64,000 bases of DNA, taken from NCBI RefSeq assembly GCF_040024445.1, contig NZ_CP157276.1, positions 1,116,001 to 1,180,000 of the forward strand. Reading direction: 5' to 3'. Position numbers and translations under genes: made by a program. The notes below the pieces were generated by a model. It ran no database searches. It was not told the origin of the DNA and saw only the letters and a program-made list of their open reading frames with translations. This DNA is from Prescottella soli (GTDB lineage Bacteria > Actinomycetota > Actinomycetes > Mycobacteriales > Mycobacteriaceae). This document shows, in pieces, positions 1-64,000 of this stretch. Within the stretch, counting starts at the first letter, position 1. Every line of letters begins with the position of its first letter.

Positions 1-445
1 GCGGCTCCTCGACGGGCTGACGCTCCAGCACCGTGGCGGCCTGCAGCTCGAGCGCGCGGGTCTCGGTGGTCTCGATGTCGCCGAGGCCGTCGATCGGACG
101 ACCCAGCGGGTCCACGACGCGGCCCAGGTAGCCGTCGCCGACCGGCACCGACAGAACGTCGCCGGTCCGCTTGACTTCCTGGCCCTCTTCGATGTGCTCG
201 TAGTCACCCAGGACGACGGCACCGATCTCGGTGGCATCCAGGTTCAGGGCCACACCGAGCACGCCGCCCGGGAACTCCAGCAGCTCGTTGGCCATCGCCG
301 ACGGGAGGCCGGTGATGTGAGCGATGCCGTCGCTGGTGTCGGACACCACGCCGACCTCCTCGCGGGAGGCCTCCGGTGAGTAGCTCGCGGTGTAGTTCTC
401 GATCGCGCTACGGATCTCGTCGGAGGAGATCGTCAGCTCCGCCAT
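1..445 (-). CDS. atpA: ATP synthase F1 subunit alpha (partial, N-terminal part)
   Basis: The reading frame starts at an ATG at 445 and runs off the left edge, giving about 148 residues. It begins [11 protein letters not shown] and continues into the beta-barrel domain typical of AtpA, with [10 protein letters not shown]-like and [13 protein letters not shown]-type motifs; the nucleotide-binding P-loop lies beyond the window. AtpA forms the alpha3beta3 head of the F1 sector with AtpD and carries non-catalytic nucleotide sites. It is the last visible gene of the atp operon, 61 bases after the atpH stop. The family call is secure; only the C-terminal part is missing. Confidence 0.97.
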
Positions 446-506
446 GTTTTTCCTGCTCTCGGTATCTGGTCTTCGAAAAGATCGGGAGTATGTGTTCGGT
501 CGTCGG

Positions 507-1340
507 CTACTTGAAAGTCTTCCGCAGGGCAGCGAGGCGACCGGCCGCGCTCCCGTCGATGACCTCATGGCCCACCCGGACGACCATGCCGCTGAGGAGG
601 GCCGGTTCGACCTCCACGTGCACGGTGACGGGCTTGCCGTAGGTGCGGGTCAGCGTCGCCGCGAGCCGCTCGACCTGCTCACTCGACAACGCAGAGGCGC
701 TACGTACGTGCGCAACGGCCTTGTCTCGCTGAGCCGCAGCAAGGGCCGACAGCTCGTCGAACGCGTCCGCGGGGGCGGTCTTCAGGCGACCCACGGCCTG
801 GATGGCGAGGGCCTCCGTGATCGCGGTGACCTTGCCGTACAGCAGCTTCGACAGCAGCTCGCGCTTGCCGGCGACGGGCGTCGAACGATCCGAAAGGACC
901 TGCTCCAGCTGCGGGTTGCCGGCAACGATGCGACCGAGGCGGAAGAGCTCGTCCTCGACGGCGTCGCTCTGGTTCTGGCCGGCCGCAGCCCGAAGCAGGG
1001 ACTCACGTCCGAGCGTGACCAGGGAGTTCAGCAGGTCGGCCGAGGACGACCAGTCCTGGCCCACGGCGGCCTCGAGGGCCGCCAGCGCCTCGGCGCCGAC
1101 CTTCCCCGAGAACACCTGGCGGGCCAGGCCCTGGCGACCAGCGGCAGGCGTGGACGCGTCGGCCAGGGCACTCCGGAGAGTGCGCTGGCCGTCGAGAACC
1201 TCGACCACCGAGAACAGCTCGGATCCGGCCTGCGCCGCGGCCGCAGTGGCCGCGCCGGGGGAAACGGAATCCAACGCCGCGGTGAGCGCAGCACGAGTCT
1301 GCGTCAGGGCTTCACGGCTCGCTGCGTACATGGTGCTCAC
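507..1340 (-). CDS. atpH: ATP synthase F1 subunit delta
   Basis: This 277-residue protein is the OSCP/delta subunit that ties the peripheral stalk to the top of F1. The start is a GTG at 1340 that overlaps the atpF stop in a GTGA arrangement, implying coupled translation; an internal ATG three codons later (1331) is an alternative. The length is that of the free-standing actinobacterial delta (about 270 residues), not the b-delta fusion of roughly 445 residues that I recall from mycobacteria. The C-terminus has the conserved delta-type pattern with [17 protein letters not shown] and an [10 protein letters not shown] ending region. The protein is soluble and lies inside the atp operon between atpF and atpA. 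Confidence 0.96.
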
Positions 1341-1897
1341 TTTCCTGCTGCGGAATCGGCGCTGACTGCGTCCAGCTCGTTGAGGAAGCGATCGACCGTT
1401 CCGGCGCGCTTGACGTCGTCGGCCAGCGACTCACCGATGACCTTCTCGGCCAGGTCGACCGCGGTCTTGCCGAGGTCGGCCCGCAGCTCGGTCACGATCT
1501 GCTGGCGCTGTGCGACCAGCTGGCTGTGACCGGCGGCGACGATGCGATCGCTCTCCTCCTGGGCCTGCGCCTTCATCTCGGAGATGATCTGCTGGCCCTG
1601 AGTACGTGCTTCCTCGCGGATCTGTGCGGCCTCGGTGCGAGCCTCGGCGAGCTGGGCATGGTACTGCTCCAGCGCGGCCTTGGCCTCGACCTGAGCCTCT
1701 TCGGCACGCTTGATGCCGCCGTCGATCTGCTCGGTGCGCTCGGCGAGAACCTTCTGGAACATCGGAAGAACAAGCTTCCAGAAGACGAACCCGACGACCA
1801 CCAGGGCGACGATCGACCACACGATGTCATACGTCGCGGGCAGGAGGGGGTTGTGTTCCTCCCCCTCGGCCGCGAGCAATGCGATGGTGGTTGACAT
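1337..1897 (-). CDS. atpF: ATP synthase Fo subunit b
   Basis: This is the 186-residue peripheral-stalk subunit b. It has one N-terminal membrane helix (about residues 25-47, rich in V, W and F) followed by a long charged helix of the form [18 protein letters not shown], typical of the right-handed coiled coil that reaches up to subunit delta. The ATG at 1897 lies 7 bases after the atpE stop. Its own stop overlaps the atpH GTG by four bases. Only one b gene is present in this operon. Function and start are both well supported. Confidence 0.96.
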
Positions 1898-1904
1898 GGT
1901 GTTC

Positions 1905-2213
<309 letters not shown>

Positions 2214-2229
2214 CTATCGATGTGAGTTG

Positions 2230-3009
2230 TCAGTGCGAGTCGGCGTGCAGGGCCAGGTCGATGTACACCGCGGTGAGCAGCGCGAAGACGTAAGCCTGAA
2301 GGCCGATCACCAGCAACTCGAAGAAGGTCATGGCGACGCCCGCGAGGATCGACGGGACACCGAAGATCGCCTGGAACCCTCCGGAGGTGAAGAAGAAGTA
2401 CTGCGTGGCGCCGAAGAACAGCACCAGCAGGATGTGGCCGGCGAGCATGTTGGCCATGAGTCGGACCATCAGCGTGAACGGCCGGAGCACGAACGTCGAG
2501 AGGAACTCGATCGGGATCAGCAGCACGTGCAGCGCAGGCGGGACGCCGGGAACGACGACGCTGGACCGGACGTACTTGAAGAAGCCGTGCTTCTTGATAC
2601 CCACGTAGTTGAACGTGATGTACGCCAGCGCGGCGAGCACGAGCGGCATCCCGATCTTCGCGTTGGGCGAGATATTGAGGAAAGGAATGACACTCGCAAC
2701 GTTACTTGCCAGCACGATGAAGAAGATCGTCGTGATGATGGGCAGGAAGCGCTTGCCCTGTTCCTTGCCGAGGATGTCCTCCGCGATGTGGATCCGAACG
2801 AAATCGAGCGCGTACTCGGCAACATTCTGGACACCGCGCGGAACGATCTTCGGGCTGCGCATCGCGATGATGAAGAACAGTGCGACCACTGCCGACATCA
2901 GGAGACGGATCAGCATCAGACGATCGAGCTCGAAGGGGGTGCCCTCGAACAGCACTGCAGGCGGGTAGAAATCATCGAGTGACGGCGGATGGTATTCACC
3001 CGCGGCCAT
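2230..3009 (-). CDS. atpB: ATP synthase Fo subunit a
   Basis: This 259-residue integral membrane subunit forms the proton half-channels. The essential arginine is Arg183, in PFTLMVRLMANMLAGH, and the C-terminal helix carries the expected FFELLVIGLQAYVFALLTAVY pattern in part. The start chosen is the ATG at 3009 (MAAGEYHPPS). The frame stays open upstream to 3264, but that extension is arginine- and serine-rich, unlike a subunit a N-terminus, and it coincides with the intergenic region carrying candidate regulatory sites. It is the first gene of the atpBEFHA block, 388 bases after the atpI-like gene. Confidence 0.95.
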   Translation of the reverse strand: MAAGEYHPPSLDDFYPPAVLFEGTPFELDRLMLIRLLMSAVVALFFIIAMRSPKIVPRGVQNVAEYALDFVRIHIAEDILGKEQGKRFLPIITTIFFIVLASNVASVIPFLNISPNAKIGMPLVLAALAYITFNYVGIKKHGFFKYVRSSVVVPGVPPALHVLLIPIEFLSTFVLRPFTLMVRLMANMLAGHILLVLFFGATQYFFFTSGGFQAIFGVPSILAGVAMTFFELLVIGLQAYVFALLTAVYIDLALHADSH

Positions 3010-3324
3010 GAAGGTGACGCTCAGCGGTCTCTCCCGTAGTCGGCCGCAGGCATCGCTGTCTGCGGTTCGATCGGACATTGACGATCTAACAAGTCGACCA
3101 GGTCGGCTCGCGTATTCGTCAGCAGCTGGAGACTCGGTGAACCGGTCCTGGCGTCTGTCGGTGTCGGCGACTGTCGTCGACTCGGCAACAAGAGGGCGGT
3201 TCCATCCGAATCCGATATTCGGACAACTCCGACGACCCCGGCTGCCTACAAGCGTCGGCCACACGTCGGGATTTCTGGACTTTCCCGTCGTCAGCGCACT
3301 TGCTTGGCCCAGAGACTATCAAGA

Positions 3325-3346
3325 CATCTACGACGTTGTGTAGATG
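3325..3346. repeat. 7-bp inverted repeat in the atpB upstream region
   Basis: The arms CATCTAC and GTAGATG pair perfectly around an 8-base spacer. On the minus strand this could be a small hairpin in the atpB leader or a protein-binding dyad. There is no U-run, so it does not look like a terminator. It lies 16 bases from the KstR-type site. Confidence 0.4.
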
Positions 3347-3362
3347 GGGTCCCCTTGAACTC

Positions 3363-3376
3363 TGAAACACGTTCCA
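3363..3376. promoter_or_regulatory. KstR-type palindrome upstream of atpB
   Basis: The sequence TGAAACACGTTCCA fits TnnAACnnGTTnnA, the operator consensus recalled for KstR, the TetR-family repressor of cholesterol genes in mycobacteria and rhodococci. It shares its first 12 bases with the site at 31751-31764. It lies just beyond the atpI-like stop and about 350 bases before atpB. Binding by KstR is an inference; another TetR-family regulator could use the same core. Confidence 0.4.
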
Positions 3377-3397
3377 TAAACCTGCGGCAGGACCCAG

Positions 3398-3904
3398 TCA
3401 GGCGGTTCCCGACTCCTCGTCGGATTCGGCCGGACTCACGTACGGGACCCTCGTCTGCAGCACGCCGTACGTCTCCGCACCCAGCACGATGACGAGCGAC
3501 AGCACGATCACGATCACCATCGCCTGACGGTTGTAGAAGTCGAGCGGATCGAGGATCGCGAGCACCGCGATTGCCAGGATCATCTTGAGCAGCCAGCTCC
3601 CGAGCAGCACCGCGCCCGCCGTCGTGGCGGGCAACTTGGCGGTGAGCAGGACGGCAAGCACCGTGCACAGGATGAAGCCGCCGCCGACCGCGGCACCGAG
3701 CAGCGCACCCCACAGTCCGGCGACACCGGCGAAGAGGGTCGCGATGATCGCACCGCCGACGGCGAGCACGAGCAGTCCGAGCACGCCGTAGCGGAGCCCT
3801 CGGCGGAGCGCTGCGGTGGGATCGGAAGAATACGGCTCTGGTGTCGAAGTCACGGAACCCAGGTTAGAGGAACGCTGGTAGAGGACATCCGCCCCCGCCC
3901 GCAC
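3398..3904 (-). CDS. AtpI-like small membrane protein of the atp locus
   Basis: This 168-residue protein has four predicted membrane helices (residues about 40-165). It occupies the place of Rv1303, between wecA and atpB, and is equivalent to the AtpI/UncI accessory protein linked to c-ring assembly or Mg2+ handling. The GTG at 3904 is chosen because AGGAGG lies five bases upstream, overlapping the wecA stop; a second in-frame GTG at 3853 would shorten it to about 151 residues. Sequence conservation in this family is low, so the assignment leans on position and topology. Confidence 0.75.
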   Translation of the reverse strand: MRAGADVLYQRSSNLGSVTSTPEPYSSDPTAALRRGLRYGVLGLLVLAVGGAIIATLFAGVAGLWGALLGAAVGGGFILCTVLAVLLTAKLPATTAGAVLLGSWLLKMILAIAVLAILDPLDFYNRQAMVIVIVLSLVIVLGAETYGVLQTRVPYVSPAESDEESGTA

Positions 3905-3913
3905 GGACGCCTC

Positions 3914-5092
3914 CTACCGGCGACGATCCTCTTGCAGTCCCCGCCACGACGGCACAGCCGTCACCACGAGCGCGAACACCAGTCCCGCCGCAACGAGCAG
4001 GACGACCACGCGCCGGTCGATCAGGGACGAGCCGACGGCGCCGAACGCGAGAACCCCGACCCACAAGTAGATCAACAGGACCACCCGCCGGTGCGAGTGT
4101 CCGATCTGCATCAGCCGGTGATGCAGATGCATCTTGTCGGGGCTGAAGGGACTGACGCCGGCCCGGGTACGCCGGACGATGGCGAGCAACAGGTCGAGGA
4201 TCGGAATGAACATGACCGCGCTGACCAGCAGCAGCGGCGTGAGCAGACCCACGAGATCGCGGGATCCGTACGCGCTCAGACTGATCCGACCCGACGCACT
4301 CGTCGACACCGCGGCCAGTGTCAGACCGATCAGCATCGACCCCGAGTCGCCCATGAAGATCCGCGCGGGCTGGAAATTGTGCGGCAGGAAGCCGAGACAG
4401 GCTCCGGCGAGCGCCGCCGCGATCATCGCCGGTGGGTACGCGCTGACGTCGCCGCCCTGGTCGTGCAACAACCCCACCGAGAACGCGCAGATCGCCAGCG
4501 ATGCGATGAGACCCAGGCCGGCCGCCAGACCGTCGAGTCCGTCGACGAAGTTCATCGCGTTGATCATCACGACCGTCACCGCGACGGTCACCAAGCCGGC
4601 CTGGAGTTGGTCGAGGATCACCGTGGTGTCGCCGAAGGGCTGGTAGATGATGTACCAACTCACCCCCATGACCGCGAGGATCCCGGCCGCGGTGACCTGA
4701 CCGACGAACTTGGTGAGGGCGTCGAGGCCCCAGCGGTCGTCGATCACCCCGACCAACACGATCACGAAACCGGCCACGAGGACGGCACTGATGTCGGTGG
4801 TGAACTCGAACCCTCGCGTCAGCGCGGGGAGTTGTTGCGCGAAGAGCAACGCGACGAGCATGCCGATGTACATGCCGACCCCGCCCAGCCGCGGGATCGG
4901 CTGGACGTGCACGTCACGATCTCGCGGCACCGCGACGGCCCCGAACCGGATGGCGACCACCCGGACGGCACCCGTCCCGAGGAACGTGACCACGGCCGCC
5001 GTGAACAGCACGAGCAGCAGTTCGCGCAGCGGGACACCAGCCCCATTTCCACCCTGGGCGAGCGCCAGCACCGCCGTATCCGCAGAACTCAC
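3914..5092 (-). CDS. wecA: Undecaprenyl/decaprenyl-phosphate GlcNAc-1-phosphate transferase
   Basis: This 392-residue polytopic membrane protein belongs to the MraY/WecA (Rfe) family. It transfers GlcNAc-1-phosphate from UDP-GlcNAc to a polyprenyl phosphate, the first step of the linker unit that joins arabinogalactan to peptidoglycan in mycolic-acid bacteria. Key motifs are the Mg-binding DD at residues 118-119 (GVIDDRWG), NFVDGLDG at 181-188, MGDSGS near 245, and the HLHHRL loop near 325. About eleven membrane segments alternate with these loops. The start is a GTG at 5092. It matches Rv1302 by position. The next gene's ribosome site overlaps its stop. Confidence 0.93.
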   Translation of the reverse strand: MSSADTAVLALAQGGNGAGVPLRELLLVLFTAAVVTFLGTGAVRVVAIRFGAVAVPRDRDVHVQPIPRLGGVGMYIGMLVALLFAQQLPALTRGFEFTTDISAVLVAGFVIVLVGVIDDRWGLDALTKFVGQVTAAGILAVMGVSWYIIYQPFGDTTVILDQLQAGLVTVAVTVVMINAMNFVDGLDGLAAGLGLIASLAICAFSVGLLHDQGGDVSAYPPAMIAAALAGACLGFLPHNFQPARIFMGDSGSMLIGLTLAAVSTSASGRISLSAYGSRDLVGLLTPLLLVSAVMFIPILDLLLAIVRRTRAGVSPFSPDKMHLHHRLMQIGHSHRRVVLLIYLWVGVLAFGAVGSSLIDRRVVVLLVAAGLVFALVVTAVPSWRGLQEDRRR

Positions 5093-5155
5093 CTCGACGA
5101 CGCTACCGGCACGTCTGCCCGCGGACGGGATTGAGTGCGACGCGTCCGATCACGG

Positions 5156-5818
5156 TCACTGTCCCTCCGGGAGCAGGCTGTCGGCGGTGACTCCGAGCAC
5201 CTCGGCGACGGCGGCCGTGGCAACGGCGCCCTCGCGCAGGATCCGCGGCTCGTCCGCGGTGAGGTCGACGATCGTCGAGGCGACGGCGTGCGTGGCCGGT
5301 CCGCCGTCGAGGTAGACGCTGGCCGCGCCGCCCAACTGGTCCCGCGCCTCGTCCACGGTCGTCGCCGCGGGACGTCCGGAGATGTTCGCGCTGGAGACGG
5401 CCATCGGCCCGACCTCGCGCAGCAACTCGAGCGCGACAGGGTGCAGCGGCATCCGGAGCATGACGGTGCCACGGCTGTCACCGAGGTCCCAGGCAAGCGA
5501 AGGTGCTTGCTGCACAACGACACTGAGGCCGCCGGGCCAGAAGGCCTTTATGAGCTCCCGGGCCTGGGGGCGCACCGAGTAGACCAGACCGTCGATCGTG
5601 GTCCACGAGCCGACCAGGACGGGCACCGGCATGTCGCGACCGCGGCCCTTCGCGCGCAACAGGCTCGCGACGGCGTCGCCGTCGAAGGCGTCGGCGCCCA
5701 GGCCGTACACGGTGTCCGTCGGGAGGACGACGAGCCGACCGGCCTTGAGCGCGTTCTTCGCGGCGGTCAGTCCTGCTTCGCGGTTGTCGGGATCCTTGCA
5801 GTCGTAGACAGTGCTCAC
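5156..5818 (-). CDS. L-threonylcarbamoyladenylate synthase (Sua5/YciO/YrdC family)
   Basis: This 220-residue cytosolic enzyme makes threonylcarbamoyl-AMP from threonine, bicarbonate and ATP for the t6A37 modification of ANN-reading tRNAs. The YrdC fold is shown by PTDTVYGLGADAF (33-45), the KGR segment (about 77-79) and SSANISG near 142. It lacks the extra C-terminal Sua5 domain. It starts with a GTG at 5818 and follows prmC by 33 bases on the same strand, in the place of Rv1301. Confidence 0.92.
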   Translation of the reverse strand: MSTVYDCKDPDNREAGLTAAKNALKAGRLVVLPTDTVYGLGADAFDGDAVASLLRAKGRGRDMPVPVLVGSWTTIDGLVYSVRPQARELIKAFWPGGLSVVVQQAPSLAWDLGDSRGTVMLRMPLHPVALELLREVGPMAVSSANISGRPAATTVDEARDQLGGAASVYLDGGPATHAVASTIVDLTADEPRILREGAVATAAVAEVLGVTADSLLPEGQ

Positions 5819-5851
5819 GCCCTCATCCTTTCACCCACGTTCGAGCCGCCG

Positions 5852-6745
5852 TCATCGCGCCGCCTCGACGTCGGTGGCGACGCGCTGTGCCACGACGAAA
5901 CGGGGCCGGCCCGCGAGGTCCGGATGCTCGGCCACGTGGCCGAACACGCGACGGGTCCGGAACAGCTCCGCGACCTGTGCACCGTTGGTGTCGTCGTGCT
6001 CGACGCCGACGGCGCCGCCGATGCGCAGCCACCGCGCGATGTTGTTGACCATGGGCTTGATCACCGAGAGACCGTCGGCGCCGCCGAACAGCGCCGAGTG
6101 CGGATCATGGTCCGCCACTTCAGGATCCAGCACCGCACCTTCCGGGATGTACGGCGGATTCGACACGATCAGGTCGACGCCGCCTTCGAGCGCGGTCAGC
6201 AGTCCACGGTCCGTGACGTCACCCTGCACGAGGTTGATCGGGGTGTCCCCGGCGGCCCCGCGACGGTCGGCATTGCGTCGCGCCCACGCCAGCGCCCGCG
6301 GTTCGAGCTCCACCGCGTGCACGACAGCGTCCGGGCGGGCGTGCGCGATCGCGAGCGCAAGCGCCCCGGATCCCGTGCACAGGTCCATCACGACCGGCGC
6401 GCGTCGACCACACGCCTCGAGCTGGGCGAGTGCCCACGCGAGCAGTAGTTCGGTCTCGGGCCTGGGCACGAACACACCGGGTCCCACCTCGAGCGAGATG
6501 TTGCCCATGGCCGTGGAACCGGTGATGTACTGCAGCGGGATCCGCTGGGCTCGGCGGGCGACCAGGTCGCGGTACTCCTCGATGACGGACGGATCGACGA
6601 GCGGCACCAGACCCAGACGGGTTCGTTCCACACCCAGTAGATGGGCGGCGAGCAGCTCGGCGTCCACGCGGGCCGAGGGAACCCCCGCCCGCTCCAACTC
6701 GGCGGCTGCCTCGATGATGGCCAGGCGGAGAGGTTGTCGACTCAC
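5852..6745 (-). CDS. prmC: Release factor glutamine N5-methyltransferase
   Basis: This 297-residue SAM-dependent enzyme methylates the glutamine of the GGQ motif in release factors. The N-terminal helical domain carries PRPETE (94-99). The Rossmann domain follows, with the SAM loop DLCTGSG (121-127) and the catalytic NPPY at 196-199. Its substrate, RF1, is encoded just upstream on the same strand (prfA), separated by an oppositely oriented small gene. The start is a GTG at 6745. Confidence 0.95.
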   Translation of the reverse strand: MSRQPLRLAIIEAAAELERAGVPSARVDAELLAAHLLGVERTRLGLVPLVDPSVIEEYRDLVARRAQRIPLQYITGSTAMGNISLEVGPGVFVPRPETELLLAWALAQLEACGRRAPVVMDLCTGSGALALAIAHARPDAVVHAVELEPRALAWARRNADRRGAAGDTPINLVQGDVTDRGLLTALEGGVDLIVSNPPYIPEGAVLDPEVADHDPHSALFGGADGLSVIKPMVNNIARWLRIGGAVGVEHDDTNGAQVAELFRTRRVFGHVAEHPDLAGRPRFVVAQRVATDVEAAR

Positions 6746-6842
6746 GGGTACAGCCTGCCACGTCGGTCACGGACACAGCACGGATAGGTGCCGGTCGGCT
6801 TGCATCGCGTCTTTCGGGCGCCCACCGGAGATAAAATGCGAC

Positions 6843-6864
6843 CGGTCTGAATATCGTCAGACCG
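6843..6864. promoter_or_regulatory. Inverted repeat upstream of the small secreted protein gene
   Basis: The arms CGGTCTGA and TCAGACCG are perfect complements around a 6-base spacer. The repeat lies 22 bases before the ATG at 6887 and just downstream of a TAAAAT hexamer at 6832-6837 that could be a -10 element. That places it at or right after the expected transcription start, as for an operator or a 5' stem-loop. No regulator gene is adjacent. Confidence 0.45.
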
Positions 6865-6886
6865 AGGTCGGACTAAGGAACGTCCC

Positions 6887-7294
6887 ATGTTCTCCGCCAC
6901 AGCGGCCCGCGTTCTCGCCGCCGCATTGCTCACCACAGCCACCGTGTCGATCGGACCGGCGATCGCGCTCGCCGCACCGTTCAACGTGCAACCCGCCCCT
7001 GCGATCTGCCCCAACGGGATGGCCCCGGCCGACGCCACTCCCCTACCGGGTGGTCGCCTGGCGATCAGCGTCCCCGAGGGCCCGCCGGCCGGCGGGGGCC
7101 GGGTCGTGTGGACAAACACCAGCACTGGCGCCAACGGCATCGCCACGCTCACCAACAACGGCAGCCGGGCCGAGTTCGTCGCCGACACCGGACCCGGCAC
7201 CGTCGTCACCGTGCTCGACGGTGTCTACACGAACGGCGCCGGCCAACCCTGCGTTCTCGTGCAGGGCGGCGTCGCGACGACCGTCGTGCCCTGA
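6887..7294 (+). CDS. Small secreted protein of unknown function
   Basis: This 135-residue protein has a clear Sec signal peptide: a short N-region, a hydrophobic core at about residues 8-27, and an ALA-A cleavage site near residue 29. The mature part is about 106 residues, rich in Gly, Thr, Asn and Val, with one Cys near its start (Cys41, in AICPNG) and one near its end (GQPCV), which could form a disulfide. AAGGAA lies six bases before the ATG. It is a single gene facing prfA tail to tail, with its own likely promoter. I do not recognise a domain. Confidence 0.8.
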   Translation: MFSATAARVLAAALLTTATVSIGPAIALAAPFNVQPAPAICPNGMAPADATPLPGGRLAISVPEGPPAGGGRVVWTNTSTGANGIATLTNNGSRAEFVADTGPGTVVTVLDGVYTNGAGQPCVLVQGGVATTVVP

Positions 7295-7300
7295 CGCCGC

Positions 7301-8380
7301 TCACTCCGCGGCGAGGCGGGCCTCCCGGTCGGCCTGGCCGAGGGCGTCGAGCAGCGCACCCATGTCGCCGTCGAGCACGGCGTCGAGGTTGTGCGCCTTG
7401 AACCCGATGCGGTGATCGGTGATGCGGTTCTCGGGGAAGTTGTAGGTGCGGATGCGCTCGGAGCGGTCGACCGTGCGGATCTGGCTCTGCCGACCGGCGG
7501 ACGCCTCGGCGTCGGCGGCCTCCTCGGCCGCCGCCTGCAGGCGCGCCGCGAGAACCTGCATGGCGCGGGCCTTGTTCTGCAGCTGCGAACGCTCGTTCTG
7601 ACAGGTCACGACGATGCCCGTCGGCAGGTGAGTGATGCGGACCGCGGAGTCGGTGGTGTTGACGCCCTGCCCACCCTTGCCCGACGACCGGTAGACGTCG
7701 ATGCGCAGGTCCGTCTCGTCGATCTGCACCTCCTCGACTTCCTCCGGCTCGGGGTAGATGAGGACACCCGCCGCGGACGTGTGGACTCGGCCCTGCGATT
7801 CCGTCACCGGGACGCGCTGCACGCGGTGCACGCCACCTTCGAACTTGAGCCGCGACCAGACGCCGTCACGGACGTCGCCCTTCGACTTGATCGAGATCGT
7901 GGCGTCCTTGTAGCCACCGAGGTCGGACACGGTGGCGTCGAGGATCTCGACCCGCCACCCGGCGCGCTCGGCGTACCGGACGTACATGCGCGCGAGGTCG
8001 GACGCGAACAGCGCGGACTCCTCGCCACCTTCACCGGACTTGAGCTCGAGCACCACGTCGTCGGCGTCGTGCGGGTCACGCGGGGCGAGCAGGTCGGTGA
8101 GCGTCTTGTCGAGTTCGGCCACCGCCTCCTCGAGGACGGGAACCTCGGCGGCGAACGCGGAATCGTCGGCGGCCAGCTCACGGGCGGCTTCGAGATCCTC
8201 CTGCGCGGCCTTGAGCTTGGAGTAGGTGGCCATGACAGGTGCGAGTTCGGCGAAGCGCTTACCCGCCTTGCGGGCCGCTGCCGGATCGTTGTGCAACGCC
8301 GGATCCGCGAGCTGCTGCTCCAGACCCGCGTGCTCGGCCAGGATGTCGTCGATCGCCGACGGCTGCGTCGTCCCTGCCAT
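7301..8380 (-). CDS. prfA: Peptide chain release factor 1
   Basis: RF1 reads UAA and UAG stop codons and triggers peptidyl-tRNA hydrolysis. The 359-residue protein has the stop-codon recognition tripeptide PVT (191-193), which is the RF1 type, and the catalytic GGQ at 236-238 in [12 protein letters not shown]. The start is the ATG at 8380 with AGGAG six bases upstream. The frame remains open much further upstream, but that extension runs through the rpmE terminator and is not coding. PrmC, which methylates the GGQ glutamine, is the next minus-strand gene. Confidence 0.97.
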
Positions 8381-8402
8381 GGTTGGCTCCTGTTTTCCGC
8401 GA

Positions 8403-8456
8403 TTTGCGCACTTGTCGGTGTTGTCGAGGCCCTCCGAACAGCGGCAAGTGCGCAAA
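8403..8456. repeat. 12-bp perfect inverted repeat upstream of prfA
   Basis: TTTGCGCACTTG (8403-8414) and CAAGTGCGCAAA (8445-8456) are perfect complements separated by 30 bases. The repeat lies between the rpmE terminator and the prfA ribosome site, so on the minus strand it would form a long-armed hairpin in the prfA leader. It has no U-run. It may be an operator pair, a leader structure or one copy of a dispersed repeat. Confidence 0.5.
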
Positions 8457-8476
8457 GCGGGGTTCGGGGACGGCAC

Positions 8477-8522
8477 AAAAAAGCCGACGCCCGGCCTGCA
8501 GGTTCGCAGGACGGGCGTCGGC
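8477..8522 (-). terminator. Intrinsic terminator after rpmE
   Basis: On the minus strand a 10-bp GC-rich stem (8483-8492 pairing with 8513-8522; GCCGACGCCC/GGGCGTCGGC) is followed directly by six U residues (8477-8482). It begins 7 bases after the rpmE stop. This is a canonical Rho-independent terminator and separates rpmE from prfA. Confidence 0.85.
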
Positions 8523-8529
8523 GGGGCAG

Positions 8530-8763
8530 CTACTGGTCGGCAGCGGCCTTCTTGGGGGCACGCTTGCCGTAGCGAGCCTCGAAGCGAGCCACGCGGCCGC
8601 CGGTGTCGAGGATCTTCTGCTTGCCGGTGTAGAACGGGTGGCACTGCGAGCAAACTTCGACGTTGATACGTCCGCTGGTCGCCGTGCTGTGGGTCTCGAA
8701 CGTGTTGCCGCAACCGCACACGACGGTCGTCGCAACGTACTCGGGGTGAATTCCAGCCTTCAT
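8530..8763 (-). CDS. rpmE: 50S ribosomal protein L31 (zinc-ribbon type)
   Basis: This 77-residue ribosomal protein keeps the four cysteines of the zinc-containing L31 form: Cys16 and Cys18 in CGCGN, and Cys38 and Cys41 in CSQCH. Actinobacteria often carry a second, Cys-free paralogue used under zinc starvation; none is seen in this window. The gene lies between rho and prfA as in mycobacteria, with its own terminator downstream. Confidence 0.97.
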
Positions 8764-8883
8764 GGTGTCCCTTTCAATGGCCGCCGGGTCGACCTCGCCG
8801 TTCGAGGACGTGAACCGGAACCGGACATAGTTGTCACGCGGTCGATCATTCTGCCAGATCGCCGGTGCTTCTCCTAAACGCGC

Positions 8884-8911
8884 CGCCCGCCGGGAAGATT
8901 CCCGACGGGCG
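8884..8911 (-). terminator. GC-rich hairpin after rho
   Basis: CGCCCG-C-CGGGAA pairs with TTCCCG-A-CGGGCG, giving a 12-bp stem with one mismatch, 11 bases after the rho stop. There is no U-run, as is common for actinobacterial hairpin terminators. Confidence 0.5.
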
Positions 8912-8922
8912 CCGATCGGACA

Positions 8923-10986
8923 TCAGTCCGCGAGTGAGCCCGGAGCCGTCTTCGAGACCGTCATGAGGAACTCGACGTTGCTCTTGCTCTTCTTGAGCCG
9001 GTCGACGAGCAGGTCGATCGCCTGGTGCGTGTCCAGACCGGACAGCACGCGCCGCAGCTTGTGCACGACAGCGAACTCGTCGGGGCTCATCAGGAGCTCG
9101 TCCTTGCGGGTACTCGACAGGTTGACGTCGACGGCCGGGAACACCCGCCGCTCGGCGATCTTGCGGTCGAGCTTGAGCTCGGCGTTGCCGGTGCCCTTGA
9201 ACTCCTCGAAGATCACGGTGTCGCCGGTCGATCCGGTCTCCACCAGGGCGGAGGCGATGATCGTCAGCGAGCCGCCGTTCTCGATGTTGCGCGCGGCACC
9301 CAGGAAACGCTTGGGCGGGTACAGCGCCGTCGAGTCGACACCACCGGAGAGGATGCGCCCGGAGGCCGGCGACGAGTTGTTGTACGCGCGGCCCAGTCGG
9401 GTGATCGAGTCGAGCAGCACCACGACATCACGGCCGGCCTCCACGAGACGCTTCGCCCGCTCGATGGCGAGCTCGGCGACCGAGGTGTGATCGGCCGGCG
9501 GGCGGTCGAACGTCGAGGCGATGACCTCGCCGTTCACCGACCGCTGCATGTCGGTGACCTCTTCCGGACGCTCATCGACGAGGACGACCATCAGGTAGCA
9601 CTCGGGGTTGTTGACCGAGATCGCGTTCGCGATGTCCTGCAGGACGGTGGTCTTACCGGCCTTCGGGGGCGACACGATGAGCGCACGCTGGCCCTTGCCG
9701 ATCGGCATGACCAGGTCGATCACGCGGGTCGTCAGGATGTTCGGTGTGGTCTCGAGGCGCAGACGCTGGTTCGGGTATAGCGGCGTGAGCTTGTTGAACT
9801 CCGGACGCTTGCGCGCGGCCTCGGGATCGTGGCCGTTGACGGTGTCCAGGCGGACCAGCGGGTTGAACTTCTGCCGCTGGTTACTCTGCTCGCCCTCGCG
9901 CGGGACGCGGACCGCGCCGGTGATCGCGTCACCGCGGCGCAGGCCGTTCTTGCGAACGAGGTTCATCGAGACGTACACGTCGTTCGGGCCGGCCAGGTAG
10001 CCGGACGTGCGCACGAACGCGTAGTTGTCGAGGACGTCGAGGATGCCGGCGACCGGCTGCAGGACGTCGTCCTCGCGGATCTCGGGCTCGCGGCCCTCGC
10101 CCGCCTCGCCGCGGTCACGACCACGACGACGCTCGCGGAAGCGACGTCCGCGCCGTCCGCGACCGCCCTCTTCGTCGTCGCCGTCACGGCGCTCGCCACG
10201 GCCCTCGCCGCGCGGGCCGTTGCCGCCCTGGCTGCGGTCGCCACGGTCACCACGCTCGCCGCGGTCACCACGGTCACCACGCTCGCCACCGCGCTCACCG
10301 CGCTCGCCACGCTCACCGCGCTCGCCACGCTCACCGCGCTCACGACGGCCACCGCGCTCGCCGCGCTCGTCGGCCTGCTGGTCCTTGCCCTGCTCGCGGC
10401 CCTGCTCGCGCGCCTCGCCCTGCTTGGCTTCGCCGTCCTTGACCTCGGCCGTGCGGCTCTCAGCCGGCGCGTCCTCGGTTGCGGTGCTCGTCGACGCGGC
10501 GTCGGCGGAATCCGCACCGGCCTGCTCGGGGGCACCCGCGCGGCGGGACGACCCGCGGCGCTGACGACCCCGGCGCGGTGCCTGGTCGCCGTCGGCGTCC
10601 TGCGCGTCGGCGTCGGCGGGCGCAGATGCGGCCTGCGCCTTGCGCGCGGCCGGCTTCTCTGCGGCGGGCGCCTCGGCGGCCGGCGTGCCGTTGGCGGCCT
10701 TGGCGGCGGCGCCACCCTGCCGCTCCTTGATCGCGGCGATCAGATCGCCCTTGCGCATCCCCGAGGTGCCCTTGATGCCGAGTTCGCCCGCGAGCGAACG
10801 CAGCTCGGCGAGCACCATGCCGGAGAGTCCGGCGCCACGACGGGCCTCGGCGCGCTTGGTCGACGCGGCGACCGCGCCCTCGCGCGGTGCAGCGTCAGAA
10901 GTCTGTGGAGGATTGCCCGCCCGGGCACCCGCGGCCTCTGCCGGGGAATCTTGAACAGGCGTGGCAATCAGGTCCGTATCGGTCAC
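8923..10986 (-). CDS. rho: Transcription termination factor Rho, with Arg/Gly-rich insertion
   Basis: This 687-residue protein is the RNA-dependent hexameric ATPase that ends transcription. In order it has a Rho N-terminal helical domain (about 57-87), a long low-complexity part, an Arg/Gly/Glu/Asp-rich block (206-292) made of RGE and RGD repeats, the RNA-binding cold-shock-like domain (about 303-375), and the ATPase core with Walker A PPKAGKTT (440-447). E. coli Rho has about 419 residues; the extra length lies between the N-terminal helices and the RNA-binding domain, as in other actinobacteria. The start is a GTG at 10986. The block is coded by repetitive DNA around 10210-10370. Confidence 0.96.
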   Translation of the reverse strand: MTDTDLIATPVQDSPAEAAGARAGNPPQTSDAAPREGAVAASTKRAEARRGAGLSGMVLAELRSLAGELGIKGTSGMRKGDLIAAIKERQGGAAAKAANGTPAAEAPAAEKPAARKAQAASAPADADAQDADGDQAPRRGRQRRGSSRRAGAPEQAGADSADAASTSTATEDAPAESRTAEVKDGEAKQGEAREQGREQGKDQQADERGERGGRRERGERGERGERGERGERGGERGDRGDRGERGDRGDRSQGGNGPRGEGRGERRDGDDEEGGRGRRGRRFRERRRGRDRGEAGEGREPEIREDDVLQPVAGILDVLDNYAFVRTSGYLAGPNDVYVSMNLVRKNGLRRGDAITGAVRVPREGEQSNQRQKFNPLVRLDTVNGHDPEAARKRPEFNKLTPLYPNQRLRLETTPNILTTRVIDLVMPIGKGQRALIVSPPKAGKTTVLQDIANAISVNNPECYLMVVLVDERPEEVTDMQRSVNGEVIASTFDRPPADHTSVAELAIERAKRLVEAGRDVVVLLDSITRLGRAYNNSSPASGRILSGGVDSTALYPPKRFLGAARNIENGGSLTIIASALVETGSTGDTVIFEEFKGTGNAELKLDRKIAERRVFPAVDVNLSSTRKDELLMSPDEFAVVHKLRRVLSGLDTHQAIDLLVDRLKKSKSNVEFLMTVSKTAPGSLAD

Positions 10987-11040
10987 GGAGGTCCTTTCCT
11001 TCCCTCGCTCGCGCTGCGCAAAGTCGAGGGTTCGTCCCGC

Positions 11041-11061
11041 AGTTCAGTCGACAACTGAACT
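11041..11061. repeat. 8-bp hairpin in the rho leader
   Basis: AGTTCAGT and ACTGAACT pair perfectly around a 5-base loop, 55 bases upstream of the rho GTG. The size and position fit a leader stem-loop or an operator. rho genes are autoregulated in other bacteria; whether this element takes part is an inference. Confidence 0.45.
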
Positions 11062-11244
11062 CGGATGTGCCGTATCCGCTGGATGGAATTTCGGCTTGTC
11101 CCCCATCACATCACCCGAGAAGGCGAGTGCTGTCGATCCATCAACGCGAGAGAAGCGCGTGAGGATCATGCCAGGTATCCCCCGAAGAAATGGAGTGATT
11201 GTCCTGGTGAAGCACCGGCGTCTGAAGCGCACGATGTACGGACA

Positions 11245-11305
11245 CGCTCAGGATAGCGGCCAATGCCCTACTCGGCAAGAACCGATGGGTAACCGATCCT
11301 GAGCG
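11245..11305. repeat. 10-bp inverted repeat just after thrB
   Basis: CGCTCAGGAT (11245-11254) and ATCCTGAGCG (11296-11305) are perfect complements with a 41-base spacer. On the minus strand the first arm lies 8 bases past the thrB stop, so it may be the end structure of the argS-thrB operon or an RNA structure at the start of the rho leader. No U-run follows. Confidence 0.45.
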
Positions 11306-11313
11306 CGTCCGAT

Positions 11314-13369
<2,056 letters not shown>

Positions 13370-13373
<4 letters not shown>

Positions 13374-14683
13374 TCGGAGGTACCTTCCAGTCGGAGCACG
13401 CTGGTCACAGCGGTTACAGATTCGAGTTCGGCAAGGGCGGCAACCGTTTCCGCCAGCGCCGCGTCGGTCGCGAGGTGGGTGACGACCACCAGGCGTGCGC
13501 CGTCGCCGGCACCCTCCTGGCGGACCGTGGAGATGCTGACGCCACGCTTGGCGAACTCGGCGGAGACCGCCGAGAGCACGCCGGCCCGGTCTGCCACCTG
13601 CATGTTGACGTAGTAACGGGTGGGGATATCCCCCATAGGCGCGATGGCCAGGTCCGCGTACTTGGACTCGCGCGGGCCACGTCCGCCGTGCACCTTGTTG
13701 CGGGCGGCCATCACGACGTCGCCCATGACCGCGGACGCGGTGGGGGCACCGCCGGCGCCCTGGCCGTAGAACATCAGCCGACCGGCGTTGGCCGATTCGA
13801 CGACGACGGCGTTGTACGCGCCGTTCACACCGGCGAGGGGGTGCTCGCGCGGGACGAGGGCCGGGTAGACGCGCGCGGAGACGCGCTCGCTGCCGTCCCC
13901 GTCGACGATCCGCTCGCAGATCGACAGCAGCTTGATGGTGCAGTCGAGCGACTTGGCGGCGTCGAGGTCCGCGGCACTGATCTTCGAGATGCCCTCGCGG
14001 TACACGTCACCGGCGGTGACGCGGGTGTGGAACGCGATCGACGCGAGGATCGCGGCCTTCGACGCGGCGTCGAAGCCCTCGACGTCGGCGGTCGGGTCGG
14101 CCTCGGCGTAGCCCAGGCGTCCGGCCTCGGCGAGCGTCTCCGCGTAGTCGGCACCGGTCTCGTCCATCGCGGACAGGATGAAGTTGGTGGTGCCGTTCAC
14201 GATGCCGAGCACGCGATCGACCCGGTCACCGGCGAGCGACTGCGTCAGCGGGCGGATCACGGGGATCGCGCCGGCGACCGCCGCCTCGAAGTACAGGTCG
14301 ACGCTCTCCCGCTCGGCGGCCTCGGCCAGCTCACCCGTGTACTCGGCGAGTAGCGCCTTGTTCGCGGTGACGACCGACTTGCCCGCATTGAGCGCGGCGA
14401 GCACCAACTTGCGCGGCAATTCGATGCCGCCGATCACCTCGACGACGACGTCGACGTCGTCGCGGGTCACCAACGCCTCGGCGTCGGTCGTCAGCAGTTC
14501 CTGCGGCACGCCACGATCGCCGTCGATGCGGCGCACAGCCACACCGCGCAGTTCCAGGCGCGCACCGACTCGGGCCTCGAGGTCCGACGAGTGTTCCCGG
14601 ATGATCCGGGCCACCTCGCTGCCCACGGTCCCGAGGCCGAGAACAGCCACCCCGATGGCGCGCTGCGCCGATTCGCTGGTCAC
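13370..14683 (-). CDS. hom: Homoserine dehydrogenase
   Basis: This 437-residue enzyme reduces aspartate semialdehyde to homoserine, the branch point to Thr and Met. It has the NAD(P)-binding loop GLGTVG (16-21), the central catalytic domain with NGTTNFI, and a C-terminal ACT domain (about 355-437), which in this family gives feedback inhibition by threonine. The GTG start overlaps the lysA stop in a GTGA arrangement. It corresponds to Rv1294. Confidence 0.96.
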
Positions 14684-16101
14684 TCCGTAACCTCCAAGCT
14701 GAGCAGATCTTCGACAGTTTCCCTACGCAAGATTAGGCGCGAAGCACCGTCCCGCACCGCCACCACCGCGGGTCGCGCGAGCAGGTTGTAGCGGCTCGAC
14801 ATCGAGTAGCAGTATGCGCCGGTCGCGGCGACCGCGAGCAGATCTCCGGGACCGAGATCGTCGGGCATCCACACGTCGCGGATGACGATGTCACCGCTCT
14901 CACAGTGTTTGCCCACGACACGCGCAACCACCGGCTCGCCCTCGCTGTCGCGCGAGACCAGACGGGCATCGTATTCCGCCTGGTACAGCGACGTGCGAAT
15001 GTTGTCGCTCATTCCGCCGTCGACACTGATGTATCGGCGGGTCGCACCGGCGTCGAGCGTGACGTCCTTGATGGTGCCGACCTCGTACAGCGTGACGGTG
15101 CCGGGACCCGCGATGGCGCGGCCGGGTTCCACCATGAGGGTCGGAACCGGCAGGCCCGCCGCCTTCGACTCGGTCGCGACGATGTGCGCGAGCTTGCCCG
15201 CGAGCTCGTCGACCGGGGGCGGATTGTCGCTGGACAGGTACGAGATGCCGAGACCGCCACCGAGGTCGACGATCGACAGTTGCGCCGTCTTCTCGGTACC
15301 GAAGCGGTCGACGATCTCACGCATCAGGCCGATGACGCGGTGCGCCGCCAACTCGAAGCCGTCGACCTCGAAGATCTGCGAGCCGATGTGGCTGTGCAGA
15401 CCGACCAGGCGCAGGTTGTCGGTGGCGAAGACCCGTGAGGCGGCGGCCATCGCCTTGCCGCCGGACAGCGAGAAGCCGAACTTCTGGTCCTCGTGCGCGG
15501 TCGCGATGAACTCGTGCGTGTGGGCCTCGACGCCGACGGTGATCCGGATCAGGACGTCCTGCACGACGCCGTGGCGGGCCGCGACCTCGTCGAGGCGGTC
15601 GATCTCGACCATCGAGTCGAGCACGATGTGCCCGACGCCCGCGGCGACCGCGGTCTCGAGCTCGGCGACGGACTTGTTGTTGCCGTGCATCGTGATCCGC
15701 TCGGCCGGGAACCCGGCGTGCAGCGCGACGGCAAGTTCACCGCCGGACGCGACGTCCATCGACAGGCCCTCGTCGCGCACCCAGCGCGCGATCTCGGCCG
15801 ACAGGAACGCCTTGGACGCGTAGTGCACACGCTCGGCGCCGCCGAACGCGCTCGCCATCTCGCGGCAGCGGGAGCGGAAGTCGTCCTCGTCGATCACGAA
15901 CAGCGGGGTGCCGTACTTCTCGGCGAGCTCGGTGACCGGGACGCCGGCGAGGCGCACGACGCCGTCCTCGCCGCGCTCGGCTCCGCGAGGCCACACCTGC
16001 GCGGGCAGCGTCGTCATCTCGGACGACGTCACGGGACGCGGGGGCAGCCCGGGGGCGTGCTGGATCTCGGCGTGCCGGGGTCCGGCGGGGTGCGCGTTCA
16101 C
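14680..16101 (-). CDS. lysA: Diaminopimelate decarboxylase
   Basis: This 473-residue PLP enzyme performs the last step of lysine synthesis from meso-diaminopimelate. It has an alanine-racemase-like barrel with the PLP lysine Lys97 in HYASKAFL, the HSHIGSQ motif, the GGGLGISY loop, and the CESGD substrate motif. The GTG start at 16101 overlaps the argS TGA, giving an N-terminus about 25 residues longer than the M. tuberculosis protein; an ATG inside ([12 protein letters not shown], 29 codons on) would give the classic length and is a real alternative. Confidence 0.94.
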
Positions 16102-17750
16102 ATGCGCTCCGGGGCGCTGACGCCGAGCAGCTCGAGGCCGTTCGCGAGGACCTGACGCGACGCGTCGCACAGCGCCAGACGAGCGGTGGTCAGGTCGGTG
16201 GCCTCCTCGTCACCCTGCGGCAGGATGCGGCACGCATCGTAGAAGCGGTGGTAGGTACCCGCGAGCTCCTCGAGGTACCGCGCGATGCGGTGCGGCTCAC
16301 GCAGCTCGGCGGCCTTCGCGACGACGCGCGGGTACTCGCCGATCGTGCGGATCAGGTCGCCCTCGCGGTCGTGGGTGAGCAAGCCCAGGTTCGGGTCCTG
16401 CGAGCTCAGCCCCAGGTCGGCGGCGTTGCGTGCGATCGAGCACAGGCGCGCGTGCGCGTACTGGACGTAGTACACCGGGTTCTCGTTGCTGGTGCTCGTC
16501 CACAGCTCGAGATCGATGTCGATGCTCTGGTCCACCGACGAGCGCACCAGCGAGTAGCGGGCGGCGTCGACGCCGATCGCCTCGACCAGGTCGTCGAGGG
16601 TGATGACGGTGCCGGCACGCTTGCTCATCTTCACCGCGACGCCCGCGCGGACGAGGTTGACCATCTGGCCGATCATGACCTCGACGGTGTCGGGATCGTC
16701 GCCGAACGCGGCGGCCGCGGCCTTGAGGCGGCCGATGTATCCGTGGTGGTCGGCGCCGAGCATGTAGATGCACAGGTCGAAGCCGCGGGCGCGCTTGTTC
16801 TGGAAGTAGGCGATGTCGCCGGCGATGTACGCGGCGTTCCCGTCGGACTTGATGACGACGCGATCCTTGTCGTCACCGAAGTCGGTGCTCTTGAGCCACC
16901 ACGCACCGTCCTCGTGGTACAGGTTGCCCGAACCCTTGAGGGTTTCGACGGCCTGCTCCACCGCGCCCGACTCGAACAGCGAGTTCTCGTGGAAGTAGAC
17001 GTCGAAGTCGACGCCGAACTCGTGCAGGGTGCGCTTGATGTGCGCGAACATCAGCTCGACGCCGATGGACCGGAAGGTCTCGTGACTCTCGGTCTCGGGC
17101 AGGTCGAGGGCGCCGGGGGCCTGCTTCTGCACCTCGGCGGCGATGTCGACGATGTAGTCGCCGGCGTAGCCGTCCTCGGGTGCCGGCTCGCCCTTGGCCG
17201 CGGCGATGAGCGAGCGCGTGAAGCGGTCGATCTGGGCGCCGTGGTCGTTGAAGTAGTACTCCCGGGTCACGTCCGCGCCCTGGGTGGTCAGGATCCGGCC
17301 GAGGGCGTCGCCGACCGCCGCCCAGCGGGTACCACCGAGGTGGATGGGACCGGTGGGGTTCGCCGAGACGAACTCGAGGTTGATGCGCTTACCTGCGAGC
17401 GCGTCGCCCGCGCCGTAGGACGCACCCTCCGCGAGCGCCTTCGCGACGATCGCACCCTGGGCGTCGGCAGCGAGGCGGATGTTGAGGAAGCCCGGGCCCG
17501 CCACCTCGGCCGAGTCGATGCCGTCGGCCGCCGTCAGGGCCGCCGCCAGCCACGTGGCCAGATCGCGCGGATTGGTGCCGGCCTTCTTGGCGACCTGCAT
17601 CGCCACATTGGTGGCGTAGTCACCGTGCTCGGGGTTGCGGGGACGCTCGACCGTGAGTGTCGCGGGCAGTACGGAAACGTCGAGTCCGTGCTCGGCGAGC
17701 ACCTTCGCGGCGGTTCCTCGGAGCAGTTCGGCAAGGTCGGCTGGAGTCAC
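16098..17750 (-). CDS. argS: Arginyl-tRNA synthetase
   Basis: This 550-residue class I synthetase charges tRNA-Arg. The HIGH-type signature reads HLGG in [12 protein letters not shown], and the KMSKS-type loop is KMSKRAGT. The Arg-specific N-terminal additional domain and the C-terminal DALR anticodon-binding domain, ending in GVSAPERM, are both present. The GTG at 17750 ([10 protein letters not shown]) matches the start and length recalled for the mycobacterial enzyme. It is the first gene of the minus-strand amino-acid operon. A tRNA-Arg gene lies 2 kb away on the other strand. Confidence 0.96.
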
Positions 17751-17917
17751 AGGAGTCCATCTTATTGCGTGGGGCGCAGGGCCGGATAACCAGTGCCGAT
17801 TACCAGGATCGGCCTCTCCCAGGTTTCCCTCAGGGTGGGAACGTACAGTGATTGAGCCCACGAGGCCCAATACCCCTCGGGGACGCCCTTGTCCAATCAC
17901 CGAAAGAGCACTCATCG

Positions 17918-18817
17918 ATGCCCAGCGGTTCGGAAAATCGCGGTCCCGGCAGCAAGAACACTGGGGCCAAGTCAGCCAAGGCCATCAAGGCGGCCAAGCA
18001 GAAGGGCGGCGTGCCCGCGGCCAAGCGCGGAGGTAGCACGACGCGCCAGCTGCCCTGGCTGACCATCGGCGCCGTCGTGGCGGTCGTCGCTCTCATCGCC
18101 GTCCTCGCCGTCAACCTCGCGCCGAAGTACCAGGCGAAGGAGGAGGCGGACAAGTTCGCGCCGTCCGCCGCCAACCAGGATCCGTCGACCGCGATCGATG
18201 GCGTCGTCAAGGTCGACTACCCGGCCGGCATGCACGTGCAGCCGACGCAACGGGTCGCCTACGACCAGACGCCCCCGTTCGGCGGGCCGCACGACGCGAT
18301 CTGGGCGACGTGCATGAGCACCGTGTACCCCGAGCCGATCCGCAGCGAGAACGCCGTCCATTCGCTCGAGCACGGCGCCATCTGGATCGCGTACAACCCG
18401 GACAAGGTCAGTGACGATCAGCGCCAGCAGCTCGCGGACCGGGTGGAGAAGAACTCCGGCTACATGCTGATGTCGCCGTACCCCGGCCTCGACACCCCGA
18501 TCTCGCTGCAGTCGTGGGGCCACCAGCTCAAGCTCGACAGCTCCGACGACAAGCGCATCGACCAGTTCATCGCCGCGCTGCGCCTGAACCGCTACGCGTA
18601 CCCCGAGGTCGGCGCCAGCTGCTCGACGATCCCCGACTCGTTCGATCCCAAGAACCCGCCGCCGTTCGATCCGACCGCACCGGGCCCGGACGCCGTCGCG
18701 ATGAGCGGTGCCGGCCTCACGCCGGACACCAGCGAGGTCGGTGGCGGCGCCGGTCTTCCGACCGACATGCAGCTCCCGGCGGGCGCACCGCAGCCCGGCG
18801 CCGGCGGCAACGGCTGA
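17918..18817 (+). CDS. DUF3105 membrane-anchored protein
   Basis: This 299-residue protein has a Lys/Ala-rich cytosolic tail (1-45), one membrane helix (about 47-68), and an exterior DUF3105 domain marked by [13 protein letters not shown] and the cysteines in WATCMSTVY and GASCSTI. The C-terminal 50 residues are Pro/Gly-rich. Function is unknown. It is followed after only three bases by a DUF305 gene, a pairing I recall from other actinobacteria. The ATG at 17918 is preferred over an earlier in-frame ATG at 17852, because it begins directly at the typical Ser/Gly/Lys-rich start. Confidence 0.82.
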
Positions 18818-18820
18818 CGG

Positions 18821-19552
18821 ATGACCATGACCGAAATCGAGGCACAGACCGCCGGCGACACGGCACCGGGCAAGCGCAGCCAGCGGACGGCTCTCTCCGT
18901 CGTCGGGCTGATCGGCGTGCTGGCCATCGGGTTCGCGCTCGGGTTCTTCGCGCGGCTCCCGATCGGCGACCACGAATCCGCCACGCCCAGTGCCGATTCC
19001 GTCGACGTCGGGTTCTCACAGGACATGACTGTGCACCACAACCAGGCCATCGACATGGCGACGATCGCGCTCACGAAGTCGGGCGATCCGGCCGTGAAGA
19101 ACCTCGCGTACGACATCCTCACGACGCAGCAGAACCAGGTCGGGCAGATGCAGGGCTGGCTCGCGCTGTGGGACCGTGCGCCGCTCCCGAGCGGTGGGTA
19201 CATGACGTGGATGACCGAGGGTGACGGCCACACCGGCCATTCGGGTCACGCAGCGACCGGGACCGCGGCACCCGCGGCGCACGACACCGGCAAGATGCCG
19301 GGCATGGCGACCCCGGAGGAGATCTCGGCGCTGGGTCAGGCGTCGGGCCGCGATCTCGACGTGATGTTCCTCCAGTTGATGCTGCGTCACCACCAGGGCG
19401 GGCTGCCGATGATGGAGTACGGCGCGCAGTACGCGGACGTGCCCGCGGTCCGCAATCTGGCGAAGACCATGGTCGAGACGCAGCAGGGCGAGTCGACGCT
19501 CATGACGAGCATGCTCACCGAGCGCGGCGCGACTCCGCTGCCGATGAACTGA
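18821..19552 (+). CDS. DUF305 protein, membrane-anchored, possible metal binder
   Basis: This 243-residue protein has one N-terminal membrane helix (about 24-45) and a ferritin-like DUF305 fold outside. The fold carries the paired His motifs VHHNQAIDMA (about 71-80) and LRHHQGGLPMM (C-terminal half), with Met- and His-rich linkers between. DUF305 proteins are often linked to copper handling. It is co-transcribed with the DUF3105 gene (3-base gap), and a 16-bp hairpin follows, so the pair forms a transcription unit. An ATG two codons inside is an alternative start. Confidence 0.85.
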   Translation: MTMTEIEAQTAGDTAPGKRSQRTALSVVGLIGVLAIGFALGFFARLPIGDHESATPSADSVDVGFSQDMTVHHNQAIDMATIALTKSGDPAVKNLAYDILTTQQNQVGQMQGWLALWDRAPLPSGGYMTWMTEGDGHTGHSGHAATGTAAPAAHDTGKMPGMATPEEISALGQASGRDLDVMFLQLMLRHHQGGLPMMEYGAQYADVPAVRNLAKTMVETQQGESTLMTSMLTERGATPLPMN

Positions 19553-19581
19553 TCGGTCTGCCGCGACTCGTCGGACTCGTC

Positions 19582-19617
19582 GTCGGGCGGCGCTCCCCAC
19601 CGGGAGCGCCGCCCGAC
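19582..19617 (+). terminator. Strong hairpin after the DUF3105-DUF305 operon
   Basis: GTCGGGCGGCGCTCCC (19582-19597) pairs perfectly with 19602-19617 around a 4-base loop, a 16-bp stem 29 bases past the DUF305 stop. No U-run follows, which is usual for actinobacterial terminators. Confidence 0.7.
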
Positions 19618-19732
19618 CTCGTTCCGCCGTCGCGGCACGGCGCGAAAAATGCCGATCTACCAGGCGATGTGGATGATCGCCGACAATGCGCTACGCTAAC
19701 TCCGCCCACTGGCACACCGGAAATCGCGGTGC

Positions 19733-19805
19733 GCCCCCGTAGCTCAGGGGATAGAGCGTTCGCCTCCGGAGCGAAAGGCCGCAGGTTCGAATCCTGCCGG
19801 GGGCA
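19733..19805 (+). tRNA. tRNA-Arg (anticodon CCG)
   Basis: This is a complete 73-base cloverleaf. The acceptor arms GCCCCCG (19733-19739) and CGGGGGC (19798-19804) pair over 7 bp with discriminator A. The D arm lies in AGCTCAGGGGATAGAGC, and the anticodon stem is TTCGC/GCGAA around the loop CTCCGGA, giving anticodon CCG (reads CGG). The T arm GCAGG-TTCGAAT-CCTGC is canonical. The 3' CCA is not encoded. A terminator follows at once. Confidence 0.96.
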
Positions 19806-19810
19806 CCGGG

Positions 19811-19851
19811 AAGGCCCCACTCTCGTTCGAGAGTGGGGCCTTCGGCCTTTT
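19811..19851 (+). terminator. Terminator after tRNA-Arg
   Basis: AAGGCCCCACTCTCG (19811-19825) pairs with CGAGAGTGGGGCCTT (19828-19842), followed within five bases by a short T-run (19848-19851). It ends the tRNA transcript and lies before the converging membrane-protein gene. Confidence 0.85.
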
Positions 19852-19867
19852 CCGGACCGGATCCGAT

Positions 19868-21127
19868 TCAGCGTGCCGCGGACCGCAGGTCCAGTCCCCA
19901 CGCGCCCACCCCGCACACGACGATCACGGCGACCGCGACGACGGCGGCGGGCGTCGAGACCGCGGCGTGCTCCTCGAACGGCGACGCGGCGTCCTGGAAC
20001 CGCTCACTGATCGTCCAGGCGGCCGCCGCAGCGCTGGGGATCGCGATGGTGAACGGGAGCGAAAGTCCGACGGTGGCCGCGGGGGCGGATGTGGGAAGGC
20101 AGGCCCCGACGACGTACCCGGCGGCGGCCGGCAACACCAGCAGATACGCGATCGCCGACACGTCCCACTGATCGGAGTTCACCACGGAGGCAGCAGCCGT
20201 CACGGCGAGCGCGACGAAACCGACGGCCGGAATCGGCCGTCCGATCCCGGCCACGACACCGACCGCGATCAATGCCGCGGGGATCGCGAGGGTCCACCAG
20301 TCGTCGCCGGACGCGGGAACGCCCCCGGTGGCGGCCGCGAGCACGGCCGTCCCCGCGAACACCACCCGCCCGTCGGCCCCCGGCAGTTGCCAGGCGATCC
20401 AGGCTACGAGTGCCACCGCCACACCGACGTAGGCGTACCACCACTCTGGGCCGGCGCCGGACTGCATCAGGATCCAGTTGGCGACGAACGCCCCGACGGG
20501 CAGGGCGAGAGCTACTGCGAGCCACCGTGTGTCGACGCGAGCAAACCACGACGACCGACGGTCGAGGAGAGCCGTCACGACCACTGCCACGGCGGCCACG
20601 ACCGCGGGCCACAGGCCCACGACGCCGCTCGACTCCACCTCCCGCAGCGGGCTGTACACGGTCCAACCGGTGTCTCCCGCCCCGAACCGACGCAGTTCCA
20701 CGACGGCGCCGGACAGCAGGAAGGCACCGATCGCACCGGCGGCGAGGGCGGCCTGGCCGATCACGTCGCGGCCCGAGAGAGTCGACGCGCCACCCAGAAC
20801 CAGTCCGGCGGCAACGGCATTCGAGTACAGGAGCGCTGCGGGCTCACTCGGGTACTGCACCACTTCCGGCAGCGCGAGGAGCAACAGCCCCGCCACCGCG
20901 ACGGTCGCCACCAGCGCGACCGACCGTCGACGCGTCAGCGCCACGGTGACGAGCAGTCCCACCACCGCCGCACACGCGACGGCGGTCCCGTTCGCGACCA
21001 GAACCGCGGGGAGCGCGCTCTCGGCCCTGACGTACCCGTCGGGCAGCGGTGACCACAGGACCCGGCCGGCGAGCATGCCGCTGACTAGCGCCGCCACCAC
21101 TCCCGCGATCCAAGCGAGTCGAACCAC
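19868..21127 (-). CDS. Polytopic membrane protein of unknown function
   Basis: This 419-residue, Ala/Val/Leu-rich protein has about 11-12 predicted membrane segments with short loops. A longer outer loop near residues 110-145 (ELRRFGAGDTGWTVYSPL) is the only distinctive polar part. No transporter or enzyme motif is recognised. The GTG at 21127 is chosen over an earlier in-frame start because GGAGG lies upstream of it and outside the neighbouring gene. It follows the LLM oxidoreductase gene by 22 bases on the same strand and may share its transcript. Confidence 0.7.
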   Translation of the reverse strand: MVRLAWIAGVVAALVSGMLAGRVLWSPLPDGYVRAESALPAVLVANGTAVACAAVVGLLVTVALTRRRSVALVATVAVAGLLLLALPEVVQYPSEPAALLYSNAVAAGLVLGGASTLSGRDVIGQAALAAGAIGAFLLSGAVVELRRFGAGDTGWTVYSPLREVESSGVVGLWPAVVAAVAVVVTALLDRRSSWFARVDTRWLAVALALPVGAFVANWILMQSGAGPEWWYAYVGVAVALVAWIAWQLPGADGRVVFAGTAVLAAATGGVPASGDDWWTLAIPAALIAVGVVAGIGRPIPAVGFVALAVTAAASVVNSDQWDVSAIAYLLVLPAAAGYVVGACLPTSAPAATVGLSLPFTIAIPSAAAAAWTISERFQDAASPFEEHAAVSTPAAVVAVAVIVVCGVGAWGLDLRSAAR

Positions 21128-21149
21128 CCTGATCTCCTCCCCTGTTCGG

Positions 21150-22187
21150 CTATCCCGCCTGCAACTCCGCGACGACACCGGCCATCCACCGGTCGTGGTG
21201 CGGATTCTCCGGCAACGCGAGCGTGACCGCCGGACGGAACGCGTCCGCCACGCCGTCGAGCCGCCGTCGAATCACCTCGGCCAGTTCGTCGTAGCGCGCG
21301 GTGGGCACGATCTCGCCGAGGACGTCGTCGGTGACGACCGACCGCAGGCGATCCCACTCGTCGCGCCGCACCAACGCGGCCAACTGCTCCTGCAGGTCCG
21401 GGAATCCGTGGCGCTCCAGGGCCCCTCGGTACGCGGGGGTCGAGTACAGGAAGGCGAAGAGCCGGCGGCGCCGTTCCCGCTCCTCGGCCACATCCTCGTC
21501 GGTCGCCCCCGTGATCACCTGCAGTCCCGCGACCACCTCGAAGCCGTCGAGCGGGCGCCCGGCCGCGGCGGCGCCCTCGGCCAGCACCGGCAGGCACTCG
21601 TCGGCGAGATACTGCGGATCGGAGTTGGTGGGGTGCGTGACCAACCCGTCGGCCACCTCGCCCGCGACGTGGCACATCTGCCTGCCGACTCCACCGAGGT
21701 AGATCGGCGGAACCACGGTGTCCCGATCGGGTCCGGGGTTGAAGTACGGCTGCATCCGGGTGAACCGGTATCGATCCCCTTCGTATGCAACGAGTTCGCC
21801 GGTGCGGAAGGTCTCGAACGCGGCGCGGACCACCCCGACGTACTCCCGCATGCGGGGTGCGGGCGCGGACCACTCCATGGCGTACCGCTCCTCGATGTTC
21901 TGACGGATCTGACTGCCGAGGCCGAGGTGGAACCGCCCGCCCGACAGCTTCGACAGGTCCCACGCCGTGTACGCGGTCAGCAGCGGACTGCGCACGAACG
22001 CCAGCGCCACGGACGTTCGGACGACGATCCGCTCGGTGGCCTGCAGCGCCAACAGCGCGAGGAGGAACGGATCGTGGACGGTCTCCGAGACGTGCAGACC
22101 GTCGTAGCCGGCCGCCTCGGCGCGACGAGCGAAGTCGGCGACCGCCGTCGGATCGATGGCGGCGTCGGTTCCTGTGTAGACCTTCAT
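21150..22187 (-). CDS. LLM-class flavin/F420-dependent oxidoreductase
   Basis: This 345-residue protein has the luciferase-like TIM barrel. Signs are the N-terminal strand with AEAAGYDGLHVSET, RTSVALAFVRSPL, and SGGRFHLGLGSQI, typical of the F420-dependent subgroup of actinobacteria. Such enzymes use reduced F420 or FMN to reduce or oxygenate small organic substrates; the substrate is not evident. Start ATG at 22187. It is divergent from the emb gene and upstream of the membrane-protein gene. Confidence 0.88.
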   Translation of the reverse strand: MKVYTGTDAAIDPTAVADFARRAEAAGYDGLHVSETVHDPFLLALLALQATERIVVRTSVALAFVRSPLLTAYTAWDLSKLSGGRFHLGLGSQIRQNIEERYAMEWSAPAPRMREYVGVVRAAFETFRTGELVAYEGDRYRFTRMQPYFNPGPDRDTVVPPIYLGGVGRQMCHVAGEVADGLVTHPTNSDPQYLADECLPVLAEGAAAAGRPLDGFEVVAGLQVITGATDEDVAEERERRRRLFAFLYSTPAYRGALERHGFPDLQEQLAALVRRDEWDRLRSVVTDDVLGEIVPTARYDELAEVIRRRLDGVADAFRPAVTLALPENPHHDRWMAGVVAELQAG

Positions 22188-22277
22188 CAGTTCGTTCTAC
22201 CCGGCGAATTGCCGGATTTCGCGACGGCACGGTGAGTGTGCCCGCGGCAGGTGTGATTACCGTTACCATCCCTTCTC

Positions 22278-25200
22278 GTGGTCGAGAGCATGGTGGGGGC
22301 GGAGCAGGCATCCGCAGGAGATCCGACACGGGGCGCCGAACCGGCGGGTCCGGGGTGGTGGGGAGCCGCGCAGGCGCGCGTGATCGCGATCGTCGCGGCG
22401 GTGATCGGTGTGCTGTCGGCGGTGGCGATTCCGCTGCTTCCGGTCGATCAGCAGCAGTCCTCCCTGTCGTGGCCGCAGAACGGCGTGACGACGAGCGTCG
22501 AGGCGCCGCTCGTGTCGTACGCACCGCTGACGTTCGATGCCCGGATCCCGTGTTCGGCGGCGCAGCGTCTCGAGTCCGGCGGCTTCGTGGCCGCCACGAT
22601 GCCGGCCGGCGCGCCGGGCGCAGAGCGTTACGGGTTGATCGCGAAGACCGTGGCGGCATCCGGTGATTCGCCCGCGCGGCTCGAGGTGATCCTTCGCGAC
22701 ACCGCGCTACTCTCCGCTCCTCTGCCGGAACTCACCGGCGCCGACTGCGCGGTGACGATCTCGTCGGACGCGACCCGCACGGTCGCGGCGGTCACCGGAT
22801 CTCCGGCGGCCGAGGCGATTCCGCCCAAGACCCTGGACGGCGACTTCCGCCCCCAGATGGTCGGCGTCTTCAGCGATCTCGACGGCGCCGCTCCGGCCGG
22901 ACTGCAGGTCAACGCCGAGATCGACTCGCGCTTCTCGTCGTCGCCGACGCCGATCAAGGTCGTCGCGATGATCGTCGCGATCCTCGCGACGCTCGTGAGT
23001 CTGGTTGCGCTGCACCGCCTCGACTGCTCCGACGGCCGCCGTGCCCGACGGTTCCTGCCCGCCCGCTGGTGGCGGTTCGGCATCGCCGACGCGGTCGTCG
23101 TCGGCACGCTCGTGCTGTGGCACTTCATCGGCGCCACCACCGCCGACGACGGCTACCAGTACACGATGGCCCGCTCGGCGCAGTCGTCCGGCTACATGTC
23201 GAACTACTTCCGCTACTTCGGCGTCCCCGAGACGCCGTTCGGCACGCCGTACTACTACATCTTCGGCCTGCTCGACGACATCTGGAGCGCGAGCGTGTGG
23301 GTGCGCCTACCGGCGCTGCTCGCGGGCGTCGTCACGTGGATGGTGCTCAGCCGAGAGGTCGTTCCCCGACTCGGCATCGCCGCACGGACCAGTCGGGTCG
23401 CACTGTGGACGGGAGCGCTCGCGTTCCTCGCGGTGTGGCTGCCGTACAACAACGGCCTGCGGCCCGAACCGATCGTCGCGGCCGGAGTACTGCTCACGTG
23501 GTGCTCGATCGAGCGCGCCATCGCGACCCGGCGACTGTTGCCGGCGGCGGTCGCGATCCTCGTCGCAGCCGCGACACTCTCGGTCGGCCCGTCCGGAATC
23601 ATCTGTTTCGCAGCGTTGCTCGCCGGAGCGCGGCCGCTGCTGCGGATCCTCGTCGCCCGCGCGAAGACCGTCGGCTACGCGGCACTCCTGCTGCCGCTCG
23701 TCGCGTCTGGCACGGTGATCCTGGTCGCGATCTTCGCCGACCAGACCCTCGCAGTGGTGTCGCCGATGCAGGACGCCCACGTCGCCGCCGGACCGAACGA
23801 GCATTGGACCACCGAATTCCTCCGGTACCAGTGGCTGTTCAACATCGCGCCGGACGGCTCGCTCACGCGGCGATTCGGCATCTTCGCGATGTTCCTCGGC
23901 ATCGTTGTCGGCATCGTCACGATCCTGCGCAAGGGCGGGCGGATCCCGGGCGCCGCGGCCGGGCCGTCACGCCGGATCATCGGTATCACCCTCGGCGCGA
24001 TGGCCCTGATGATGTTCACCCCCACCAAATGGACGCATCATCTCGGCATCTACGCCGGCCTCGCGGGCGCGATTGCGGTGCTCGCATCGGTGGCCGTCGG
24101 CACGGCCGTCCTCCGTTCACCACGGAATCGGGCGCTGTTCGCGGCGGCGGTCCTGTTCGTCCTCGCCCTCTCCTTCAACGGCCCCAACGGCTGGTGGTAC
24201 GTCTCGTACTACGGCGTGCCGTGGTGGGACAAGCCACCGTCGATCAGCGGTGTCAGCGCGGCCAAGATGCTGTTCGTGGCGTCGATCCTGATGCTGGCGG
24301 TCGCCGCGTGGTGCCATCTGCGCGACTCCGGGGCTCCCCGGCCGGGCACGCCCACTCGCCGGATCTGGGCCCTGCCGCCGCTGACCATCGCGGTCGCCGC
24401 CATGGTGCTGTTCGAGGTGCTCTCGCTCGCGAAGGGCGCGGTCACCCAGTACCCGGCGTACTCGCTGGCACGATCGAACTTCGACGCGTTGCGCGGCCAG
24501 AACTGCGGACTCGCGAACGACGTCCTACTCGAGATGAATCCCAATGCGTCCATGCTGCAGCCAATCTCGGGAGACGCTGCGCACGCGCTCGCCGGAGAGG
24601 AATCGACGGGATTCACCCCGAACGGCGTCGCGTCCGACCTGAGCGCGGACGCGGGCACGGCCGCATCCGGTGCGGCCAATCTCGTCGATTCCGACACCAA
24701 GCCCACCTCGACCGACGCGTCGGCCGGCACCGGCGGCGGCGAGGGCGCGATCGGCGTCAACGGCAGTACCGTCGCGTTGCCGTACGGCCTCGACCCGGCG
24801 ACCACCCCGGTGCTCGGTAGCTACAGCCGCGGCGAACAGGCGCCGGCGAAGCTCGTCAGCGGCTGGTACGGGCTGCCCGCCATCGGCGACGACGGCACCC
24901 GCGGGGACATCGTCTCGATCGCAGTCGCCGGCCGCATCCGCACGGTCGATCCGGACGGCATCGTCACGCCGGGGCAGGATCTCGACGTCGAATACGGCGC
25001 GCGACGTCCCGACGGATCGGTGACGGTGCTCGGGCGCGCGGCCCCGCTCGACATCGGGCCGGCCCCGTCGTGGCGAAATCTGCGGGTACCGCTCGACCAG
25101 TTGCCCGTCGACGCCGACGCGGTCCGACTGGTCGCCTCGGACGAGAACCGTGACCCGGACCAGTGGATCGCGGTCACTCCCCCGCGCGTGCCGCAGACCC

Positions 25201-25583
25201 GGACGTTGAACGACGTCGTCGGCTCGAACACCCCCGTCCTCGCCGACTGGGCGGTGGGGCTCCAGTTCCCGTGTCAGCAGCCGTTCACACACCACGAGGG
25301 CGTCGCGGAGGTGCCGCACTACCGGATCCTCCCGGACCGCGGCGGTGCGGTCTCGACGAATCTGTGGCAGGACCACTTCGGTGGCGGACCACTCGGCTGG
25401 ACGGATCAGCTGCTCGAGGCCCGCACGATCCCGTCGTATCTGAATCACGACTGGCGCCGCGACTGGGGAGAGATCGAGCAGTTCGCTCCGCGCGACCGCT
25501 CGGCCGTCTCGGCGGACATCACGACGGTCGACGAGAGGCGCTCGGGTCTGTGGAATCCGGGGCCGATGGTGCTGCACTTCTGA
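22278..25583 (+). CDS. Emb-family arabinosyltransferase
   Basis: This 1101-residue membrane glycosyltransferase (GT-C fold) adds arabinofuranose from decaprenyl-phosphoarabinose to arabinogalactan or lipoarabinomannan. The layout matches EmbA/B/C: an N-terminal helix (about 34-55), a large outer jellyroll domain (about 60-235), a catalytic membrane core of about 14 helices with Asp290-Asp291 in ADDGYQ, and a C-terminal carbohydrate-binding domain from about 740 with WYGLP and cysteines in RGQNCGL and QFPCQQPF. The GTG at 22278 is taken as start; an ATG at 22290 is possible. It stands alone here, with no second emb gene on either side, so which of EmbA, B or C it equals cannot be told by eye. 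Confidence 0.92.
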   Translation: MVESMVGAEQASAGDPTRGAEPAGPGWWGAAQARVIAIVAAVIGVLSAVAIPLLPVDQQQSSLSWPQNGVTTSVEAPLVSYAPLTFDARIPCSAAQRLESGGFVAATMPAGAPGAERYGLIAKTVAASGDSPARLEVILRDTALLSAPLPELTGADCAVTISSDATRTVAAVTGSPAAEAIPPKTLDGDFRPQMVGVFSDLDGAAPAGLQVNAEIDSRFSSSPTPIKVVAMIVAILATLVSLVALHRLDCSDGRRARRFLPARWWRFGIADAVVVGTLVLWHFIGATTADDGYQYTMARSAQSSGYMSNYFRYFGVPETPFGTPYYYIFGLLDDIWSASVWVRLPALLAGVVTWMVLSREVVPRLGIAARTSRVALWTGALAFLAVWLPYNNGLRPEPIVAAGVLLTWCSIERAIATRRLLPAAVAILVAAATLSVGPSGIICFAALLAGARPLLRILVARAKTVGYAALLLPLVASGTVILVAIFADQTLAVVSPMQDAHVAAGPNEHWTTEFLRYQWLFNIAPDGSLTRRFGIFAMFLGIVVGIVTILRKGGRIPGAAAGPSRRIIGITLGAMALMMFTPTKWTHHLGIYAGLAGAIAVLASVAVGTAVLRSPRNRALFAAAVLFVLALSFNGPNGWWYVSYYGVPWWDKPPSISGVSAAKMLFVASILMLAVAAWCHLRDSGAPRPGTPTRRIWALPPLTIAVAAMVLFEVLSLAKGAVTQYPAYSLARSNFDALRGQNCGLANDVLLEMNPNASMLQPISGDAAHALAGEESTGFTPNGVASDLSADAGTAASGAANLVDSDTKPTSTDASAGTGGGEGAIGVNGSTVALPYGLDPATTPVLGSYSRGEQAPAKLVSGWYGLPAIGDDGTRGDIVSIAVAGRIRTVDPDGIVTPGQDLDVEYGARRPDGSVTVLGRAAPLDIGPAPSWRNLRVPLDQLPVDADAVRLVASDENRDPDQWIAVTPPRVPQTRTLNDVVGSNTPVLADWAVGLQFPCQQPFTHHEGVAEVPHYRILPDRGGAVSTNLWQDHFGGGPLGWTDQLLEARTIPSYLNHDWRRDWGEIEQFAPRDRSAVSADITTVDERRSGLWNPGPMVLHF

Positions 25584-25636
25584 CAACCGGGCCTCGTATT
25601 TCGTCGATTCGGTCTTGACTCTGCTCGACATTCGGC

Positions 25637-25662
25637 AATACTTAAGAGTGTGCTTAAGTATT
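25637..25662. promoter_or_regulatory. Perfect palindrome overlapping the arsR-type start codon
   Basis: AATACTTAAG (25637-25646) and CTTAAGTATT (25653-25662) are perfect 10-bp arms around a 6-base spacer. The GTG start of the ArsR-family gene (25650) lies in the spacer, so a bound repressor would sit over the translation start. The AT-rich arms stand out in this GC-rich DNA. Autoregulation by the adjacent ArsR protein is the natural reading. Confidence 0.7.
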
Positions 25663-26003
25663 CCGCACCGCTCGACCAGGTGTTCCATGCACTGTCGGAT
25701 CCGAGTCGGCGCGGGATGGTCGAGCGGCTCAGCCGCGGGCCGGCCTCGGTCAGCGAGCTCGCGGCCCCGCTCGACATGTCACTGCCCGCCGTCGTGCAGC
25801 ACCTCCAGGTGCTCGAGGCCAGCGGTCTGGTTCGGTCGGAGAAGGTCGGCCGGACCCGAACGTGCCATCTGGTCCCGGACGCGCTCGACGGTGCGGCGCA
25901 GTGGATTGCCCAGCGGCGCACGAGTCTGGAGCGCCGCCTCGACCGACTCGGCGAGTATCTCGCCGAGACCGACGAAGTACCCGACAGCGAGGAGTCGCCA
26001 TGA
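25650..26003 (+). CDS. ArsR-family transcriptional regulator
   Basis: This 117-residue winged-helix protein has [16 protein letters not shown] and the recognition region [28 protein letters not shown]. It has no cysteine-based metal site (only one Cys, in RTCHLV), so it is of the non-metal subgroup usually paired with SRPBCC/AHSA1 proteins, as here. The GTG at 25650 lies inside the palindrome at 25637-25662. Its stop overlaps the next ATG (ATGA), so the two genes are translationally coupled. Confidence 0.9.
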
Positions 26004-26473
26004 GCACCCGATCGGTCACCCATTCCACATTCGTCGTCGAGCGCGTCTATGACGCGCCCCCCGCCCGCGTGTTCCACGCGTTCGCCGATCCCGAAGCCAA
26101 GGCGCGTTGGTTCAGCCACCCCGATGAGTGGGTGTCGAACGAGGGCGTGATGGACTTCCGCGTCGGCGGCCGCGAGAGCATCAGCGGCGGACCGAAAAGC
26201 GGTCCTGTGCATTCGTTCTCGTCGATCTACCAGGACATCGTCCCGAACGAGCGGATCGTCTACAGCTACGACATGCACATGGACGACGTCCGGATTTCGG
26301 TGTCGCTGGCCACCATCGAGTTCTTCCCGGCCGGCGCCGGCACCCGCCTGGTGATGACCGAGCAGGGCGCGTTCCTCGACGGCCACGACGACGCCGGATC
26401 CCGCGAGGCGGGCACCAATCTGCTGCTCGACGCGCTGGGCGCCGCCCTCGCCGCGGAGTCCGCATCAGCGTGA
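26000..26473 (+). CDS. SRPBCC (AHSA1-like) ligand-binding protein
   Basis: This 157-residue START/Bet v 1-type fold opens with [28 protein letters not shown], the classic AHSA1-domain beginning, and ends in a long helix ([13 protein letters not shown]). Such proteins bind hydrophobic ligands. It starts within the arsR-type stop (ATGA at 26000). The pair ArsR + AHSA1 is widespread, and its ligand is generally unknown. Confidence 0.88.
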
Positions 26474-26499
26474 TCGCAGTTCCCGACAGCGCGGGCCGA

Positions 26500-26757
26500 C
26501 TACGGGGTCGCGGACTCCGGTCGATCCTGCTGTGCTCGCTCGAGGACCGCGGCGACCGCCGCCCTGGCCTGCGGACTGTTGCGCCAGCAGGTCGACCCGG
26601 TCATCGAGGCCCCCGCGTCGAGGATGTCCTCGGCGCGGACGGACCGTAACGCGTCGAAGCTGTCGTGGCCCATATCTTCGAGCCGTCGCACGACGGTGGG
26701 CCCGACCCCCTTCAACGCCAGCAGAGCCGCCCGTTCATCGTCATCGAATGCCACGGG
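26500..26757 (-). CDS. Small helix-hairpin-helix protein
   Basis: This 85-residue protein holds a helix-hairpin-helix motif (LLALKGVGPTVVRRLEDMGHDSF, about 11-33), related to those in DNA-binding or pathogenicity-locus type small proteins, followed by a conserved-looking segment GSTCWRNSPQARAAVAAVL. The GTG at 26757 fits; a longer open frame upstream has no family likeness. It follows cysQ by 25 bases on the same strand and may be the last gene of that operon. Confidence 0.7.
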   Translation of the reverse strand, partial: PVAFDDDERAALLALKGVGPTVVRRLEDMGHDSFDALRSVRAEDILDAGASMTGSTCWRNSPQARAAVAAVLERAQQDRPESATP

Positions 26758-26782
26758 GGCGACCCTACCGGTCGCCCCCGAC

Positions 26783-27901
26783 TCAGCCGTGCGGCTCGAT
26801 GATCGCGGTGATCGAGTCGATCTCCGCGCTGGGGATCGAGAAGTGTTCGGTGATCGCGACGGTGAGGGTGTCACGGCCGGTGTTCATGTCGAGCAGGAAC
26901 CGCGCGACGACGTCGGAGCCCCACTCGCGGAACTCGAGGTCACGGACCCCGCTGATCGGCCGGTACTGCCCACCCGTCTCGAGCATCGAGCGGATCTCGT
27001 CGCCGGAATCGCCTGTGCGCTGCCCGTTCTCGTAGCGGTGGCAGTGCCGGGCGAGACGCACCTTGCTCGCGTCGTGCGTGACGAGCGAGTCGATGTACTC
27101 GCGCGCCATCGCCACGCGCGGACTGACCGGCGCGGCCGTCGCGGCCAGGTCGGCGATGCCTGTGAGCAGGGGCACCGCGAGATCACGCCGGCAGATCAGC
27201 AGGTCCGGCAGGTAGGGGTGCGGCTCGTTGTACTGCAGCGGAGTGCCGTCGATGCGGGAGCAGTGCAGGCCCGCCGCGAGGGCGACACCCACCGGGGCGG
27301 CCGAGTCCCACTCCCACTGTCCGCCGGCGTGCACGTAGGCGTCGGCGTCGCCGCGCAGCACCGCCATGGCCTTCGCGCCCGCGGAACCCATCGGGGCGAC
27401 GTCACCACCCACGTGCCGCGCGAGCGCGTCCACGAACTCGGGAGGGCGGCTGTCGCTCACCAGAATTCGGGGACGCGGCCGATCCGACGACACCGCCTGC
27501 GAGGTCCCGCTGACGTAGACCTCACCGAGTACGGGTTGCGCAACTGCGGCGGCGGTGATGCCCCGATCGCGTTCCCACAGCGCGACGTGCACGGCCCAGT
27601 CGGCGCGCCCGGCCAGACCGTACTCGCGAGAGCCGTCGAGCGGGTCGATGATCCAGACCCGCGGATTGCCCAGGCGCGCAGGGTCGTCCGCGGATTCCTC
27701 GGACAGGACGGCGTCGCCGGGGCGAGCGACGGCCAACCCTTCCAGCAGGAGGGTGTTGGCCGCCTTGTCGCCCCGGCGGCCCAGCTCCTTGGCCGCCGCC
27801 TTGTCCAACGGGGTCTCCCCCAGCTCGCGGGCCCGGAGCTCGAGCAACAGCTCGCCGGCGCGGGCGGCGAGTTCGGCGGCAAGTTCGGCGTCGGTGGTCA
27901 C
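26783..27901 (-). CDS. cysQ: CysQ-type 3'-phosphoadenosine 5'-phosphate phosphatase fused to a SnoaL/DUF8021-like domain
   Basis: Residues 1 to about 255 are a CysQ (inositol monophosphatase superfamily) enzyme that splits PAP to AMP, clearing the product of PAPS-using reactions. Metal-site motifs are SEES (67-70), DPLDGSRE (86-93) and WEWDSAAP (196-203). The mycobacterial CysQ stops near residue 267. Here the frame continues without a break into about 110 residues (262-372) with RHCHRYENGQ, RYENG-type and DVVARFLLDMN patterns that resemble SnoaL-like/DUF8021 domains. GTG at 27901 overlaps the cysNC stop (GTGA). It is the third gene of the cysD-cysNC-cysQ operon. The fusion is unusual; sequencing error is unlikely because both parts read well. 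Confidence 0.88.
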   Translation of the reverse strand: MTTDAELAAELAARAGELLLELRARELGETPLDKAAAKELGRRGDKAANTLLLEGLAVARPGDAVLSEESADDPARLGNPRVWIIDPLDGSREYGLAGRADWAVHVALWERDRGITAAAVAQPVLGEVYVSGTSQAVSSDRPRPRILVSDSRPPEFVDALARHVGGDVAPMGSAGAKAMAVLRGDADAYVHAGGQWEWDSAAPVGVALAAGLHCSRIDGTPLQYNEPHPYLPDLLICRRDLAVPLLTGIADLAATAAPVSPRVAMAREYIDSLVTHDASKVRLARHCHRYENGQRTGDSGDEIRSMLETGGQYRPISGVRDLEFREWGSDVVARFLLDMNTGRDTLTVAITEHFSIPSAEIDSITAIIEPHG

Positions 27902-29751
27902 AGGTTCAGATACTCCATGATCCTGGCCGCCTGCGCGACCGGGTCGCCGTCCTCGGGCCGCAGCACCAGCTCGGCGTTCTCGGGTGCCTCGTAGGGGTCG
28001 TCGACGCCGGTGAACCCGGTGATCTCCCCCGCCCGCGCCTTGGCGTACATGCCCTTGGGGTCGCGCGCCTCGCACTGTTCGATCGGGGTGTCGACGAACA
28101 CCTCGACGAACGGCAGTCCGGCCTCCTCGTGCAGACGCCGCACGCGGTCGCGGTCGTCGCGATAGGGGCTGATGAGCGAGGCCACCGCGACCATGCCGGC
28201 GTCGGCGAGCAACTGCGCGACGGATCCGACGCGCCGCACGTTCTCGGCCCGGTCCTCGGCGCTGAACCCGAGATCGGCGTTGAGACCGTGCCGCAGGTTG
28301 TCACCGTCGAGCCGGTACGCGGGCACGCCCGCGGCGACCAGGCGTCGTTCGAGTTCGACCGCGACCGTGGACTTCCCGGACGCCGACAGACCGGTGAGCC
28401 ACACCGTCGAGCCGCGGGTCGCCCGCTCGTCGCGGGACACCGCGGCCGAGTGCCACACCACCTTCGATTCCTTGAGGGTGGGCCCGGTGATCATGCCGGC
28501 GGCGACGGTGTTGCCGGTCGTGTCGTCGACCAGGATGAAGCTGCCGGTCACCCGGTTGCGGCGGTACGGGTCGAACAGCAGCGGCTGCTGGGTTCGCAGC
28601 TGGACGCGTCCGATCTCGTTGAGCGTCAACGACTGCGCGGTCTCGTCGCGGTGCAGGGTGTTGACGTCGAGTCGATAGTCGAGCCGGACCACCTGCGCCT
28701 TGGTGGACCGCGTGGTGTGCAGGACGGTGTACCGCGCGTCGGGGCTCAGCGACGACTGCTCGGTGAACCAGCAGATCATCGCGTCGATCTCCTGACCGAC
28801 GAGTGGTCGGTTGTTCGGTCGACAGAGGGTGTCGCCCCGGCTGACGTCGAGGTCGTCGGCGAGTTGCACGCACACGGCCGACGGCGCGAACGCCTCCTTC
28901 ACCTCCTCGCCGCCCGGCCCCCAGATCGCCGAGATCGTCGATGTGAATCCCGACGGCAGCGCCACCACCTCGTCACCAGGCTTGAAGACGCCGCTGGCGA
29001 CGGTGCCCGCATAGCCGCGGAAGTCGTGCAGATCGGCGTCGGTCTGCCGCTGCGGCCGGATCACGTACTGGACGGGCAGCCGCGCGTCGATGAGGTTGCG
29101 GTCGGACGCGATGTGCACGTCCTCGAGGTGGTGCAGCAGCGACGAGCCCTCGTACCACGGCATGTTCTCGGTGCGGGTGACGATGTTGTCGCCCTTGAGC
29201 GCCGACACCGGGATGAACGTGAGGTCGTGGACGTCAAGTTTGGTCGCGAACTGCCCGAACTCGTCCTTGATCTCCTCGAAGCGTTCCTGCGACCAGTCGA
29301 CGAGATCCATCTTGTTGACGCAGAGCACCAGGTGCGGGATCCCCAGCAGCGTCGACAGGAACGCGTGCCGACGCGTCTGCTCGAGCACGCCCTTGCGGGC
29401 GTCGACGAGGATCAGCGCCAGGTCGGCGGTCGAGGCGCCGGTGACCATGTTGCGCGTGTACTGCTCGTGGCCGGGGGTGTCGGCGATGATGAACTTGCGC
29501 TGCGGCGTGGCGAAGTACCGGTGCGCGACGTCGATCGTGATGCCCTGCTCCCGCTCGGCCCGGAGCCCGTCGGTGAGCAGCGCCAGGTCGGTGTACTCGG
29601 TGCCGCGCTCGCGGCTGCTGCGTTCGACCGCCTCGAGCTGGTCCTCGAAGATCGACTTCGAGTCGTACAGCAGACGTCCGATGAGCGTCGACTTGCCGTC
29701 GTCCACGCTGCCCGCCGTCGCGACACGGAGGAGTTGCTGGGTGTGCACCAT
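27898..29751 (-). CDS. cysNC: Bifunctional sulfate adenylyltransferase large subunit / APS kinase
   Basis: This 617-residue fusion has an N-terminal EF-Tu-like GTPase (CysN; P-loop GSVDDGKST at 14-22, DTPGHEQY, NKMD) and a C-terminal APS kinase (CysC; P-loop GLSASGKST at 454-462, with DGDNLRHGLN). With CysD it makes APS from sulfate and ATP, driven by GTP, then phosphorylates APS to PAPS. The ATG at 29751 shares one base with the cysD stop. The presence of the kinase means that the operon delivers PAPS, the sulfuryl donor for sulfotransferases. Confidence 0.96.
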   Translation of the reverse strand: MVHTQQLLRVATAGSVDDGKSTLIGRLLYDSKSIFEDQLEAVERSSRERGTEYTDLALLTDGLRAEREQGITIDVAHRYFATPQRKFIIADTPGHEQYTRNMVTGASTADLALILVDARKGVLEQTRRHAFLSTLLGIPHLVLCVNKMDLVDWSQERFEEIKDEFGQFATKLDVHDLTFIPVSALKGDNIVTRTENMPWYEGSSLLHHLEDVHIASDRNLIDARLPVQYVIRPQRQTDADLHDFRGYAGTVASGVFKPGDEVVALPSGFTSTISAIWGPGGEEVKEAFAPSAVCVQLADDLDVSRGDTLCRPNNRPLVGQEIDAMICWFTEQSSLSPDARYTVLHTTRSTKAQVVRLDYRLDVNTLHRDETAQSLTLNEIGRVQLRTQQPLLFDPYRRNRVTGSFILVDDTTGNTVAAGMITGPTLKESKVVWHSAAVSRDERATRGSTVWLTGLSASGKSTVAVELERRLVAAGVPAYRLDGDNLRHGLNADLGFSAEDRAENVRRVGSVAQLLADAGMVAVASLISPYRDDRDRVRRLHEEAGLPFVEVFVDTPIEQCEARDPKGMYAKARAGEITGFTGVDDPYEAPENAELVLRPEDGDPVAQAARIMEYLNL

Positions 29752-30677
29752 CAGAAGTACCCCTCCTTCTTGCGATCCTCCATGCCGGCCTCGGAGATCC
29801 GGTCGTCCGCGCGGGTGGCGCCGCGCTCGGTGATGCGGCTGGCCGCGACCTCGGTCACGACCTCGGCGGCGGTGGCCGCCGACGACTCGACGCAGCCGGT
29901 GCACGTCGCGTCGCCGACGGTGCGGAACCGCACGAGTTCCGCGCGCGCCTCCTCCCCCGGCAACAGGGCCAGGAACCGCGTGTGCGCCAGCAGCATTCCG
30001 TCGCGCTCGACGACCGGACGCCGGTGCGCGTAGTAGATCGACGGCAGCTCGATCTCCTCCTCGAGGATGTACTGCCAGATGTCGAGCTCGGTCCAGTTCG
30101 ACAGCGGGAAGACCCGGATGTGCTCGCCCCGGCGATGCCGCCCGTTGTAGAGATTCCACAGTTCGGGTCGTTGCGCCTTGGGATCCCACTGGCCGAACTC
30201 GTCGCGGAAGCTGAAGACGCGCTCCTTGGCGCGGGCCTTCTCCTCGTCGCGGCGCGCACCGCCGAAGACGGCGTCGAACTTGTTCTCCCGGATGCCGCGC
30301 AGCAGCGAATGCGTCTGCAGGCGGTTGCGGCTGGCACGCGGCCCGGTCTCGTCGACGACCCGTCCGGCCGCGATGTCGTCCTCGACGCTCGCCACCACGA
30401 GCCGCAGGCCGAGCCCTTCGACGGTCCGGTCGCGGAACTCGATCACCTCGTCGAAGTTGTGACCGGTGTCGACGTGCATCACCGGGAACGGCAGCGCCGC
30501 CGGCCAGAACGCCTTGGCGGCGACGTGGAGCATCACCACGGAGTCCTTGCCGCCGGAGAACAGCAGGACCGGACGCTCGAACGTCGCGGCTACCTCTCGG
30601 AAGATGTGGACCGCCTCGGCCTCGAGCGCCTGCAGGTGCGACAGCTCGTAGGTGGACGGGGATGCCAGGGGTGTCAC
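29751..30677 (-). CDS. cysD: Sulfate adenylyltransferase small subunit
   Basis: This 308-residue PP-loop ATP pyrophosphatase is the catalytic subunit of ATP sulfurylase. The PP-loop SGGKDS is at 41-46, and the typical RRDEEKARAKER and WTELDIWQYI segments follow. The GTG at 30677 gives the usual length of about 300-310; a longer in-frame start at 30773 would run through both promoter palindromes and is rejected. It is first in the cysD-cysNC-cysQ operon. Two palindromes lie 29-91 bases upstream. Confidence 0.95.
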   Translation of the reverse strand: MTPLASPSTYELSHLQALEAEAVHIFREVAATFERPVLLFSGGKDSVVMLHVAAKAFWPAALPFPVMHVDTGHNFDEVIEFRDRTVEGLGLRLVVASVEDDIAAGRVVDETGPRASRNRLQTHSLLRGIRENKFDAVFGGARRDEEKARAKERVFSFRDEFGQWDPKAQRPELWNLYNGRHRRGEHIRVFPLSNWTELDIWQYILEEEIELPSIYYAHRRPVVERDGMLLAHTRFLALLPGEEARAELVRFRTVGDATCTGCVESSAATAAEVVTEVAASRITERGATRADDRISEAGMEDRKKEGYF

Positions 30678-30705
30678 GCGCGGCTCCTCGACGGATCGAC
30701 GCACC

Positions 30706-30731
30706 GGTACATTTTTGTACCGACTCGGTAC
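30706..30731. promoter_or_regulatory. GGTAC-type palindromes in the cysD promoter
   Basis: GGTACA-TTTT-TGTACC (30706-30721) is a perfect 6+4+6 dyad. A second dyad, GTACCGA-C-TCGGTAC (30717-30731), overlaps it, so three GTACC half-sites lie in a row. The first dyad also occurs, with spacer TATT, in the promoter of the DUF1214 operon at 31795-31810. The IclR-family gene between the two operons is the best candidate to bind it. Confidence 0.7.
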
Positions 30732-30754
30732 GCATACTGACTGTGAGCCGAGAA

Positions 30755-30768
30755 TAGAACGCGTTCCA
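30755..30768. promoter_or_regulatory. KstR-type palindrome in the cysD promoter
   Basis: TAGAACGCGTTCCA fits TnnAACnnGTTnnA. It lies 33 bases upstream of the GGTAC dyad and 35 bases past the IclR stop. It matches the recalled consensus of KstR, the steroid-responsive TetR-family repressor. Binding is not shown. Confidence 0.5.
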
Positions 30769-30803
30769 TGCACCGGTCAACGGCCCACATCCCGACCATC
30801 GCG

Positions 30804-31739
30804 TCAGGGGCGGACGGGGCGGCGTCCGCCAACCTCGGCCGTCACCGCATCCGCCGCGGCCACGAGCGCCGCGCCCCGCCGGGCGATCTCCGAGCCGCTG
30901 ATCGAGCCGCCGACGTCGAGCGTCAGCACCAGCGACTGGTGGCCGTCGGCGTCGTAGCACGGCGCGGCGATCAGACTCACCGGATACTCGACGTCGACCG
31001 CGGTCTCGGTGCCGAGGTAGACGCGCTCGCCGAGGCTCGAGACCATCTCGCCGATCAGCTCGCGCAGTTCGGTCGGCAGGTCCCGCCCGGCGACGCCCGC
31101 CATGAGCGAGAAGAGTTTGCGACCGACCGGGGTGAGCCGCTCGACGAGGTATCCGGTGCGCCGACAGTCGTCGACGACGCGCTGCAGCAGGCCGCGATCG
31201 AGCACCACCGGTAGCGCCGGCTCCCGCCGCAGCCACGCCTCGAGGGCGTCGTCGCCACCCCAGATCACGTACATCAGGCCCACAGGCGGCGCGAACGGGT
31301 ACGCCTGTCCCGCCCGGGCCGCGGTCCGCCCGAGCGTCATCCCCGGCGGGGCGACGGTCTCGAGGATCATCACCCGATCACCCACCACCGCGGACGCCGT
31401 GCACACCGCGCCGAACTCGGCGGCGATCTTGTCGAGTTGGGCGCGGGCGATCGGCCCGACGGCGAAGCCGCGCTGAGCGGCGCGACCCGCGGCAATGAGC
31501 GCCGGTCCCAGGCCGTAGGTCTTCGAGACCGGGTCGCGGGTGAGATATCCGCCCGAGACGAGTTCCGAGAGGATGCCGAGACAGGTCGGCTTGCTGATCG
31601 ACAGCGCTCTGGCCAGCTCGGACAGGCCGAAGCGGTGCTCGTCGCGGGCGACGAGGAAGTCGAGCACCTGGACCACCCGCTCGGTGGGCGGGGATCGGCG
31701 CCCGCTCGGCTCACTCGATTCGGCAACCCCGGAAATCAT
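30804..31739 (-). CDS. IclR-family transcriptional regulator
   Basis: This 311-residue regulator has an N-terminal winged helix (about 19-80; FGLSELARALSISKPTCLGILSEL in part) and a C-terminal effector domain (about 100-290) with the IclR pattern, including a cysteine in IAAPCYDADG. It lies between the cysDNCQ operon (same strand, 126 bases downstream) and the divergently read DUF1214-SDR-sulfotransferase operon. The ATG at 31739 is 11 bases from a KstR-type site. It probably governs both neighbours through the shared GGTACA-N4-TGTACC site; the effector is unknown. Confidence 0.9.
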   Translation of the reverse strand: MISGVAESSEPSGRRSPPTERVVQVLDFLVARDEHRFGLSELARALSISKPTCLGILSELVSGGYLTRDPVSKTYGLGPALIAAGRAAQRGFAVGPIARAQLDKIAAEFGAVCTASAVVGDRVMILETVAPPGMTLGRTAARAGQAYPFAPPVGLMYVIWGGDDALEAWLRREPALPVVLDRGLLQRVVDDCRRTGYLVERLTPVGRKLFSLMAGVAGRDLPTELRELIGEMVSSLGERVYLGTETAVDVEYPVSLIAAPCYDADGHQSLVLTLDVGGSISGSEIARRGAALVAAADAVTAEVGGRRPVRP

Positions 31740-31750
31740 TGACCACTCCT

Positions 31751-31764
31751 TGAAACACGTTCTA
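31751..31764. promoter_or_regulatory. KstR-type palindrome between iclR and the DUF1214 operon
   Basis: TGAAACACGTTCTA fits TnnAACnnGTTnnA. It lies in the 92-base divergent region, 11 bases from the IclR start and 30 bases upstream of the GGTAC dyad, so it could serve both promoters. It shares 12 leading bases with the site before atpB. Confidence 0.55.
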
Positions 31765-31770
31765 TCGTCT

Positions 31771-31785
31771 GATCAACGCTTGATC
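31771..31785. promoter_or_regulatory. GATCAA-N3-TTGATC dyad in the divergent promoter
   Basis: GATCAA and TTGATC pair perfectly around CGC. The dyad lies between the KstR-type site and the GGTAC dyad and has no counterpart in the cysD promoter. It may bind a further regulator or be part of the core promoter. Confidence 0.35.
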
Positions 31786-31794
31786 TACCACTGA

Positions 31795-31810
31795 GGTACA
31801 TATTTGTACC
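31795..31810. promoter_or_regulatory. GGTACA-N4-TGTACC palindrome in the DUF1214 operon promoter
   Basis: GGTACATATTTGTACC is a perfect 6+4+6 dyad, 21 bases before the GTG start at 31832 and 10 bases before the AGGAG ribosome site. It equals the cysD promoter dyad in both arms, differing only in one spacer base. It is likely the IclR operator or another shared control site. Confidence 0.7.
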
Positions 31811-31831
31811 ACCAGATCGAAGGAGCAAGGT

Positions 31832-32998
31832 GTGCTGACGGATCCACTGGCCGAGGCCATCGCCGAGGCGGAGAAGCTCGTCGAGAGCGCCCCCCACATC
31901 CGGTCGGAGCAGGATCTGCTGGAGGGAATGCAGTACCTCGCGGGCGGCATCCTCGCGACCGTCCACGCGGCCTGGGCCACCGAGAAGACCCATCCGAGCT
32001 TCCTCGAGGGCACCGGGCCGTTCACCAAGATGGGGCTCGACAACCCCGACACCCTGTACTGGGGCGCGCGAATCAACGACGACGCCGAGTACATCGTGAC
32101 CGGCACCCGCGGCACCACGGCGGACCTGAGTTTCCAGGTGCTCAGCGGCAACTACACGAACGCGAACGTCCCCGGCAGCGAGATCGCCTTCGATGACCGG
32201 GAACTGCACATCGAGGACGACGGCACGTTCGTCGCCACGTTCGGCCCCGGACCGGCGGACGGACGCCGCAACCACTTCACGCTCGCCACCGGTTCGAGCC
32301 AGCTCGTGGTCCGCGAGGTCTACAGCGACTGGAGCCAGAAGCGCGGCACCATCCGCATCGAGCGCGCCGACCGCATCGGCGTCCCGGTGCCGCCACTGAC
32401 GCGCGAGGAGACCGAGAAGCGGTTCGCCCGCGCCGGCAAGGCCCTGGTGAGCCGGGTCAAGACGTGGCTGCAGTTCCCGCAGTGGTTCTACGACAACCTG
32501 CCGGTCAACACGATCACCGCGCCGCGCCTCACGCCGGGCGGCCTGGCGACGCAGTACTCGTCGGTGGGCCACTACGAACTCACCGACGACGAGGCGATGA
32601 TCATCACCGTCCCGAAGTCCGATGCGCCGTACCAGGGCTTCCAACTCGGCAGCCTGTGGTACATCTCGCTCGACTACATCAACCACCAGACGTCGCTGAA
32701 CAACGCCCAGGCGCAGGTCGATCCGGACGGCATGATCCGCATGGTCCTCAGCGAGCGGAACCCGGGCGTCACCAACTGGCTCGAGGCACTCGGCCATCCG
32801 CGTGGCTACCTGCAGTTCCGGTGGCAGCGGACGTCACGCGAGTACACGCCCGAGGACGGCCCGACCGTCGAGGTGGTCAAGTTCGACGAGATCGCCTCGA
32901 AACTGCCTTTCCACGAACACAACAAGATCACGCCGGAGGACTTCGCCGCCCGCATCGCGGAGCGGCAGGCCGCCGTCGCCGACCGAATGCTGGGGTAG
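31832..32998 (+). CDS. DUF1214 protein, Rv3531c-like
   Basis: This 388-residue protein has a C-terminal DUF1214 domain (from about residue 225; DDEAMIITVPKSDAPYQGFQ, with GVTNWLEALGHPRGYLQFRWQR in part near 310-335) and a larger N-terminal part with a beta-rich stretch. Function is unknown. The order DUF1214-SDR-sulfotransferase matches Rv3531c-Rv3530c-Rv3529c, which I recall in the cholesterol catabolic region of M. tuberculosis. The GTG start has AGGAG six bases upstream. The SDR gene follows after two bases. No signal peptide is seen, so it is probably cytosolic. Confidence 0.82.
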   Translation: MLTDPLAEAIAEAEKLVESAPHIRSEQDLLEGMQYLAGGILATVHAAWATEKTHPSFLEGTGPFTKMGLDNPDTLYWGARINDDAEYIVTGTRGTTADLSFQVLSGNYTNANVPGSEIAFDDRELHIEDDGTFVATFGPGPADGRRNHFTLATGSSQLVVREVYSDWSQKRGTIRIERADRIGVPVPPLTREETEKRFARAGKALVSRVKTWLQFPQWFYDNLPVNTITAPRLTPGGLATQYSSVGHYELTDDEAMIITVPKSDAPYQGFQLGSLWYISLDYINHQTSLNNAQAQVDPDGMIRMVLSERNPGVTNWLEALGHPRGYLQFRWQRTSREYTPEDGPTVEVVKFDEIASKLPFHEHNKITPEDFAARIAERQAAVADRMLG

Positions 32999-33000
32999 AC

Positions 33001-33783
33001 ATGACAAATCTGTTGCAGGACAAGGTAATCGTCATCTCGGGTGTGGGACCGGCGCTGGGCCGCACCCTCGCGCTGCGCTGCGCGGAGGCCGGCGCCGATC
33101 TGGTGCTGGCCGCCCGCACGCAGGCGCGGCTGGACGAGGTCGCCAAGGAGGTCACCGACCTGGGTCGACGCGCGGTCACGGTGTCGACCGACATCACCGA
33201 CGACGCCTCGGCGGCGCACCTGCTGGCCGCCACCACCGACGCCTACGGCCGCGTGGACGGGCTGATCAACAACGCGTTCACGGTGCCGTCGATGAAGCCG
33301 TTCGGCCGCACCGACTTCCAGCACATCCGTGACGCGATCGAGCTGACCGTGCTCGGCGCGCTCCGCCTGACCCAGCTGTTCACGCCGGCCCTCGCGGAGT
33401 CCAAGGGTGCGGTGGTGAACGTCAACTCGATGGTGCTGCGACATTCGCAGGAACGGTACGGCAGCTACAAGCTGGCCAAGTCGGCCCTGCTGGCGATGTC
33501 GCAGTCCCTCGCCACCGAGCTCGGCCCGCAGGGAATTCGAGTGAACTCCGTTGCCCCCGGTTACATCTGGGGCGACACCCTGAAGAAGTACTTCGAGCAC
33601 CAGGCCGAGAAGTTCGGCATCACGGTCGACCAGATCTACGAGCACACCGCCGCGAACAGCGACCTCAAGCGCCTGCCGACCACCGACGAGGTGGCCGACG
33701 CCGTGATCTTCCTGGCCTCGCCGATGGCCAACGCGATCACCGGCCAGTGCCTCGACGTCAACTGCGGCGAGTTCCACCACTAG
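33001..33783 (+). CDS. Short-chain dehydrogenase/reductase, Rv3530c-like
   Basis: This 260-residue SDR has the catalytic Ser143, Tyr156 and Lys160 (YKLAK) and the NNA segment at 90-92. The dinucleotide loop reads GVGPALG (14-20), in place of the usual TGxxxGIG, as seen in a small actinobacterial subgroup. It probably oxidises or reduces a hydroxyl/keto group on the substrate that the partner enzymes handle. The ATG at 33001 follows the DUF1214 stop by two bases. Substrate unknown; steroid is an inference from the operon type. Confidence 0.88.
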   Translation: MTNLLQDKVIVISGVGPALGRTLALRCAEAGADLVLAARTQARLDEVAKEVTDLGRRAVTVSTDITDDASAAHLLAATTDAYGRVDGLINNAFTVPSMKPFGRTDFQHIRDAIELTVLGALRLTQLFTPALAESKGAVVNVNSMVLRHSQERYGSYKLAKSALLAMSQSLATELGPQGIRVNSVAPGYIWGDTLKKYFEHQAEKFGITVDQIYEHTAANSDLKRLPTTDEVADAVIFLASPMANAITGQCLDVNCGEFHH

Positions 33784-33805
33784 AGCTGGGACCTGAAGGA
33801 GCACC

Positions 33806-34954
33806 ATGACTGAACGCACGACCGTCGGCACCATCGAGGACCTGCACGCGTCCGCGACCCGGATGACCGGCCTCGACGACTTCGGCGCCGACGATTACAC
33901 CGAGGCACTCGGGGTCCTGCTCGATTCGTACGCGCGGGACGAGGACCTGACGCCGTTCGGCAGCAAGATCTCCCGCGTCTTCCTGCGCGGCGCCCTGGTC
34001 GCACGGCTCCTCAGCGAGGCCGCGTGGAAGCAGTTCCCGGAGCACGCCGAGGCGCCGATCGAGCGCCCCATCTTCGTCACCGGGCTGCCGCGCACGGGCA
34101 CCACCGCGCTGCACCGACTGCTCACGGTGGACCCGGCGCACCAGGGTCTCGAGATGTGGCTGACCGAGATGCCGCAGCCGCGTCCGCCCCGGGACACCTG
34201 GGAATCGAACCCGGTGTTCCAGGCGATCGAGCAGCAGTTCAGCAAGCATCACGTGGAGCATCCCGAGTTCATGGGCGTGCACTACATGTCGGCCGGCGAG
34301 GTCGAGGAGTGCTGGCAGCTGCTGCGGCAGACCTTCAAATCGGTGTCGTACGAGTGTCTGGCGAACCTGCCGACGTACTCGAAGTGGCTCGAGGGCCAGG
34401 ACTGGACCAACGCGTACGAGCGGCACCGGAAGAACCTGCAGTTGATCGGCCTGCACGACCAGGACCGGCGCTGGGTTCTCAAGAACCCGAGCCACCTGTT
34501 CGCGCTCGACGAGCTGATGGCCGTGTACCCGGACGCCCTGATCATCCAGACACACCGCCCGCCGCGCACGCTCGTCCCGTCGATGTGCAGCCTCGCCGAG
34601 CAGGCCACCGAGGGGTGGTCGAACAAGTTCCGCGGCGAGGTCATCGGTCGCAGCCAGCTCGACCTGTGGGCACGTGGGCTCGAGGACTTCACCGCAGCGC
34701 GGTCGAAGTACGACCCCGCCCAGTTCATCGATGTCGACTACAGCGACTTCGTCGCCGATCCCCTGGGCACGGTGGAGAAGGTCTATTCGCACTTCTCGAT
34801 CCCGCTGTCGGCGCAGGCGCACCGCGCGATGGAGGACATGCACGCGGAGAGCCGGTCGGGCAGCCGCAAGCCCGCACACAAGTACACCCTCGAGGAGTAC
34901 GGGCTCACGGCCGAGGAAGTGGACGAGCGTTTCGGCGACTACGCGGGCGGCTGA
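33806..34954 (+). CDS. PAPS-dependent sulfotransferase family protein, Rv3529c-like
   Basis: This 382-residue protein has the 5'-phosphosulfate-binding loop GLPRTGTTA (93-101), and a later region TLVPSMCSL preceded by THRPPR fits the 3'-phosphate site. It would transfer a sulfuryl group from PAPS to a hydroxyl acceptor. A ribosome site (GAAGGAG) precedes the ATG. It is the third gene of the trio, 22 bases after the SDR. PAPS synthesis and PAP removal are coded just upstream, beyond the IclR gene, which supports real sulfotransferase activity. The acceptor is not known. Confidence 0.87.
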   Translation: MTERTTVGTIEDLHASATRMTGLDDFGADDYTEALGVLLDSYARDEDLTPFGSKISRVFLRGALVARLLSEAAWKQFPEHAEAPIERPIFVTGLPRTGTTALHRLLTVDPAHQGLEMWLTEMPQPRPPRDTWESNPVFQAIEQQFSKHHVEHPEFMGVHYMSAGEVEECWQLLRQTFKSVSYECLANLPTYSKWLEGQDWTNAYERHRKNLQLIGLHDQDRRWVLKNPSHLFALDELMAVYPDALIIQTHRPPRTLVPSMCSLAEQATEGWSNKFRGEVIGRSQLDLWARGLEDFTAARSKYDPAQFIDVDYSDFVADPLGTVEKVYSHFSIPLSAQAHRAMEDMHAESRSGSRKPAHKYTLEEYGLTAEEVDERFGDYAGG

Positions 34955-34989
34955 ACCGAGAAAGACGTCCCACCCAGCGAGACCTGCAG

Positions 34990-34999
34990 TGTGATCACA
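34990..34999. promoter_or_regulatory. TGTGATCACA palindrome upstream of the Abhydrolase_10-like gene
   Basis: This 10-bp perfect palindrome lies 74 bases before the ATG at 35074, just past the sulfotransferase stop. It is shorter than a CRP site (TGTGA-N6-TCACA) but has the same half-sites. GntR/FadR-type operators can also look like this. No neighbouring regulator is assigned. Confidence 0.35.
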
Positions 35000-35073
35000 G
35001 ACACATTTGGGGCAGGGTTTCTGTTCACGGGGGCTGCAACGGCGCAGACCCCTGTCAGAGAGGCTCGATCCGG

Positions 35074-36477
35074 ATGTTCCTGCACGCGAGACGATTCGAC
35101 ACCGACCACCACCTACTCCCCGAGGGGATGCACGACACCCCTGCCACCGCGACATCGGTCGACCTGCCCGCGTACGGGTACACCGAACACGAGTTCTTCC
35201 TCAGCGGCACCGCCACCGCCTTCCGCGAGGACGGCGCGTGGGATTCGGACGGACGCTGGGCGGTCGCCGACGCAGGGCAGGCCCCGTACCGCACCCGGCT
35301 GCTGGTGCGGGCCCCGCAGGATCCGGAGCGGTTCAACGGCACGGTCGTCGTCGAGTGGTTGAACGTGAGCGGCAACGTCGACGTGGATGTCGAGTTCGGG
35401 TACATGCACCCCGAACTGCTGCAGGGGTACGCGTGGGTGGGCGTCTCCGCCCAGGCCGCCGGTGTCAACAGCACCGGCGGCAGCCCCCTCGGCCCCGACG
35501 TCGTGGGCCTCAAGGCGTGGGATCCGCAGCGATACGGCCCACTGCACCATCCGGGGGATGCCTACTCGTACGACATCTTCTCGCAGGCCGGTGCGGCGCT
35601 GCGTGCGCCTCGGGGCGCCGACCCGCTCGCCGGACTGACGGTCGAGCGCCTCGTGGCGGCGGGCCAGTCGCAGTCGGCGATGCGAATGCTCACCTACGTC
35701 AACGCGATTCATCCTCGTGCTCGGGTGTTCGACGGATTCTTCGTTCACAGCCGTGCCGGGTTCGGGGCGCCGATCGGATCCGGCACGGGTCTGCCGAAGC
35801 TGGACGGACCGAACGGACCAGCCGTGGTCGCTCCCGCGCGCATCCGCACCGACGTGGACGTGCCCGTCTTCCAGGTGATCACCGAGACCGAACTGTTCGA
35901 ACTCGGGGGCGGCGCCGGCCCAAGGTCGTTCGTCGCGGCCCGCCAGCCGGACACCGAGCGGATCCGCACGTGGGAGATCGCCGGAGCCGCGCACTCCGAC
36001 GCCCACGCGCTGCGAATCCTCCACACGCAGTACACCGCGCAGTTCGGCGCGGTCCGCGACCTGAGCGCGATGATCCCGATCGTCAACGACGGACCACAGG
36101 CCCAGGTCGTCTCATCGGCGCTGCGCGCGCTGCGCACCTGGGTCTCGGACGGCGTCACGCCCCCGTCGGCAGAGCCGATCGAGACCACGGACTCCGGCAT
36201 CGTTCGCGACCGTTTCGGCAATGCCCGTGGCGGGGTGCGCACACCGATCGTCGACGTCCCGATCGGCTCGCTGACGGGAGAGACCGTTCACGTACCGAAC
36301 AACGGCGCGACGGTCGCCCTCGACACGGACACCCTGGCGTCGCTGTACCCCGACCAGGAGACATACGTGACCCGCTTTTCCGAAGCCACCGATCGCGCCG
36401 TCGCCGCAGGGTTTCTGCGCTTCGAGGACGGCCGAACGCTCGTGGCCGCGGCGCGCAGCACTCGCATCGGAGGCTGA
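35074..36477 (+). CDS. Alpha/beta hydrolase domain protein (Abhydrolase_10-like)
   Basis: This 467-residue protein has an alpha/beta hydrolase fold with a nucleophile elbow GQSQSAM (serine) near residue 193, a charged strand near 280 (VFQVITETELFELGGG) and a probable catalytic His in AGAAHSDAH near 310. NVSGNVDVDVEFGY in the first third is typical of the Abhydrolase_10 (PF20091) type. No signal peptide is seen. The frame stays open upstream through the sulfotransferase gene, but the ATG at 35074 begins the family sequence. It follows the sulfotransferase by 119 bases and may be a separate unit. Confidence 0.78.
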   Translation: MFLHARRFDTDHHLLPEGMHDTPATATSVDLPAYGYTEHEFFLSGTATAFREDGAWDSDGRWAVADAGQAPYRTRLLVRAPQDPERFNGTVVVEWLNVSGNVDVDVEFGYMHPELLQGYAWVGVSAQAAGVNSTGGSPLGPDVVGLKAWDPQRYGPLHHPGDAYSYDIFSQAGAALRAPRGADPLAGLTVERLVAAGQSQSAMRMLTYVNAIHPRARVFDGFFVHSRAGFGAPIGSGTGLPKLDGPNGPAVVAPARIRTDVDVPVFQVITETELFELGGGAGPRSFVAARQPDTERIRTWEIAGAAHSDAHALRILHTQYTAQFGAVRDLSAMIPIVNDGPQAQVVSSALRALRTWVSDGVTPPSAEPIETTDSGIVRDRFGNARGGVRTPIVDVPIGSLTGETVHVPNNGATVALDTDTLASLYPDQETYVTRFSEATDRAVAAGFLRFEDGRTLVAAARSTRIGG

Positions 36478-36482
36478 GGCCG

Positions 36483-37334
36483 CTAGCGGAGGTGGGCGCC
36501 CAGCAGCGCGTCGACCTGTTCGGGCGCCTGCTCCGGAATCCAGTGGCTCACGCCCGGCAACGTCTCGAACCTGTATGGGCCCGTGACGAATCGCTCCGTC
36601 AGCCTGGCGGCGACTGGACCGATCCCGATGTCGCGGTCGCTCCACACGTACAGGGTGGGCACCCGCACCTCTGCGGTGGTGGACTTCGGAGTCGTGAACG
36701 GCATGGCGCGATACCAGTTCAGCGCCCCGCGAATGCGACTCCGCTCCCGCATCGCCGCGAGGTCGCGATCGGCCTGCGCCTCCGTCATGCCGCTGGCGAG
36801 CAGGGCTCGACGGGCGAATCCTCTTGGCGTGAACGTCCGTTCGGGTAGCACCGGCACCTGAAACGCCAACATGTACCACGACTTCCGTATCTGACTACTC
36901 GTCAGCAGCGCGCGGACGAACGCCGCGGGATGCGGAGCCGACAGCGCCGTGAGCGTTCGGACCAGATCGGGCCTGCGGGCGGCGAGTGTCCATGCGACGG
37001 CCGCTCCCCAGTCGTGCCCCACGACGTGCACCGGGCCCAGCTCGTACTGGTCGATCAGCGCAACGATGTCCGCGGTGAGTTCCGAGAGCCTGTACGCCCA
37101 ACGGGAACGCGGCCGGGCGCCCGGCGAGTAGCCGCGCTGATCGACCGCGAGGGTGCGGAAGCCGCGGGCGTGCAGGAGGGGAACGAGTCGATCCCACGAA
37201 CGGGAGTCCTGCGGAAACCCGTGCAGCAGGACGACGGGCTTGCCGCCGAGCGGCCCCTCGTCACGGACGTCGAACCTCCAACCCTGGCGGGCGTACGAGG
37301 TGATCCTCGCCGGATTGTGCGTGTGAGCATCCAT
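36483..37334 (-). CDS. Epoxide hydrolase-like alpha/beta hydrolase
   Basis: This 283-residue protein has the oxyanion motif HGFPQDSRSW (about 38-47) and the nucleophile elbow GHDWGAA, with aspartate as nucleophile, as in epoxide hydrolases and haloalkane dehalogenases. The acid is likely in WSDRDIG and the base in GVSHWIPEQAP near the end. GGGAGGGG precedes the ATG at 37334; a longer frame upstream is not supported. It converges on the Abhydrolase_10-like gene with five bases between the stops. Substrate unknown. Confidence 0.85.
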   Translation of the reverse strand: MDAHTHNPARITSYARQGWRFDVRDEGPLGGKPVVLLHGFPQDSRSWDRLVPLLHARGFRTLAVDQRGYSPGARPRSRWAYRLSELTADIVALIDQYELGPVHVVGHDWGAAVAWTLAARRPDLVRTLTALSAPHPAAFVRALLTSSQIRKSWYMLAFQVPVLPERTFTPRGFARRALLASGMTEAQADRDLAAMRERSRIRGALNWYRAMPFTTPKSTTAEVRVPTLYVWSDRDIGIGPVAARLTERFVTGPYRFETLPGVSHWIPEQAPEQVDALLGAHLR

Positions 37335-37515
37335 GCGACCCCTCCCGGATGCGGGTCCTGCCACGGTAGGCAGCGCCACCGTGGCCCGTCAACACGTGCG
37401 CAAGTGGACCGAGCCCATGCGATTTCGGGTGGCTCACCCGAATCCGCCCGTTCCTGCCAGTTGGTCAGCACGCTGAGCTGGTCGCCCCACGACGCGTCGA
37501 GACCGGCCTTACCGG

Positions 37516-38679
37516 TCAGCTGGGCCAGCCGGACGCGAACAGGTCGTTGTGTTCGCCCAGACCCGGGGCATGCAATCGAACACCGAAGGACGCGTCGTCG
37601 ATCAGACCCGGCATGCCGACGTGGGTGAACGCACCGGCGACCGGGTGTTCCGATTCGACGAAGATGCCCCGGTGCCGCAGGTGTTCGTCGGCCGCGATCT
37701 CCCCCAGCGTGCTGCGAACCGGGCCGATCGCGAGACCGACCTCGATCGCGAGGTCCATCCACTGCTGCTGCGTCCGCGTCGCGAAGACCTCGGTGAGCGG
37801 GTGCTCCAGGCTCGCGTCGTCGGGGCGCGCGTCGAGCAGGTCCTCCCTCCCCACGGCGCTGCAGAATCGGGCCCAGAACTTCGATTCCAGGGCCGTGAAG
37901 GCCACCGCGCGGCGATCCGCTGTCGCGTACAGCCGATACCGCGGGCCGCTGGTGCCGTCGCTGATCAACGGCAACGTCGTCGTGTCGGCGATCCTGTCCA
38001 GGTTTGCTTGGTAGACAACGGGAATCATCGACTGGGCCAGCAGCGCATCAGCGCCGGAGACATCGATCCGGCAGCCGACGCCGTGCCGTTCCCGACGGAC
38101 CAGCGCGGCGCAGATCTGCATCGCCGCCGCACTGCCGGCGGCGATCGCGGCATCACCGCCCCGCCCGCTGATCGACGCGCCCTCGTACTCGGCGGGAAGC
38201 AGCCCGCCGTCGGGCGTGACCGTCGTCGGGTTCGCCCCCACGAGCGCACTCATCATCAGACCGTGCGTCGGAATCGCGGCGTATGGGCCGCTCGCGCCGT
38301 AGCCGCTGACCGAGCAGTGGACGAGACCCGGATTCAGTTGTGCCAGTGCGTCATCGGACAATCCGAGTTTGGCGAGCGTGCCCGGGGCGTTTCCGTCGAC
38401 GAGCACCGCCGCGCCCTCGATCAGCCGGCGGAACAGGGTCAACCCCTCCACCGCCCGCATGTCGAGTGTCACCGACCGCTTGTTGCGGTTGAGCTGCAGG
38501 TGCGCGGGACTGTAGCCGGGGGTCACCTGGCCCAGTGCCCACCGGATCAGATCGCCGTGCGGTGGTTCGACCTTCACGACGTCGGCCCCGAGGTCGGCCA
38601 GCAGCATCCCGACCGTCGCTCCGGTGAGCAGGCTGGCCGATTCGACCACCCGCACCCCGGCGAGCAGCGGCTCAGCCAT
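37516..38679 (-). CDS. CaiB/BaiF-family CoA transferase
   Basis: This 387-residue family III CoA transferase opens with LAGVRVVESASLLTGATVGMLLADLGADVVKVE in part, the standard CaiB beginning, with NRNKRSVTLDM and the region around residues 150-200 carrying an aspartate (GRGGDAAIAAG) expected to form the acyl intermediate. It moves CoA between carboxylic acids. It is the last gene of the four-gene operon 41491-37516 and overlaps the kinase-like gene by 8 bases. An ATG two codons earlier (38685) is possible. Steroid and bile-acid CoA transferases are in this family, but the substrate is open. Confidence 0.87.
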   Translation of the reverse strand: MAEPLLAGVRVVESASLLTGATVGMLLADLGADVVKVEPPHGDLIRWALGQVTPGYSPAHLQLNRNKRSVTLDMRAVEGLTLFRRLIEGAAVLVDGNAPGTLAKLGLSDDALAQLNPGLVHCSVSGYGASGPYAAIPTHGLMMSALVGANPTTVTPDGGLLPAEYEGASISGRGGDAAIAAGSAAAMQICAALVRRERHGVGCRIDVSGADALLAQSMIPVVYQANLDRIADTTTLPLISDGTSGPRYRLYATADRRAVAFTALESKFWARFCSAVGREDLLDARPDDASLEHPLTEVFATRTQQQWMDLAIEVGLAIGPVRSTLGEIAADEHLRHRGIFVESEHPVAGAFTHVGMPGLIDDASFGVRLHAPGLGEHNDLFASGWPS

Positions 38680-39733
38680 CGGCATTCGCCAGTCGCAGGC
38701 CGTGCGCGGCACAACCGTCCGCCATCGTCGCGAACATCTCGGCAACCTCGGACCTCCCCCGACGGCGGCCGGCGGCCACCCGGCCTTCGAGCACCACGGC
38801 CAGCCTCGCCATCGCCAACCCTTGGTAGAACGGCAACCGGTCGATCGGCTGCCCGCTGGCCTCGGCGTACCGCTCCGCGACGTAGCTGCGCGACGGCAGC
38901 AGGTCGTGCACGGCCGGGTCGCCGCCACCGAGCGCGAACGCGGCCATCAGCGGGTTCTCCTCGGGTCGCGCCCAGCGTGCGGTGAGGTACCCGATGTCGA
39001 TCATCGCGTCGCCGACGGTCGCGGTCTCCCAGTCCAGTACCGCCTTCACCTCCGCCCGCTCGCGCGCCACCATGATGTTCATGGCGCTGTAGTCGCCGTG
39101 GATCAGCCCCAGCCGGTAGTTCGCGGGCTGGTCCCGGCGCAGCCCGTCGAGGAGTTCGTCCAGGGTCGGGGTGTCGCGCGTGCGGAACTTGTCGAGCATC
39201 GACGCCGCCTTGTCGAACTGCCGCGCCAGGTAGCCGTCGGGGCGCGCGGTGTCGACAAGTGTCGTCGCGCGCCAGTCCACCGTGTTCACCCGGGCCAGTG
39301 TGTCGACGATCGATTCCGTGATCGCCCGGCCGTCGCGCTGGTTCGCGAACGGTTCCGGCAGCGTCCGATCGAGCGTGATCCCGTCGACGAACTCGGTGAC
39401 CAGGAAGTCCCGCCGGGTCGGCGCGGACTCGTCGCGGACGACGACCGCGGCCGGGTGCGGGACGTCGGTCCCGGACAGGGCGTCCAGGATCTTCCCTTCC
39501 CGGCTCAGGTCGAAGGCTCCGCCGACCGACGCCTCGTGATGGTCCGGGGCGACACGGAGCACCCACCGCTGGTTGGCGCGGGCCACCAGATAGACCGCGT
39601 GACTGCGTCCTGCGGTCTGCGCGAGCGGCGCGATCGTCACCGCGCCCGCGCCCGGCAGCCGGTCCGCGAGCCAGCGTGAGAGGTCCTCGGACTCGGCGTC
39701 GCCGAGTGCTCGACTGATCGTGGACTGCGTCAT
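38672..39733 (-). CDS. APH-fold phosphotransferase (ACAD10/LvaA-like kinase)
   Basis: This 353-residue protein has the aminoglycoside-phosphotransferase fold: the catalytic loop HGDYSAMN near 230 and the metal motif LDWETATVGD near 250. Together with a CoA transferase and an SDR, it is closer to the kinases that phosphorylate hydroxyacyl-CoAs (the APH domain of ACAD10/11, or LvaA in levulinate breakdown) than to an antibiotic resistance enzyme. The ATG shares one base with the SDR stop. Calling it resistance-related would be wrong without evidence. Confidence 0.82.
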   Translation of the reverse strand: MTQSTISRALGDAESEDLSRWLADRLPGAGAVTIAPLAQTAGRSHAVYLVARANQRWVLRVAPDHHEASVGGAFDLSREGKILDALSGTDVPHPAAVVVRDESAPTRRDFLVTEFVDGITLDRTLPEPFANQRDGRAITESIVDTLARVNTVDWRATTLVDTARPDGYLARQFDKAASMLDKFRTRDTPTLDELLDGLRRDQPANYRLGLIHGDYSAMNIMVARERAEVKAVLDWETATVGDAMIDIGYLTARWARPEENPLMAAFALGGGDPAVHDLLPSRSYVAERYAEASGQPIDRLPFYQGLAMARLAVVLEGRVAAGRRRGRSEVAEMFATMADGCAAHGLRLANADG

Positions 39734-40482
39734 CAGAACCGGTACCCCCCGTTGAGTCCGATGGTCTGGCCGGTGAGCCAGGCGGATTCCGTGCCCAGCA
39801 GATGACTCACCATGGCGGCGACGTCGGACGGCTGCCCGACGCGCCGGACCGGCGCCTGCATGGCGTAGAAGTCGATCACCTGCTGATTGGTGACCTCCCG
39901 CGCGGTCGGGGTGTCGACCAGGCCGAGTTGGATTGTGTTGCAGGTGATCCCGCGCCCACCGAGCTCGGTCGCTGCGGTGCGCGTGATCGACTCGGCGGCA
40001 GCCTTGCTCGCCGCGTAGGCGGCTCCACCGAACAGCCCCTGCACGGTGGAGACCGACGAGATGTTCACGATGCGGCCGCCGTCCTCCATCCGCTTCGAGC
40101 ACTCGGCCGCAGCGACCAGCAGTGCATGAGTGTTGAGCGCGAACGCCTGCAGGTATTCGTCGTGCCGCTCCGACGCCAGCTTGGGGAGTGAACCGAACAC
40201 CGCGGTCGCCGCGTTGTGAACGAACGCGTCGAGGCGGCCGAACCCGTCGACGGCCGTGTCGACGACCCGCCGCACGCCGGCGGGCTCGGCCAGGTCGGCC
40301 TGCACGGTCACAGCGCCCACACCCGCGTCCCGGCACCTGCGGGCGGTGTTCTCCGCACCGGATTCGTTGGCGCGGTATGCGATCACCACGTCGAAACCGT
40401 CGTCGGCCAGCCGCGCGCAGATCGCCGACCCGATTCCGCCTGCACCGCCGGTGACCACCGCGGTCCGCTTCGCATCCGCCAT
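39733..40482 (-). CDS. Short-chain dehydrogenase/reductase (FabG-like)
   Basis: This 249-residue classical SDR has the NADPH loop TGGAGGIG (11-18), the NAA segment, the catalytic Ser in NISSVS, and YAASK. The C-terminus is TGQTIGLNGGYRF, as in FabG-type reductases. It begins one base after the KAS III-like stop and runs into the kinase gene, so it is part of one transcript. A 3-ketoacyl-CoA/ACP reductase role would fit a gene after a ketoacyl synthase. Confidence 0.88.
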   Translation of the reverse strand: MADAKRTAVVTGGAGGIGSAICARLADDGFDVVIAYRANESGAENTARRCRDAGVGAVTVQADLAEPAGVRRVVDTAVDGFGRLDAFVHNAATAVFGSLPKLASERHDEYLQAFALNTHALLVAAAECSKRMEDGGRIVNISSVSTVQGLFGGAAYAASKAAAESITRTAATELGGRGITCNTIQLGLVDTPTAREVTNQQVIDFYAMQAPVRRVGQPSDVAAMVSHLLGTESAWLTGQTIGLNGGYRF

Positions 40483-40483
40483 G

Positions 40484-41491
40484 TCAGTACCACCGCATGA
40501 CGATTACCGCGCCGCTGACACCCGCACCCGCGGTGACCATCACGACGATGTCCCCGCGTTCGAGCGTCCGCTCGCGCTCGGCCATGACGGTGCTGATCGG
40601 CAACGACGCCGAGGCCGTGTTCGCGACCCACTGCCCGCTGGTCGGCACCTTCTCCGCCTCGAGTCCGAGCACCTGCCCGAGGGTCCGCACCATCTGGACG
40701 TTGGCCTGGTGCACGAAGAGGTGGTCGATGTCCGCGATCGTGAGCCCCACCTCGTCGAGCGACTGCCGGAGCAGTACGGGGATTTCCCGTACGAACACGT
40801 CCACCAGCACGTACCCGTCCATGTGCAGTGGTTCGACGCCTGCCGAATCCGGTGTGCGATACGGGGTTCGCAGCGCCTCGACGAACGTGCTGTCGGTGAC
40901 GAGATGGCTGGTGAGGATGCCGTAGCCGGGTGGAACCGGGCCCATGAGGTAGGCGCCCGCACCGTCGCCGAACAGCGGCGTGGTCTTGCGGTCGGCGGGC
41001 ACCACGAAGTTCTCGATGCGGTGGGATCCGACGACCAGCGCGGTCCGTGCCTGCCCCATCCGGTGATACGCCTCGGCGGTCACCATCGCCTGCGCGAATC
41101 CGGCGCACCCACCGTCGAGGCTGAGCGCCGGCATGGGTCCCAGCCCCACGCGTGCGTGCACGTCCGACACCGGCGCCGGCACCTGCCGATCGGGTGTCGA
41201 CGTCGCGACGATCAGCATCCCCGGTTCCTCCGCGGCCTCCGGCGTCAGCGCGCGCTCGCGCGCATCCTTCAGGGCCAGTCGACCCGCCTCGGCCGCCATG
41301 TCCGCGGTGTTCTCCCCTATCGCGGCCCGCCGGCGTTCGAGCACACCGGTCTTCTCGACGATCCACTCCTCAGTGACGCCTGCCGCGGCCCCGATCTCGG
41401 CGTTGGTCGACACTCGCTGTGGGATGTACATTCCCATTCCCAGAACGCCGTACCCCGCCGAGCCCTCGCCTCGATGTCGCGCGGACTGCAT
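40484..41491 (-). CDS. KAS III (FabH)-like condensing enzyme
   Basis: This 335-residue thiolase-fold protein keeps the KAS III triad: Cys129 in DGGCAGFAQAM, His261 in VHQAN and Asn291 in ANTASAS. It would condense an acyl-CoA with malonyl- or another acyl thioester. It is distinct from the housekeeping FabH in lacking its usual GANTSAAS context and in heading an operon with SDR, kinase and CoA transferase. The ATG at 41491 is preceded by a GAGGGGG ribosome site; the frame upstream has no family likeness. The product is unknown. Confidence 0.85.
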   Translation of the reverse strand: MQSARHRGEGSAGYGVLGMGMYIPQRVSTNAEIGAAAGVTEEWIVEKTGVLERRRAAIGENTADMAAEAGRLALKDARERALTPEAAEEPGMLIVATSTPDRQVPAPVSDVHARVGLGPMPALSLDGGCAGFAQAMVTAEAYHRMGQARTALVVGSHRIENFVVPADRKTTPLFGDGAGAYLMGPVPPGYGILTSHLVTDSTFVEALRTPYRTPDSAGVEPLHMDGYVLVDVFVREIPVLLRQSLDEVGLTIADIDHLFVHQANVQMVRTLGQVLGLEAEKVPTSGQWVANTASASLPISTVMAERERTLERGDIVVMVTAGAGVSGAVIVMRWY

Positions 41492-41728
41492 CACCGATCC
41501 CCCTCGTGCCTTGGACGCCGGACCTGCGCCGAAGCCCTGTTCTACACCAGACGACTGCACGCAGGGAGGGATTTCCGGGCATTCGTCCGGTTCCGGCCGC
41601 ACGAAACCGACATGAACAAACGTCCAGGCGTTTTCGTGCAATTCACTCAAATCCCCCGAACGGCTGCTAGTTTTACCGACAGTGGCCAAGGGCCACATCT
41701 AGCCGATCTCACCCCAGAGGACTGAAAC

Positions 41729-41815
41729 ATGGGTTCCTTCACCACGCTCAGCGCCGTCATCGACAGCGTCAAGACCATCATGGCGATCATCCAGCAGCTC
41801 AGCTCCCTGAGCTGA
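41729..41815 (+). CDS. 28-residue amphipathic peptide gene
   Basis: An ATG with GAGGA seven bases upstream opens a 28-codon frame, MGSFTTLSAVIDSVK... ending ...QQLSSLS, followed 13 bases later by a 19-bp hairpin. Hydrophobic residues (L7, V10, I11, V14, I17, M18, I20, I21, L24, L27) recur with helical spacing, and the only charges are Asp12 and Lys15, so one amphipathic helix is likely. It has no signal peptide. Size and style recall the tiny porin-like (PorA/PorH) or membrane-active peptides of Corynebacteriales, but I do not recognise the sequence. It stands alone, divergent from the KAS III operon. Confidence 0.65.
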   Translation: MGSFTTLSAVIDSVKTIMAIIQQLSSLS

Positions 41816-41828
41816 CTTCTCCCACACA

Positions 41829-41869
41829 CGCCGAACGGGCCGGGCTCCACGAGTCCGGCCCGTTCGGCG
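41829..41869 (+). terminator. Long hairpin after the 28-residue peptide gene
   Basis: Bases 41829-41847 pair with 41851-41869 over 19 bp with one G-T pair and a 3-base loop. It begins 13 bases after the peptide stop and ends its transcript before the MFS gene. There is no U-run. Confidence 0.75.
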
Positions 41870-41960
41870 TTCCGGGACCGGGTCGGATCGGCACCACCCC
41901 GGATTCCGTCCTGCGGGACGGAACTGGCATGACGGAGAACACATCCGACATCGTCGGCGC

Positions 41961-43220
41961 ATGACAGCCGACGACACCCTTCAGCCGACCGCCTCCGACG
42001 CCCCGGTCGGCGAGGCGGCCGGCGCCGTGCAGGAGCCGCGCCTGGGCACCATCGTGGCGCTCGGATCGATGACGGCCCTGAGCCCCTTCACGATCGACAT
42101 GTATCTGCCGGCGTTGCCGGACATCGCTGCGGCACTGGACTCCTCGTCGTCCGGCGCGCAGCTGACGATCACCGGCACGCTGATCGGGCTCGCGCTTGGG
42201 CAGTTGGTGATCGGTCCACTGTCGGACACGCTGGGCCGCAAGAGACCGCTCGTCGCCGGGATCGCGCTGCACATCGTCGCCGCGCTGCTCGCGGTCTTCG
42301 CCACCACCATCGCGATGCTCGGTGTCCTCCGCGTCTTCCAGGGCGTCGGTGCCGCCGCGGCCGCCGTGGTCACGATGGCGATGGTTCGAGACCTCTACTC
42401 CGACAGCGCGGTCGCGGTGGTCATCTCACGACTGATGCTCGTCCTCGGCGTCGCACCCGTGCTCGCGCCGAGTATCGGTGGCGCCCTGCTGGTGGCCGTG
42501 GACTGGCGCGGGATCTTCGTCGCCCTCGCACTGATCGGCGTCGTCATCGCGCTGATCGCCGTCTTCGCGCTGCCGGAAACGCTTCCGCCCGAACGACGTC
42601 GACCCGGCGGGCTGGGGCCGGTGCTTCGCACCTACGGAATGCTCCTGCGTGACCGCACTTTCGTCGCACTCACGCTCGTCGCGAGCGTCGTGATGGCGTC
42701 GCTCTTCGTGTACGTCTCGGGTGCGTCCTTCGTGTACCAGGACCAGTTCGACCTCGACCAGCAGCAGTTCGCTCTGGTCTTCAGCGCCGGCGCGTTCTCC
42801 ATGATCGGGGCGACGCAACTCAACGTCCGCCTTCTGCGCCGGTGGACACCGCGCCAGATCGTGCAGTCGTCGTTGATCGCCGCGGTCGCCCTCGGCCTCG
42901 TCGCGGTCGTCGTGGCGTTCTTCACGATCGGCGGAATGGCCGGATTCGTCGCCGCGCTGTGGATCATGCTCGGGGCCGTCTGTTTCGTGCTGCCCAACGC
43001 GCCCGCGCTCGCACTGTCCCGTCACGGCGAGGCCGCCGGCACCGCGGCCGCCCTGCTGGGTTCGATGCAGTACGCCGTAGGTGCGGTCGTGGCGCCACTG
43101 GTCGGTCTGCTCGGCAACACCAGCACCGCACTGGTGTCGAGCATGACCGTGTGCCTCGCGATCGCGCTGGCGACGATGCTCGTGAGCGCGCGAATATCAG
43201 ACCGACCGCCGCGTACATGA
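41961..43220 (+). CDS. MFS drug-resistance transporter, Bcr/CflA type
   Basis: This 419-residue protein has 12 membrane segments and the Bcr/CflA marks: SPFTIDMYLPALPDI in the first helix, the loop GPLSDTLGRKRPL (MFS motif A) between helices 2 and 3, and FQGVGAAAAAVVTMAMVRDLY in helices 4-5. It is a proton-driven exporter of small drugs such as bicyclomycin or sulfonamides. The MarR gene starts 52 bases downstream and may control it. The substrate cannot be read from the sequence. Confidence 0.9.
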   Translation: MTADDTLQPTASDAPVGEAAGAVQEPRLGTIVALGSMTALSPFTIDMYLPALPDIAAALDSSSSGAQLTITGTLIGLALGQLVIGPLSDTLGRKRPLVAGIALHIVAALLAVFATTIAMLGVLRVFQGVGAAAAAVVTMAMVRDLYSDSAVAVVISRLMLVLGVAPVLAPSIGGALLVAVDWRGIFVALALIGVVIALIAVFALPETLPPERRRPGGLGPVLRTYGMLLRDRTFVALTLVASVVMASLFVYVSGASFVYQDQFDLDQQQFALVFSAGAFSMIGATQLNVRLLRRWTPRQIVQSSLIAAVALGLVAVVVAFFTIGGMAGFVAALWIMLGAVCFVLPNAPALALSRHGEAAGTAAALLGSMQYAVGAVVAPLVGLLGNTSTALVSSMTVCLAIALATMLVSARISDRPPRT

Positions 43221-43272
43221 ACCCGCACGCCCGGTGCACGAACCGACGCCGTCAGCGTGGGATGATCGGAGC

Positions 43273-43809
43273 ATGCCGTCACCGTCGCCGCTGCCACTGG
43301 ACCCCATCGAGGAAGCGCACCGCCAGTGGACGCAGCACGGCTGGGGTGCGGTGGCCGACGGGATGGCCGCGGTGACGTCGGTGATGCGGGCGCAGCAGAT
43401 CATGATGGCGCGCGTGGAGGAGACGCTCAAGCCGTTCGGGCTGACGTTCTCCCGCTACGAACTCCTGACGCTGCTGACCTTCACCCGGACCGGCGCGCTA
43501 CCGATGGCTAAGGCCAGCGCCCGACTCCAGGTGCACCCGACGAGCGTGACCAACGCGGTCGACCGCCTCGAGACCGCGGGGCTGGTGCGCCGCGTCCCGC
43601 ATCCGACCGATCGCCGCGCGACGCTCGTCGAGATCACCGCCGAGGGTCGGGAGTTGTCGTTGCGCGCCACCGAGGAACTGAACGCCAAGGTGTTCGCGGA
43701 GCCGGGGCTGGCCCCCGACCGGCTCGACTCCCTCGTCCGGATCCTCGCCGAACTGCGCTACCGCGCAGGCGATTTCGATACCGGGGAGAAGCCCGGCAAG
43801 TGGCACTGA
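43273..43809 (+). CDS. MarR-family transcriptional regulator
   Basis: This 178-residue winged-helix regulator has FGLTFSRYELLTLLTF, the recognition region ASARLQVHPTSVTNAVDRLETAGLV and the wing RRVPHPTDRRATLVEIT. The ATG at 43273 is chosen; an in-frame GTG at 43234 lacks a ribosome site. It is probably co-transcribed with the MFS gene, as is common for MarR-exporter pairs. A bidirectional hairpin follows. Confidence 0.88.
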   Translation: MPSPSPLPLDPIEEAHRQWTQHGWGAVADGMAAVTSVMRAQQIMMARVEETLKPFGLTFSRYELLTLLTFTRTGALPMAKASARLQVHPTSVTNAVDRLETAGLVRRVPHPTDRRATLVEITAEGRELSLRATEELNAKVFAEPGLAPDRLDSLVRILAELRYRAGDFDTGEKPGKWH

Positions 43810-43828
43810 CACGTCCGTGACAGACGTC

Positions 43829-43859
43829 GGCCCCGCATCGATCGATTCGATGCGGGGCC
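43829..43859. terminator. Bidirectional hairpin between marR-type gene and the valine operon
   Basis: GGCCCCGCATCG (43829-43840) pairs perfectly with CGATGCGGGGCC (43848-43859), loop 7 bases. It lies between two converging genes and can end both transcripts. Confidence 0.75.
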
Positions 43860-43880
43860 GAAGTGTCTTGCGCCGTACGC

Positions 43881-44657
43881 CTAGTGGTGCCCGAAGTTGG
43901 GGTCGCGCTTCTCGGTGAACGCGGCCATGCCTTCCTTCTGGTCTTCGGTCGCGAACGCAGAGTGGAACACGCGCCGCTCGAATCGCACGCCCTCGGACAG
44001 CGTCGACTCGAATGCCCGGTTGACCGACTCCTTGACCATCATCGCGATCGGCAGGGACATGTCGGCGATCTTCGATGCGGTCGCGATGGCCTCGTCGAGC
44101 AGGTCGATGGCCGGGACGATGCGAGCGACCAGTCCGGCGCGCTCGGCCTCCTCGGCGTCCATCGTGCGGCCGGTGAGGCACAGGTCCATCGCCTTGGCCT
44201 TGCCGATTGCGCGGGTCAGGCGCTGCGAGCCGCCGATGCCGGGCAGCACGCCGAGCTTGATCTCGGGCTGGCCGAACTTGGCCGAGTCGGCGGCGATCAG
44301 CACGTCGCACATCATCGCCAGCTCGCATCCGCCGCCGAGCGCGTAGCCGGCCACGGCCGCGACGATCGGCTTGCGCGCCGCCGCCAGACGGTCCCACGCC
44401 GAGAACCAGTCGTCGAGGTACATGTCCATGAAGGACTTGCTCTGCATCTCCTTGATGTCGGCGCCGGCCGCGAACGCGCGCTCCGAGCCGGTGATGAGAA
44501 TCGAACCGATGCCCCGGTCCTTCTCGAACTCGTCGACGGCCGCGACGACCTCCGACATCAGCTGGGCGTTGAGCGCGTTGAGCGCCTCCGGCCGGTTGAG
44601 CGTGATCATGCCCACGCGACCGGTTCGTCCGATCTGAATGGTCTGGTAGTCCGTCAT
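43881..44657 (-). CDS. Enoyl-CoA hydratase (EchA8/crotonase type)
   Basis: This 258-residue crotonase-fold enzyme hydrates 2-enoyl-CoAs. The oxyanion-hole segments are [11 protein letters not shown] and [13 protein letters not shown], and the catalytic glutamates lie in GGGCELAM and [13 protein letters not shown]-adjacent FGQPEIKLG. In valine breakdown it would hydrate methacrylyl-CoA. The ATG overlaps the mmsB stop (ATGA). It is the last gene of the mmsA operon. Confidence 0.92.
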
Positions 44658-45565
44658 CGAGTCTCTCCGTTCGACCTGTCCCTGATGTCCCTGATGATCG
44701 CCGAGAAGTCCTCGCCGCCGTGCCCGGTTTCGTGGAACCTCCGGTACAGCTCCGCGGCCCGCATACCGAGTTCGGCGTCGACGCCGTTGGCGCGCAACGC
44801 GTTCGCAGCCAGCCCGAGGTCCTTGTCCATGAGCGCGGCAGCGAAGCCCGGCTGGTAGTCGTTGTTGGCGGGGCTGGCCGGGACCGGACCGGGCACCGGA
44901 CAGTTGGTGGTGAGCGCCCAACACTGGCCCGACGCGTTCGACGCGACGTCGAACAGCGCCTGGTTGCTCAGCCCCAGCTTCTCGCCGAGCACGAACGCCT
45001 CGCTGATCGCGATCATCGAGACTCCGAGGATCATGTTGTTGCAGATCTTCGCGGCCTGCCCGACGCCGGGGCCGCCGCAGTGCACGACCTTGCGGCCCAT
45101 CACCTCGAGCAGCGGATGCGCCGCCTCGAAGTCCGCGTCGTCGCCGCCGACCATGAACGCGAGCGTGCCCGCCGCCGCGCCCATGACGCCACCCGACACC
45201 GGCGCATCCACGCCCCGGTGACCGGCCTGCTCGACCAGTTCGTGCGCGGCGCGGGCATCGGCGACGTCGATCGTCGAGCAGTCGACGAACAGCGTGCCCT
45301 GGCGCGCAGCGGCCAGCAGCCCACCCTCGTACAGACCGATCACGTGCTTGCCGCTGGGCAGCATCGTGATCACGACGTCGGCCTCGGTGGCGGCCTCGGT
45401 GGCGGATCCCACGACCGTGATGCCGTCGCGTTCAGCCTGCTCGAGCGCGGCCGGCGCGAGGTCGAAGCCCCGCACGACGTATCCGGCCTTGGCCAGGTTC
45501 GCCGCCATCGGTCCACCCATGTGGCCGAGTCCGACGAATCCGACGGTGATGTCGCTTGTGCTCAT
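44654..45565 (-). CDS. mmsB: 3-hydroxyisobutyrate dehydrogenase
   Basis: This 303-residue NAD-dependent enzyme oxidises 3-hydroxyisobutyrate to methylmalonate semialdehyde in valine breakdown. It has the Rossmann loop [16 protein letters not shown] (9-24), the substrate motif [16 protein letters not shown] and the catalytic lysine in [10 protein letters not shown]. The ATG overlaps the preceding stop by four bases. Order mmsA-ACAD-...-mmsB agrees with the mycobacterial mmsA-fadE9-mmsB set, with genes added. Confidence 0.94.
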
Positions 45566-46629
45566 CGCACTTCCTCCCCACTCACGAGTGCTGCGGCCAA
45601 ACCGAGTTCGGCTTCGCCGAGCGACTCGAAGAATCGATCCACGTGTTCGTCGGTGACCGCCTCGAGGGTCGACGGCGACCATGCGGGGTTACGGTCCTTC
45701 TCTACCACCTGCGCGCGGATGCCCTCCACGAGATCGCGGGATCCCAGGCACGCCAACGACACCCGGTACTCCTGATCGAGCACCGCCTCGAGCGTGTCGA
45801 GTTCGCGTGCCTGCCGCAACGCCCGCAACGTGACCTTCGCGGCGGTCGGGGACTTCGCGAGGATCTGCTCGGCGGCCGCGGCCGCCTCGGGAACACCACT
45901 CGATCGCAGATTCGCGACGATCTCCTCGACGGTGTCGGCCGCGTACGCGGCATCGATCCAGCCGCGCTGCGCGGCCAGTTCCGATGCCGGGGCGGGCTGT
46001 GCGAACCGCGCGATCGCGTCTTCGACGGTTCCGGTCGCGAGCGCCTGCTCGAACTCCGCGAGCCGGTCGGACGGGACGAAGTGGTCGGCGAAGCCGCTCA
46101 CGATCGCGTCGCCCGCACTCAACCGCGCCGTCGTCAGCGCGATGTGGGTGCCGAGTTCACCCGGCGCCCGCGACAGCAGGTAGGTGCCGCCGACGTCGGG
46201 CACGAAACCGATGCCCACCTCCGGCATTCCGATGGTCGACCGTTCGGTGACGATGCGGACGTTGCCGTGCGCCGAGACGCCGACCCCACCGCCCATCACG
46301 ATGCCGTCCATGATCGCGACGTACGGCTTGCCGTACCGGGCGATCGCGGCGTTGAGAACGTACTCGTCGCGCCAGAAGTCCTTGGACCCGTTGCCGCCCT
46401 CGCGGGCGTCGTGGTAGATCGAGACGATGTCGCCGCCCGCGCACAGCCCGCGTTCACCGGCGCCGGTGAGCAGGACGGCACGCACGGACTCGTCGTCGGC
46501 CCACTCGAGAAGCGCCGGGGCCATCGTCTGCACCATCGCGTGGTTGAGGGCGTTGATGGCCTTGGGCCGGTTGAGGGTAATGCGGCCGAGGCCGCCGACC
46601 CGCTCGACGATGACTTCAGGTTCGCTCAC
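45562..46629 (-). CDS. 3-hydroxyisobutyryl-CoA hydrolase (ECH_2 type)
   Basis: This 355-residue crotonase-superfamily hydrolase is longer than a hydratase, as HIBCH-type enzymes are. It has RGLCAGGDIVSIYHD, GGGVGVSAHGNVRIVTE and GMPEVGIGFVPDVGGTYLLSR, the last with the catalytic Glu/Asp pair. It frees 3-hydroxyisobutyrate from CoA, the step between the hydratase and MmsB. The GTG at 46629 overlaps the acyl-CoA dehydrogenase stop (GTGA). Confidence 0.92.
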   Translation of the reverse strand: MSEPEVIVERVGGLGRITLNRPKAINALNHAMVQTMAPALLEWADDESVRAVLLTGAGERGLCAGGDIVSIYHDAREGGNGSKDFWRDEYVLNAAIARYGKPYVAIMDGIVMGGGVGVSAHGNVRIVTERSTIGMPEVGIGFVPDVGGTYLLSRAPGELGTHIALTTARLSAGDAIVSGFADHFVPSDRLAEFEQALATGTVEDAIARFAQPAPASELAAQRGWIDAAYAADTVEEIVANLRSSGVPEAAAAAEQILAKSPTAAKVTLRALRQARELDTLEAVLDQEYRVSLACLGSRDLVEGIRAQVVEKDRNPAWSPSTLEAVTDEHVDRFFESLGEAELGLAAALVSGEEVR

Positions 46630-47774
46630 GCCGCACCCACCGAACCGACCACCGAGCGCGCAACGACGATCCGCATGATCTCGTTGGTGCCCTCGAGAAT
46701 CTGGTGCACCCGCAGGTCTCGCACGATCTTCTCCAATCCGTATTCCGCCAGATAGCCGTAGCCGCCGTGCAACTGCAACGCCTCGTTCGCGACCGTGAAA
46801 CCGATGTCGGTCGCGAAGCGCTTCGCCATCGCGCACAACTCCACCTTGTCGGCGGTGTCCGCGTCGAGCGCGTCCGCGGCCCGCCACAGCAGGGTCCGCG
46901 CGGCCTCGAGTTCGATGCGCATGTCGGCGAGCCGGAACTGCAGCGCCTGCGACTCGATCAGCGCCGAACCGAACGCCTTCCGCTCGCCGAGGTAGCCGAC
47001 GGCCTTGTCCAGCGCGGCCTGCGCGCCGCCCACCGAGCAGGCGGCGATGTTGAGCCGCCCGCCGTTGAGGCCCTTCATCGCGATGCGGAAGCCCTCGCCC
47101 TCGCCGCCGAGTAGGTTCGCCGCCGGCACCCGCACCTCGTCGAGGATCACCTGCCGGGTCGGCTGGGCGTTCCAGCCCATCTTCTTCTCGTTGGCACCGA
47201 ACGACAGTCCCGGCGAGTCCTTCGGCACGATGAACGCCGAGATGCCCCGCGCGCCGGCGTCGCCCGTCCGCGCCATGACGACGTACACGTCCGAGGTGCC
47301 CGCGCCGGAGATGAACTGCTTGACGCCGGTCAGCAGGTAGTCGTCGCCGTCGCGAACGGCCTTGGTGGACAGGGCCGCCGCGTCGGAGCCGGCACCGGGC
47401 TCGGTGAGGCAGTAGCTGCCCAGCTGCTCCATCGAGGCGAGTCCGGGCACCCAGCGCCGACGCTGCTCGTCGTCACCGAACTCGTCGATCATCCACGTGA
47501 CCATGTTGTGGATCGAGATGTACGCCGCGATCGACGGGCAGCCCGTGGCGAGCTGCTCGAAGATCCGGACGCCGTCGAGCCGGGTCAGCCCCGAGCCGCC
47601 CACGTCCTCACGAATGTAGATGCCGCCCATGCCGAGCGCACCGGCCTTGCGCAGCACGTCCACCGGGAAGTGCTTGGTCTGGTCCCACTCGATTGCGTGG
47701 GGCGCCAGGAATTCCGCGGCGAAGTCGCGCGCGGTGTCGCTGATCGCGCGCTCGTCGTCGGAAAGTCTGAACAT
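46626..47774 (-). CDS. Isobutyryl-CoA dehydrogenase-type acyl-CoA dehydrogenase
   Basis: This 382-residue FAD enzyme has the ACAD signature YCLTEPGAGSDAAAL and FRLADMRIELEAARTL, and the catalytic base sits in the C-terminal HQILEGTNEIMR (Glu of EGTNE), as in short/branched ACADs. It would turn isobutyryl-CoA into methacrylyl-CoA. The ATG at 47774 has AGGAG upstream; an earlier in-frame start is not supported. It corresponds to FadE9 by context. Confidence 0.92.
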   Translation of the reverse strand: MFRLSDDERAISDTARDFAAEFLAPHAIEWDQTKHFPVDVLRKAGALGMGGIYIREDVGGSGLTRLDGVRIFEQLATGCPSIAAYISIHNMVTWMIDEFGDDEQRRRWVPGLASMEQLGSYCLTEPGAGSDAAALSTKAVRDGDDYLLTGVKQFISGAGTSDVYVVMARTGDAGARGISAFIVPKDSPGLSFGANEKKMGWNAQPTRQVILDEVRVPAANLLGGEGEGFRIAMKGLNGGRLNIAACSVGGAQAALDKAVGYLGERKAFGSALIESQALQFRLADMRIELEAARTLLWRAADALDADTADKVELCAMAKRFATDIGFTVANEALQLHGGYGYLAEYGLEKIVRDLRVHQILEGTNEIMRIVVARSVVGSVGAA

Positions 47775-47820
47775 GGCCTTAGCTCCTAGTCCATCGTCGT
47801 GATGCCGGTAATCGCCGTCG

Positions 47821-48966
47821 TCACAGGGATTTCGCAATGATCCCCTTCATGACCTCGTTGGCACCTGCGTAGATCTTCTGCACCCGCGCGTCCTCGTACA
47901 TGCGGGCAACGAGGTACTCGCGCATGTACCCGTAACCACCGTGCAACTGCACGCAGCGGTCGACGACCTCGCACTGTTTGTCGGTGAGCCAGTACTTCGC
48001 CATGGCCGCCTCCGCCGCGTCGAGGTCGCCCCGCAGGTGTTCCTGGATGCAGTGGTCGAGGAACACCTCGCACGTCCGAGCGATCGTCTGACACTCGGCG
48101 AGTTCGAACGCCGTGTTCTGGAACTCGAACAGGCTGTGGCCGAACGCCTGTCGGGATTTGACGTAGGCGACGGTCTCCTCCACGGCCCGGTTCATCGCAC
48201 CCGACGCCTGGGCCGCGATGATCAACCGCTCCTGGACGAGTTGGGCGATGAGCTGACCGAACCCTTGCCCCTCCTCACCCAACAGGTTCGAGACGGGAAC
48301 CCTCACATCGACGAAGGACAGCTCGGAGGTGTCCGCGGAGTGCTGCCCGACCTTGTCGAGCACCCTCCCCACCGTGAACCCGGGGCAGCCCCGCAGGTCG
48401 ACGATCAACAACGACACTCCCCTGGCGCCGGCCTTGGGATCGGTCTTGACTGCCAGGACGATCACGTCGGCGGAGGAACCGTTGGTGATGAACGTCTTCG
48501 AACCGTTGACCACGTAGTGGTCGCCGTCCCTGACTGCGGTCGTCCGGATGGCCTTGAGGTCGGACCCGGCTCCCGGTTCGGTCATCCCGATGGCGCCGAG
48601 GATCTCCCCAGACGCCATGCCGGGAAGCCAGGTCCGCTTCTGCTCCTCGGTGCCGTACTCGTTGATGTAGTGCGCGACGATTCCGCTGTGCACGGAAATC
48701 CCGAACGCCAGGTCACCCGAGTAGCCCTGTGCCTCGAACACTGCGAGATCGTGCGCGAATGTTCCGCCGCCGCCACCGTATTCCTCGGGGATCGAGCAGC
48801 AGAGCAGTCCCAGCTCTCCTGCCGTCAGCCACACGTCGCGATCGATGCGGCGCTGCGCCTCCCACTTCTCGTTGTTGGCGACGACCTCGCGTTCGAAGAA
48901 TCCGACCGCAAGTTCGGAGAGCGCCCTGACCTCGTCGTCGTGCCAGGTCGGTACGTACTTTTTCAC
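47821..48966 (-). CDS. Acyl-CoA dehydrogenase, LCAD/IVD-type active site
   Basis: This 381-residue second ACAD of the operon has MTEPGAGSDLKAIRT and QLHGGYGYMREY. The usual C-terminal catalytic Glu is replaced by Ala (IYAGANEVMKG). Instead an EE pair stands in RAVEETVAYVKSRQAFG, where long-chain and isovaleryl-CoA dehydrogenases place their base. It therefore belongs to the LCAD/IVD-like group and may act on a different branched or longer acyl-CoA than its neighbour. Start GTG at 48966. It lies 46 bases before the isobutyryl-type gene. Confidence 0.9.
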   Translation of the reverse strand: MKKYVPTWHDDEVRALSELAVGFFEREVVANNEKWEAQRRIDRDVWLTAGELGLLCCSIPEEYGGGGGTFAHDLAVFEAQGYSGDLAFGISVHSGIVAHYINEYGTEEQKRTWLPGMASGEILGAIGMTEPGAGSDLKAIRTTAVRDGDHYVVNGSKTFITNGSSADVIVLAVKTDPKAGARGVSLLIVDLRGCPGFTVGRVLDKVGQHSADTSELSFVDVRVPVSNLLGEEGQGFGQLIAQLVQERLIIAAQASGAMNRAVEETVAYVKSRQAFGHSLFEFQNTAFELAECQTIARTCEVFLDHCIQEHLRGDLDAAEAAMAKYWLTDKQCEVVDRCVQLHGGYGYMREYLVARMYEDARVQKIYAGANEVMKGIIAKSL

Positions 48967-49062
48967 TGTCGAAGTCCTCGAATCGGTCGTCCGTGGGTTC
49001 TCGGGGCACTTGATGCACCCGAAGTGGTTGGCCCGACACCGGTCTCATCGACCGGCGCCGTC

Positions 49063-50571
<1,509 letters not shown>

Positions 50572-50655
50572 TGTCCGAACCCGTCCTTTGCTGGTCGTCA
50601 CGGAGACGCGAAGGAGACGTGCGTCACCTCCGACATTCTTCGCTCATCCTATAGT

Positions 50656-50675
50656 TGGAAGTCCATGTAAGTCCA
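50656..50675. promoter_or_regulatory. Tandem 10-bp repeats in the mmsA/sulfatase divergent region
   Basis: Two adjacent units TG(G/T)AAGTCCA (50656-50665 and 50666-50675; TGGACTTNCA on the minus strand) are spaced one helical turn apart. They lie 85 bases upstream of mmsA and 111 bases upstream of the sulfatase gene. They could bind a TetR- or GntR-type regulator of branched-chain catabolism; none is coded nearby. Confidence 0.5.
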
Positions 50676-50786
50676 GGGTTTGATCCCGACAATTGCCCGA
50701 ACCGCAGGTAGAGGGCGGATTCCTCGGACACAATGGCGATCCCAGCGCCTGGATTCAGCGATCGCTTCCCGGACGGAGATCAGCCG

Positions 50787-52463
50787 ATGGACTCCCTGAG
50801 CGAACCGAGTCTCGACACCCTCGATCAACCGTTCTCGCGTCGGACCTTCCTCGGCGGCGCCGGCGCCCTGCTCGTCGCGGGCATGGCGGGCGCGACCACC
50901 CACGCGACCGCGTCACCGCGACCCGCGCGCGCGGGTCAGCCCGGCGAGCTGCCCCACCGCCCCAACATCGTCGTCGTGATCACCGACCAGGAACGCCTAC
51001 CGATGTTCTGGCCCGGAGGCTGGCCCGAACAGAACCTGCCCAATCGCAAGCGCCTCGCCGACACCGGACTGTCGTTCGACAACGCGTTCTGCAACGCGGC
51101 CATGTGCTCCCCCAGTCGCAGCACGTTCTTCACCGGGCTCTACCCCGCCCAGCACGGTGTCACCGCGACGCTCACCGAGGGCAGCACCGTCTCGCCCACC
51201 GAGCCGACCCTGCCGCTGGACATCCAGAACATGGCCAGGCTGCTCGACTCCGCCGGGTACAACGTGCATTACCGGGGCAAGTGGCACATGAGCAAGGGCG
51301 CCGACGGCGGCGATCCCTCCAGCGCGGAGGTCGCCGCGTACGGGTTTCAGGGCTGGATTCCACCGGAGGGCGGCCAGGACACCAACCCCGACCACTTCGG
51401 CGGTGGCTGCGCCGACCTCGACGGCCGCTACGCGTCCGAGGCCGTCGGCTTCCTCCGCGGCCTCGACCCGAACGACGACCGCCCGTTCGCGCTGATCGTC
51501 TCGTTCGTCAACCCGCACGACGTCCTCGCGTACCCGCAGACGTGGGACGCGATCAACGGCACGTGCGACAACTACGGCTCCGACGCCCCCGGCATCTTCG
51601 AGCAGGGCATAGACCTCCCCCCGACCTACGACGAGTCCCTGGCGCTGAACTTCAAGCCCACCGCTCAGATCCAGTCGCAGGTACTGCTCGCCGCCGGACT
51701 CGGCCCGCTGCCCGGCCAGGAGTCGGCCCGCAACTACGTGAACTTCTACGCGTACATGCACAGGGTGGTCGACGAGCACATCGGCGCGGTGCTCGACGCC
51801 CTCGAATCCCGTCCCGGGATGCGTGATTCGACGGTCGTGATCCGGATGTCCGACCACGGGGAGATGGGTATGTCGCACGGGGGGCTGCGCCAGAAGGTGT
51901 TCAACGCGTACGAGGAGACGCTGCGGGTGCCGATGGTGATCAGCAACCCGGTGATGTTCCCGCAGCCGGTGCACACCGGAGCGCTCGCATCGCTGATCGA
52001 CGTCATGCCCACCCTCGCAGCACTGGCGCACGTTCCGGACCGGTCCGCGTGGGACTTCAAGGGTGTGGATCTGATGCCGATCGTCACCGATGCCGCCGCG
52101 AACCCGAGCGCGCCCAGTGCCGAGGTGCAGGACGTCGTGCACTTCACCTACGACGACCAGAACTGCGCCACCCCGGACGGGCAGAACATCGTCACGCAGC
52201 CCAACCACATGCGCACCATCCGCGACCACCGGTGGAAGTACTCGGCGTACTTCGACCCGGCCGGTGTCACGCCACCGCAGTACGAGATGTACGACCTGCA
52301 GACCGACCCGCTGGAACTGCACAACCGCGCCGACCCGCTGAACATCGGCTACTTCGATCCGGTCCAGGCGGCCCGGATGCACGCGACCCTGTTCGAGGTC
52401 ATGAACAGGTGCGGCACCACACCCCAGCGCGGACTCGCACCCCTTCCGCTCGTCGGTTCGTGA
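50787..52463 (+). CDS. Tat-exported type I sulfatase
   Basis: This 558-residue protein has a twin-arginine signal (SRRTFLGG, Arg18-Arg19, hydrophobic core to about residue 37, A-x-A sites after). The sulfatase active site CSPSR is at 107-111, whose Cys107 would become formylglycine. Other metal ligands lie in VVVITDQER, SFVNPHD and MSDHGEMG. It would release sulfate from an outer-face sulfate ester. The ATG at 50787 (GGAG eight bases before) is chosen; an upstream ATG at 50733 lacks a ribosome site. The formylglycine-generating enzyme is not in the window. It lies 16 kb from the sulfotransferase operon. Confidence 0.9.
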   Translation: MDSLSEPSLDTLDQPFSRRTFLGGAGALLVAGMAGATTHATASPRPARAGQPGELPHRPNIVVVITDQERLPMFWPGGWPEQNLPNRKRLADTGLSFDNAFCNAAMCSPSRSTFFTGLYPAQHGVTATLTEGSTVSPTEPTLPLDIQNMARLLDSAGYNVHYRGKWHMSKGADGGDPSSAEVAAYGFQGWIPPEGGQDTNPDHFGGGCADLDGRYASEAVGFLRGLDPNDDRPFALIVSFVNPHDVLAYPQTWDAINGTCDNYGSDAPGIFEQGIDLPPTYDESLALNFKPTAQIQSQVLLAAGLGPLPGQESARNYVNFYAYMHRVVDEHIGAVLDALESRPGMRDSTVVIRMSDHGEMGMSHGGLRQKVFNAYEETLRVPMVISNPVMFPQPVHTGALASLIDVMPTLAALAHVPDRSAWDFKGVDLMPIVTDAAANPSAPSAEVQDVVHFTYDDQNCATPDGQNIVTQPNHMRTIRDHRWKYSAYFDPAGVTPPQYEMYDLQTDPLELHNRADPLNIGYFDPVQAARMHATLFEVMNRCGTTPQRGLAPLPLVGS

Positions 52464-52472
52464 CGACGCGCG

Positions 52473-52502
52473 GGCGGCCACCACGATCACGCGGTGGCCG
52501 CC
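52473..52502. terminator. Bidirectional hairpin between sulfatase and amidohydrolase genes
   Basis: GGCGGCCACC (52473-52482) pairs with GGTGGCCGCC (52493-52502), loop 10 bases, between two converging genes. No U-run. Confidence 0.65.
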
Positions 52503-52526
52503 TCACCGGGAACCGGACCCGTCGGA

Positions 52527-53519
52527 TCAGTGCACCAGTTCCAGGAACTGCATCGGAGCGGTGTCGGTGAATCGGCCCGTGACGTTGCCGCCGAGTCCGC
52601 CTTCGAGTGCGGTGTCACCGATCAGGTCGAGCTTGCGGGCGGAGGCGCCCTCACCGAAGTCCAGTTCGGCGAGGTTCACCCAGACGACGTTGGGTCGCGT
52701 GGTCGACGAGAAGACGAACTGCCTGTTGGTCAGGTCGGCCACCGTCTGCCAGATCGTCTGCGACGAGTACGGCTTGCCCGGCTCGGGCACGCGGAACGGC
52801 TGGGCGGCATTGCGGATGACGCTGAACATCCCCGCGACGGCCTCCACCCGGGTCTTCGGCTCGGGCAGGTGCCCGACGTAGTGCGCGGCGCGCGCGAACC
52901 GGTCGGACGCCTGCGTGGTGCCCGGAAGCGGCTTGTCACCGCCGAAACCCGCGACCTCCTGGAGCATCTCGATCTGCTTGTCGTAGGTGGGCGAGTTGGT
53001 CATCACGCGGTAGCTGCGGTCGTGCCAGACACTCGCGACACCGCCGTCGACGTACTCGACGATCGCCGAGTCGCCGGTCGCATCGTCGAGCGCCAGATGC
53101 ACCGCGGGAACCTCACCCGTCGCCGGATCCCCCAGTGGCACAACCTGAACCTTGGTCTCGTCGATCCATGCGACGGCATCGGCGACCGTCGCGAAGTTGT
53201 CGAGGAAGTACTGCAGCCAGATCGCCATGCTGAGCGCGGGCCGCGACTTGTCGAATGTTCCGTACTCGGATTCGGTCAGCCAGAGAACGTGGCCGGACAG
53301 GCCGGCCTCGTTGATCCCGTCGACGGACATCATGTCGAAGGCACCGGCCACGACACTTCCGTACTTCGAGGTCCAGCGGAGCGATCCGCCGACGCCGTCG
53401 TTCCGCTCGATTCCCCGAGGCAGGGACCAGAGATTCGTCCCGGTGTCTCGGTGGTAGTCCATGTTGCGGCCGACGAGCACCGATCCCGCGGCATCCGGCC
53501 ACATCACCCTAGTGCACAT
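52527..53519 (-). CDS. Linear amide C-N hydrolase (choloylglycine hydrolase / penicillin V acylase family)
   Basis: This 330-residue Ntn-hydrolase becomes active when Met1 is removed, leaving Cys2 (MCTRVMW) as nucleophile. Other family marks are GRNMDYHRD (Arg and Asp of the site), a serine/threonine in FDMMSVDGINEAGLSGHVLWL in part, and NSPTYDKQ. The start at 53519 is fixed by the need for Cys at position 2; a longer frame would bury it. The family cleaves bile-salt amides, penicillin V or acyl-homoserine lactones; the substrate here is unknown. No signal peptide. Confidence 0.88.
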   Translation of the reverse strand: MCTRVMWPDAAGSVLVGRNMDYHRDTGTNLWSLPRGIERNDGVGGSLRWTSKYGSVVAGAFDMMSVDGINEAGLSGHVLWLTESEYGTFDKSRPALSMAIWLQYFLDNFATVADAVAWIDETKVQVVPLGDPATGEVPAVHLALDDATGDSAIVEYVDGGVASVWHDRSYRVMTNSPTYDKQIEMLQEVAGFGGDKPLPGTTQASDRFARAAHYVGHLPEPKTRVEAVAGMFSVIRNAAQPFRVPEPGKPYSSQTIWQTVADLTNRQFVFSSTTRPNVVWVNLAELDFGEGASARKLDLIGDTALEGGLGGNVTGRFTDTAPMQFLELVH

Positions 53520-53642
53520 TCGCTCCACCTTTCGTGGTCGAGAGAGCAGATCTGTCAACGAGGCATGGAGGTGAACCGGACAAAATGCTAGCAGCGATTC
53601 GGGCGCCGAGGCGGCCCGGAGAACTGTCGACGTGTCGCGTAA

Positions 53643-54971
53643 TCAGCTTGGGGTGCAGTCGCTCTCACTCAGGTCACCGGACGCGAGGAATTCGGTGACC
53701 AAACCGCCGCACGACGAACCCACGGTGGAGCCGTGGACGCCATCCTCGATCGTGAGCAACCGGCCACCGATGGCCGCCTGCGCATCGAGGGCCCACCCGT
53801 ACGGGGTGACGTTCTCGACGCGGTGGCCGATGATCAGCAGGTCGGTGCCGGTGTTCGCGACCGCTGTCGGCTCCGCCGGCAGGGGCCAACCGCTACACAG
53901 GCTGATGCCGGGAACATCGGAGTCGGCGGGGAACTCGATGCGCCGCTGTGGGTTTCGTGCGATATCAGCGTTGAGCGCCCGGTGTGCAGCCAGCTGATCG
54001 GCGGTGTCGCCGACCGGGTCGAGGCTGTTGCAGATGTACGCGACGCCGGCGGCCCCGTTGACCGCGCGGTCGAGGAAGTCCGACGTGGCCGGGTCGACCG
54101 GGGCGTCGTTGTCGTCGGGCGCCGGAGGAGTACCCGGCGGGATCTCGGGATCGTCGGGCGCCGGGCCTCCGACGCCGACCGGTCCGAGGTCGGCGGGCTC
54201 GGGCACGACCTCCGGCGGGACGTCCGGATCGGCCGCAGCGAGGGCGCGCAGCGCCTCCTCCGTCGAGGTGCCCGTGTAGTCCATGCTGTCGAGCACCACT
54301 CGGTGCAGATGGCCGGGGAACCGGGATTGCAGCTCGGCACCGAGGACCGTGCCCCACGAGACACCGAGGAAGTCGACGGTGTCGAGCCCGAGCGCCTGCC
54401 GCACCCGGTCGAGGTCGCGGGCCGCGTTCGCGGTGGTCAGGCTCGCGACGAAGTCGGGGTCGGCGTCGATGCAGTCCCGGTTGGCGTCGGCGATCGCATC
54501 GGTGTAGGTCGTCAGGGTCGCGTCGTCGCGCAAGTCGGGGGCGTCGGGCTCGGTGCAGGTGACGCTGGTCGAGGACCCGATCCCACGCAGATCGATACCG
54601 ACGACGGTGCCGCCGAGCCCGAGATCCGATGCCACGGTCGCCGCCATGCTGCGACCCTCCACGCCCGGGCCGCCGGGATTGACGAACGTCGTCGGCGCCG
54701 TCGGATCCGTGCCGACCACGCGGCTCAGCGCGAGCTCGACCGTGCGGCCGTCGGGGTGGGCGTAGTCGAGCGGGACGTCCACCGACGCGCACTGCAGGCG
54801 GTCGACGACGCCCGGCTCGATGCCGAGATCGGTGACGTAGGCCGCGAGGTCCGAGCAGGGCCCCCACGCCACCGTGGCGGGGCCGCCACCGCTCGGGCTG
54901 CCGCAGCCGGACACGGACACAGCACCCAACGCGGCAGCGCTGAGCAGTACCGTCGCCCGACGAAGCCTCAC
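53643..54971 (-). CDS. Lipoprotein alpha/beta hydrolase with TAP-like C-terminus
   Basis: This 442-residue exported protein has a lipobox VSGC with Cys23 as the lipidated residue. The alpha/beta hydrolase core has VNPGGPGVEG, GIDLRGIGSS and the nucleophile elbow GVSWGTVLG (serine). A Pro/Asp-rich insert near 250-275 comes before the C-terminal TAP-like domain with the catalytic His in DGVHGSTV. It is related to the tripeptidyl aminopeptidase/SlpD group and probably hydrolyses peptides or esters outside the membrane. GTG at 54971 with AGGAGG seven bases upstream. Confidence 0.88.
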   Translation of the reverse strand: MRLRRATVLLSAAALGAVSVSGCGSPSGGGPATVAWGPCSDLAAYVTDLGIEPGVVDRLQCASVDVPLDYAHPDGRTVELALSRVVGTDPTAPTTFVNPGGPGVEGRSMAATVASDLGLGGTVVGIDLRGIGSSTSVTCTEPDAPDLRDDATLTTYTDAIADANRDCIDADPDFVASLTTANAARDLDRVRQALGLDTVDFLGVSWGTVLGAELQSRFPGHLHRVVLDSMDYTGTSTEEALRALAAADPDVPPEVVPEPADLGPVGVGGPAPDDPEIPPGTPPAPDDNDAPVDPATSDFLDRAVNGAAGVAYICNSLDPVGDTADQLAAHRALNADIARNPQRRIEFPADSDVPGISLCSGWPLPAEPTAVANTGTDLLIIGHRVENVTPYGWALDAQAAIGGRLLTIEDGVHGSTVGSSCGGLVTEFLASGDLSESDCTPS

Positions 54972-55046
54972 GCGATTCCTCCTGTGCCGATCACACGCCG
55001 GGCTCCACGGTAGAGGCTCACCGAAACCGCGCTGGTCGGCGCCGCC

Positions 55047-55820
55047 TCACCGCGACGTCAGGTACTCCGATGTGGCGAGGTCGGCAGGGAAGAACGATTC
55101 GATCGCGAGCTCGGAGACCGCGACGTCGAGGGGTGTCCCGAAGACGGTGGTCGTGCTCAGGAACGCCAGCTCACGGTCCCCCGCGCGAATGCGCAGCGGG
55201 ACGACGAGCGCCGGCCCGGGTTCGGCGGGGGCCACTCCACCGGGATAGTCCGCGAGTTCGGCGCGGAGCCGGCGCAGCTCGGGGTCGCCGGTGACGTCGG
55301 CCTGGTGGTCGAGTCGGTGCAACACGTGGGCCCGCCACTGCGCGAGGTTGGTGATGCGCGGCGCCATCCCCTCCGGGTGCAGGCTGAGCCGCAGGACGTT
55401 GGCGGGCGGCTCGAGCAGCCAGCCGGCGGCACCGTCGGTCAAGAGCGCCACCGCGTCGTTCGCGTCGACGAGGTTCCAGTGCCGGTCCACCACCACCGCC
55501 GGCATCGGGGCGTGCGCGGCGAGGATGGAGGCGATCGCGTCGGCGACGACGGCCATCGGCACATCCGACAACACGTGCTCCGGGTACGCCGGAGCGAAGC
55601 CCGCCGCGAGCAGCAGCGCGTTGCGGCCTCGCAGCGGGATGTCGAGGTGCTCACCGAGACGGAGCAGCATCGACCGGGTCGGTTGTGCGCGACCGGTCTC
55701 GAGGAAACTCACGTGCCGCGCCGACACCTCGGCCCGGTTGGCCAGGTCGAGTTGGGTCATCCGGCGCTGGCCACGCCACTGCCGGATCAGCTCGCCCACC
55801 GTCTCCTGTGACCGCGTCAT
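55047..55820 (-). CDS. XRE-family regulator with MmyB-like ligand domain
   Basis: This 257-residue protein has an N-terminal Cro/C1-type HTH (about 8-65; RMTQLDLANRAEVSARHVSF in part) and a C-terminal MmyB-like domain (from about 95), with VVDRHWNLVDANDAV typical of this group. Such regulators usually control one neighbouring gene, often an SDR or SnoaL protein, read in the opposite direction. That is the case here: the SnoaL-like gene starts 127 bases away across a 17-bp palindrome. The ATG at 55820 is preferred to a longer frame. Confidence 0.9.
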   Translation of the reverse strand: MTRSQETVGELIRQWRGQRRMTQLDLANRAEVSARHVSFLETGRAQPTRSMLLRLGEHLDIPLRGRNALLLAAGFAPAYPEHVLSDVPMAVVADAIASILAAHAPMPAVVVDRHWNLVDANDAVALLTDGAAGWLLEPPANVLRLSLHPEGMAPRITNLAQWRAHVLHRLDHQADVTGDPELRRLRAELADYPGGVAPAEPGPALVVPLRIRAGDRELAFLSTTTVFGTPLDVAVSELAIESFFPADLATSEYLTSR

Positions 55821-55855
55821 GCGGTCGACCCTAGGCGGTCTCGGTAGCAAGCCCC

Positions 55856-55872
55856 ATTACCTCCGAGGTAAT
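55856..55872. promoter_or_regulatory. 17-bp palindrome between the XRE and SnoaL-like genes
   Basis: ATTACCTC-C-GAGGTAAT is a perfect 8+1+8 dyad, 35 bases from the regulator start and 75 bases before the SnoaL-like gene. It is the likely operator of the MmyB-type regulator, controlling both directions. Confidence 0.7.
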
Positions 55873-55947
55873 CGACCGCAGACCCGCAACCGAGCAGTGT
55901 CGTCCACACAGGCCGCGGCGAGCGGCCGGGACCGAAAGGGATTCACC

Positions 55948-56313
55948 ATGAGCGACTTCGATTCATTGATCCAGCGCTACCTGGATGCCTGGAACGAGAC
56001 GGACGCCGACAAGCGCAACGCACGAGTCACGGAGCTGTGGGCCGGGAACGGACGTTACGTCGACCCGATCGGCAGCGCCGAGGGGCCCGACGCGGTGAGC
56101 GCCCTCATCGGGTCGGTGCAGCAACAGTTCGACGGCATGCGCTTCGAACTCGTCGGCGACATCGACGCCCACCACGACCAGGCCCGGTTCACGTGGGCGC
56201 TCGGTCCGGCCGGCGCCGAACCCCTCGTGATCGGTTTCGACGTCCTCGAACGGGACCCGGCCGGGCAGGTGCGCCTGGTACTCGGATTCCTCGACAAGGT
56301 CCCCACAGCCTGA
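55948..56313 (+). CDS. SnoaL-like (nuclear transport factor 2 fold) protein
   Basis: This 121-residue alpha+beta-barrel protein opens with LIQRYLDAWNETDADKRNARVTELW in part, the typical SnoaL/NTF2 helix, then DPIGSAEGPDAVSALI and a beta-rich end. Members are ligand-binding or isomerase-type proteins. AAGGG lies before the ATG at 55948. It is followed by a DUF1330 gene after 31 bases, and both are probably under the MmyB-type regulator. Confidence 0.88.
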   Translation: MSDFDSLIQRYLDAWNETDADKRNARVTELWAGNGRYVDPIGSAEGPDAVSALIGSVQQQFDGMRFELVGDIDAHHDQARFTWALGPAGAEPLVIGFDVLERDPAGQVRLVLGFLDKVPTA

Positions 56314-56344
56314 CCTCTCCCACCAACGACAACCCGGAGGAATC

Positions 56345-56674
56345 ATGTCCGCATTCGCAATAGCCCACCTGCGGTCCGTCGACTTCGGCGCCGACGTCGT
56401 CGAGTATCTCGAGCGGATCGACGCCACCCTCGCGCCGTTCGACGGCCGCTTCGTCGTCCACGGATCCGAGACGACTGTCCTGGAAGGAGACTGGGAGGGC
56501 GACCTCGTCGTGATCGAGTTCCCCAGCCGGAGTTTGGCATTGGAGTGGTACCACTCCCCCGCGTATCAGGACATCGTCGGTCTGCGCACCGAGAACTCCG
56601 ATGGCACGGCCATCATCGTCGACGAGGTCACCCATCCGCACCGCGCGACGGACGTGATCGTGCGGGCGTCGTAG
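56345..56674 (+). CDS. DUF1330 small protein
   Basis: This 109-residue protein has the DUF1330 dimeric alpha/beta-barrel signs: FAIAHLRSVDFGADVVEYLERI in part, GRFVVHGSE, LEGDWEGDLVVIEFPS, and the SPAYQDIVGLR segment. Function of the family is unknown. AGGAAT lies before the ATG at 56345. It is the second gene of the SnoaL-DUF1330 unit and converges on the SRPBCC gene with five bases between. Confidence 0.9.
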   Translation: MSAFAIAHLRSVDFGADVVEYLERIDATLAPFDGRFVVHGSETTVLEGDWEGDLVVIEFPSRSLALEWYHSPAYQDIVGLRTENSDGTAIIVDEVTHPHRATDVIVRAS

Positions 56675-56679
56675 GTTCG

Positions 56680-57177
56680 TCAGACGGGCGCGGCGGCCAA
56701 CTGCGCGAGCATCGCGAGGTTGGCCGCCATGCCGTCACGCCACACGCTCAACCGGCGGGCCACGATCGCACCCTCCTTGTCCGGGTGCTTGTCGATGAAA
56801 TCGGAGAGCGGGGATCGTCCGGTGCCCACCTTGGCCCACTGCCGAACGATGGAGCCGTCGCCGTCGGATTCGACCTCGAAGCCCCAGACAGCCAGGGGCG
56901 CTTCGACCGAGCCCACGCACCACACCCAACGTCGACCGGCCTCGACCTCCACGACCTCGGATTCGGTCTGCCACTCCCCCATCTGCGGGTTGGCGTTGTA
57001 TCCGCGGAACCGGGCGCCGAGGGCGACACCCGTTGCCCCGTCGAGCCACTCGACCCGCTGCAGTTCGCCGTCGGCACGGGTGGGCAGTTCGATGTCGGTG
57101 ACCAGCGCCCACGCCTGCTCGGGACTGCACGACAGACGTTCGACGACCTCGACGGTGGGGGTGTCGCGCAGACGCAT
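56680..57177 (-). CDS. SRPBCC (polyketide cyclase-type) protein
   Basis: This 165-residue START-like fold begins TVEVVERLSCSPEQAWALVTDIELP in part and includes GARFRGYN and GRRWVWCVGSVEAPLAVWGFEV in part, typical of polyketide cyclase/dehydrase-type proteins. It ends in a long helix (VWRDGMAANLAMLAQLAA). Ligand and role are unknown. It is read alone, after the structured region 57202-57266. Confidence 0.87.
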   Translation of the reverse strand: MRLRDTPTVEVVERLSCSPEQAWALVTDIELPTRADGELQRVEWLDGATGVALGARFRGYNANPQMGEWQTESEVVEVEAGRRWVWCVGSVEAPLAVWGFEVESDGDGSIVRQWAKVGTGRSPLSDFIDKHPDKEGAIVARRLSVWRDGMAANLAMLAQLAAAPV

Positions 57178-57210
57178 GAGGCTCCTTCAGTTTCGGGTTC
57201 GCGGTTCGGA

Positions 57211-57248
57211 GGTGACGCAACGCCGATGCTCCGGCACGCTGCGTCACC
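57211..57248 (-). repeat. Nested inverted repeats after the small secreted protein gene
   Basis: GGTGACGCA (57211-57219) pairs with TGCGTCACC (57240-57248). An outer pair CGGTTCG (57202-57208) and CGAACCG (57260-57266) encloses it and overlaps the stop region of the secreted-protein gene. On the minus strand this looks like a terminator or leader structure between the two genes. Confidence 0.5.
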
Positions 57249-57256
57249 CCACGCGG

Positions 57257-57469
57257 TCACGAACCGAAGATCAGCAACTGCGAAACACTGCCGAAGAGGT
57301 TCATCAGAAAGGCGAGACCTTCTAGGGACGCCATACCGAGTGGGCGCAGCGCCTCCGGCCAATCCGCAAACGGGTCCGGCGGAGGCGGGGTCGCGCTCGC
57401 GACACCGCCGCCCACGAACAACAACACACCCACTAATGCGACGACTGCTGTAGCTCTGGTCCGGTTCAT
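57257..57469 (-). CDS. Small secreted protein, 70 residues
   Basis: This protein has a signal peptide (core at about residues 8-24, ASA cleavage site near 26) and a mature part of about 44 residues: a Pro-rich start (TPPPPDPFADW) and a hydrophobic, amphipathic C-terminal half (about 45-68). No Cys. No family recognised. The C-terminal helix is the kind that sits in or on a membrane, so a small outer-envelope or pore-type peptide is one option. ATG at 57469. It follows the SWIM gene by 31 bases on the same strand. Confidence 0.65.
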   Translation of the reverse strand: MNRTRATAVVALVGVLLFVGGGVASATPPPPDPFADWPEALRPLGMASLEGLAFLMNLFGSVSQLLIFGS

Positions 57470-57500
57470 GTCCCATCTATCCGACCAGACGGTCCGAACG

Positions 57501-58304
57501 TTAACGCCGACGCCGGAACCCGCTCCCCAGCGCGCGGTAACACTCGTCGAGGTCACGCAGCGCCGCGGCCACGTCGGCCTCCTCCTCGACTCCCGCGCGC
57601 AACACCTTGCGCAGCAGCGTCGCATCGAGATCATCCGGGGCCGAAGCAAATTCGATCTCCGGCAGTTGCGCGTACCGCACGTCGTCGCCGAAGTGGTCGT
57701 GATCGGCGTCGGGGCCGGTTTCCTCGTCCTCGCCGCCGACGGCCCGCATCAGCGTGTCGAGGTGGAGTCCGCGCACCGTGAGCATCGTGGTCGGGTCGCG
57801 GTCGACACGCTCGGCCAGCAGGTACGCGACGGCGGCGACGTGCTTGCAGGGCCACCCGGGATCGGGGCACGTGCAGTCGAAGTCGAGCTCGCGTCCGCCG
57901 TCGGGCAGCAGCATCGGCGCCAGTTCCTGCGGCACCGACCCGGCGGCGAGCGCGGCGAGCGTACCCGGTGTCGACCGGATCGTGTCGACCAGTTCGGCGG
58001 TGTGCTCCTCGTCGAGGGTGCTCAGCGTCAGGACCGCGGTGAACGGCGCGATCTGGCTGCCCTGCACCTCGCCGGTGACACGACCGGCTGCGATGTCGAG
58101 CGCGATCACCTGCCCGCCGCGGGCGTAGGTGCGGCCCCGGCTGAGTCGACCGGTGTCGCCGACGCGTTCGAGCGCTTCGATCAGCGCGCGCCCCCACCAG
58201 CCGCGCGCGAACGCGCCCCGCTTGGACGCGGATTCGACGCCGCCGACCACGGGGCGGCGCTTGCCGAAGGCGCTGAAGTCCGGACGACCCCGTTGTGGAC
58301 TCAT
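57501..58304 (-). CDS. SWIM zinc-finger protein, HelZ partner (Rv2102-like)
   Basis: This 267-residue protein carries a SWIM zinc site CxCx6CxH: Cys144, Cys146, Cys153 and His155 in CTCPDPGWPCKH. The N-terminal part has FSAFGKRRPV and RGWWGRALIEALERV, and the acidic C-terminal end has EDEETGPDADHDH. The ATG overlaps the helicase stop by four bases (ATGA), the same pairing as Rv2101-Rv2102. SWIM proteins often assist SNF2-type helicases in DNA or RNA work. Confidence 0.9.
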   Translation of the reverse strand: MSPQRGRPDFSAFGKRRPVVGGVESASKRGAFARGWWGRALIEALERVGDTGRLSRGRTYARGGQVIALDIAAGRVTGEVQGSQIAPFTAVLTLSTLDEEHTAELVDTIRSTPGTLAALAAGSVPQELAPMLLPDGGRELDFDCTCPDPGWPCKHVAAVAYLLAERVDRDPTTMLTVRGLHLDTLMRAVGGEDEETGPDADHDHFGDDVRYAQLPEIEFASAPDDLDATLLRKVLRAGVEEEADVAAALRDLDECYRALGSGFRRRR

Positions 58305-61108
58305 TCGCCCACCGCCTCGTCGCCGAGGATCAACAGGTCGTGCAGTTGGTCCGCACTCATCTCGGTGATCCACTTCTCGCCGGTTCCGATCGCGAGGTCC
58401 GCGAGTTCCTGCTTGTTCGAGATCATCGCGTCGATGCGCTCCTCGAGCGTCCCGACGCACACCAGTTTGCGCACCTGGACGTCACGCCGCTGCCCGATCC
58501 GGAACGCACGATCCGTCGCCTGGTTCTCGACCGCCGGGTTCCACCACCGGTCCAGGTGCACAACGTGATTGGCAGCGGTGAGGTTCAGGCCGGTACCGCC
58601 GGCCTTGAGGGAGAGCAGCATGATCGGCGGGCCGTCGTCGCTCTGGAACCGCTCGACCATCCGGTCGCGTCGCGCCTTGGGGACGCCACCGTGCAGGAAG
58701 GGCACGTCCACCCCGAACCGCTCGGCCAGGTACGGCTCCACCAGGTCGCCGAACTCCCGGAACTGTGTGAACAGCAGCGCCCGTTCCCCGTCGGCGGTCA
58801 CCGAATCGAGGATGTCCTCGACCAGGCCGAGCTTGCCGGACCGGTGCCGCCCGCGGCGCAGCACCCCGGACGCGTCGCCGAGGAAATGCGCGGGATGGTT
58901 GCACACCTGCTTGAGCCGGGTGAGCGCCGAGAGCACCGCGCCCTTGCGCTGCATGCCCTCGGTGTCCTTGATCTTCTTCAGCATGTCGTCGACCACGGCC
59001 CGGTACAGCGCGGCCTGCTCGACCGTCAGGTTGGCCCGCACCGTCATCTCCTGCTTCTCCGGCAGATCGGAGATGACGGAGGGGTCGGTCTTGACCCGAC
59101 GCAGGATGAACGGTGACGTCACCGCTCGCAGTCGCGTCACCGCGGCCTCGTCCTGCTCCCGCTCGATCGGTACCGCGAACCGGGCGCGGAAAGCCTGTGG
59201 ACTGCCGAGCATTCCACGGTTGGCGAAGTCGAGGATCGACCGCAGCTCGTCGAGCCGGTTCTCCACCGGTGTGCCCGTGAGGGCGATGCGGTGTTCGGCC
59301 GGGATGCTGCGCGCGGCGCGGGCCTGCGCGGTCGCGGAGTTCTTGATGTGCTGCGCCTCGTCCAGCACCACCCGGCGCCACGTCTGCTCCCCCAGCGCGG
59401 CGGCGTCGCGCGCGAGCAGCGAGTAGGTCGTGATGAACAGGTCGCTGGATCGGACCGCGGTCGCCAGGTCCTCGCCGCGGCTGCGATCGGCTCCGTGGTG
59501 GACGTGGACGCGCAGGCCGGGCACGAACCTGGCGGCCTCGCGCTGCCAGTTTCCGACCACCGACATCGGGGACACCAACAGCGTCGGCTTGTCGGATCGC
59601 TCGTGCGCGAGCAGCGCCAGCAGTTGCAACGTCTTGCCGAGGCCCATGTCGTCGGCGAGGACGGCGCCGAGTCCCGTCTCGCTCATGAACGCCAGCCAGT
59701 CCAGACCCCGCTGCTGGTAGTGCCGCAGCTCTGCCCGCAGACCGGGCGGCGTCGGTACCGGCGACGGCTCGAGGGTGCCGTCGAGCAGCGTGCCGACCCA
59801 GCCGGTGGCGTTGACCTCGTCGACCGGGACGGGCGGCCGTTCCGCCTCCGTCAGCTGCCCCAGCAGGCCTCCGAGCGTCCCCTCGTTCGCGGAATTACGC
59901 TGCGTCACATAGCGGGCCGCCTGCGCGAGCACGGTGGCGTCGGCCTGCACCCACTGCCCACGCAACCGCACCAGGTCGCTCTGGGTGTCCGCGAGCCGTG
60001 TCAGCTCGTCCGGGGTGAGGACGATGTCGCCGAGTGCGAGTTCCCAGTCGTACCCGACGATCTCGTTCATGCCGACGGCGCGGTCCTCGGCGGCGGCCGG
60101 CACCGGTGGCGAGGACACCTTCACCCGCAGCGACGGCGATGCGGCCGCCCACGCACGCGGCAGCAGCAAGGCGATCCCGGCGTGCTCGAGCGCCCGGGCC
60201 CCGTGCAGCACCAGGTCGGTGACCACCGCGGTCGGGAGCAGCAGATCGAGGCTGTCCGGATCGGTGGGCAGGTCGCGCAGCCGCGGGTACGCCGCGACTG
60301 CGGCACCCAACTTCCGGACCGCGATCTCGAGCAACCGGGATTCCGTGCGGTGCAACCGGATCGGCGCGGGCGCCTCACCCTCGGGTCGCAGGCACACCTG
60401 CAGGCGCCACAGTGCGTCGTCGGCGAGGTCGGACTCGTCGCCCTCCCCGAGTTCGGGTTCGAGCAGCCGCAGCACCAACTCGGGCTCGTCGGCCGTGAGG
60501 CTCTCGCGCCACGCGTCGAGACCGCTGGCCATCCGATGGTTGCCGCCCTCGTACGGTTCGCCGCGGAGCAGCGCCCGCAGCAGCGGATGCTCCGAGTCCC
60601 GGTCGCCGAGCAGCTCCCGGACCACCGCGTCGGTCAGTTCGGCGACGAAGTCGTCGAGGATCTCGCGGGGGCCGCCCTCGAACCGCTGCACGGGCGGCAT
60701 CGCCGCCGACAACTCGGCCAGCCACGCCCGCTGACGTTCACCGCCCAGCAGCCGCCACCGCGGCCACCAGTGCCCCTCCGCCCTGTACAGCTCGGGCACG
60801 ACGCGGCCGGCACGCGCCCACCGTTCGACACCGCGCGCCACGTGCGCCAGGTACCGCAGATCGCCCGAGACGTGCGGGGCGTCGTCCGGGACGGCGAGCA
60901 GGACGTCGGCCGCCTCGGCGGGCGCGAGCGCCAGAACCGGCACCCGCTGCGACTGCACCCCGACCGGTCCGGGGACCTGCACGGTGTGGTGGCGACGGAA
61001 ACGGCGCCGCAGCACCCGGCCGAGCGGCTCGGGCAGATCGGGCAGCTCGGACTCCGGGCCTCGCCACAGCAAGAGGCCCGCGCCCGGCGACCAGAGCCCG
61101 TGCAGCAT
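58301..61108 (-). CDS. helZ: SNF2-family helicase, HelZ-like
   Basis: This 935-residue protein has an N-terminal bacterial-specific region (about 1-450) and a C-terminal SNF2 ATPase. Walker A is in DDMGLGKTLQ (about 485-494), the DEAQ box in VVLDEAQHIKN (about 580), TGTPVENRL follows, and helicase C has LLFTQFREFGD and VHLDRWWNPAVENQATDRAFRIGQ in part. It translocates on double-stranded DNA; the cellular role is unknown. The ATG at 61108 (MLHGLWSPGAG) fits the family start, though ATG 61117 three codons earlier is possible. It is read away from the small plus-strand gene at 61199. Confidence 0.92.
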   Translation of the reverse strand: MLHGLWSPGAGLLLWRGPESELPDLPEPLGRVLRRRFRRHHTVQVPGPVGVQSQRVPVLALAPAEAADVLLAVPDDAPHVSGDLRYLAHVARGVERWARAGRVVPELYRAEGHWWPRWRLLGGERQRAWLAELSAAMPPVQRFEGGPREILDDFVAELTDAVVRELLGDRDSEHPLLRALLRGEPYEGGNHRMASGLDAWRESLTADEPELVLRLLEPELGEGDESDLADDALWRLQVCLRPEGEAPAPIRLHRTESRLLEIAVRKLGAAVAAYPRLRDLPTDPDSLDLLLPTAVVTDLVLHGARALEHAGIALLLPRAWAAASPSLRVKVSSPPVPAAAEDRAVGMNEIVGYDWELALGDIVLTPDELTRLADTQSDLVRLRGQWVQADATVLAQAARYVTQRNSANEGTLGGLLGQLTEAERPPVPVDEVNATGWVGTLLDGTLEPSPVPTPPGLRAELRHYQQRGLDWLAFMSETGLGAVLADDMGLGKTLQLLALLAHERSDKPTLLVSPMSVVGNWQREAARFVPGLRVHVHHGADRSRGEDLATAVRSSDLFITTYSLLARDAAALGEQTWRRVVLDEAQHIKNSATAQARAARSIPAEHRIALTGTPVENRLDELRSILDFANRGMLGSPQAFRARFAVPIEREQDEAAVTRLRAVTSPFILRRVKTDPSVISDLPEKQEMTVRANLTVEQAALYRAVVDDMLKKIKDTEGMQRKGAVLSALTRLKQVCNHPAHFLGDASGVLRRGRHRSGKLGLVEDILDSVTADGERALLFTQFREFGDLVEPYLAERFGVDVPFLHGGVPKARRDRMVERFQSDDGPPIMLLSLKAGGTGLNLTAANHVVHLDRWWNPAVENQATDRAFRIGQRRDVQVRKLVCVGTLEERIDAMISNKQELADLAIGTGEKWITEMSADQLHDLLILGDEAVGE

Positions 61109-61198
61109 GCGATCCATCCAACCAGGCCCCGCCGACATGCCTGGAGTTCGCCCCGCCACCAGGCCATACTGGGCCCAGACGGAAGTCTGGAGGCGGTC

Positions 61199-61516
61199 AT
61201 GCCGATCATGATTCAAGTCTTCGAACAGGTGTACTCGCCCAACACGCCGTGGCAGCAGCGCAAGGTCGCGTTCGTCGACGCCGATCACATCGTCGCGATG
61301 CGCCTCGACGGTCAGGCCGGGGTGTGGCTCGACGTCACCAAACACGGCGAATCGCACCGGCTGGCCACCACCGGGTCGCCGGAGCAGGCGATCTACTTCC
61401 TCCTGAGCATCTTCGGCAAGATCGCCGAATGCCGGCAGAACGGCGGCTCGTGGCTCATCGGCCACGACGGTGTCGACGCCGGCACGATCCACGCGGCGAA
61501 GTTCCCACACTCCTGA
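61199..61516 (+). CDS. Conserved-looking small protein of unknown function
   Basis: This 105-residue protein starts at an ATG with GGAGG six bases upstream. It begins MPIMIQVFEQVYSPNTPW, has alternating charged and hydrophobic stretches suggesting an alpha/beta fold, and one Cys (KIAECRQN). No signal peptide or membrane helix. It is divergent from the helicase gene (90 bases) and may share its promoter region. Not recognised. Confidence 0.75.
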   Translation: MPIMIQVFEQVYSPNTPWQQRKVAFVDADHIVAMRLDGQAGVWLDVTKHGESHRLATTGSPEQAIYFLLSIFGKIAECRQNGGSWLIGHDGVDAGTIHAAKFPHS

Positions 61517-61543
61517 CCGGCACCGTCCAATACATCGGCGGGA

Positions 61544-62035
61544 TCAACCTCCCGCGCGGTACCCGGGATGCACGTTGGGTGTGAGCTCGTGGCTCGCCGC
61601 GATCTTGTTCAGCAGGCTCGCGAGGGTGTCTCGTTCTTTCGCGGTGAGCGCTTTCGCCATGTCGGCTTCATGGGCGGCACCGACATGGCGCATCCGACCC
61701 ATGACCGCGTGCCCTTCGTCGGTGAGTTGAAGTTCGTAGATTCGCCGGTCGCGCGTGCTCCGCTCACGAGCGACCAGGCCCTTCTTCTCCAGTCCGTCGA
61801 TCAGAACGACGACGCGGCTCGGGGCGACGCCCAGCCTGTCCGCGAGAGCCTGCTGGCTGAGACCCGGCTCGGTGGCGATGAGTCTCAGGATCCCGACATC
61901 GCTGGGCTGCACGGAAAGAGCCTCCAATCGCTCCGCGAAGCGTGCCGCGGCGAAGGCTCCCACTTGGGAGAGCAGGAAGCTCACGGGAGGCGTGGCGAGG
62001 GGGTGTCGAGGCTTTTGCGTGGGGTCGGGCACCAC
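61544..62035 (-). CDS. MarR-family transcriptional regulator
   Basis: This 163-residue winged-helix protein has LSVQPSDVGILRLIATEPGLSQQALADRLGVAPSRV in part as its DNA-binding region, and the wing RERSTRDRRIYELQLT. GTG at 62035. It is divergent from an SDR-membrane protein-SGNH hydrolase operon, and a perfect dyad lies between, so it very probably represses that operon and itself. Confidence 0.92.
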   Translation of the reverse strand: MVPDPTQKPRHPLATPPVSFLLSQVGAFAAARFAERLEALSVQPSDVGILRLIATEPGLSQQALADRLGVAPSRVVVLIDGLEKKGLVARERSTRDRRIYELQLTDEGHAVMGRMRHVGAAHEADMAKALTAKERDTLASLLNKIAASHELTPNVHPGYRAGG

Positions 62036-62053
62036 ACAACGCTAGCGCAACTT

Positions 62054-62077
62054 AATCATTCACTGCTATGAATGATT
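62054..62077. promoter_or_regulatory. MarR-type operator before the SDR operon
   Basis: AATCATTCA (62054-62062) and TGAATGATT (62069-62077) are perfect 9-bp arms around a 6-base spacer. The dyad ends two bases before the SDR ATG at 62079 and lies 18 bases from the MarR start. It is AT-rich in GC-rich DNA. The position implies that the SDR message is leaderless or nearly so. Confidence 0.75.
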
Positions 62078-62078
62078 C

Positions 62079-62837
62079 ATGACAAATACTAAATCGCTGT
62101 CCGGTCACGTCGCCTTGGTCACCGGGGCATCGGGCTCCATCGGCGCCGAGGTCACCCGGACGCTCGCACGACTCGGTGCCGACGTCGCTGTTCACGGACG
62201 TACCCCAGCCGCTCTCGACGCGCTCGCCTCCGAGGTGCGCAGGGAGGGCGGCGCCAGCGCCGGCTACGTCGGAGATGTCAGTGACGCCGATCATCTCGCC
62301 GAGGTCGTAGCCGATGTGGCACAGAGACTCGGGCCGATCGACGTGCTCGTCACGCTCGCCGGCGGCGCCGGGGCGCCCGTTCCGACCGCGACCCTCGATC
62401 CCGATCGGTGGAGAAGTGTGATCGACACGGACCTGACGTCGGTGTTCCTCACCATTCGTGCGGTGCTCCCCGGGATGCTGGAGCGGGGCGGGGGGCGGAT
62501 CGTGACCGTCGCCTCGAGTGCCGGTCGTCGACCGTCCCAGGCAAACGCGGCCTACGCTGCCGCGAAAGCAGGCGTGGTCATGCTCACCGAGCACATCGCG
62601 AAGGAGTACGCAGAGTCGGCTGTCCGGGCCAACTGCGTGGCGCCCTCAATCATCGAAACCGCCGCACTGAACGAGCGCATACCTTCGCCACAGCTCGACG
62701 CGATTGCCGCCCGGGTACCTCTGGGCCGCATCGGACAGCCTGTCGACGTCGCCGAAGCGATCGCCTTTCTCGTCAGCGACCGCGCGTCGTGGATCACCGG
62801 GACAACTCTCGACGTCACAGGAGGAATGACGTTATGA
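62079..62837 (+). CDS. Short-chain dehydrogenase/reductase
   Basis: This 252-residue classical SDR has the loop TGASGSIG (15-22), the catalytic Ser in VASSAG, and YAAAK, ending TGTTLDVTGGMTL. No ribosome site precedes the ATG at 62079, and the operator runs to 62077, so translation is probably leaderless. It heads an operon with a membrane protein (ATGA overlap) and an SGNH hydrolase. Substrate unknown. Confidence 0.88.
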   Translation: MTNTKSLSGHVALVTGASGSIGAEVTRTLARLGADVAVHGRTPAALDALASEVRREGGASAGYVGDVSDADHLAEVVADVAQRLGPIDVLVTLAGGAGAPVPTATLDPDRWRSVIDTDLTSVFLTIRAVLPGMLERGGGRIVTVASSAGRRPSQANAAYAAAKAGVVMLTEHIAKEYAESAVRANCVAPSIIETAALNERIPSPQLDAIAARVPLGRIGQPVDVAEAIAFLVSDRASWITGTTLDVTGGMTL

Positions 62838-63538
62838 CCGCCACACTCACCAGTCCGCGGCGCCCCCGAACAGGGCCGCCGTTGCCGCCCATCGCGATCG
62901 CGACCGTCGCACTCTTCATAGCCTCGCTGATACTTCCGACAGTTCTCGCCGGAGGCGCGACCTACCCGTCCCCCTACTCCGACGAAGCCGCCATCGTCGA
63001 GTACTTCCGCGCCGATACCACCCCGGTCCTCGTCACGGCACTACTGCAGTTCGCCGCCGCGCTTCCGCTGGCGATCTTCGCGGCCACGGTGTCGGTGCGG
63101 CTGAACCGCCTCGGCGTCCGTGCGCCGGGGCCGACGATCGGTTTCGCGGGCGGGATTCTGGCCTCGGCGTCGATGGCCTCGTCGGCACTTTTCACCTGGG
63201 CTCTCACCCGGCCGGAGATCTTGGAAAGCACCGAGCTCGTGCGACTTGTGCACGACCTCGCGTTCATCACCGGCGGCCCCGGATTCATCGTGCCCAACGG
63301 CCTGCTCATCGCAGGAATCGCCGTGCCCGGTTTGATCGTTCGAATTCTGCCGCGCTGGCATGCCCGGGTAGGTCTCGGCATCGCCGGCCTCGCGATGTCG
63401 GCAACGCTGGCCGTCGCGCTTCCCGCGTTGTCGATCCTGCTCCCGATCGTGCGATTTACATCGCTGGCCTGGATCGTCGTGGCCGCGTTCGTCATTCCGA
63501 CCGAGACCCATGTCATCAACAGGAAGGACCAGAAATGA
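62834..63538 (+). CDS. Membrane protein with about six helices
   Basis: This 234-residue protein has predicted membrane segments at about 20-40, 65-88, 100-122, 135-175 (two) and 185-225. A loop after the first helix (PSPYSDEAAIVEYFRADTT) is conserved-looking and polar, of a kind seen in DUF4386-like actinobacterial membrane proteins. ATGA overlap with the SDR before and the hydrolase after shows one transcript. Function unknown. Confidence 0.75.
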   Translation: MTATLTSPRRPRTGPPLPPIAIATVALFIASLILPTVLAGGATYPSPYSDEAAIVEYFRADTTPVLVTALLQFAAALPLAIFAATVSVRLNRLGVRAPGPTIGFAGGILASASMASSALFTWALTRPEILESTELVRLVHDLAFITGGPGFIVPNGLLIAGIAVPGLIVRILPRWHARVGLGIAGLAMSATLAVALPALSILLPIVRFTSLAWIVVAAFVIPTETHVINRKDQK

Positions 63539-64000
63539 CCAACCCGATGCTCGAGAAACTCATCCGATTCCAGCGCCCCGAGCACACGCTGCCCTACGCT
63601 CGGAATCTGAGCGTTGAGACACTGTCCGGTATTTTCGGCACCGACGAGGACCAATATCGCTCCGTCCTCGAAGCCCTCGACGTCCAGCGCACGGAGGTGG
63701 CGGCCCGGCTCGCTGCCGACCCACAGGTCAGCGCACATCTCGAGAAGCTGCCGTTCGAACGGGGCGCGCGCCTGGTGGCCATCGGCGAGAGCACCACCGC
63801 CGACCGTCTTTCCTGGTTCGAGATTCTGCGCACGATCCTCGAAACACAGCGGCCTGATCTCGAGCTACGTTTCGCCAATCTTGCTGTCGCCGGCGCCACG
63901 AGCACGCAGATGCTCGCGGCGGTACCTGCGATCCGGCGGCAGTCCGCGGACTGGATGTTCTGCATGCTCGGCGGGAACGACTCCCAACGTCTGGGCTCTG
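63535..64000 (+). CDS. SGNH/GDSL-type hydrolase (partial, N-terminal part)
   Basis: 155 residues are visible before the window ends. An N-terminal helical region of about 75 residues precedes the esterase core. Block I reads AIGESTTADR (catalytic Ser86, GES in place of GDS), block II NLAVAGAT holds Gly120, and block III GGND (146-149) holds Asn148. The catalytic Asp-x-x-His lies beyond the end. It would hydrolyse esters in lipids or carbohydrates. It is the third gene of the MarR-controlled operon. Confidence 0.82.
   Translation, partial: MTNPMLEKLIRFQRPEHTLPYARNLSVETLSGIFGTDEDQYRSVLEALDVQRTEVAARLAADPQVSAHLEKLPFERGARLVAIGESTTADRLSWFEILRTILETQRPDLELRFANLAVAGATSTQMLAAVPAIRRQSADWMFCMLGGNDSQRLGS

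Follow-up and report, generated by a model that had tools for sequence, protein, structure and literature searches.

Genes of the locus

We analysed a stretch of 64,000 nucleotides from the genome of Prescottella soli, which we call the window. On its minus strand a gene for an IclR-family regulator is followed by cysD, cysNC and a cysQ-like gene, and on the plus strand lie an Rv3531c-like gene, a short-chain dehydrogenase (SDR) gene and a gene for a Stf1-like sulfotransferase (Table 1). The initial annotation had described two operons flanking the IclR gene. This is correct for the divergent Rv3531c-like promoter, but cysD is found on the same strand as iclR and downstream of it. Since iclR (31739-30804) and cysD (30677-29751) are co-oriented, the cysD promoter sits between the two genes.

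Table 1. Genes and predicted regulatory elements of the locus (window positions)
Feature	Position	Strand	Support
cysQ-like PAP phosphatase with C-terminal extension	26783..27901	-	Pfam Inositol_P E 5e-29
cysNC, sulfate adenylyltransferase large subunit fused to APS kinase	27898..29751	-	APS_kinase E 2e-68
cysD, sulfate adenylyltransferase small subunit	29751..30677	-	NCBIfam TIGR02039 E 4e-139 over 29751-30674; GTG start 30677 by eye
GGTACA-N4-TGTACC dyad, cysD promoter; predicted IclR operator in predicted leader	30706..30721		pattern match
Predicted cysD promoter TTGACC-N18-TATTCT	30751..30780	-	promoter scan
KstR-type operator, cysD promoter	30755..30768		pattern match
IclR-family regulator gene, 311 aa	30804..31739	-	Pfam HTH_IclR (PF09339) E 9e-8; PDB 5tjj (IclR family) E 5e-14
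Predicted Rv3531c-like operon promoter TTGACC-N18-TATCGT	31739..31768	+	promoter scan
KstR-type operator, Rv3531c-like operon promoter, also adjoining iclR start	31751..31764		pattern match
GGTACA-N4-TGTACC dyad, Rv3531c-like operon promoter; predicted IclR operator in predicted leader	31795..31810		pattern match
Rv3531c/MSMEG_5932-like gene, 388 aa	31832..32998	+	PDB 6ans E 4e-29
Short-chain dehydrogenase (SDR), start 32995 or 33001	32995..33783	+	NF005909 E 9e-130
Stf1-like sulfotransferase	33806..34954	+	Pfam Sulfotransfer_3 E 6e-59; PDB 2zq5 E 1e-171

The sulfotransferase carries the sulfotransferase domain and is closely related over residues 3-377 to PDB 2zq5, which we take to be Stf1. 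The cysQ-like protein matches the NCBIfam CysQ model with E 2e-17 over part of its length, below the curated cut-off. Its C-terminal extension of about 115 residues (window 26783-27130, minus strand) has no Pfam match at E 10 and no credible match in the PDB (best E 1.6). The order of helices and strands gives a SnoaL-like impression in the AlphaFold model, a model of low confidence (mean pLDDT of the CysQ model 57.9, 6 close sequences).

According to PMC3141025, APS kinase makes PAPS, sulfotransferases consume it and CysQ clears PAP. The genes around iclR are one biochemical unit, namely an operon for PAPS synthesis and recycling which faces a sulfotransferase operon, with iclR in between. 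This unifying function had been left out of the initial annotation, whose regulatory reading is supported. The genome has two further cysD loci (G000:C1:2723897 and 5121251), one with cysH and a CysN that lacks APS kinase and one with a CysQ-like and a CysNC-type frame. The cysD-cysNC-cysQ set of the window therefore looks dedicated, and judging from these other loci it is probably not required for assimilation as such. A sulfatase gene (50733-52463, plus strand, Pfam E 2e-47) is found 16 kb away from the sulfotransferase gene and is a possible desulfation partner.

The first gene of the plus-strand operon had been labelled DUF1214. This label is weak, as the match to PF06742 (E 0.015, 16.2 bits) does not reach the Pfam gathering score of 25. 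Orthologue of Rv3531c/MSMEG_5932 is the better name. The orthology is based on the published RT-qPCR primers for MSMEG_5932, which would give the 131-bp amplicon in 9 of 12 IclR-bearing loci of genus label g50, each primer having 0 to 5 mismatches; on the window DNA they fit poorly (7 and 6 mismatches). The translated primers contain TSLN and GYLQF, and both are present in the Rv3531c-like protein of the window. With 27/29 identical bases, the IclR-less g50 locus L184 matches the oligonucleotide used in the Rv3531c EMSA. Because the primers and the oligonucleotide map to g50 loci, this label probably stands for Mycobacterium.

The regulator has the helix-turn-helix domain of the IclR family (32.2 bits, cut-off 22). 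For the C-terminal effector domain we found no Pfam match at E 0.001; the match to PDB 5tjj covers residues 22-199 and the AlphaFold model is poor (mean pLDDT 46.7, 7 close sequences). We discarded the recognition helix as a marker of the cassette, since its sequence KPTCLGI also occurs in IclR paralogues away from the cassette.

Palindromes and promoters

Each of the two promoters had been proposed to carry a KstR-type palindrome and, nearer to the gene, a GGTACA-N4-TGTACC dyad. All four coordinates proved exact: TnnAACnnGTTnnA is present in both promoters, the dyads are as described, and the gap between KstR-type site and dyad is 33 bases at cysD and 30 bases at the Rv3531c-like gene. The dyad GGTACANNNNTGTACC has two copies in the 5,475,811 bases of the genome, both at this locus, and the reversed control pattern has none, so that the possible objection of many unrelated copies does not apply. 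The claim that the twin layout is hard to explain by chance also holds, as 0.62 dyads with at most two mismatches are expected in the window and three are found, two of them exact, and the layout is kept in other genomes. We reject a chance origin, because the dyad copies are confined to the locus and conserved in the genus and in a set of 134 loci (see below). The relaxed pattern GGTNCANNNNTGNACC occurs five times in the genome versus two times for its control; the three copies outside the locus lack an AT-rich core like that of the locus dyads.

The KstR-type pattern TNNAACNNGTTNNA has 60 genome copies versus 7 for the reversed control. We examined 20 genome regions holding such sites, chosen among the matches listed. 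Ten of the 17 distinct adjoining proteins that were scanned had a match and seven were frames without one; the matches include the families of 3-oxosteroid 1-dehydrogenase, Steroid_dh, acyl-CoA dehydrogenase (two), thiolase, P450 and aldehyde dehydrogenase. These families are as expected for a sterol regulon. Near a third exact KstR-type palindrome of the window (3363-3376), at a distance of about 100 bp, an ATP synthase A chain gene starts.

A KstR orthologue is present in the genome (E 8e-87 to PDB 3mnl and 4e-86 to 5cw8, named KstR), and its gene has a KstR motif 43 bases upstream. The ligand of KstR is a steroid-CoA. That KstR controls Rv3531c is already known: it binds the Rv3531c promoter in EMSA, and in a kstR mutant MSMEG_5932 is derepressed 6-fold by RT-qPCR, in a range of 6- to 155-fold over 11 motifs (PMC1995591). 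If M. smegmatis has this IclR, the position of MSMEG_5932 at the low end of the range is compatible with another lock on the promoter. We found published KstR binding and derepression for mycobacterial Rv3531c/MSMEG_5932 (PMC1995591) and none for cysD.

A promoter scan of positions 30650-31900 returned only two promoter-like sites, versus 0.1 expected. Both KstR palindromes occupy the promoter spacer and cover two bases of the -10 element. Both dyads are downstream of the promoter-like sites, within the predicted leaders, and would lie at about +20 to +40 if the start is 6-7 bases beyond the -10 element. The start codon of iclR touches the -35 element of the opposite, Rv3531c-like promoter. 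Across relatives, TTGAC stands immediately 5′ of the KstR motif in 102/122 Rv3531c-like promoters and 91/94 cysD promoters which have the motif, and in 16 of 2680 random stretches.

Conservation in relatives

The window genome stands close to that of Prescottella defluvii, with an IclR of 95% identity. The exact dyad is found at the locus in all 14 genomes of the genus, with 25 sites in total, all beside iclR. At the Rv3531c-like promoter both motifs are present in 14/14, so the possible objection that close relatives lose both motifs does not apply there. At the cysD promoter of the same genomes conservation holds for the most part: most keep the motifs, but L057 is without both, and L014 and L015 are without the KstR motif. 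Among six named relatives (two Rhodococcus species, one Rhodococcus sp. and three Prescottella) exact dyads are present on both sides in all six, and the KstR motif in 6/6 at the Rv3531c-like promoter and in 4/6 at cysD.

In a family sample of 301 genomes, 133 have an IclR orthologue (threshold E 1e-50), 79 an exact dyad and 227 an Rv3531c-like gene. By a hand tally that includes dyads away from this locus, the exact dyad occurs in 65/133 IclR-bearing versus 14/168 other genomes. The conservation set consisted of 134 loci from 132 genomes with 14 genus labels, in which iclR adjoins the Rv3531c-like gene in divergent orientation. Scored as GGTNCA-N4-TGNACC with at most one mismatch, the relaxed dyad is present in 125 of them (97 without mismatch, 28 with one), compared with 0/134 for the reversed pattern and 0.22% for mononucleotide shuffles. 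The KstR motif is present at the same tolerance in 122/134, exact in 120 and one off in two. At the cysD promoters the corresponding numbers are 77/104 for the relaxed dyad and 94/104 for KstR. All four sites are found in 71/104, spread over six genus labels (KstR exact at the Rv3531c-like promoter and with at most one mismatch at cysD). The cysD dyad is absent in 27/104, including 19/19 g22 and 4/4 g15 loci.

The offsets between the elements cluster, at 42-46 in 90/115 and at 42-50 in 73/74 cases. Where both elements are present (115 loci) the dyad is nearer to the gene than the KstR site in 111, with an offset of 22 in 15 loci, and upstream of it in four (offsets -41, -36). Several more g50 loci appear swapped with a dyad at two or more mismatches. 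In the g50 loci L147, L148, L150, L152, L157, L161 and L164 the order is swapped, with the best dyad-like match about 50 bases and the KstR site about 10 bases before the gene start. Thus a downstream roadblock is not universal.

Dyad and iclR gene

We compared these loci with 22 chosen loci which have the Rv3531c-like gene without an adjacent IclR orthologue, using 150 bp around the Rv3531c-like gene. The dyad with at most one mismatch is found in 0/22 of the IclR-less loci versus 122/134 with IclR (Fisher p 1.6e-18, a value that ignores kinship, the 22 being a chosen subset), and the KstR motif is retained in 14/22. Within single genus labels the dyad is present with IclR versus without in 15/15 versus 0/2 (g48), 25/25 versus 0/1 (g23), 8/8 versus 0/4 (g6) and 14/20 versus 0/6 (g50). 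In label g10 a weak IclR relative (66-72 bits) is encoded several kb off in four of seven loci, and the KstR motif is missing from all seven. There are also counter-cases among the IclR-less loci: near cysD the relaxed dyad is kept without mismatch in L194 and with one mismatch in L186. On the whole, sequence comparison couples the dyad to the presence of the IclR gene.

In the g48 genomes L187 and L188 the fetched stretch has no match to iclR, cysD or cysNC, and cysQ is kept beside the Rv3531c-like gene; the KstR site is intact and the dyad has decayed. In L187 a remnant of the dyad, with two mismatches, is still seen where the dyad would be expected.

Other genomes have extra exact dyads elsewhere. 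We followed seven places among the matches listed, and the KstR motif was found in none of these seven stretches. Four g6 genomes (L231 3930, L232 3830, L233 3851, L234 3687) share a similar gene layout around the extra dyad, and L231, the one g6 stretch scanned, has Lon_C and Zincin_2 matches near it. In two g9 genomes Abhydrolase_3 adjoins the extra dyad, in L235 together with Bac_luciferase. One g23 dyad has a short-chain dehydrogenase-type frame nearby.

Discussion

A switch with two inputs, KstR and the local IclR, had been proposed for this locus, and it is the best reading of the sequences, as a KstR orthologue is present and the dyad tracks the IclR gene. The anatomy of the locus, its conservation and the link between dyad and IclR gene are what we observe. 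We suggest that they reflect a conserved two-regulator gate on steroid-linked sulfonation, for which we infer the binding, sign, ligand and substrate, and give this reading a probability of about 0.7.

The gate might work as follows. The cysD-cysNC-cysQ operon would make and recycle the sulfate donor PAPS, and the operon of the Rv3531c-like protein, the SDR and the Stf1-like sulfotransferase would spend it on a substrate that is presumably derived from a steroid or lipid. In each promoter a predicted TTGACC -35 element would be followed by a KstR operator within the spacer, touching the -10 element, and by an IclR operator some 20-40 bases past the predicted start. KstR, a known repressor, could bar the entry of the polymerase here until a steroid-derived ligand is present. 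The IclR protein made from the gene between the operons would bind the downstream dyads, its predicted operators. As the dyad is downstream of the start, IclR is most likely a second repressor, which would be freed by a signal of its own, so that PAPS could be made together with its user.

The same two regulators might also act with IclR as an activator or dual regulator, or the dyad might mainly serve the autoregulation of iclR. In favour of this, some g50 loci have the dyad upstream of the KstR site and promoter, and iclR is divergent with its start codon against the opposite -35 element. However, both the window and 111/115 loci have the dyad nearer to the gene than the KstR site, and there is a second copy at cysD, which is distant from the iclR start. 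We consider this arrangement rather unlikely. It is even less probable that a regulator other than the local IclR binds the dyad. The spacing departs from the IclR group-1 consensus, exact dyads occur elsewhere in some IclR-less genomes, and a TAC-N6-GTA palindrome of equal spacing is described as a new motif candidate upstream of M. tuberculosis fatty-acid genes (PMC3388012). Against this, the dyad is absent from the Rv3531c-like promoter in the 22 loci without an adjacent IclR orthologue, and in the window genome it is confined to the locus.

The KstR-type sites TnnAACnnGTTnnA could for their part be bound by another TetR protein, and KstR paralogues are indeed reported for relatives of M. 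tuberculosis (PMC3388012). But the sites have the exact KstR consensus, the KstR orthologue has the motif at its own promoter and KstR binds the orthologous mycobacterial promoter (PMC1995591), which makes another TetR protein improbable. Finally, the dyad might act as an RNA hairpin instead of a DNA operator, as it is part of the predicted leaders and can form a 6-bp stem (leader z-scores -2.05 and -0.95). Yet at least one arm position, mostly position 4, would be unpaired in 77/202 sites (21/42 distinct sequences), and in some genomes the dyad is upstream of the promoter. We regard a hairpin as highly improbable.

The gate of KstR and IclR allows a more tentative idea. Sulfonation could be a regulated branch of actinobacterial steroid catabolism, with the PAPS factory and Stf1 switched on only if KstR senses its steroid ligand and IclR senses a second metabolite; we think this rather less likely than not. 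If true, the second metabolite could for instance be the substrate of Stf1 or else a signal, either sulfated or of PAP type, and the regulator at the dyad would report the need for sulfonation.

Among the open-licence papers listed in our searches we found none which joins IclR, KstR and a sulfotransferase module, nor a description of the IclR-linked operator, the PAPS operon or the twin KstR-plus-IclR layout. The IclR group of this locus may be listed in the supplementary tables of PMC8222616. Group-1 operators follow the consensus GKTYCRYW3-4RYGRAMC, in which the TYC and GRA boxes are 7-8 bases apart (PMC8222616). The sites in the window read GTAC-6-GTAC and resemble this consensus in their half-sites only. 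The half-site GGTYCA of many relatives fits GKTYCR, and the dyad is centred about 30-37 bases ahead of the start codon, within the usual -20 to -80; unlike in group 1, the half-sites are 1-2 bases closer and GGTACA of the window has A at the Y position.

The known system closest in its regulation is the KstR regulon member Rv3531c/MSMEG_5932, an orthologous gene with a KstR motif; unlike here, the available text of PMC1995591 describes no second operator, and 'cysd' does not occur in its main text. In its enzymes the locus is similar to CysN2C-CysD2 with Stf0 of Rhodococcus qingshengii IGTS8 (PMC8557817), where a PAPS-making complex is also encoded beside a sulfotransferase and a separate assimilatory set exists. 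That sulfotransferase, however, is Stf0 and not Stf1, the finding was made in dibenzothiophene cultures, and the available text describes no control by KstR or IclR. The sulfotransferase of the window instead resembles Stf1 (Rv3529c; name as in PMC8882603), with the match to 2zq5 at E 1e-171. Rv3529c-Rv3531c are counted among the cholesterol-related mycobacterial genes in PMC6429209, which assigns them no metabolic role in its available text. In the window, twin promoters connect these same genes with a sulfate-activation operon and a regulator of their own, which points to PAPS-dependent sulfonation as their function. With one regulator and two target promoters, the locus offers a clean genetic handle on these genes outside the tuberculosis bacterium.
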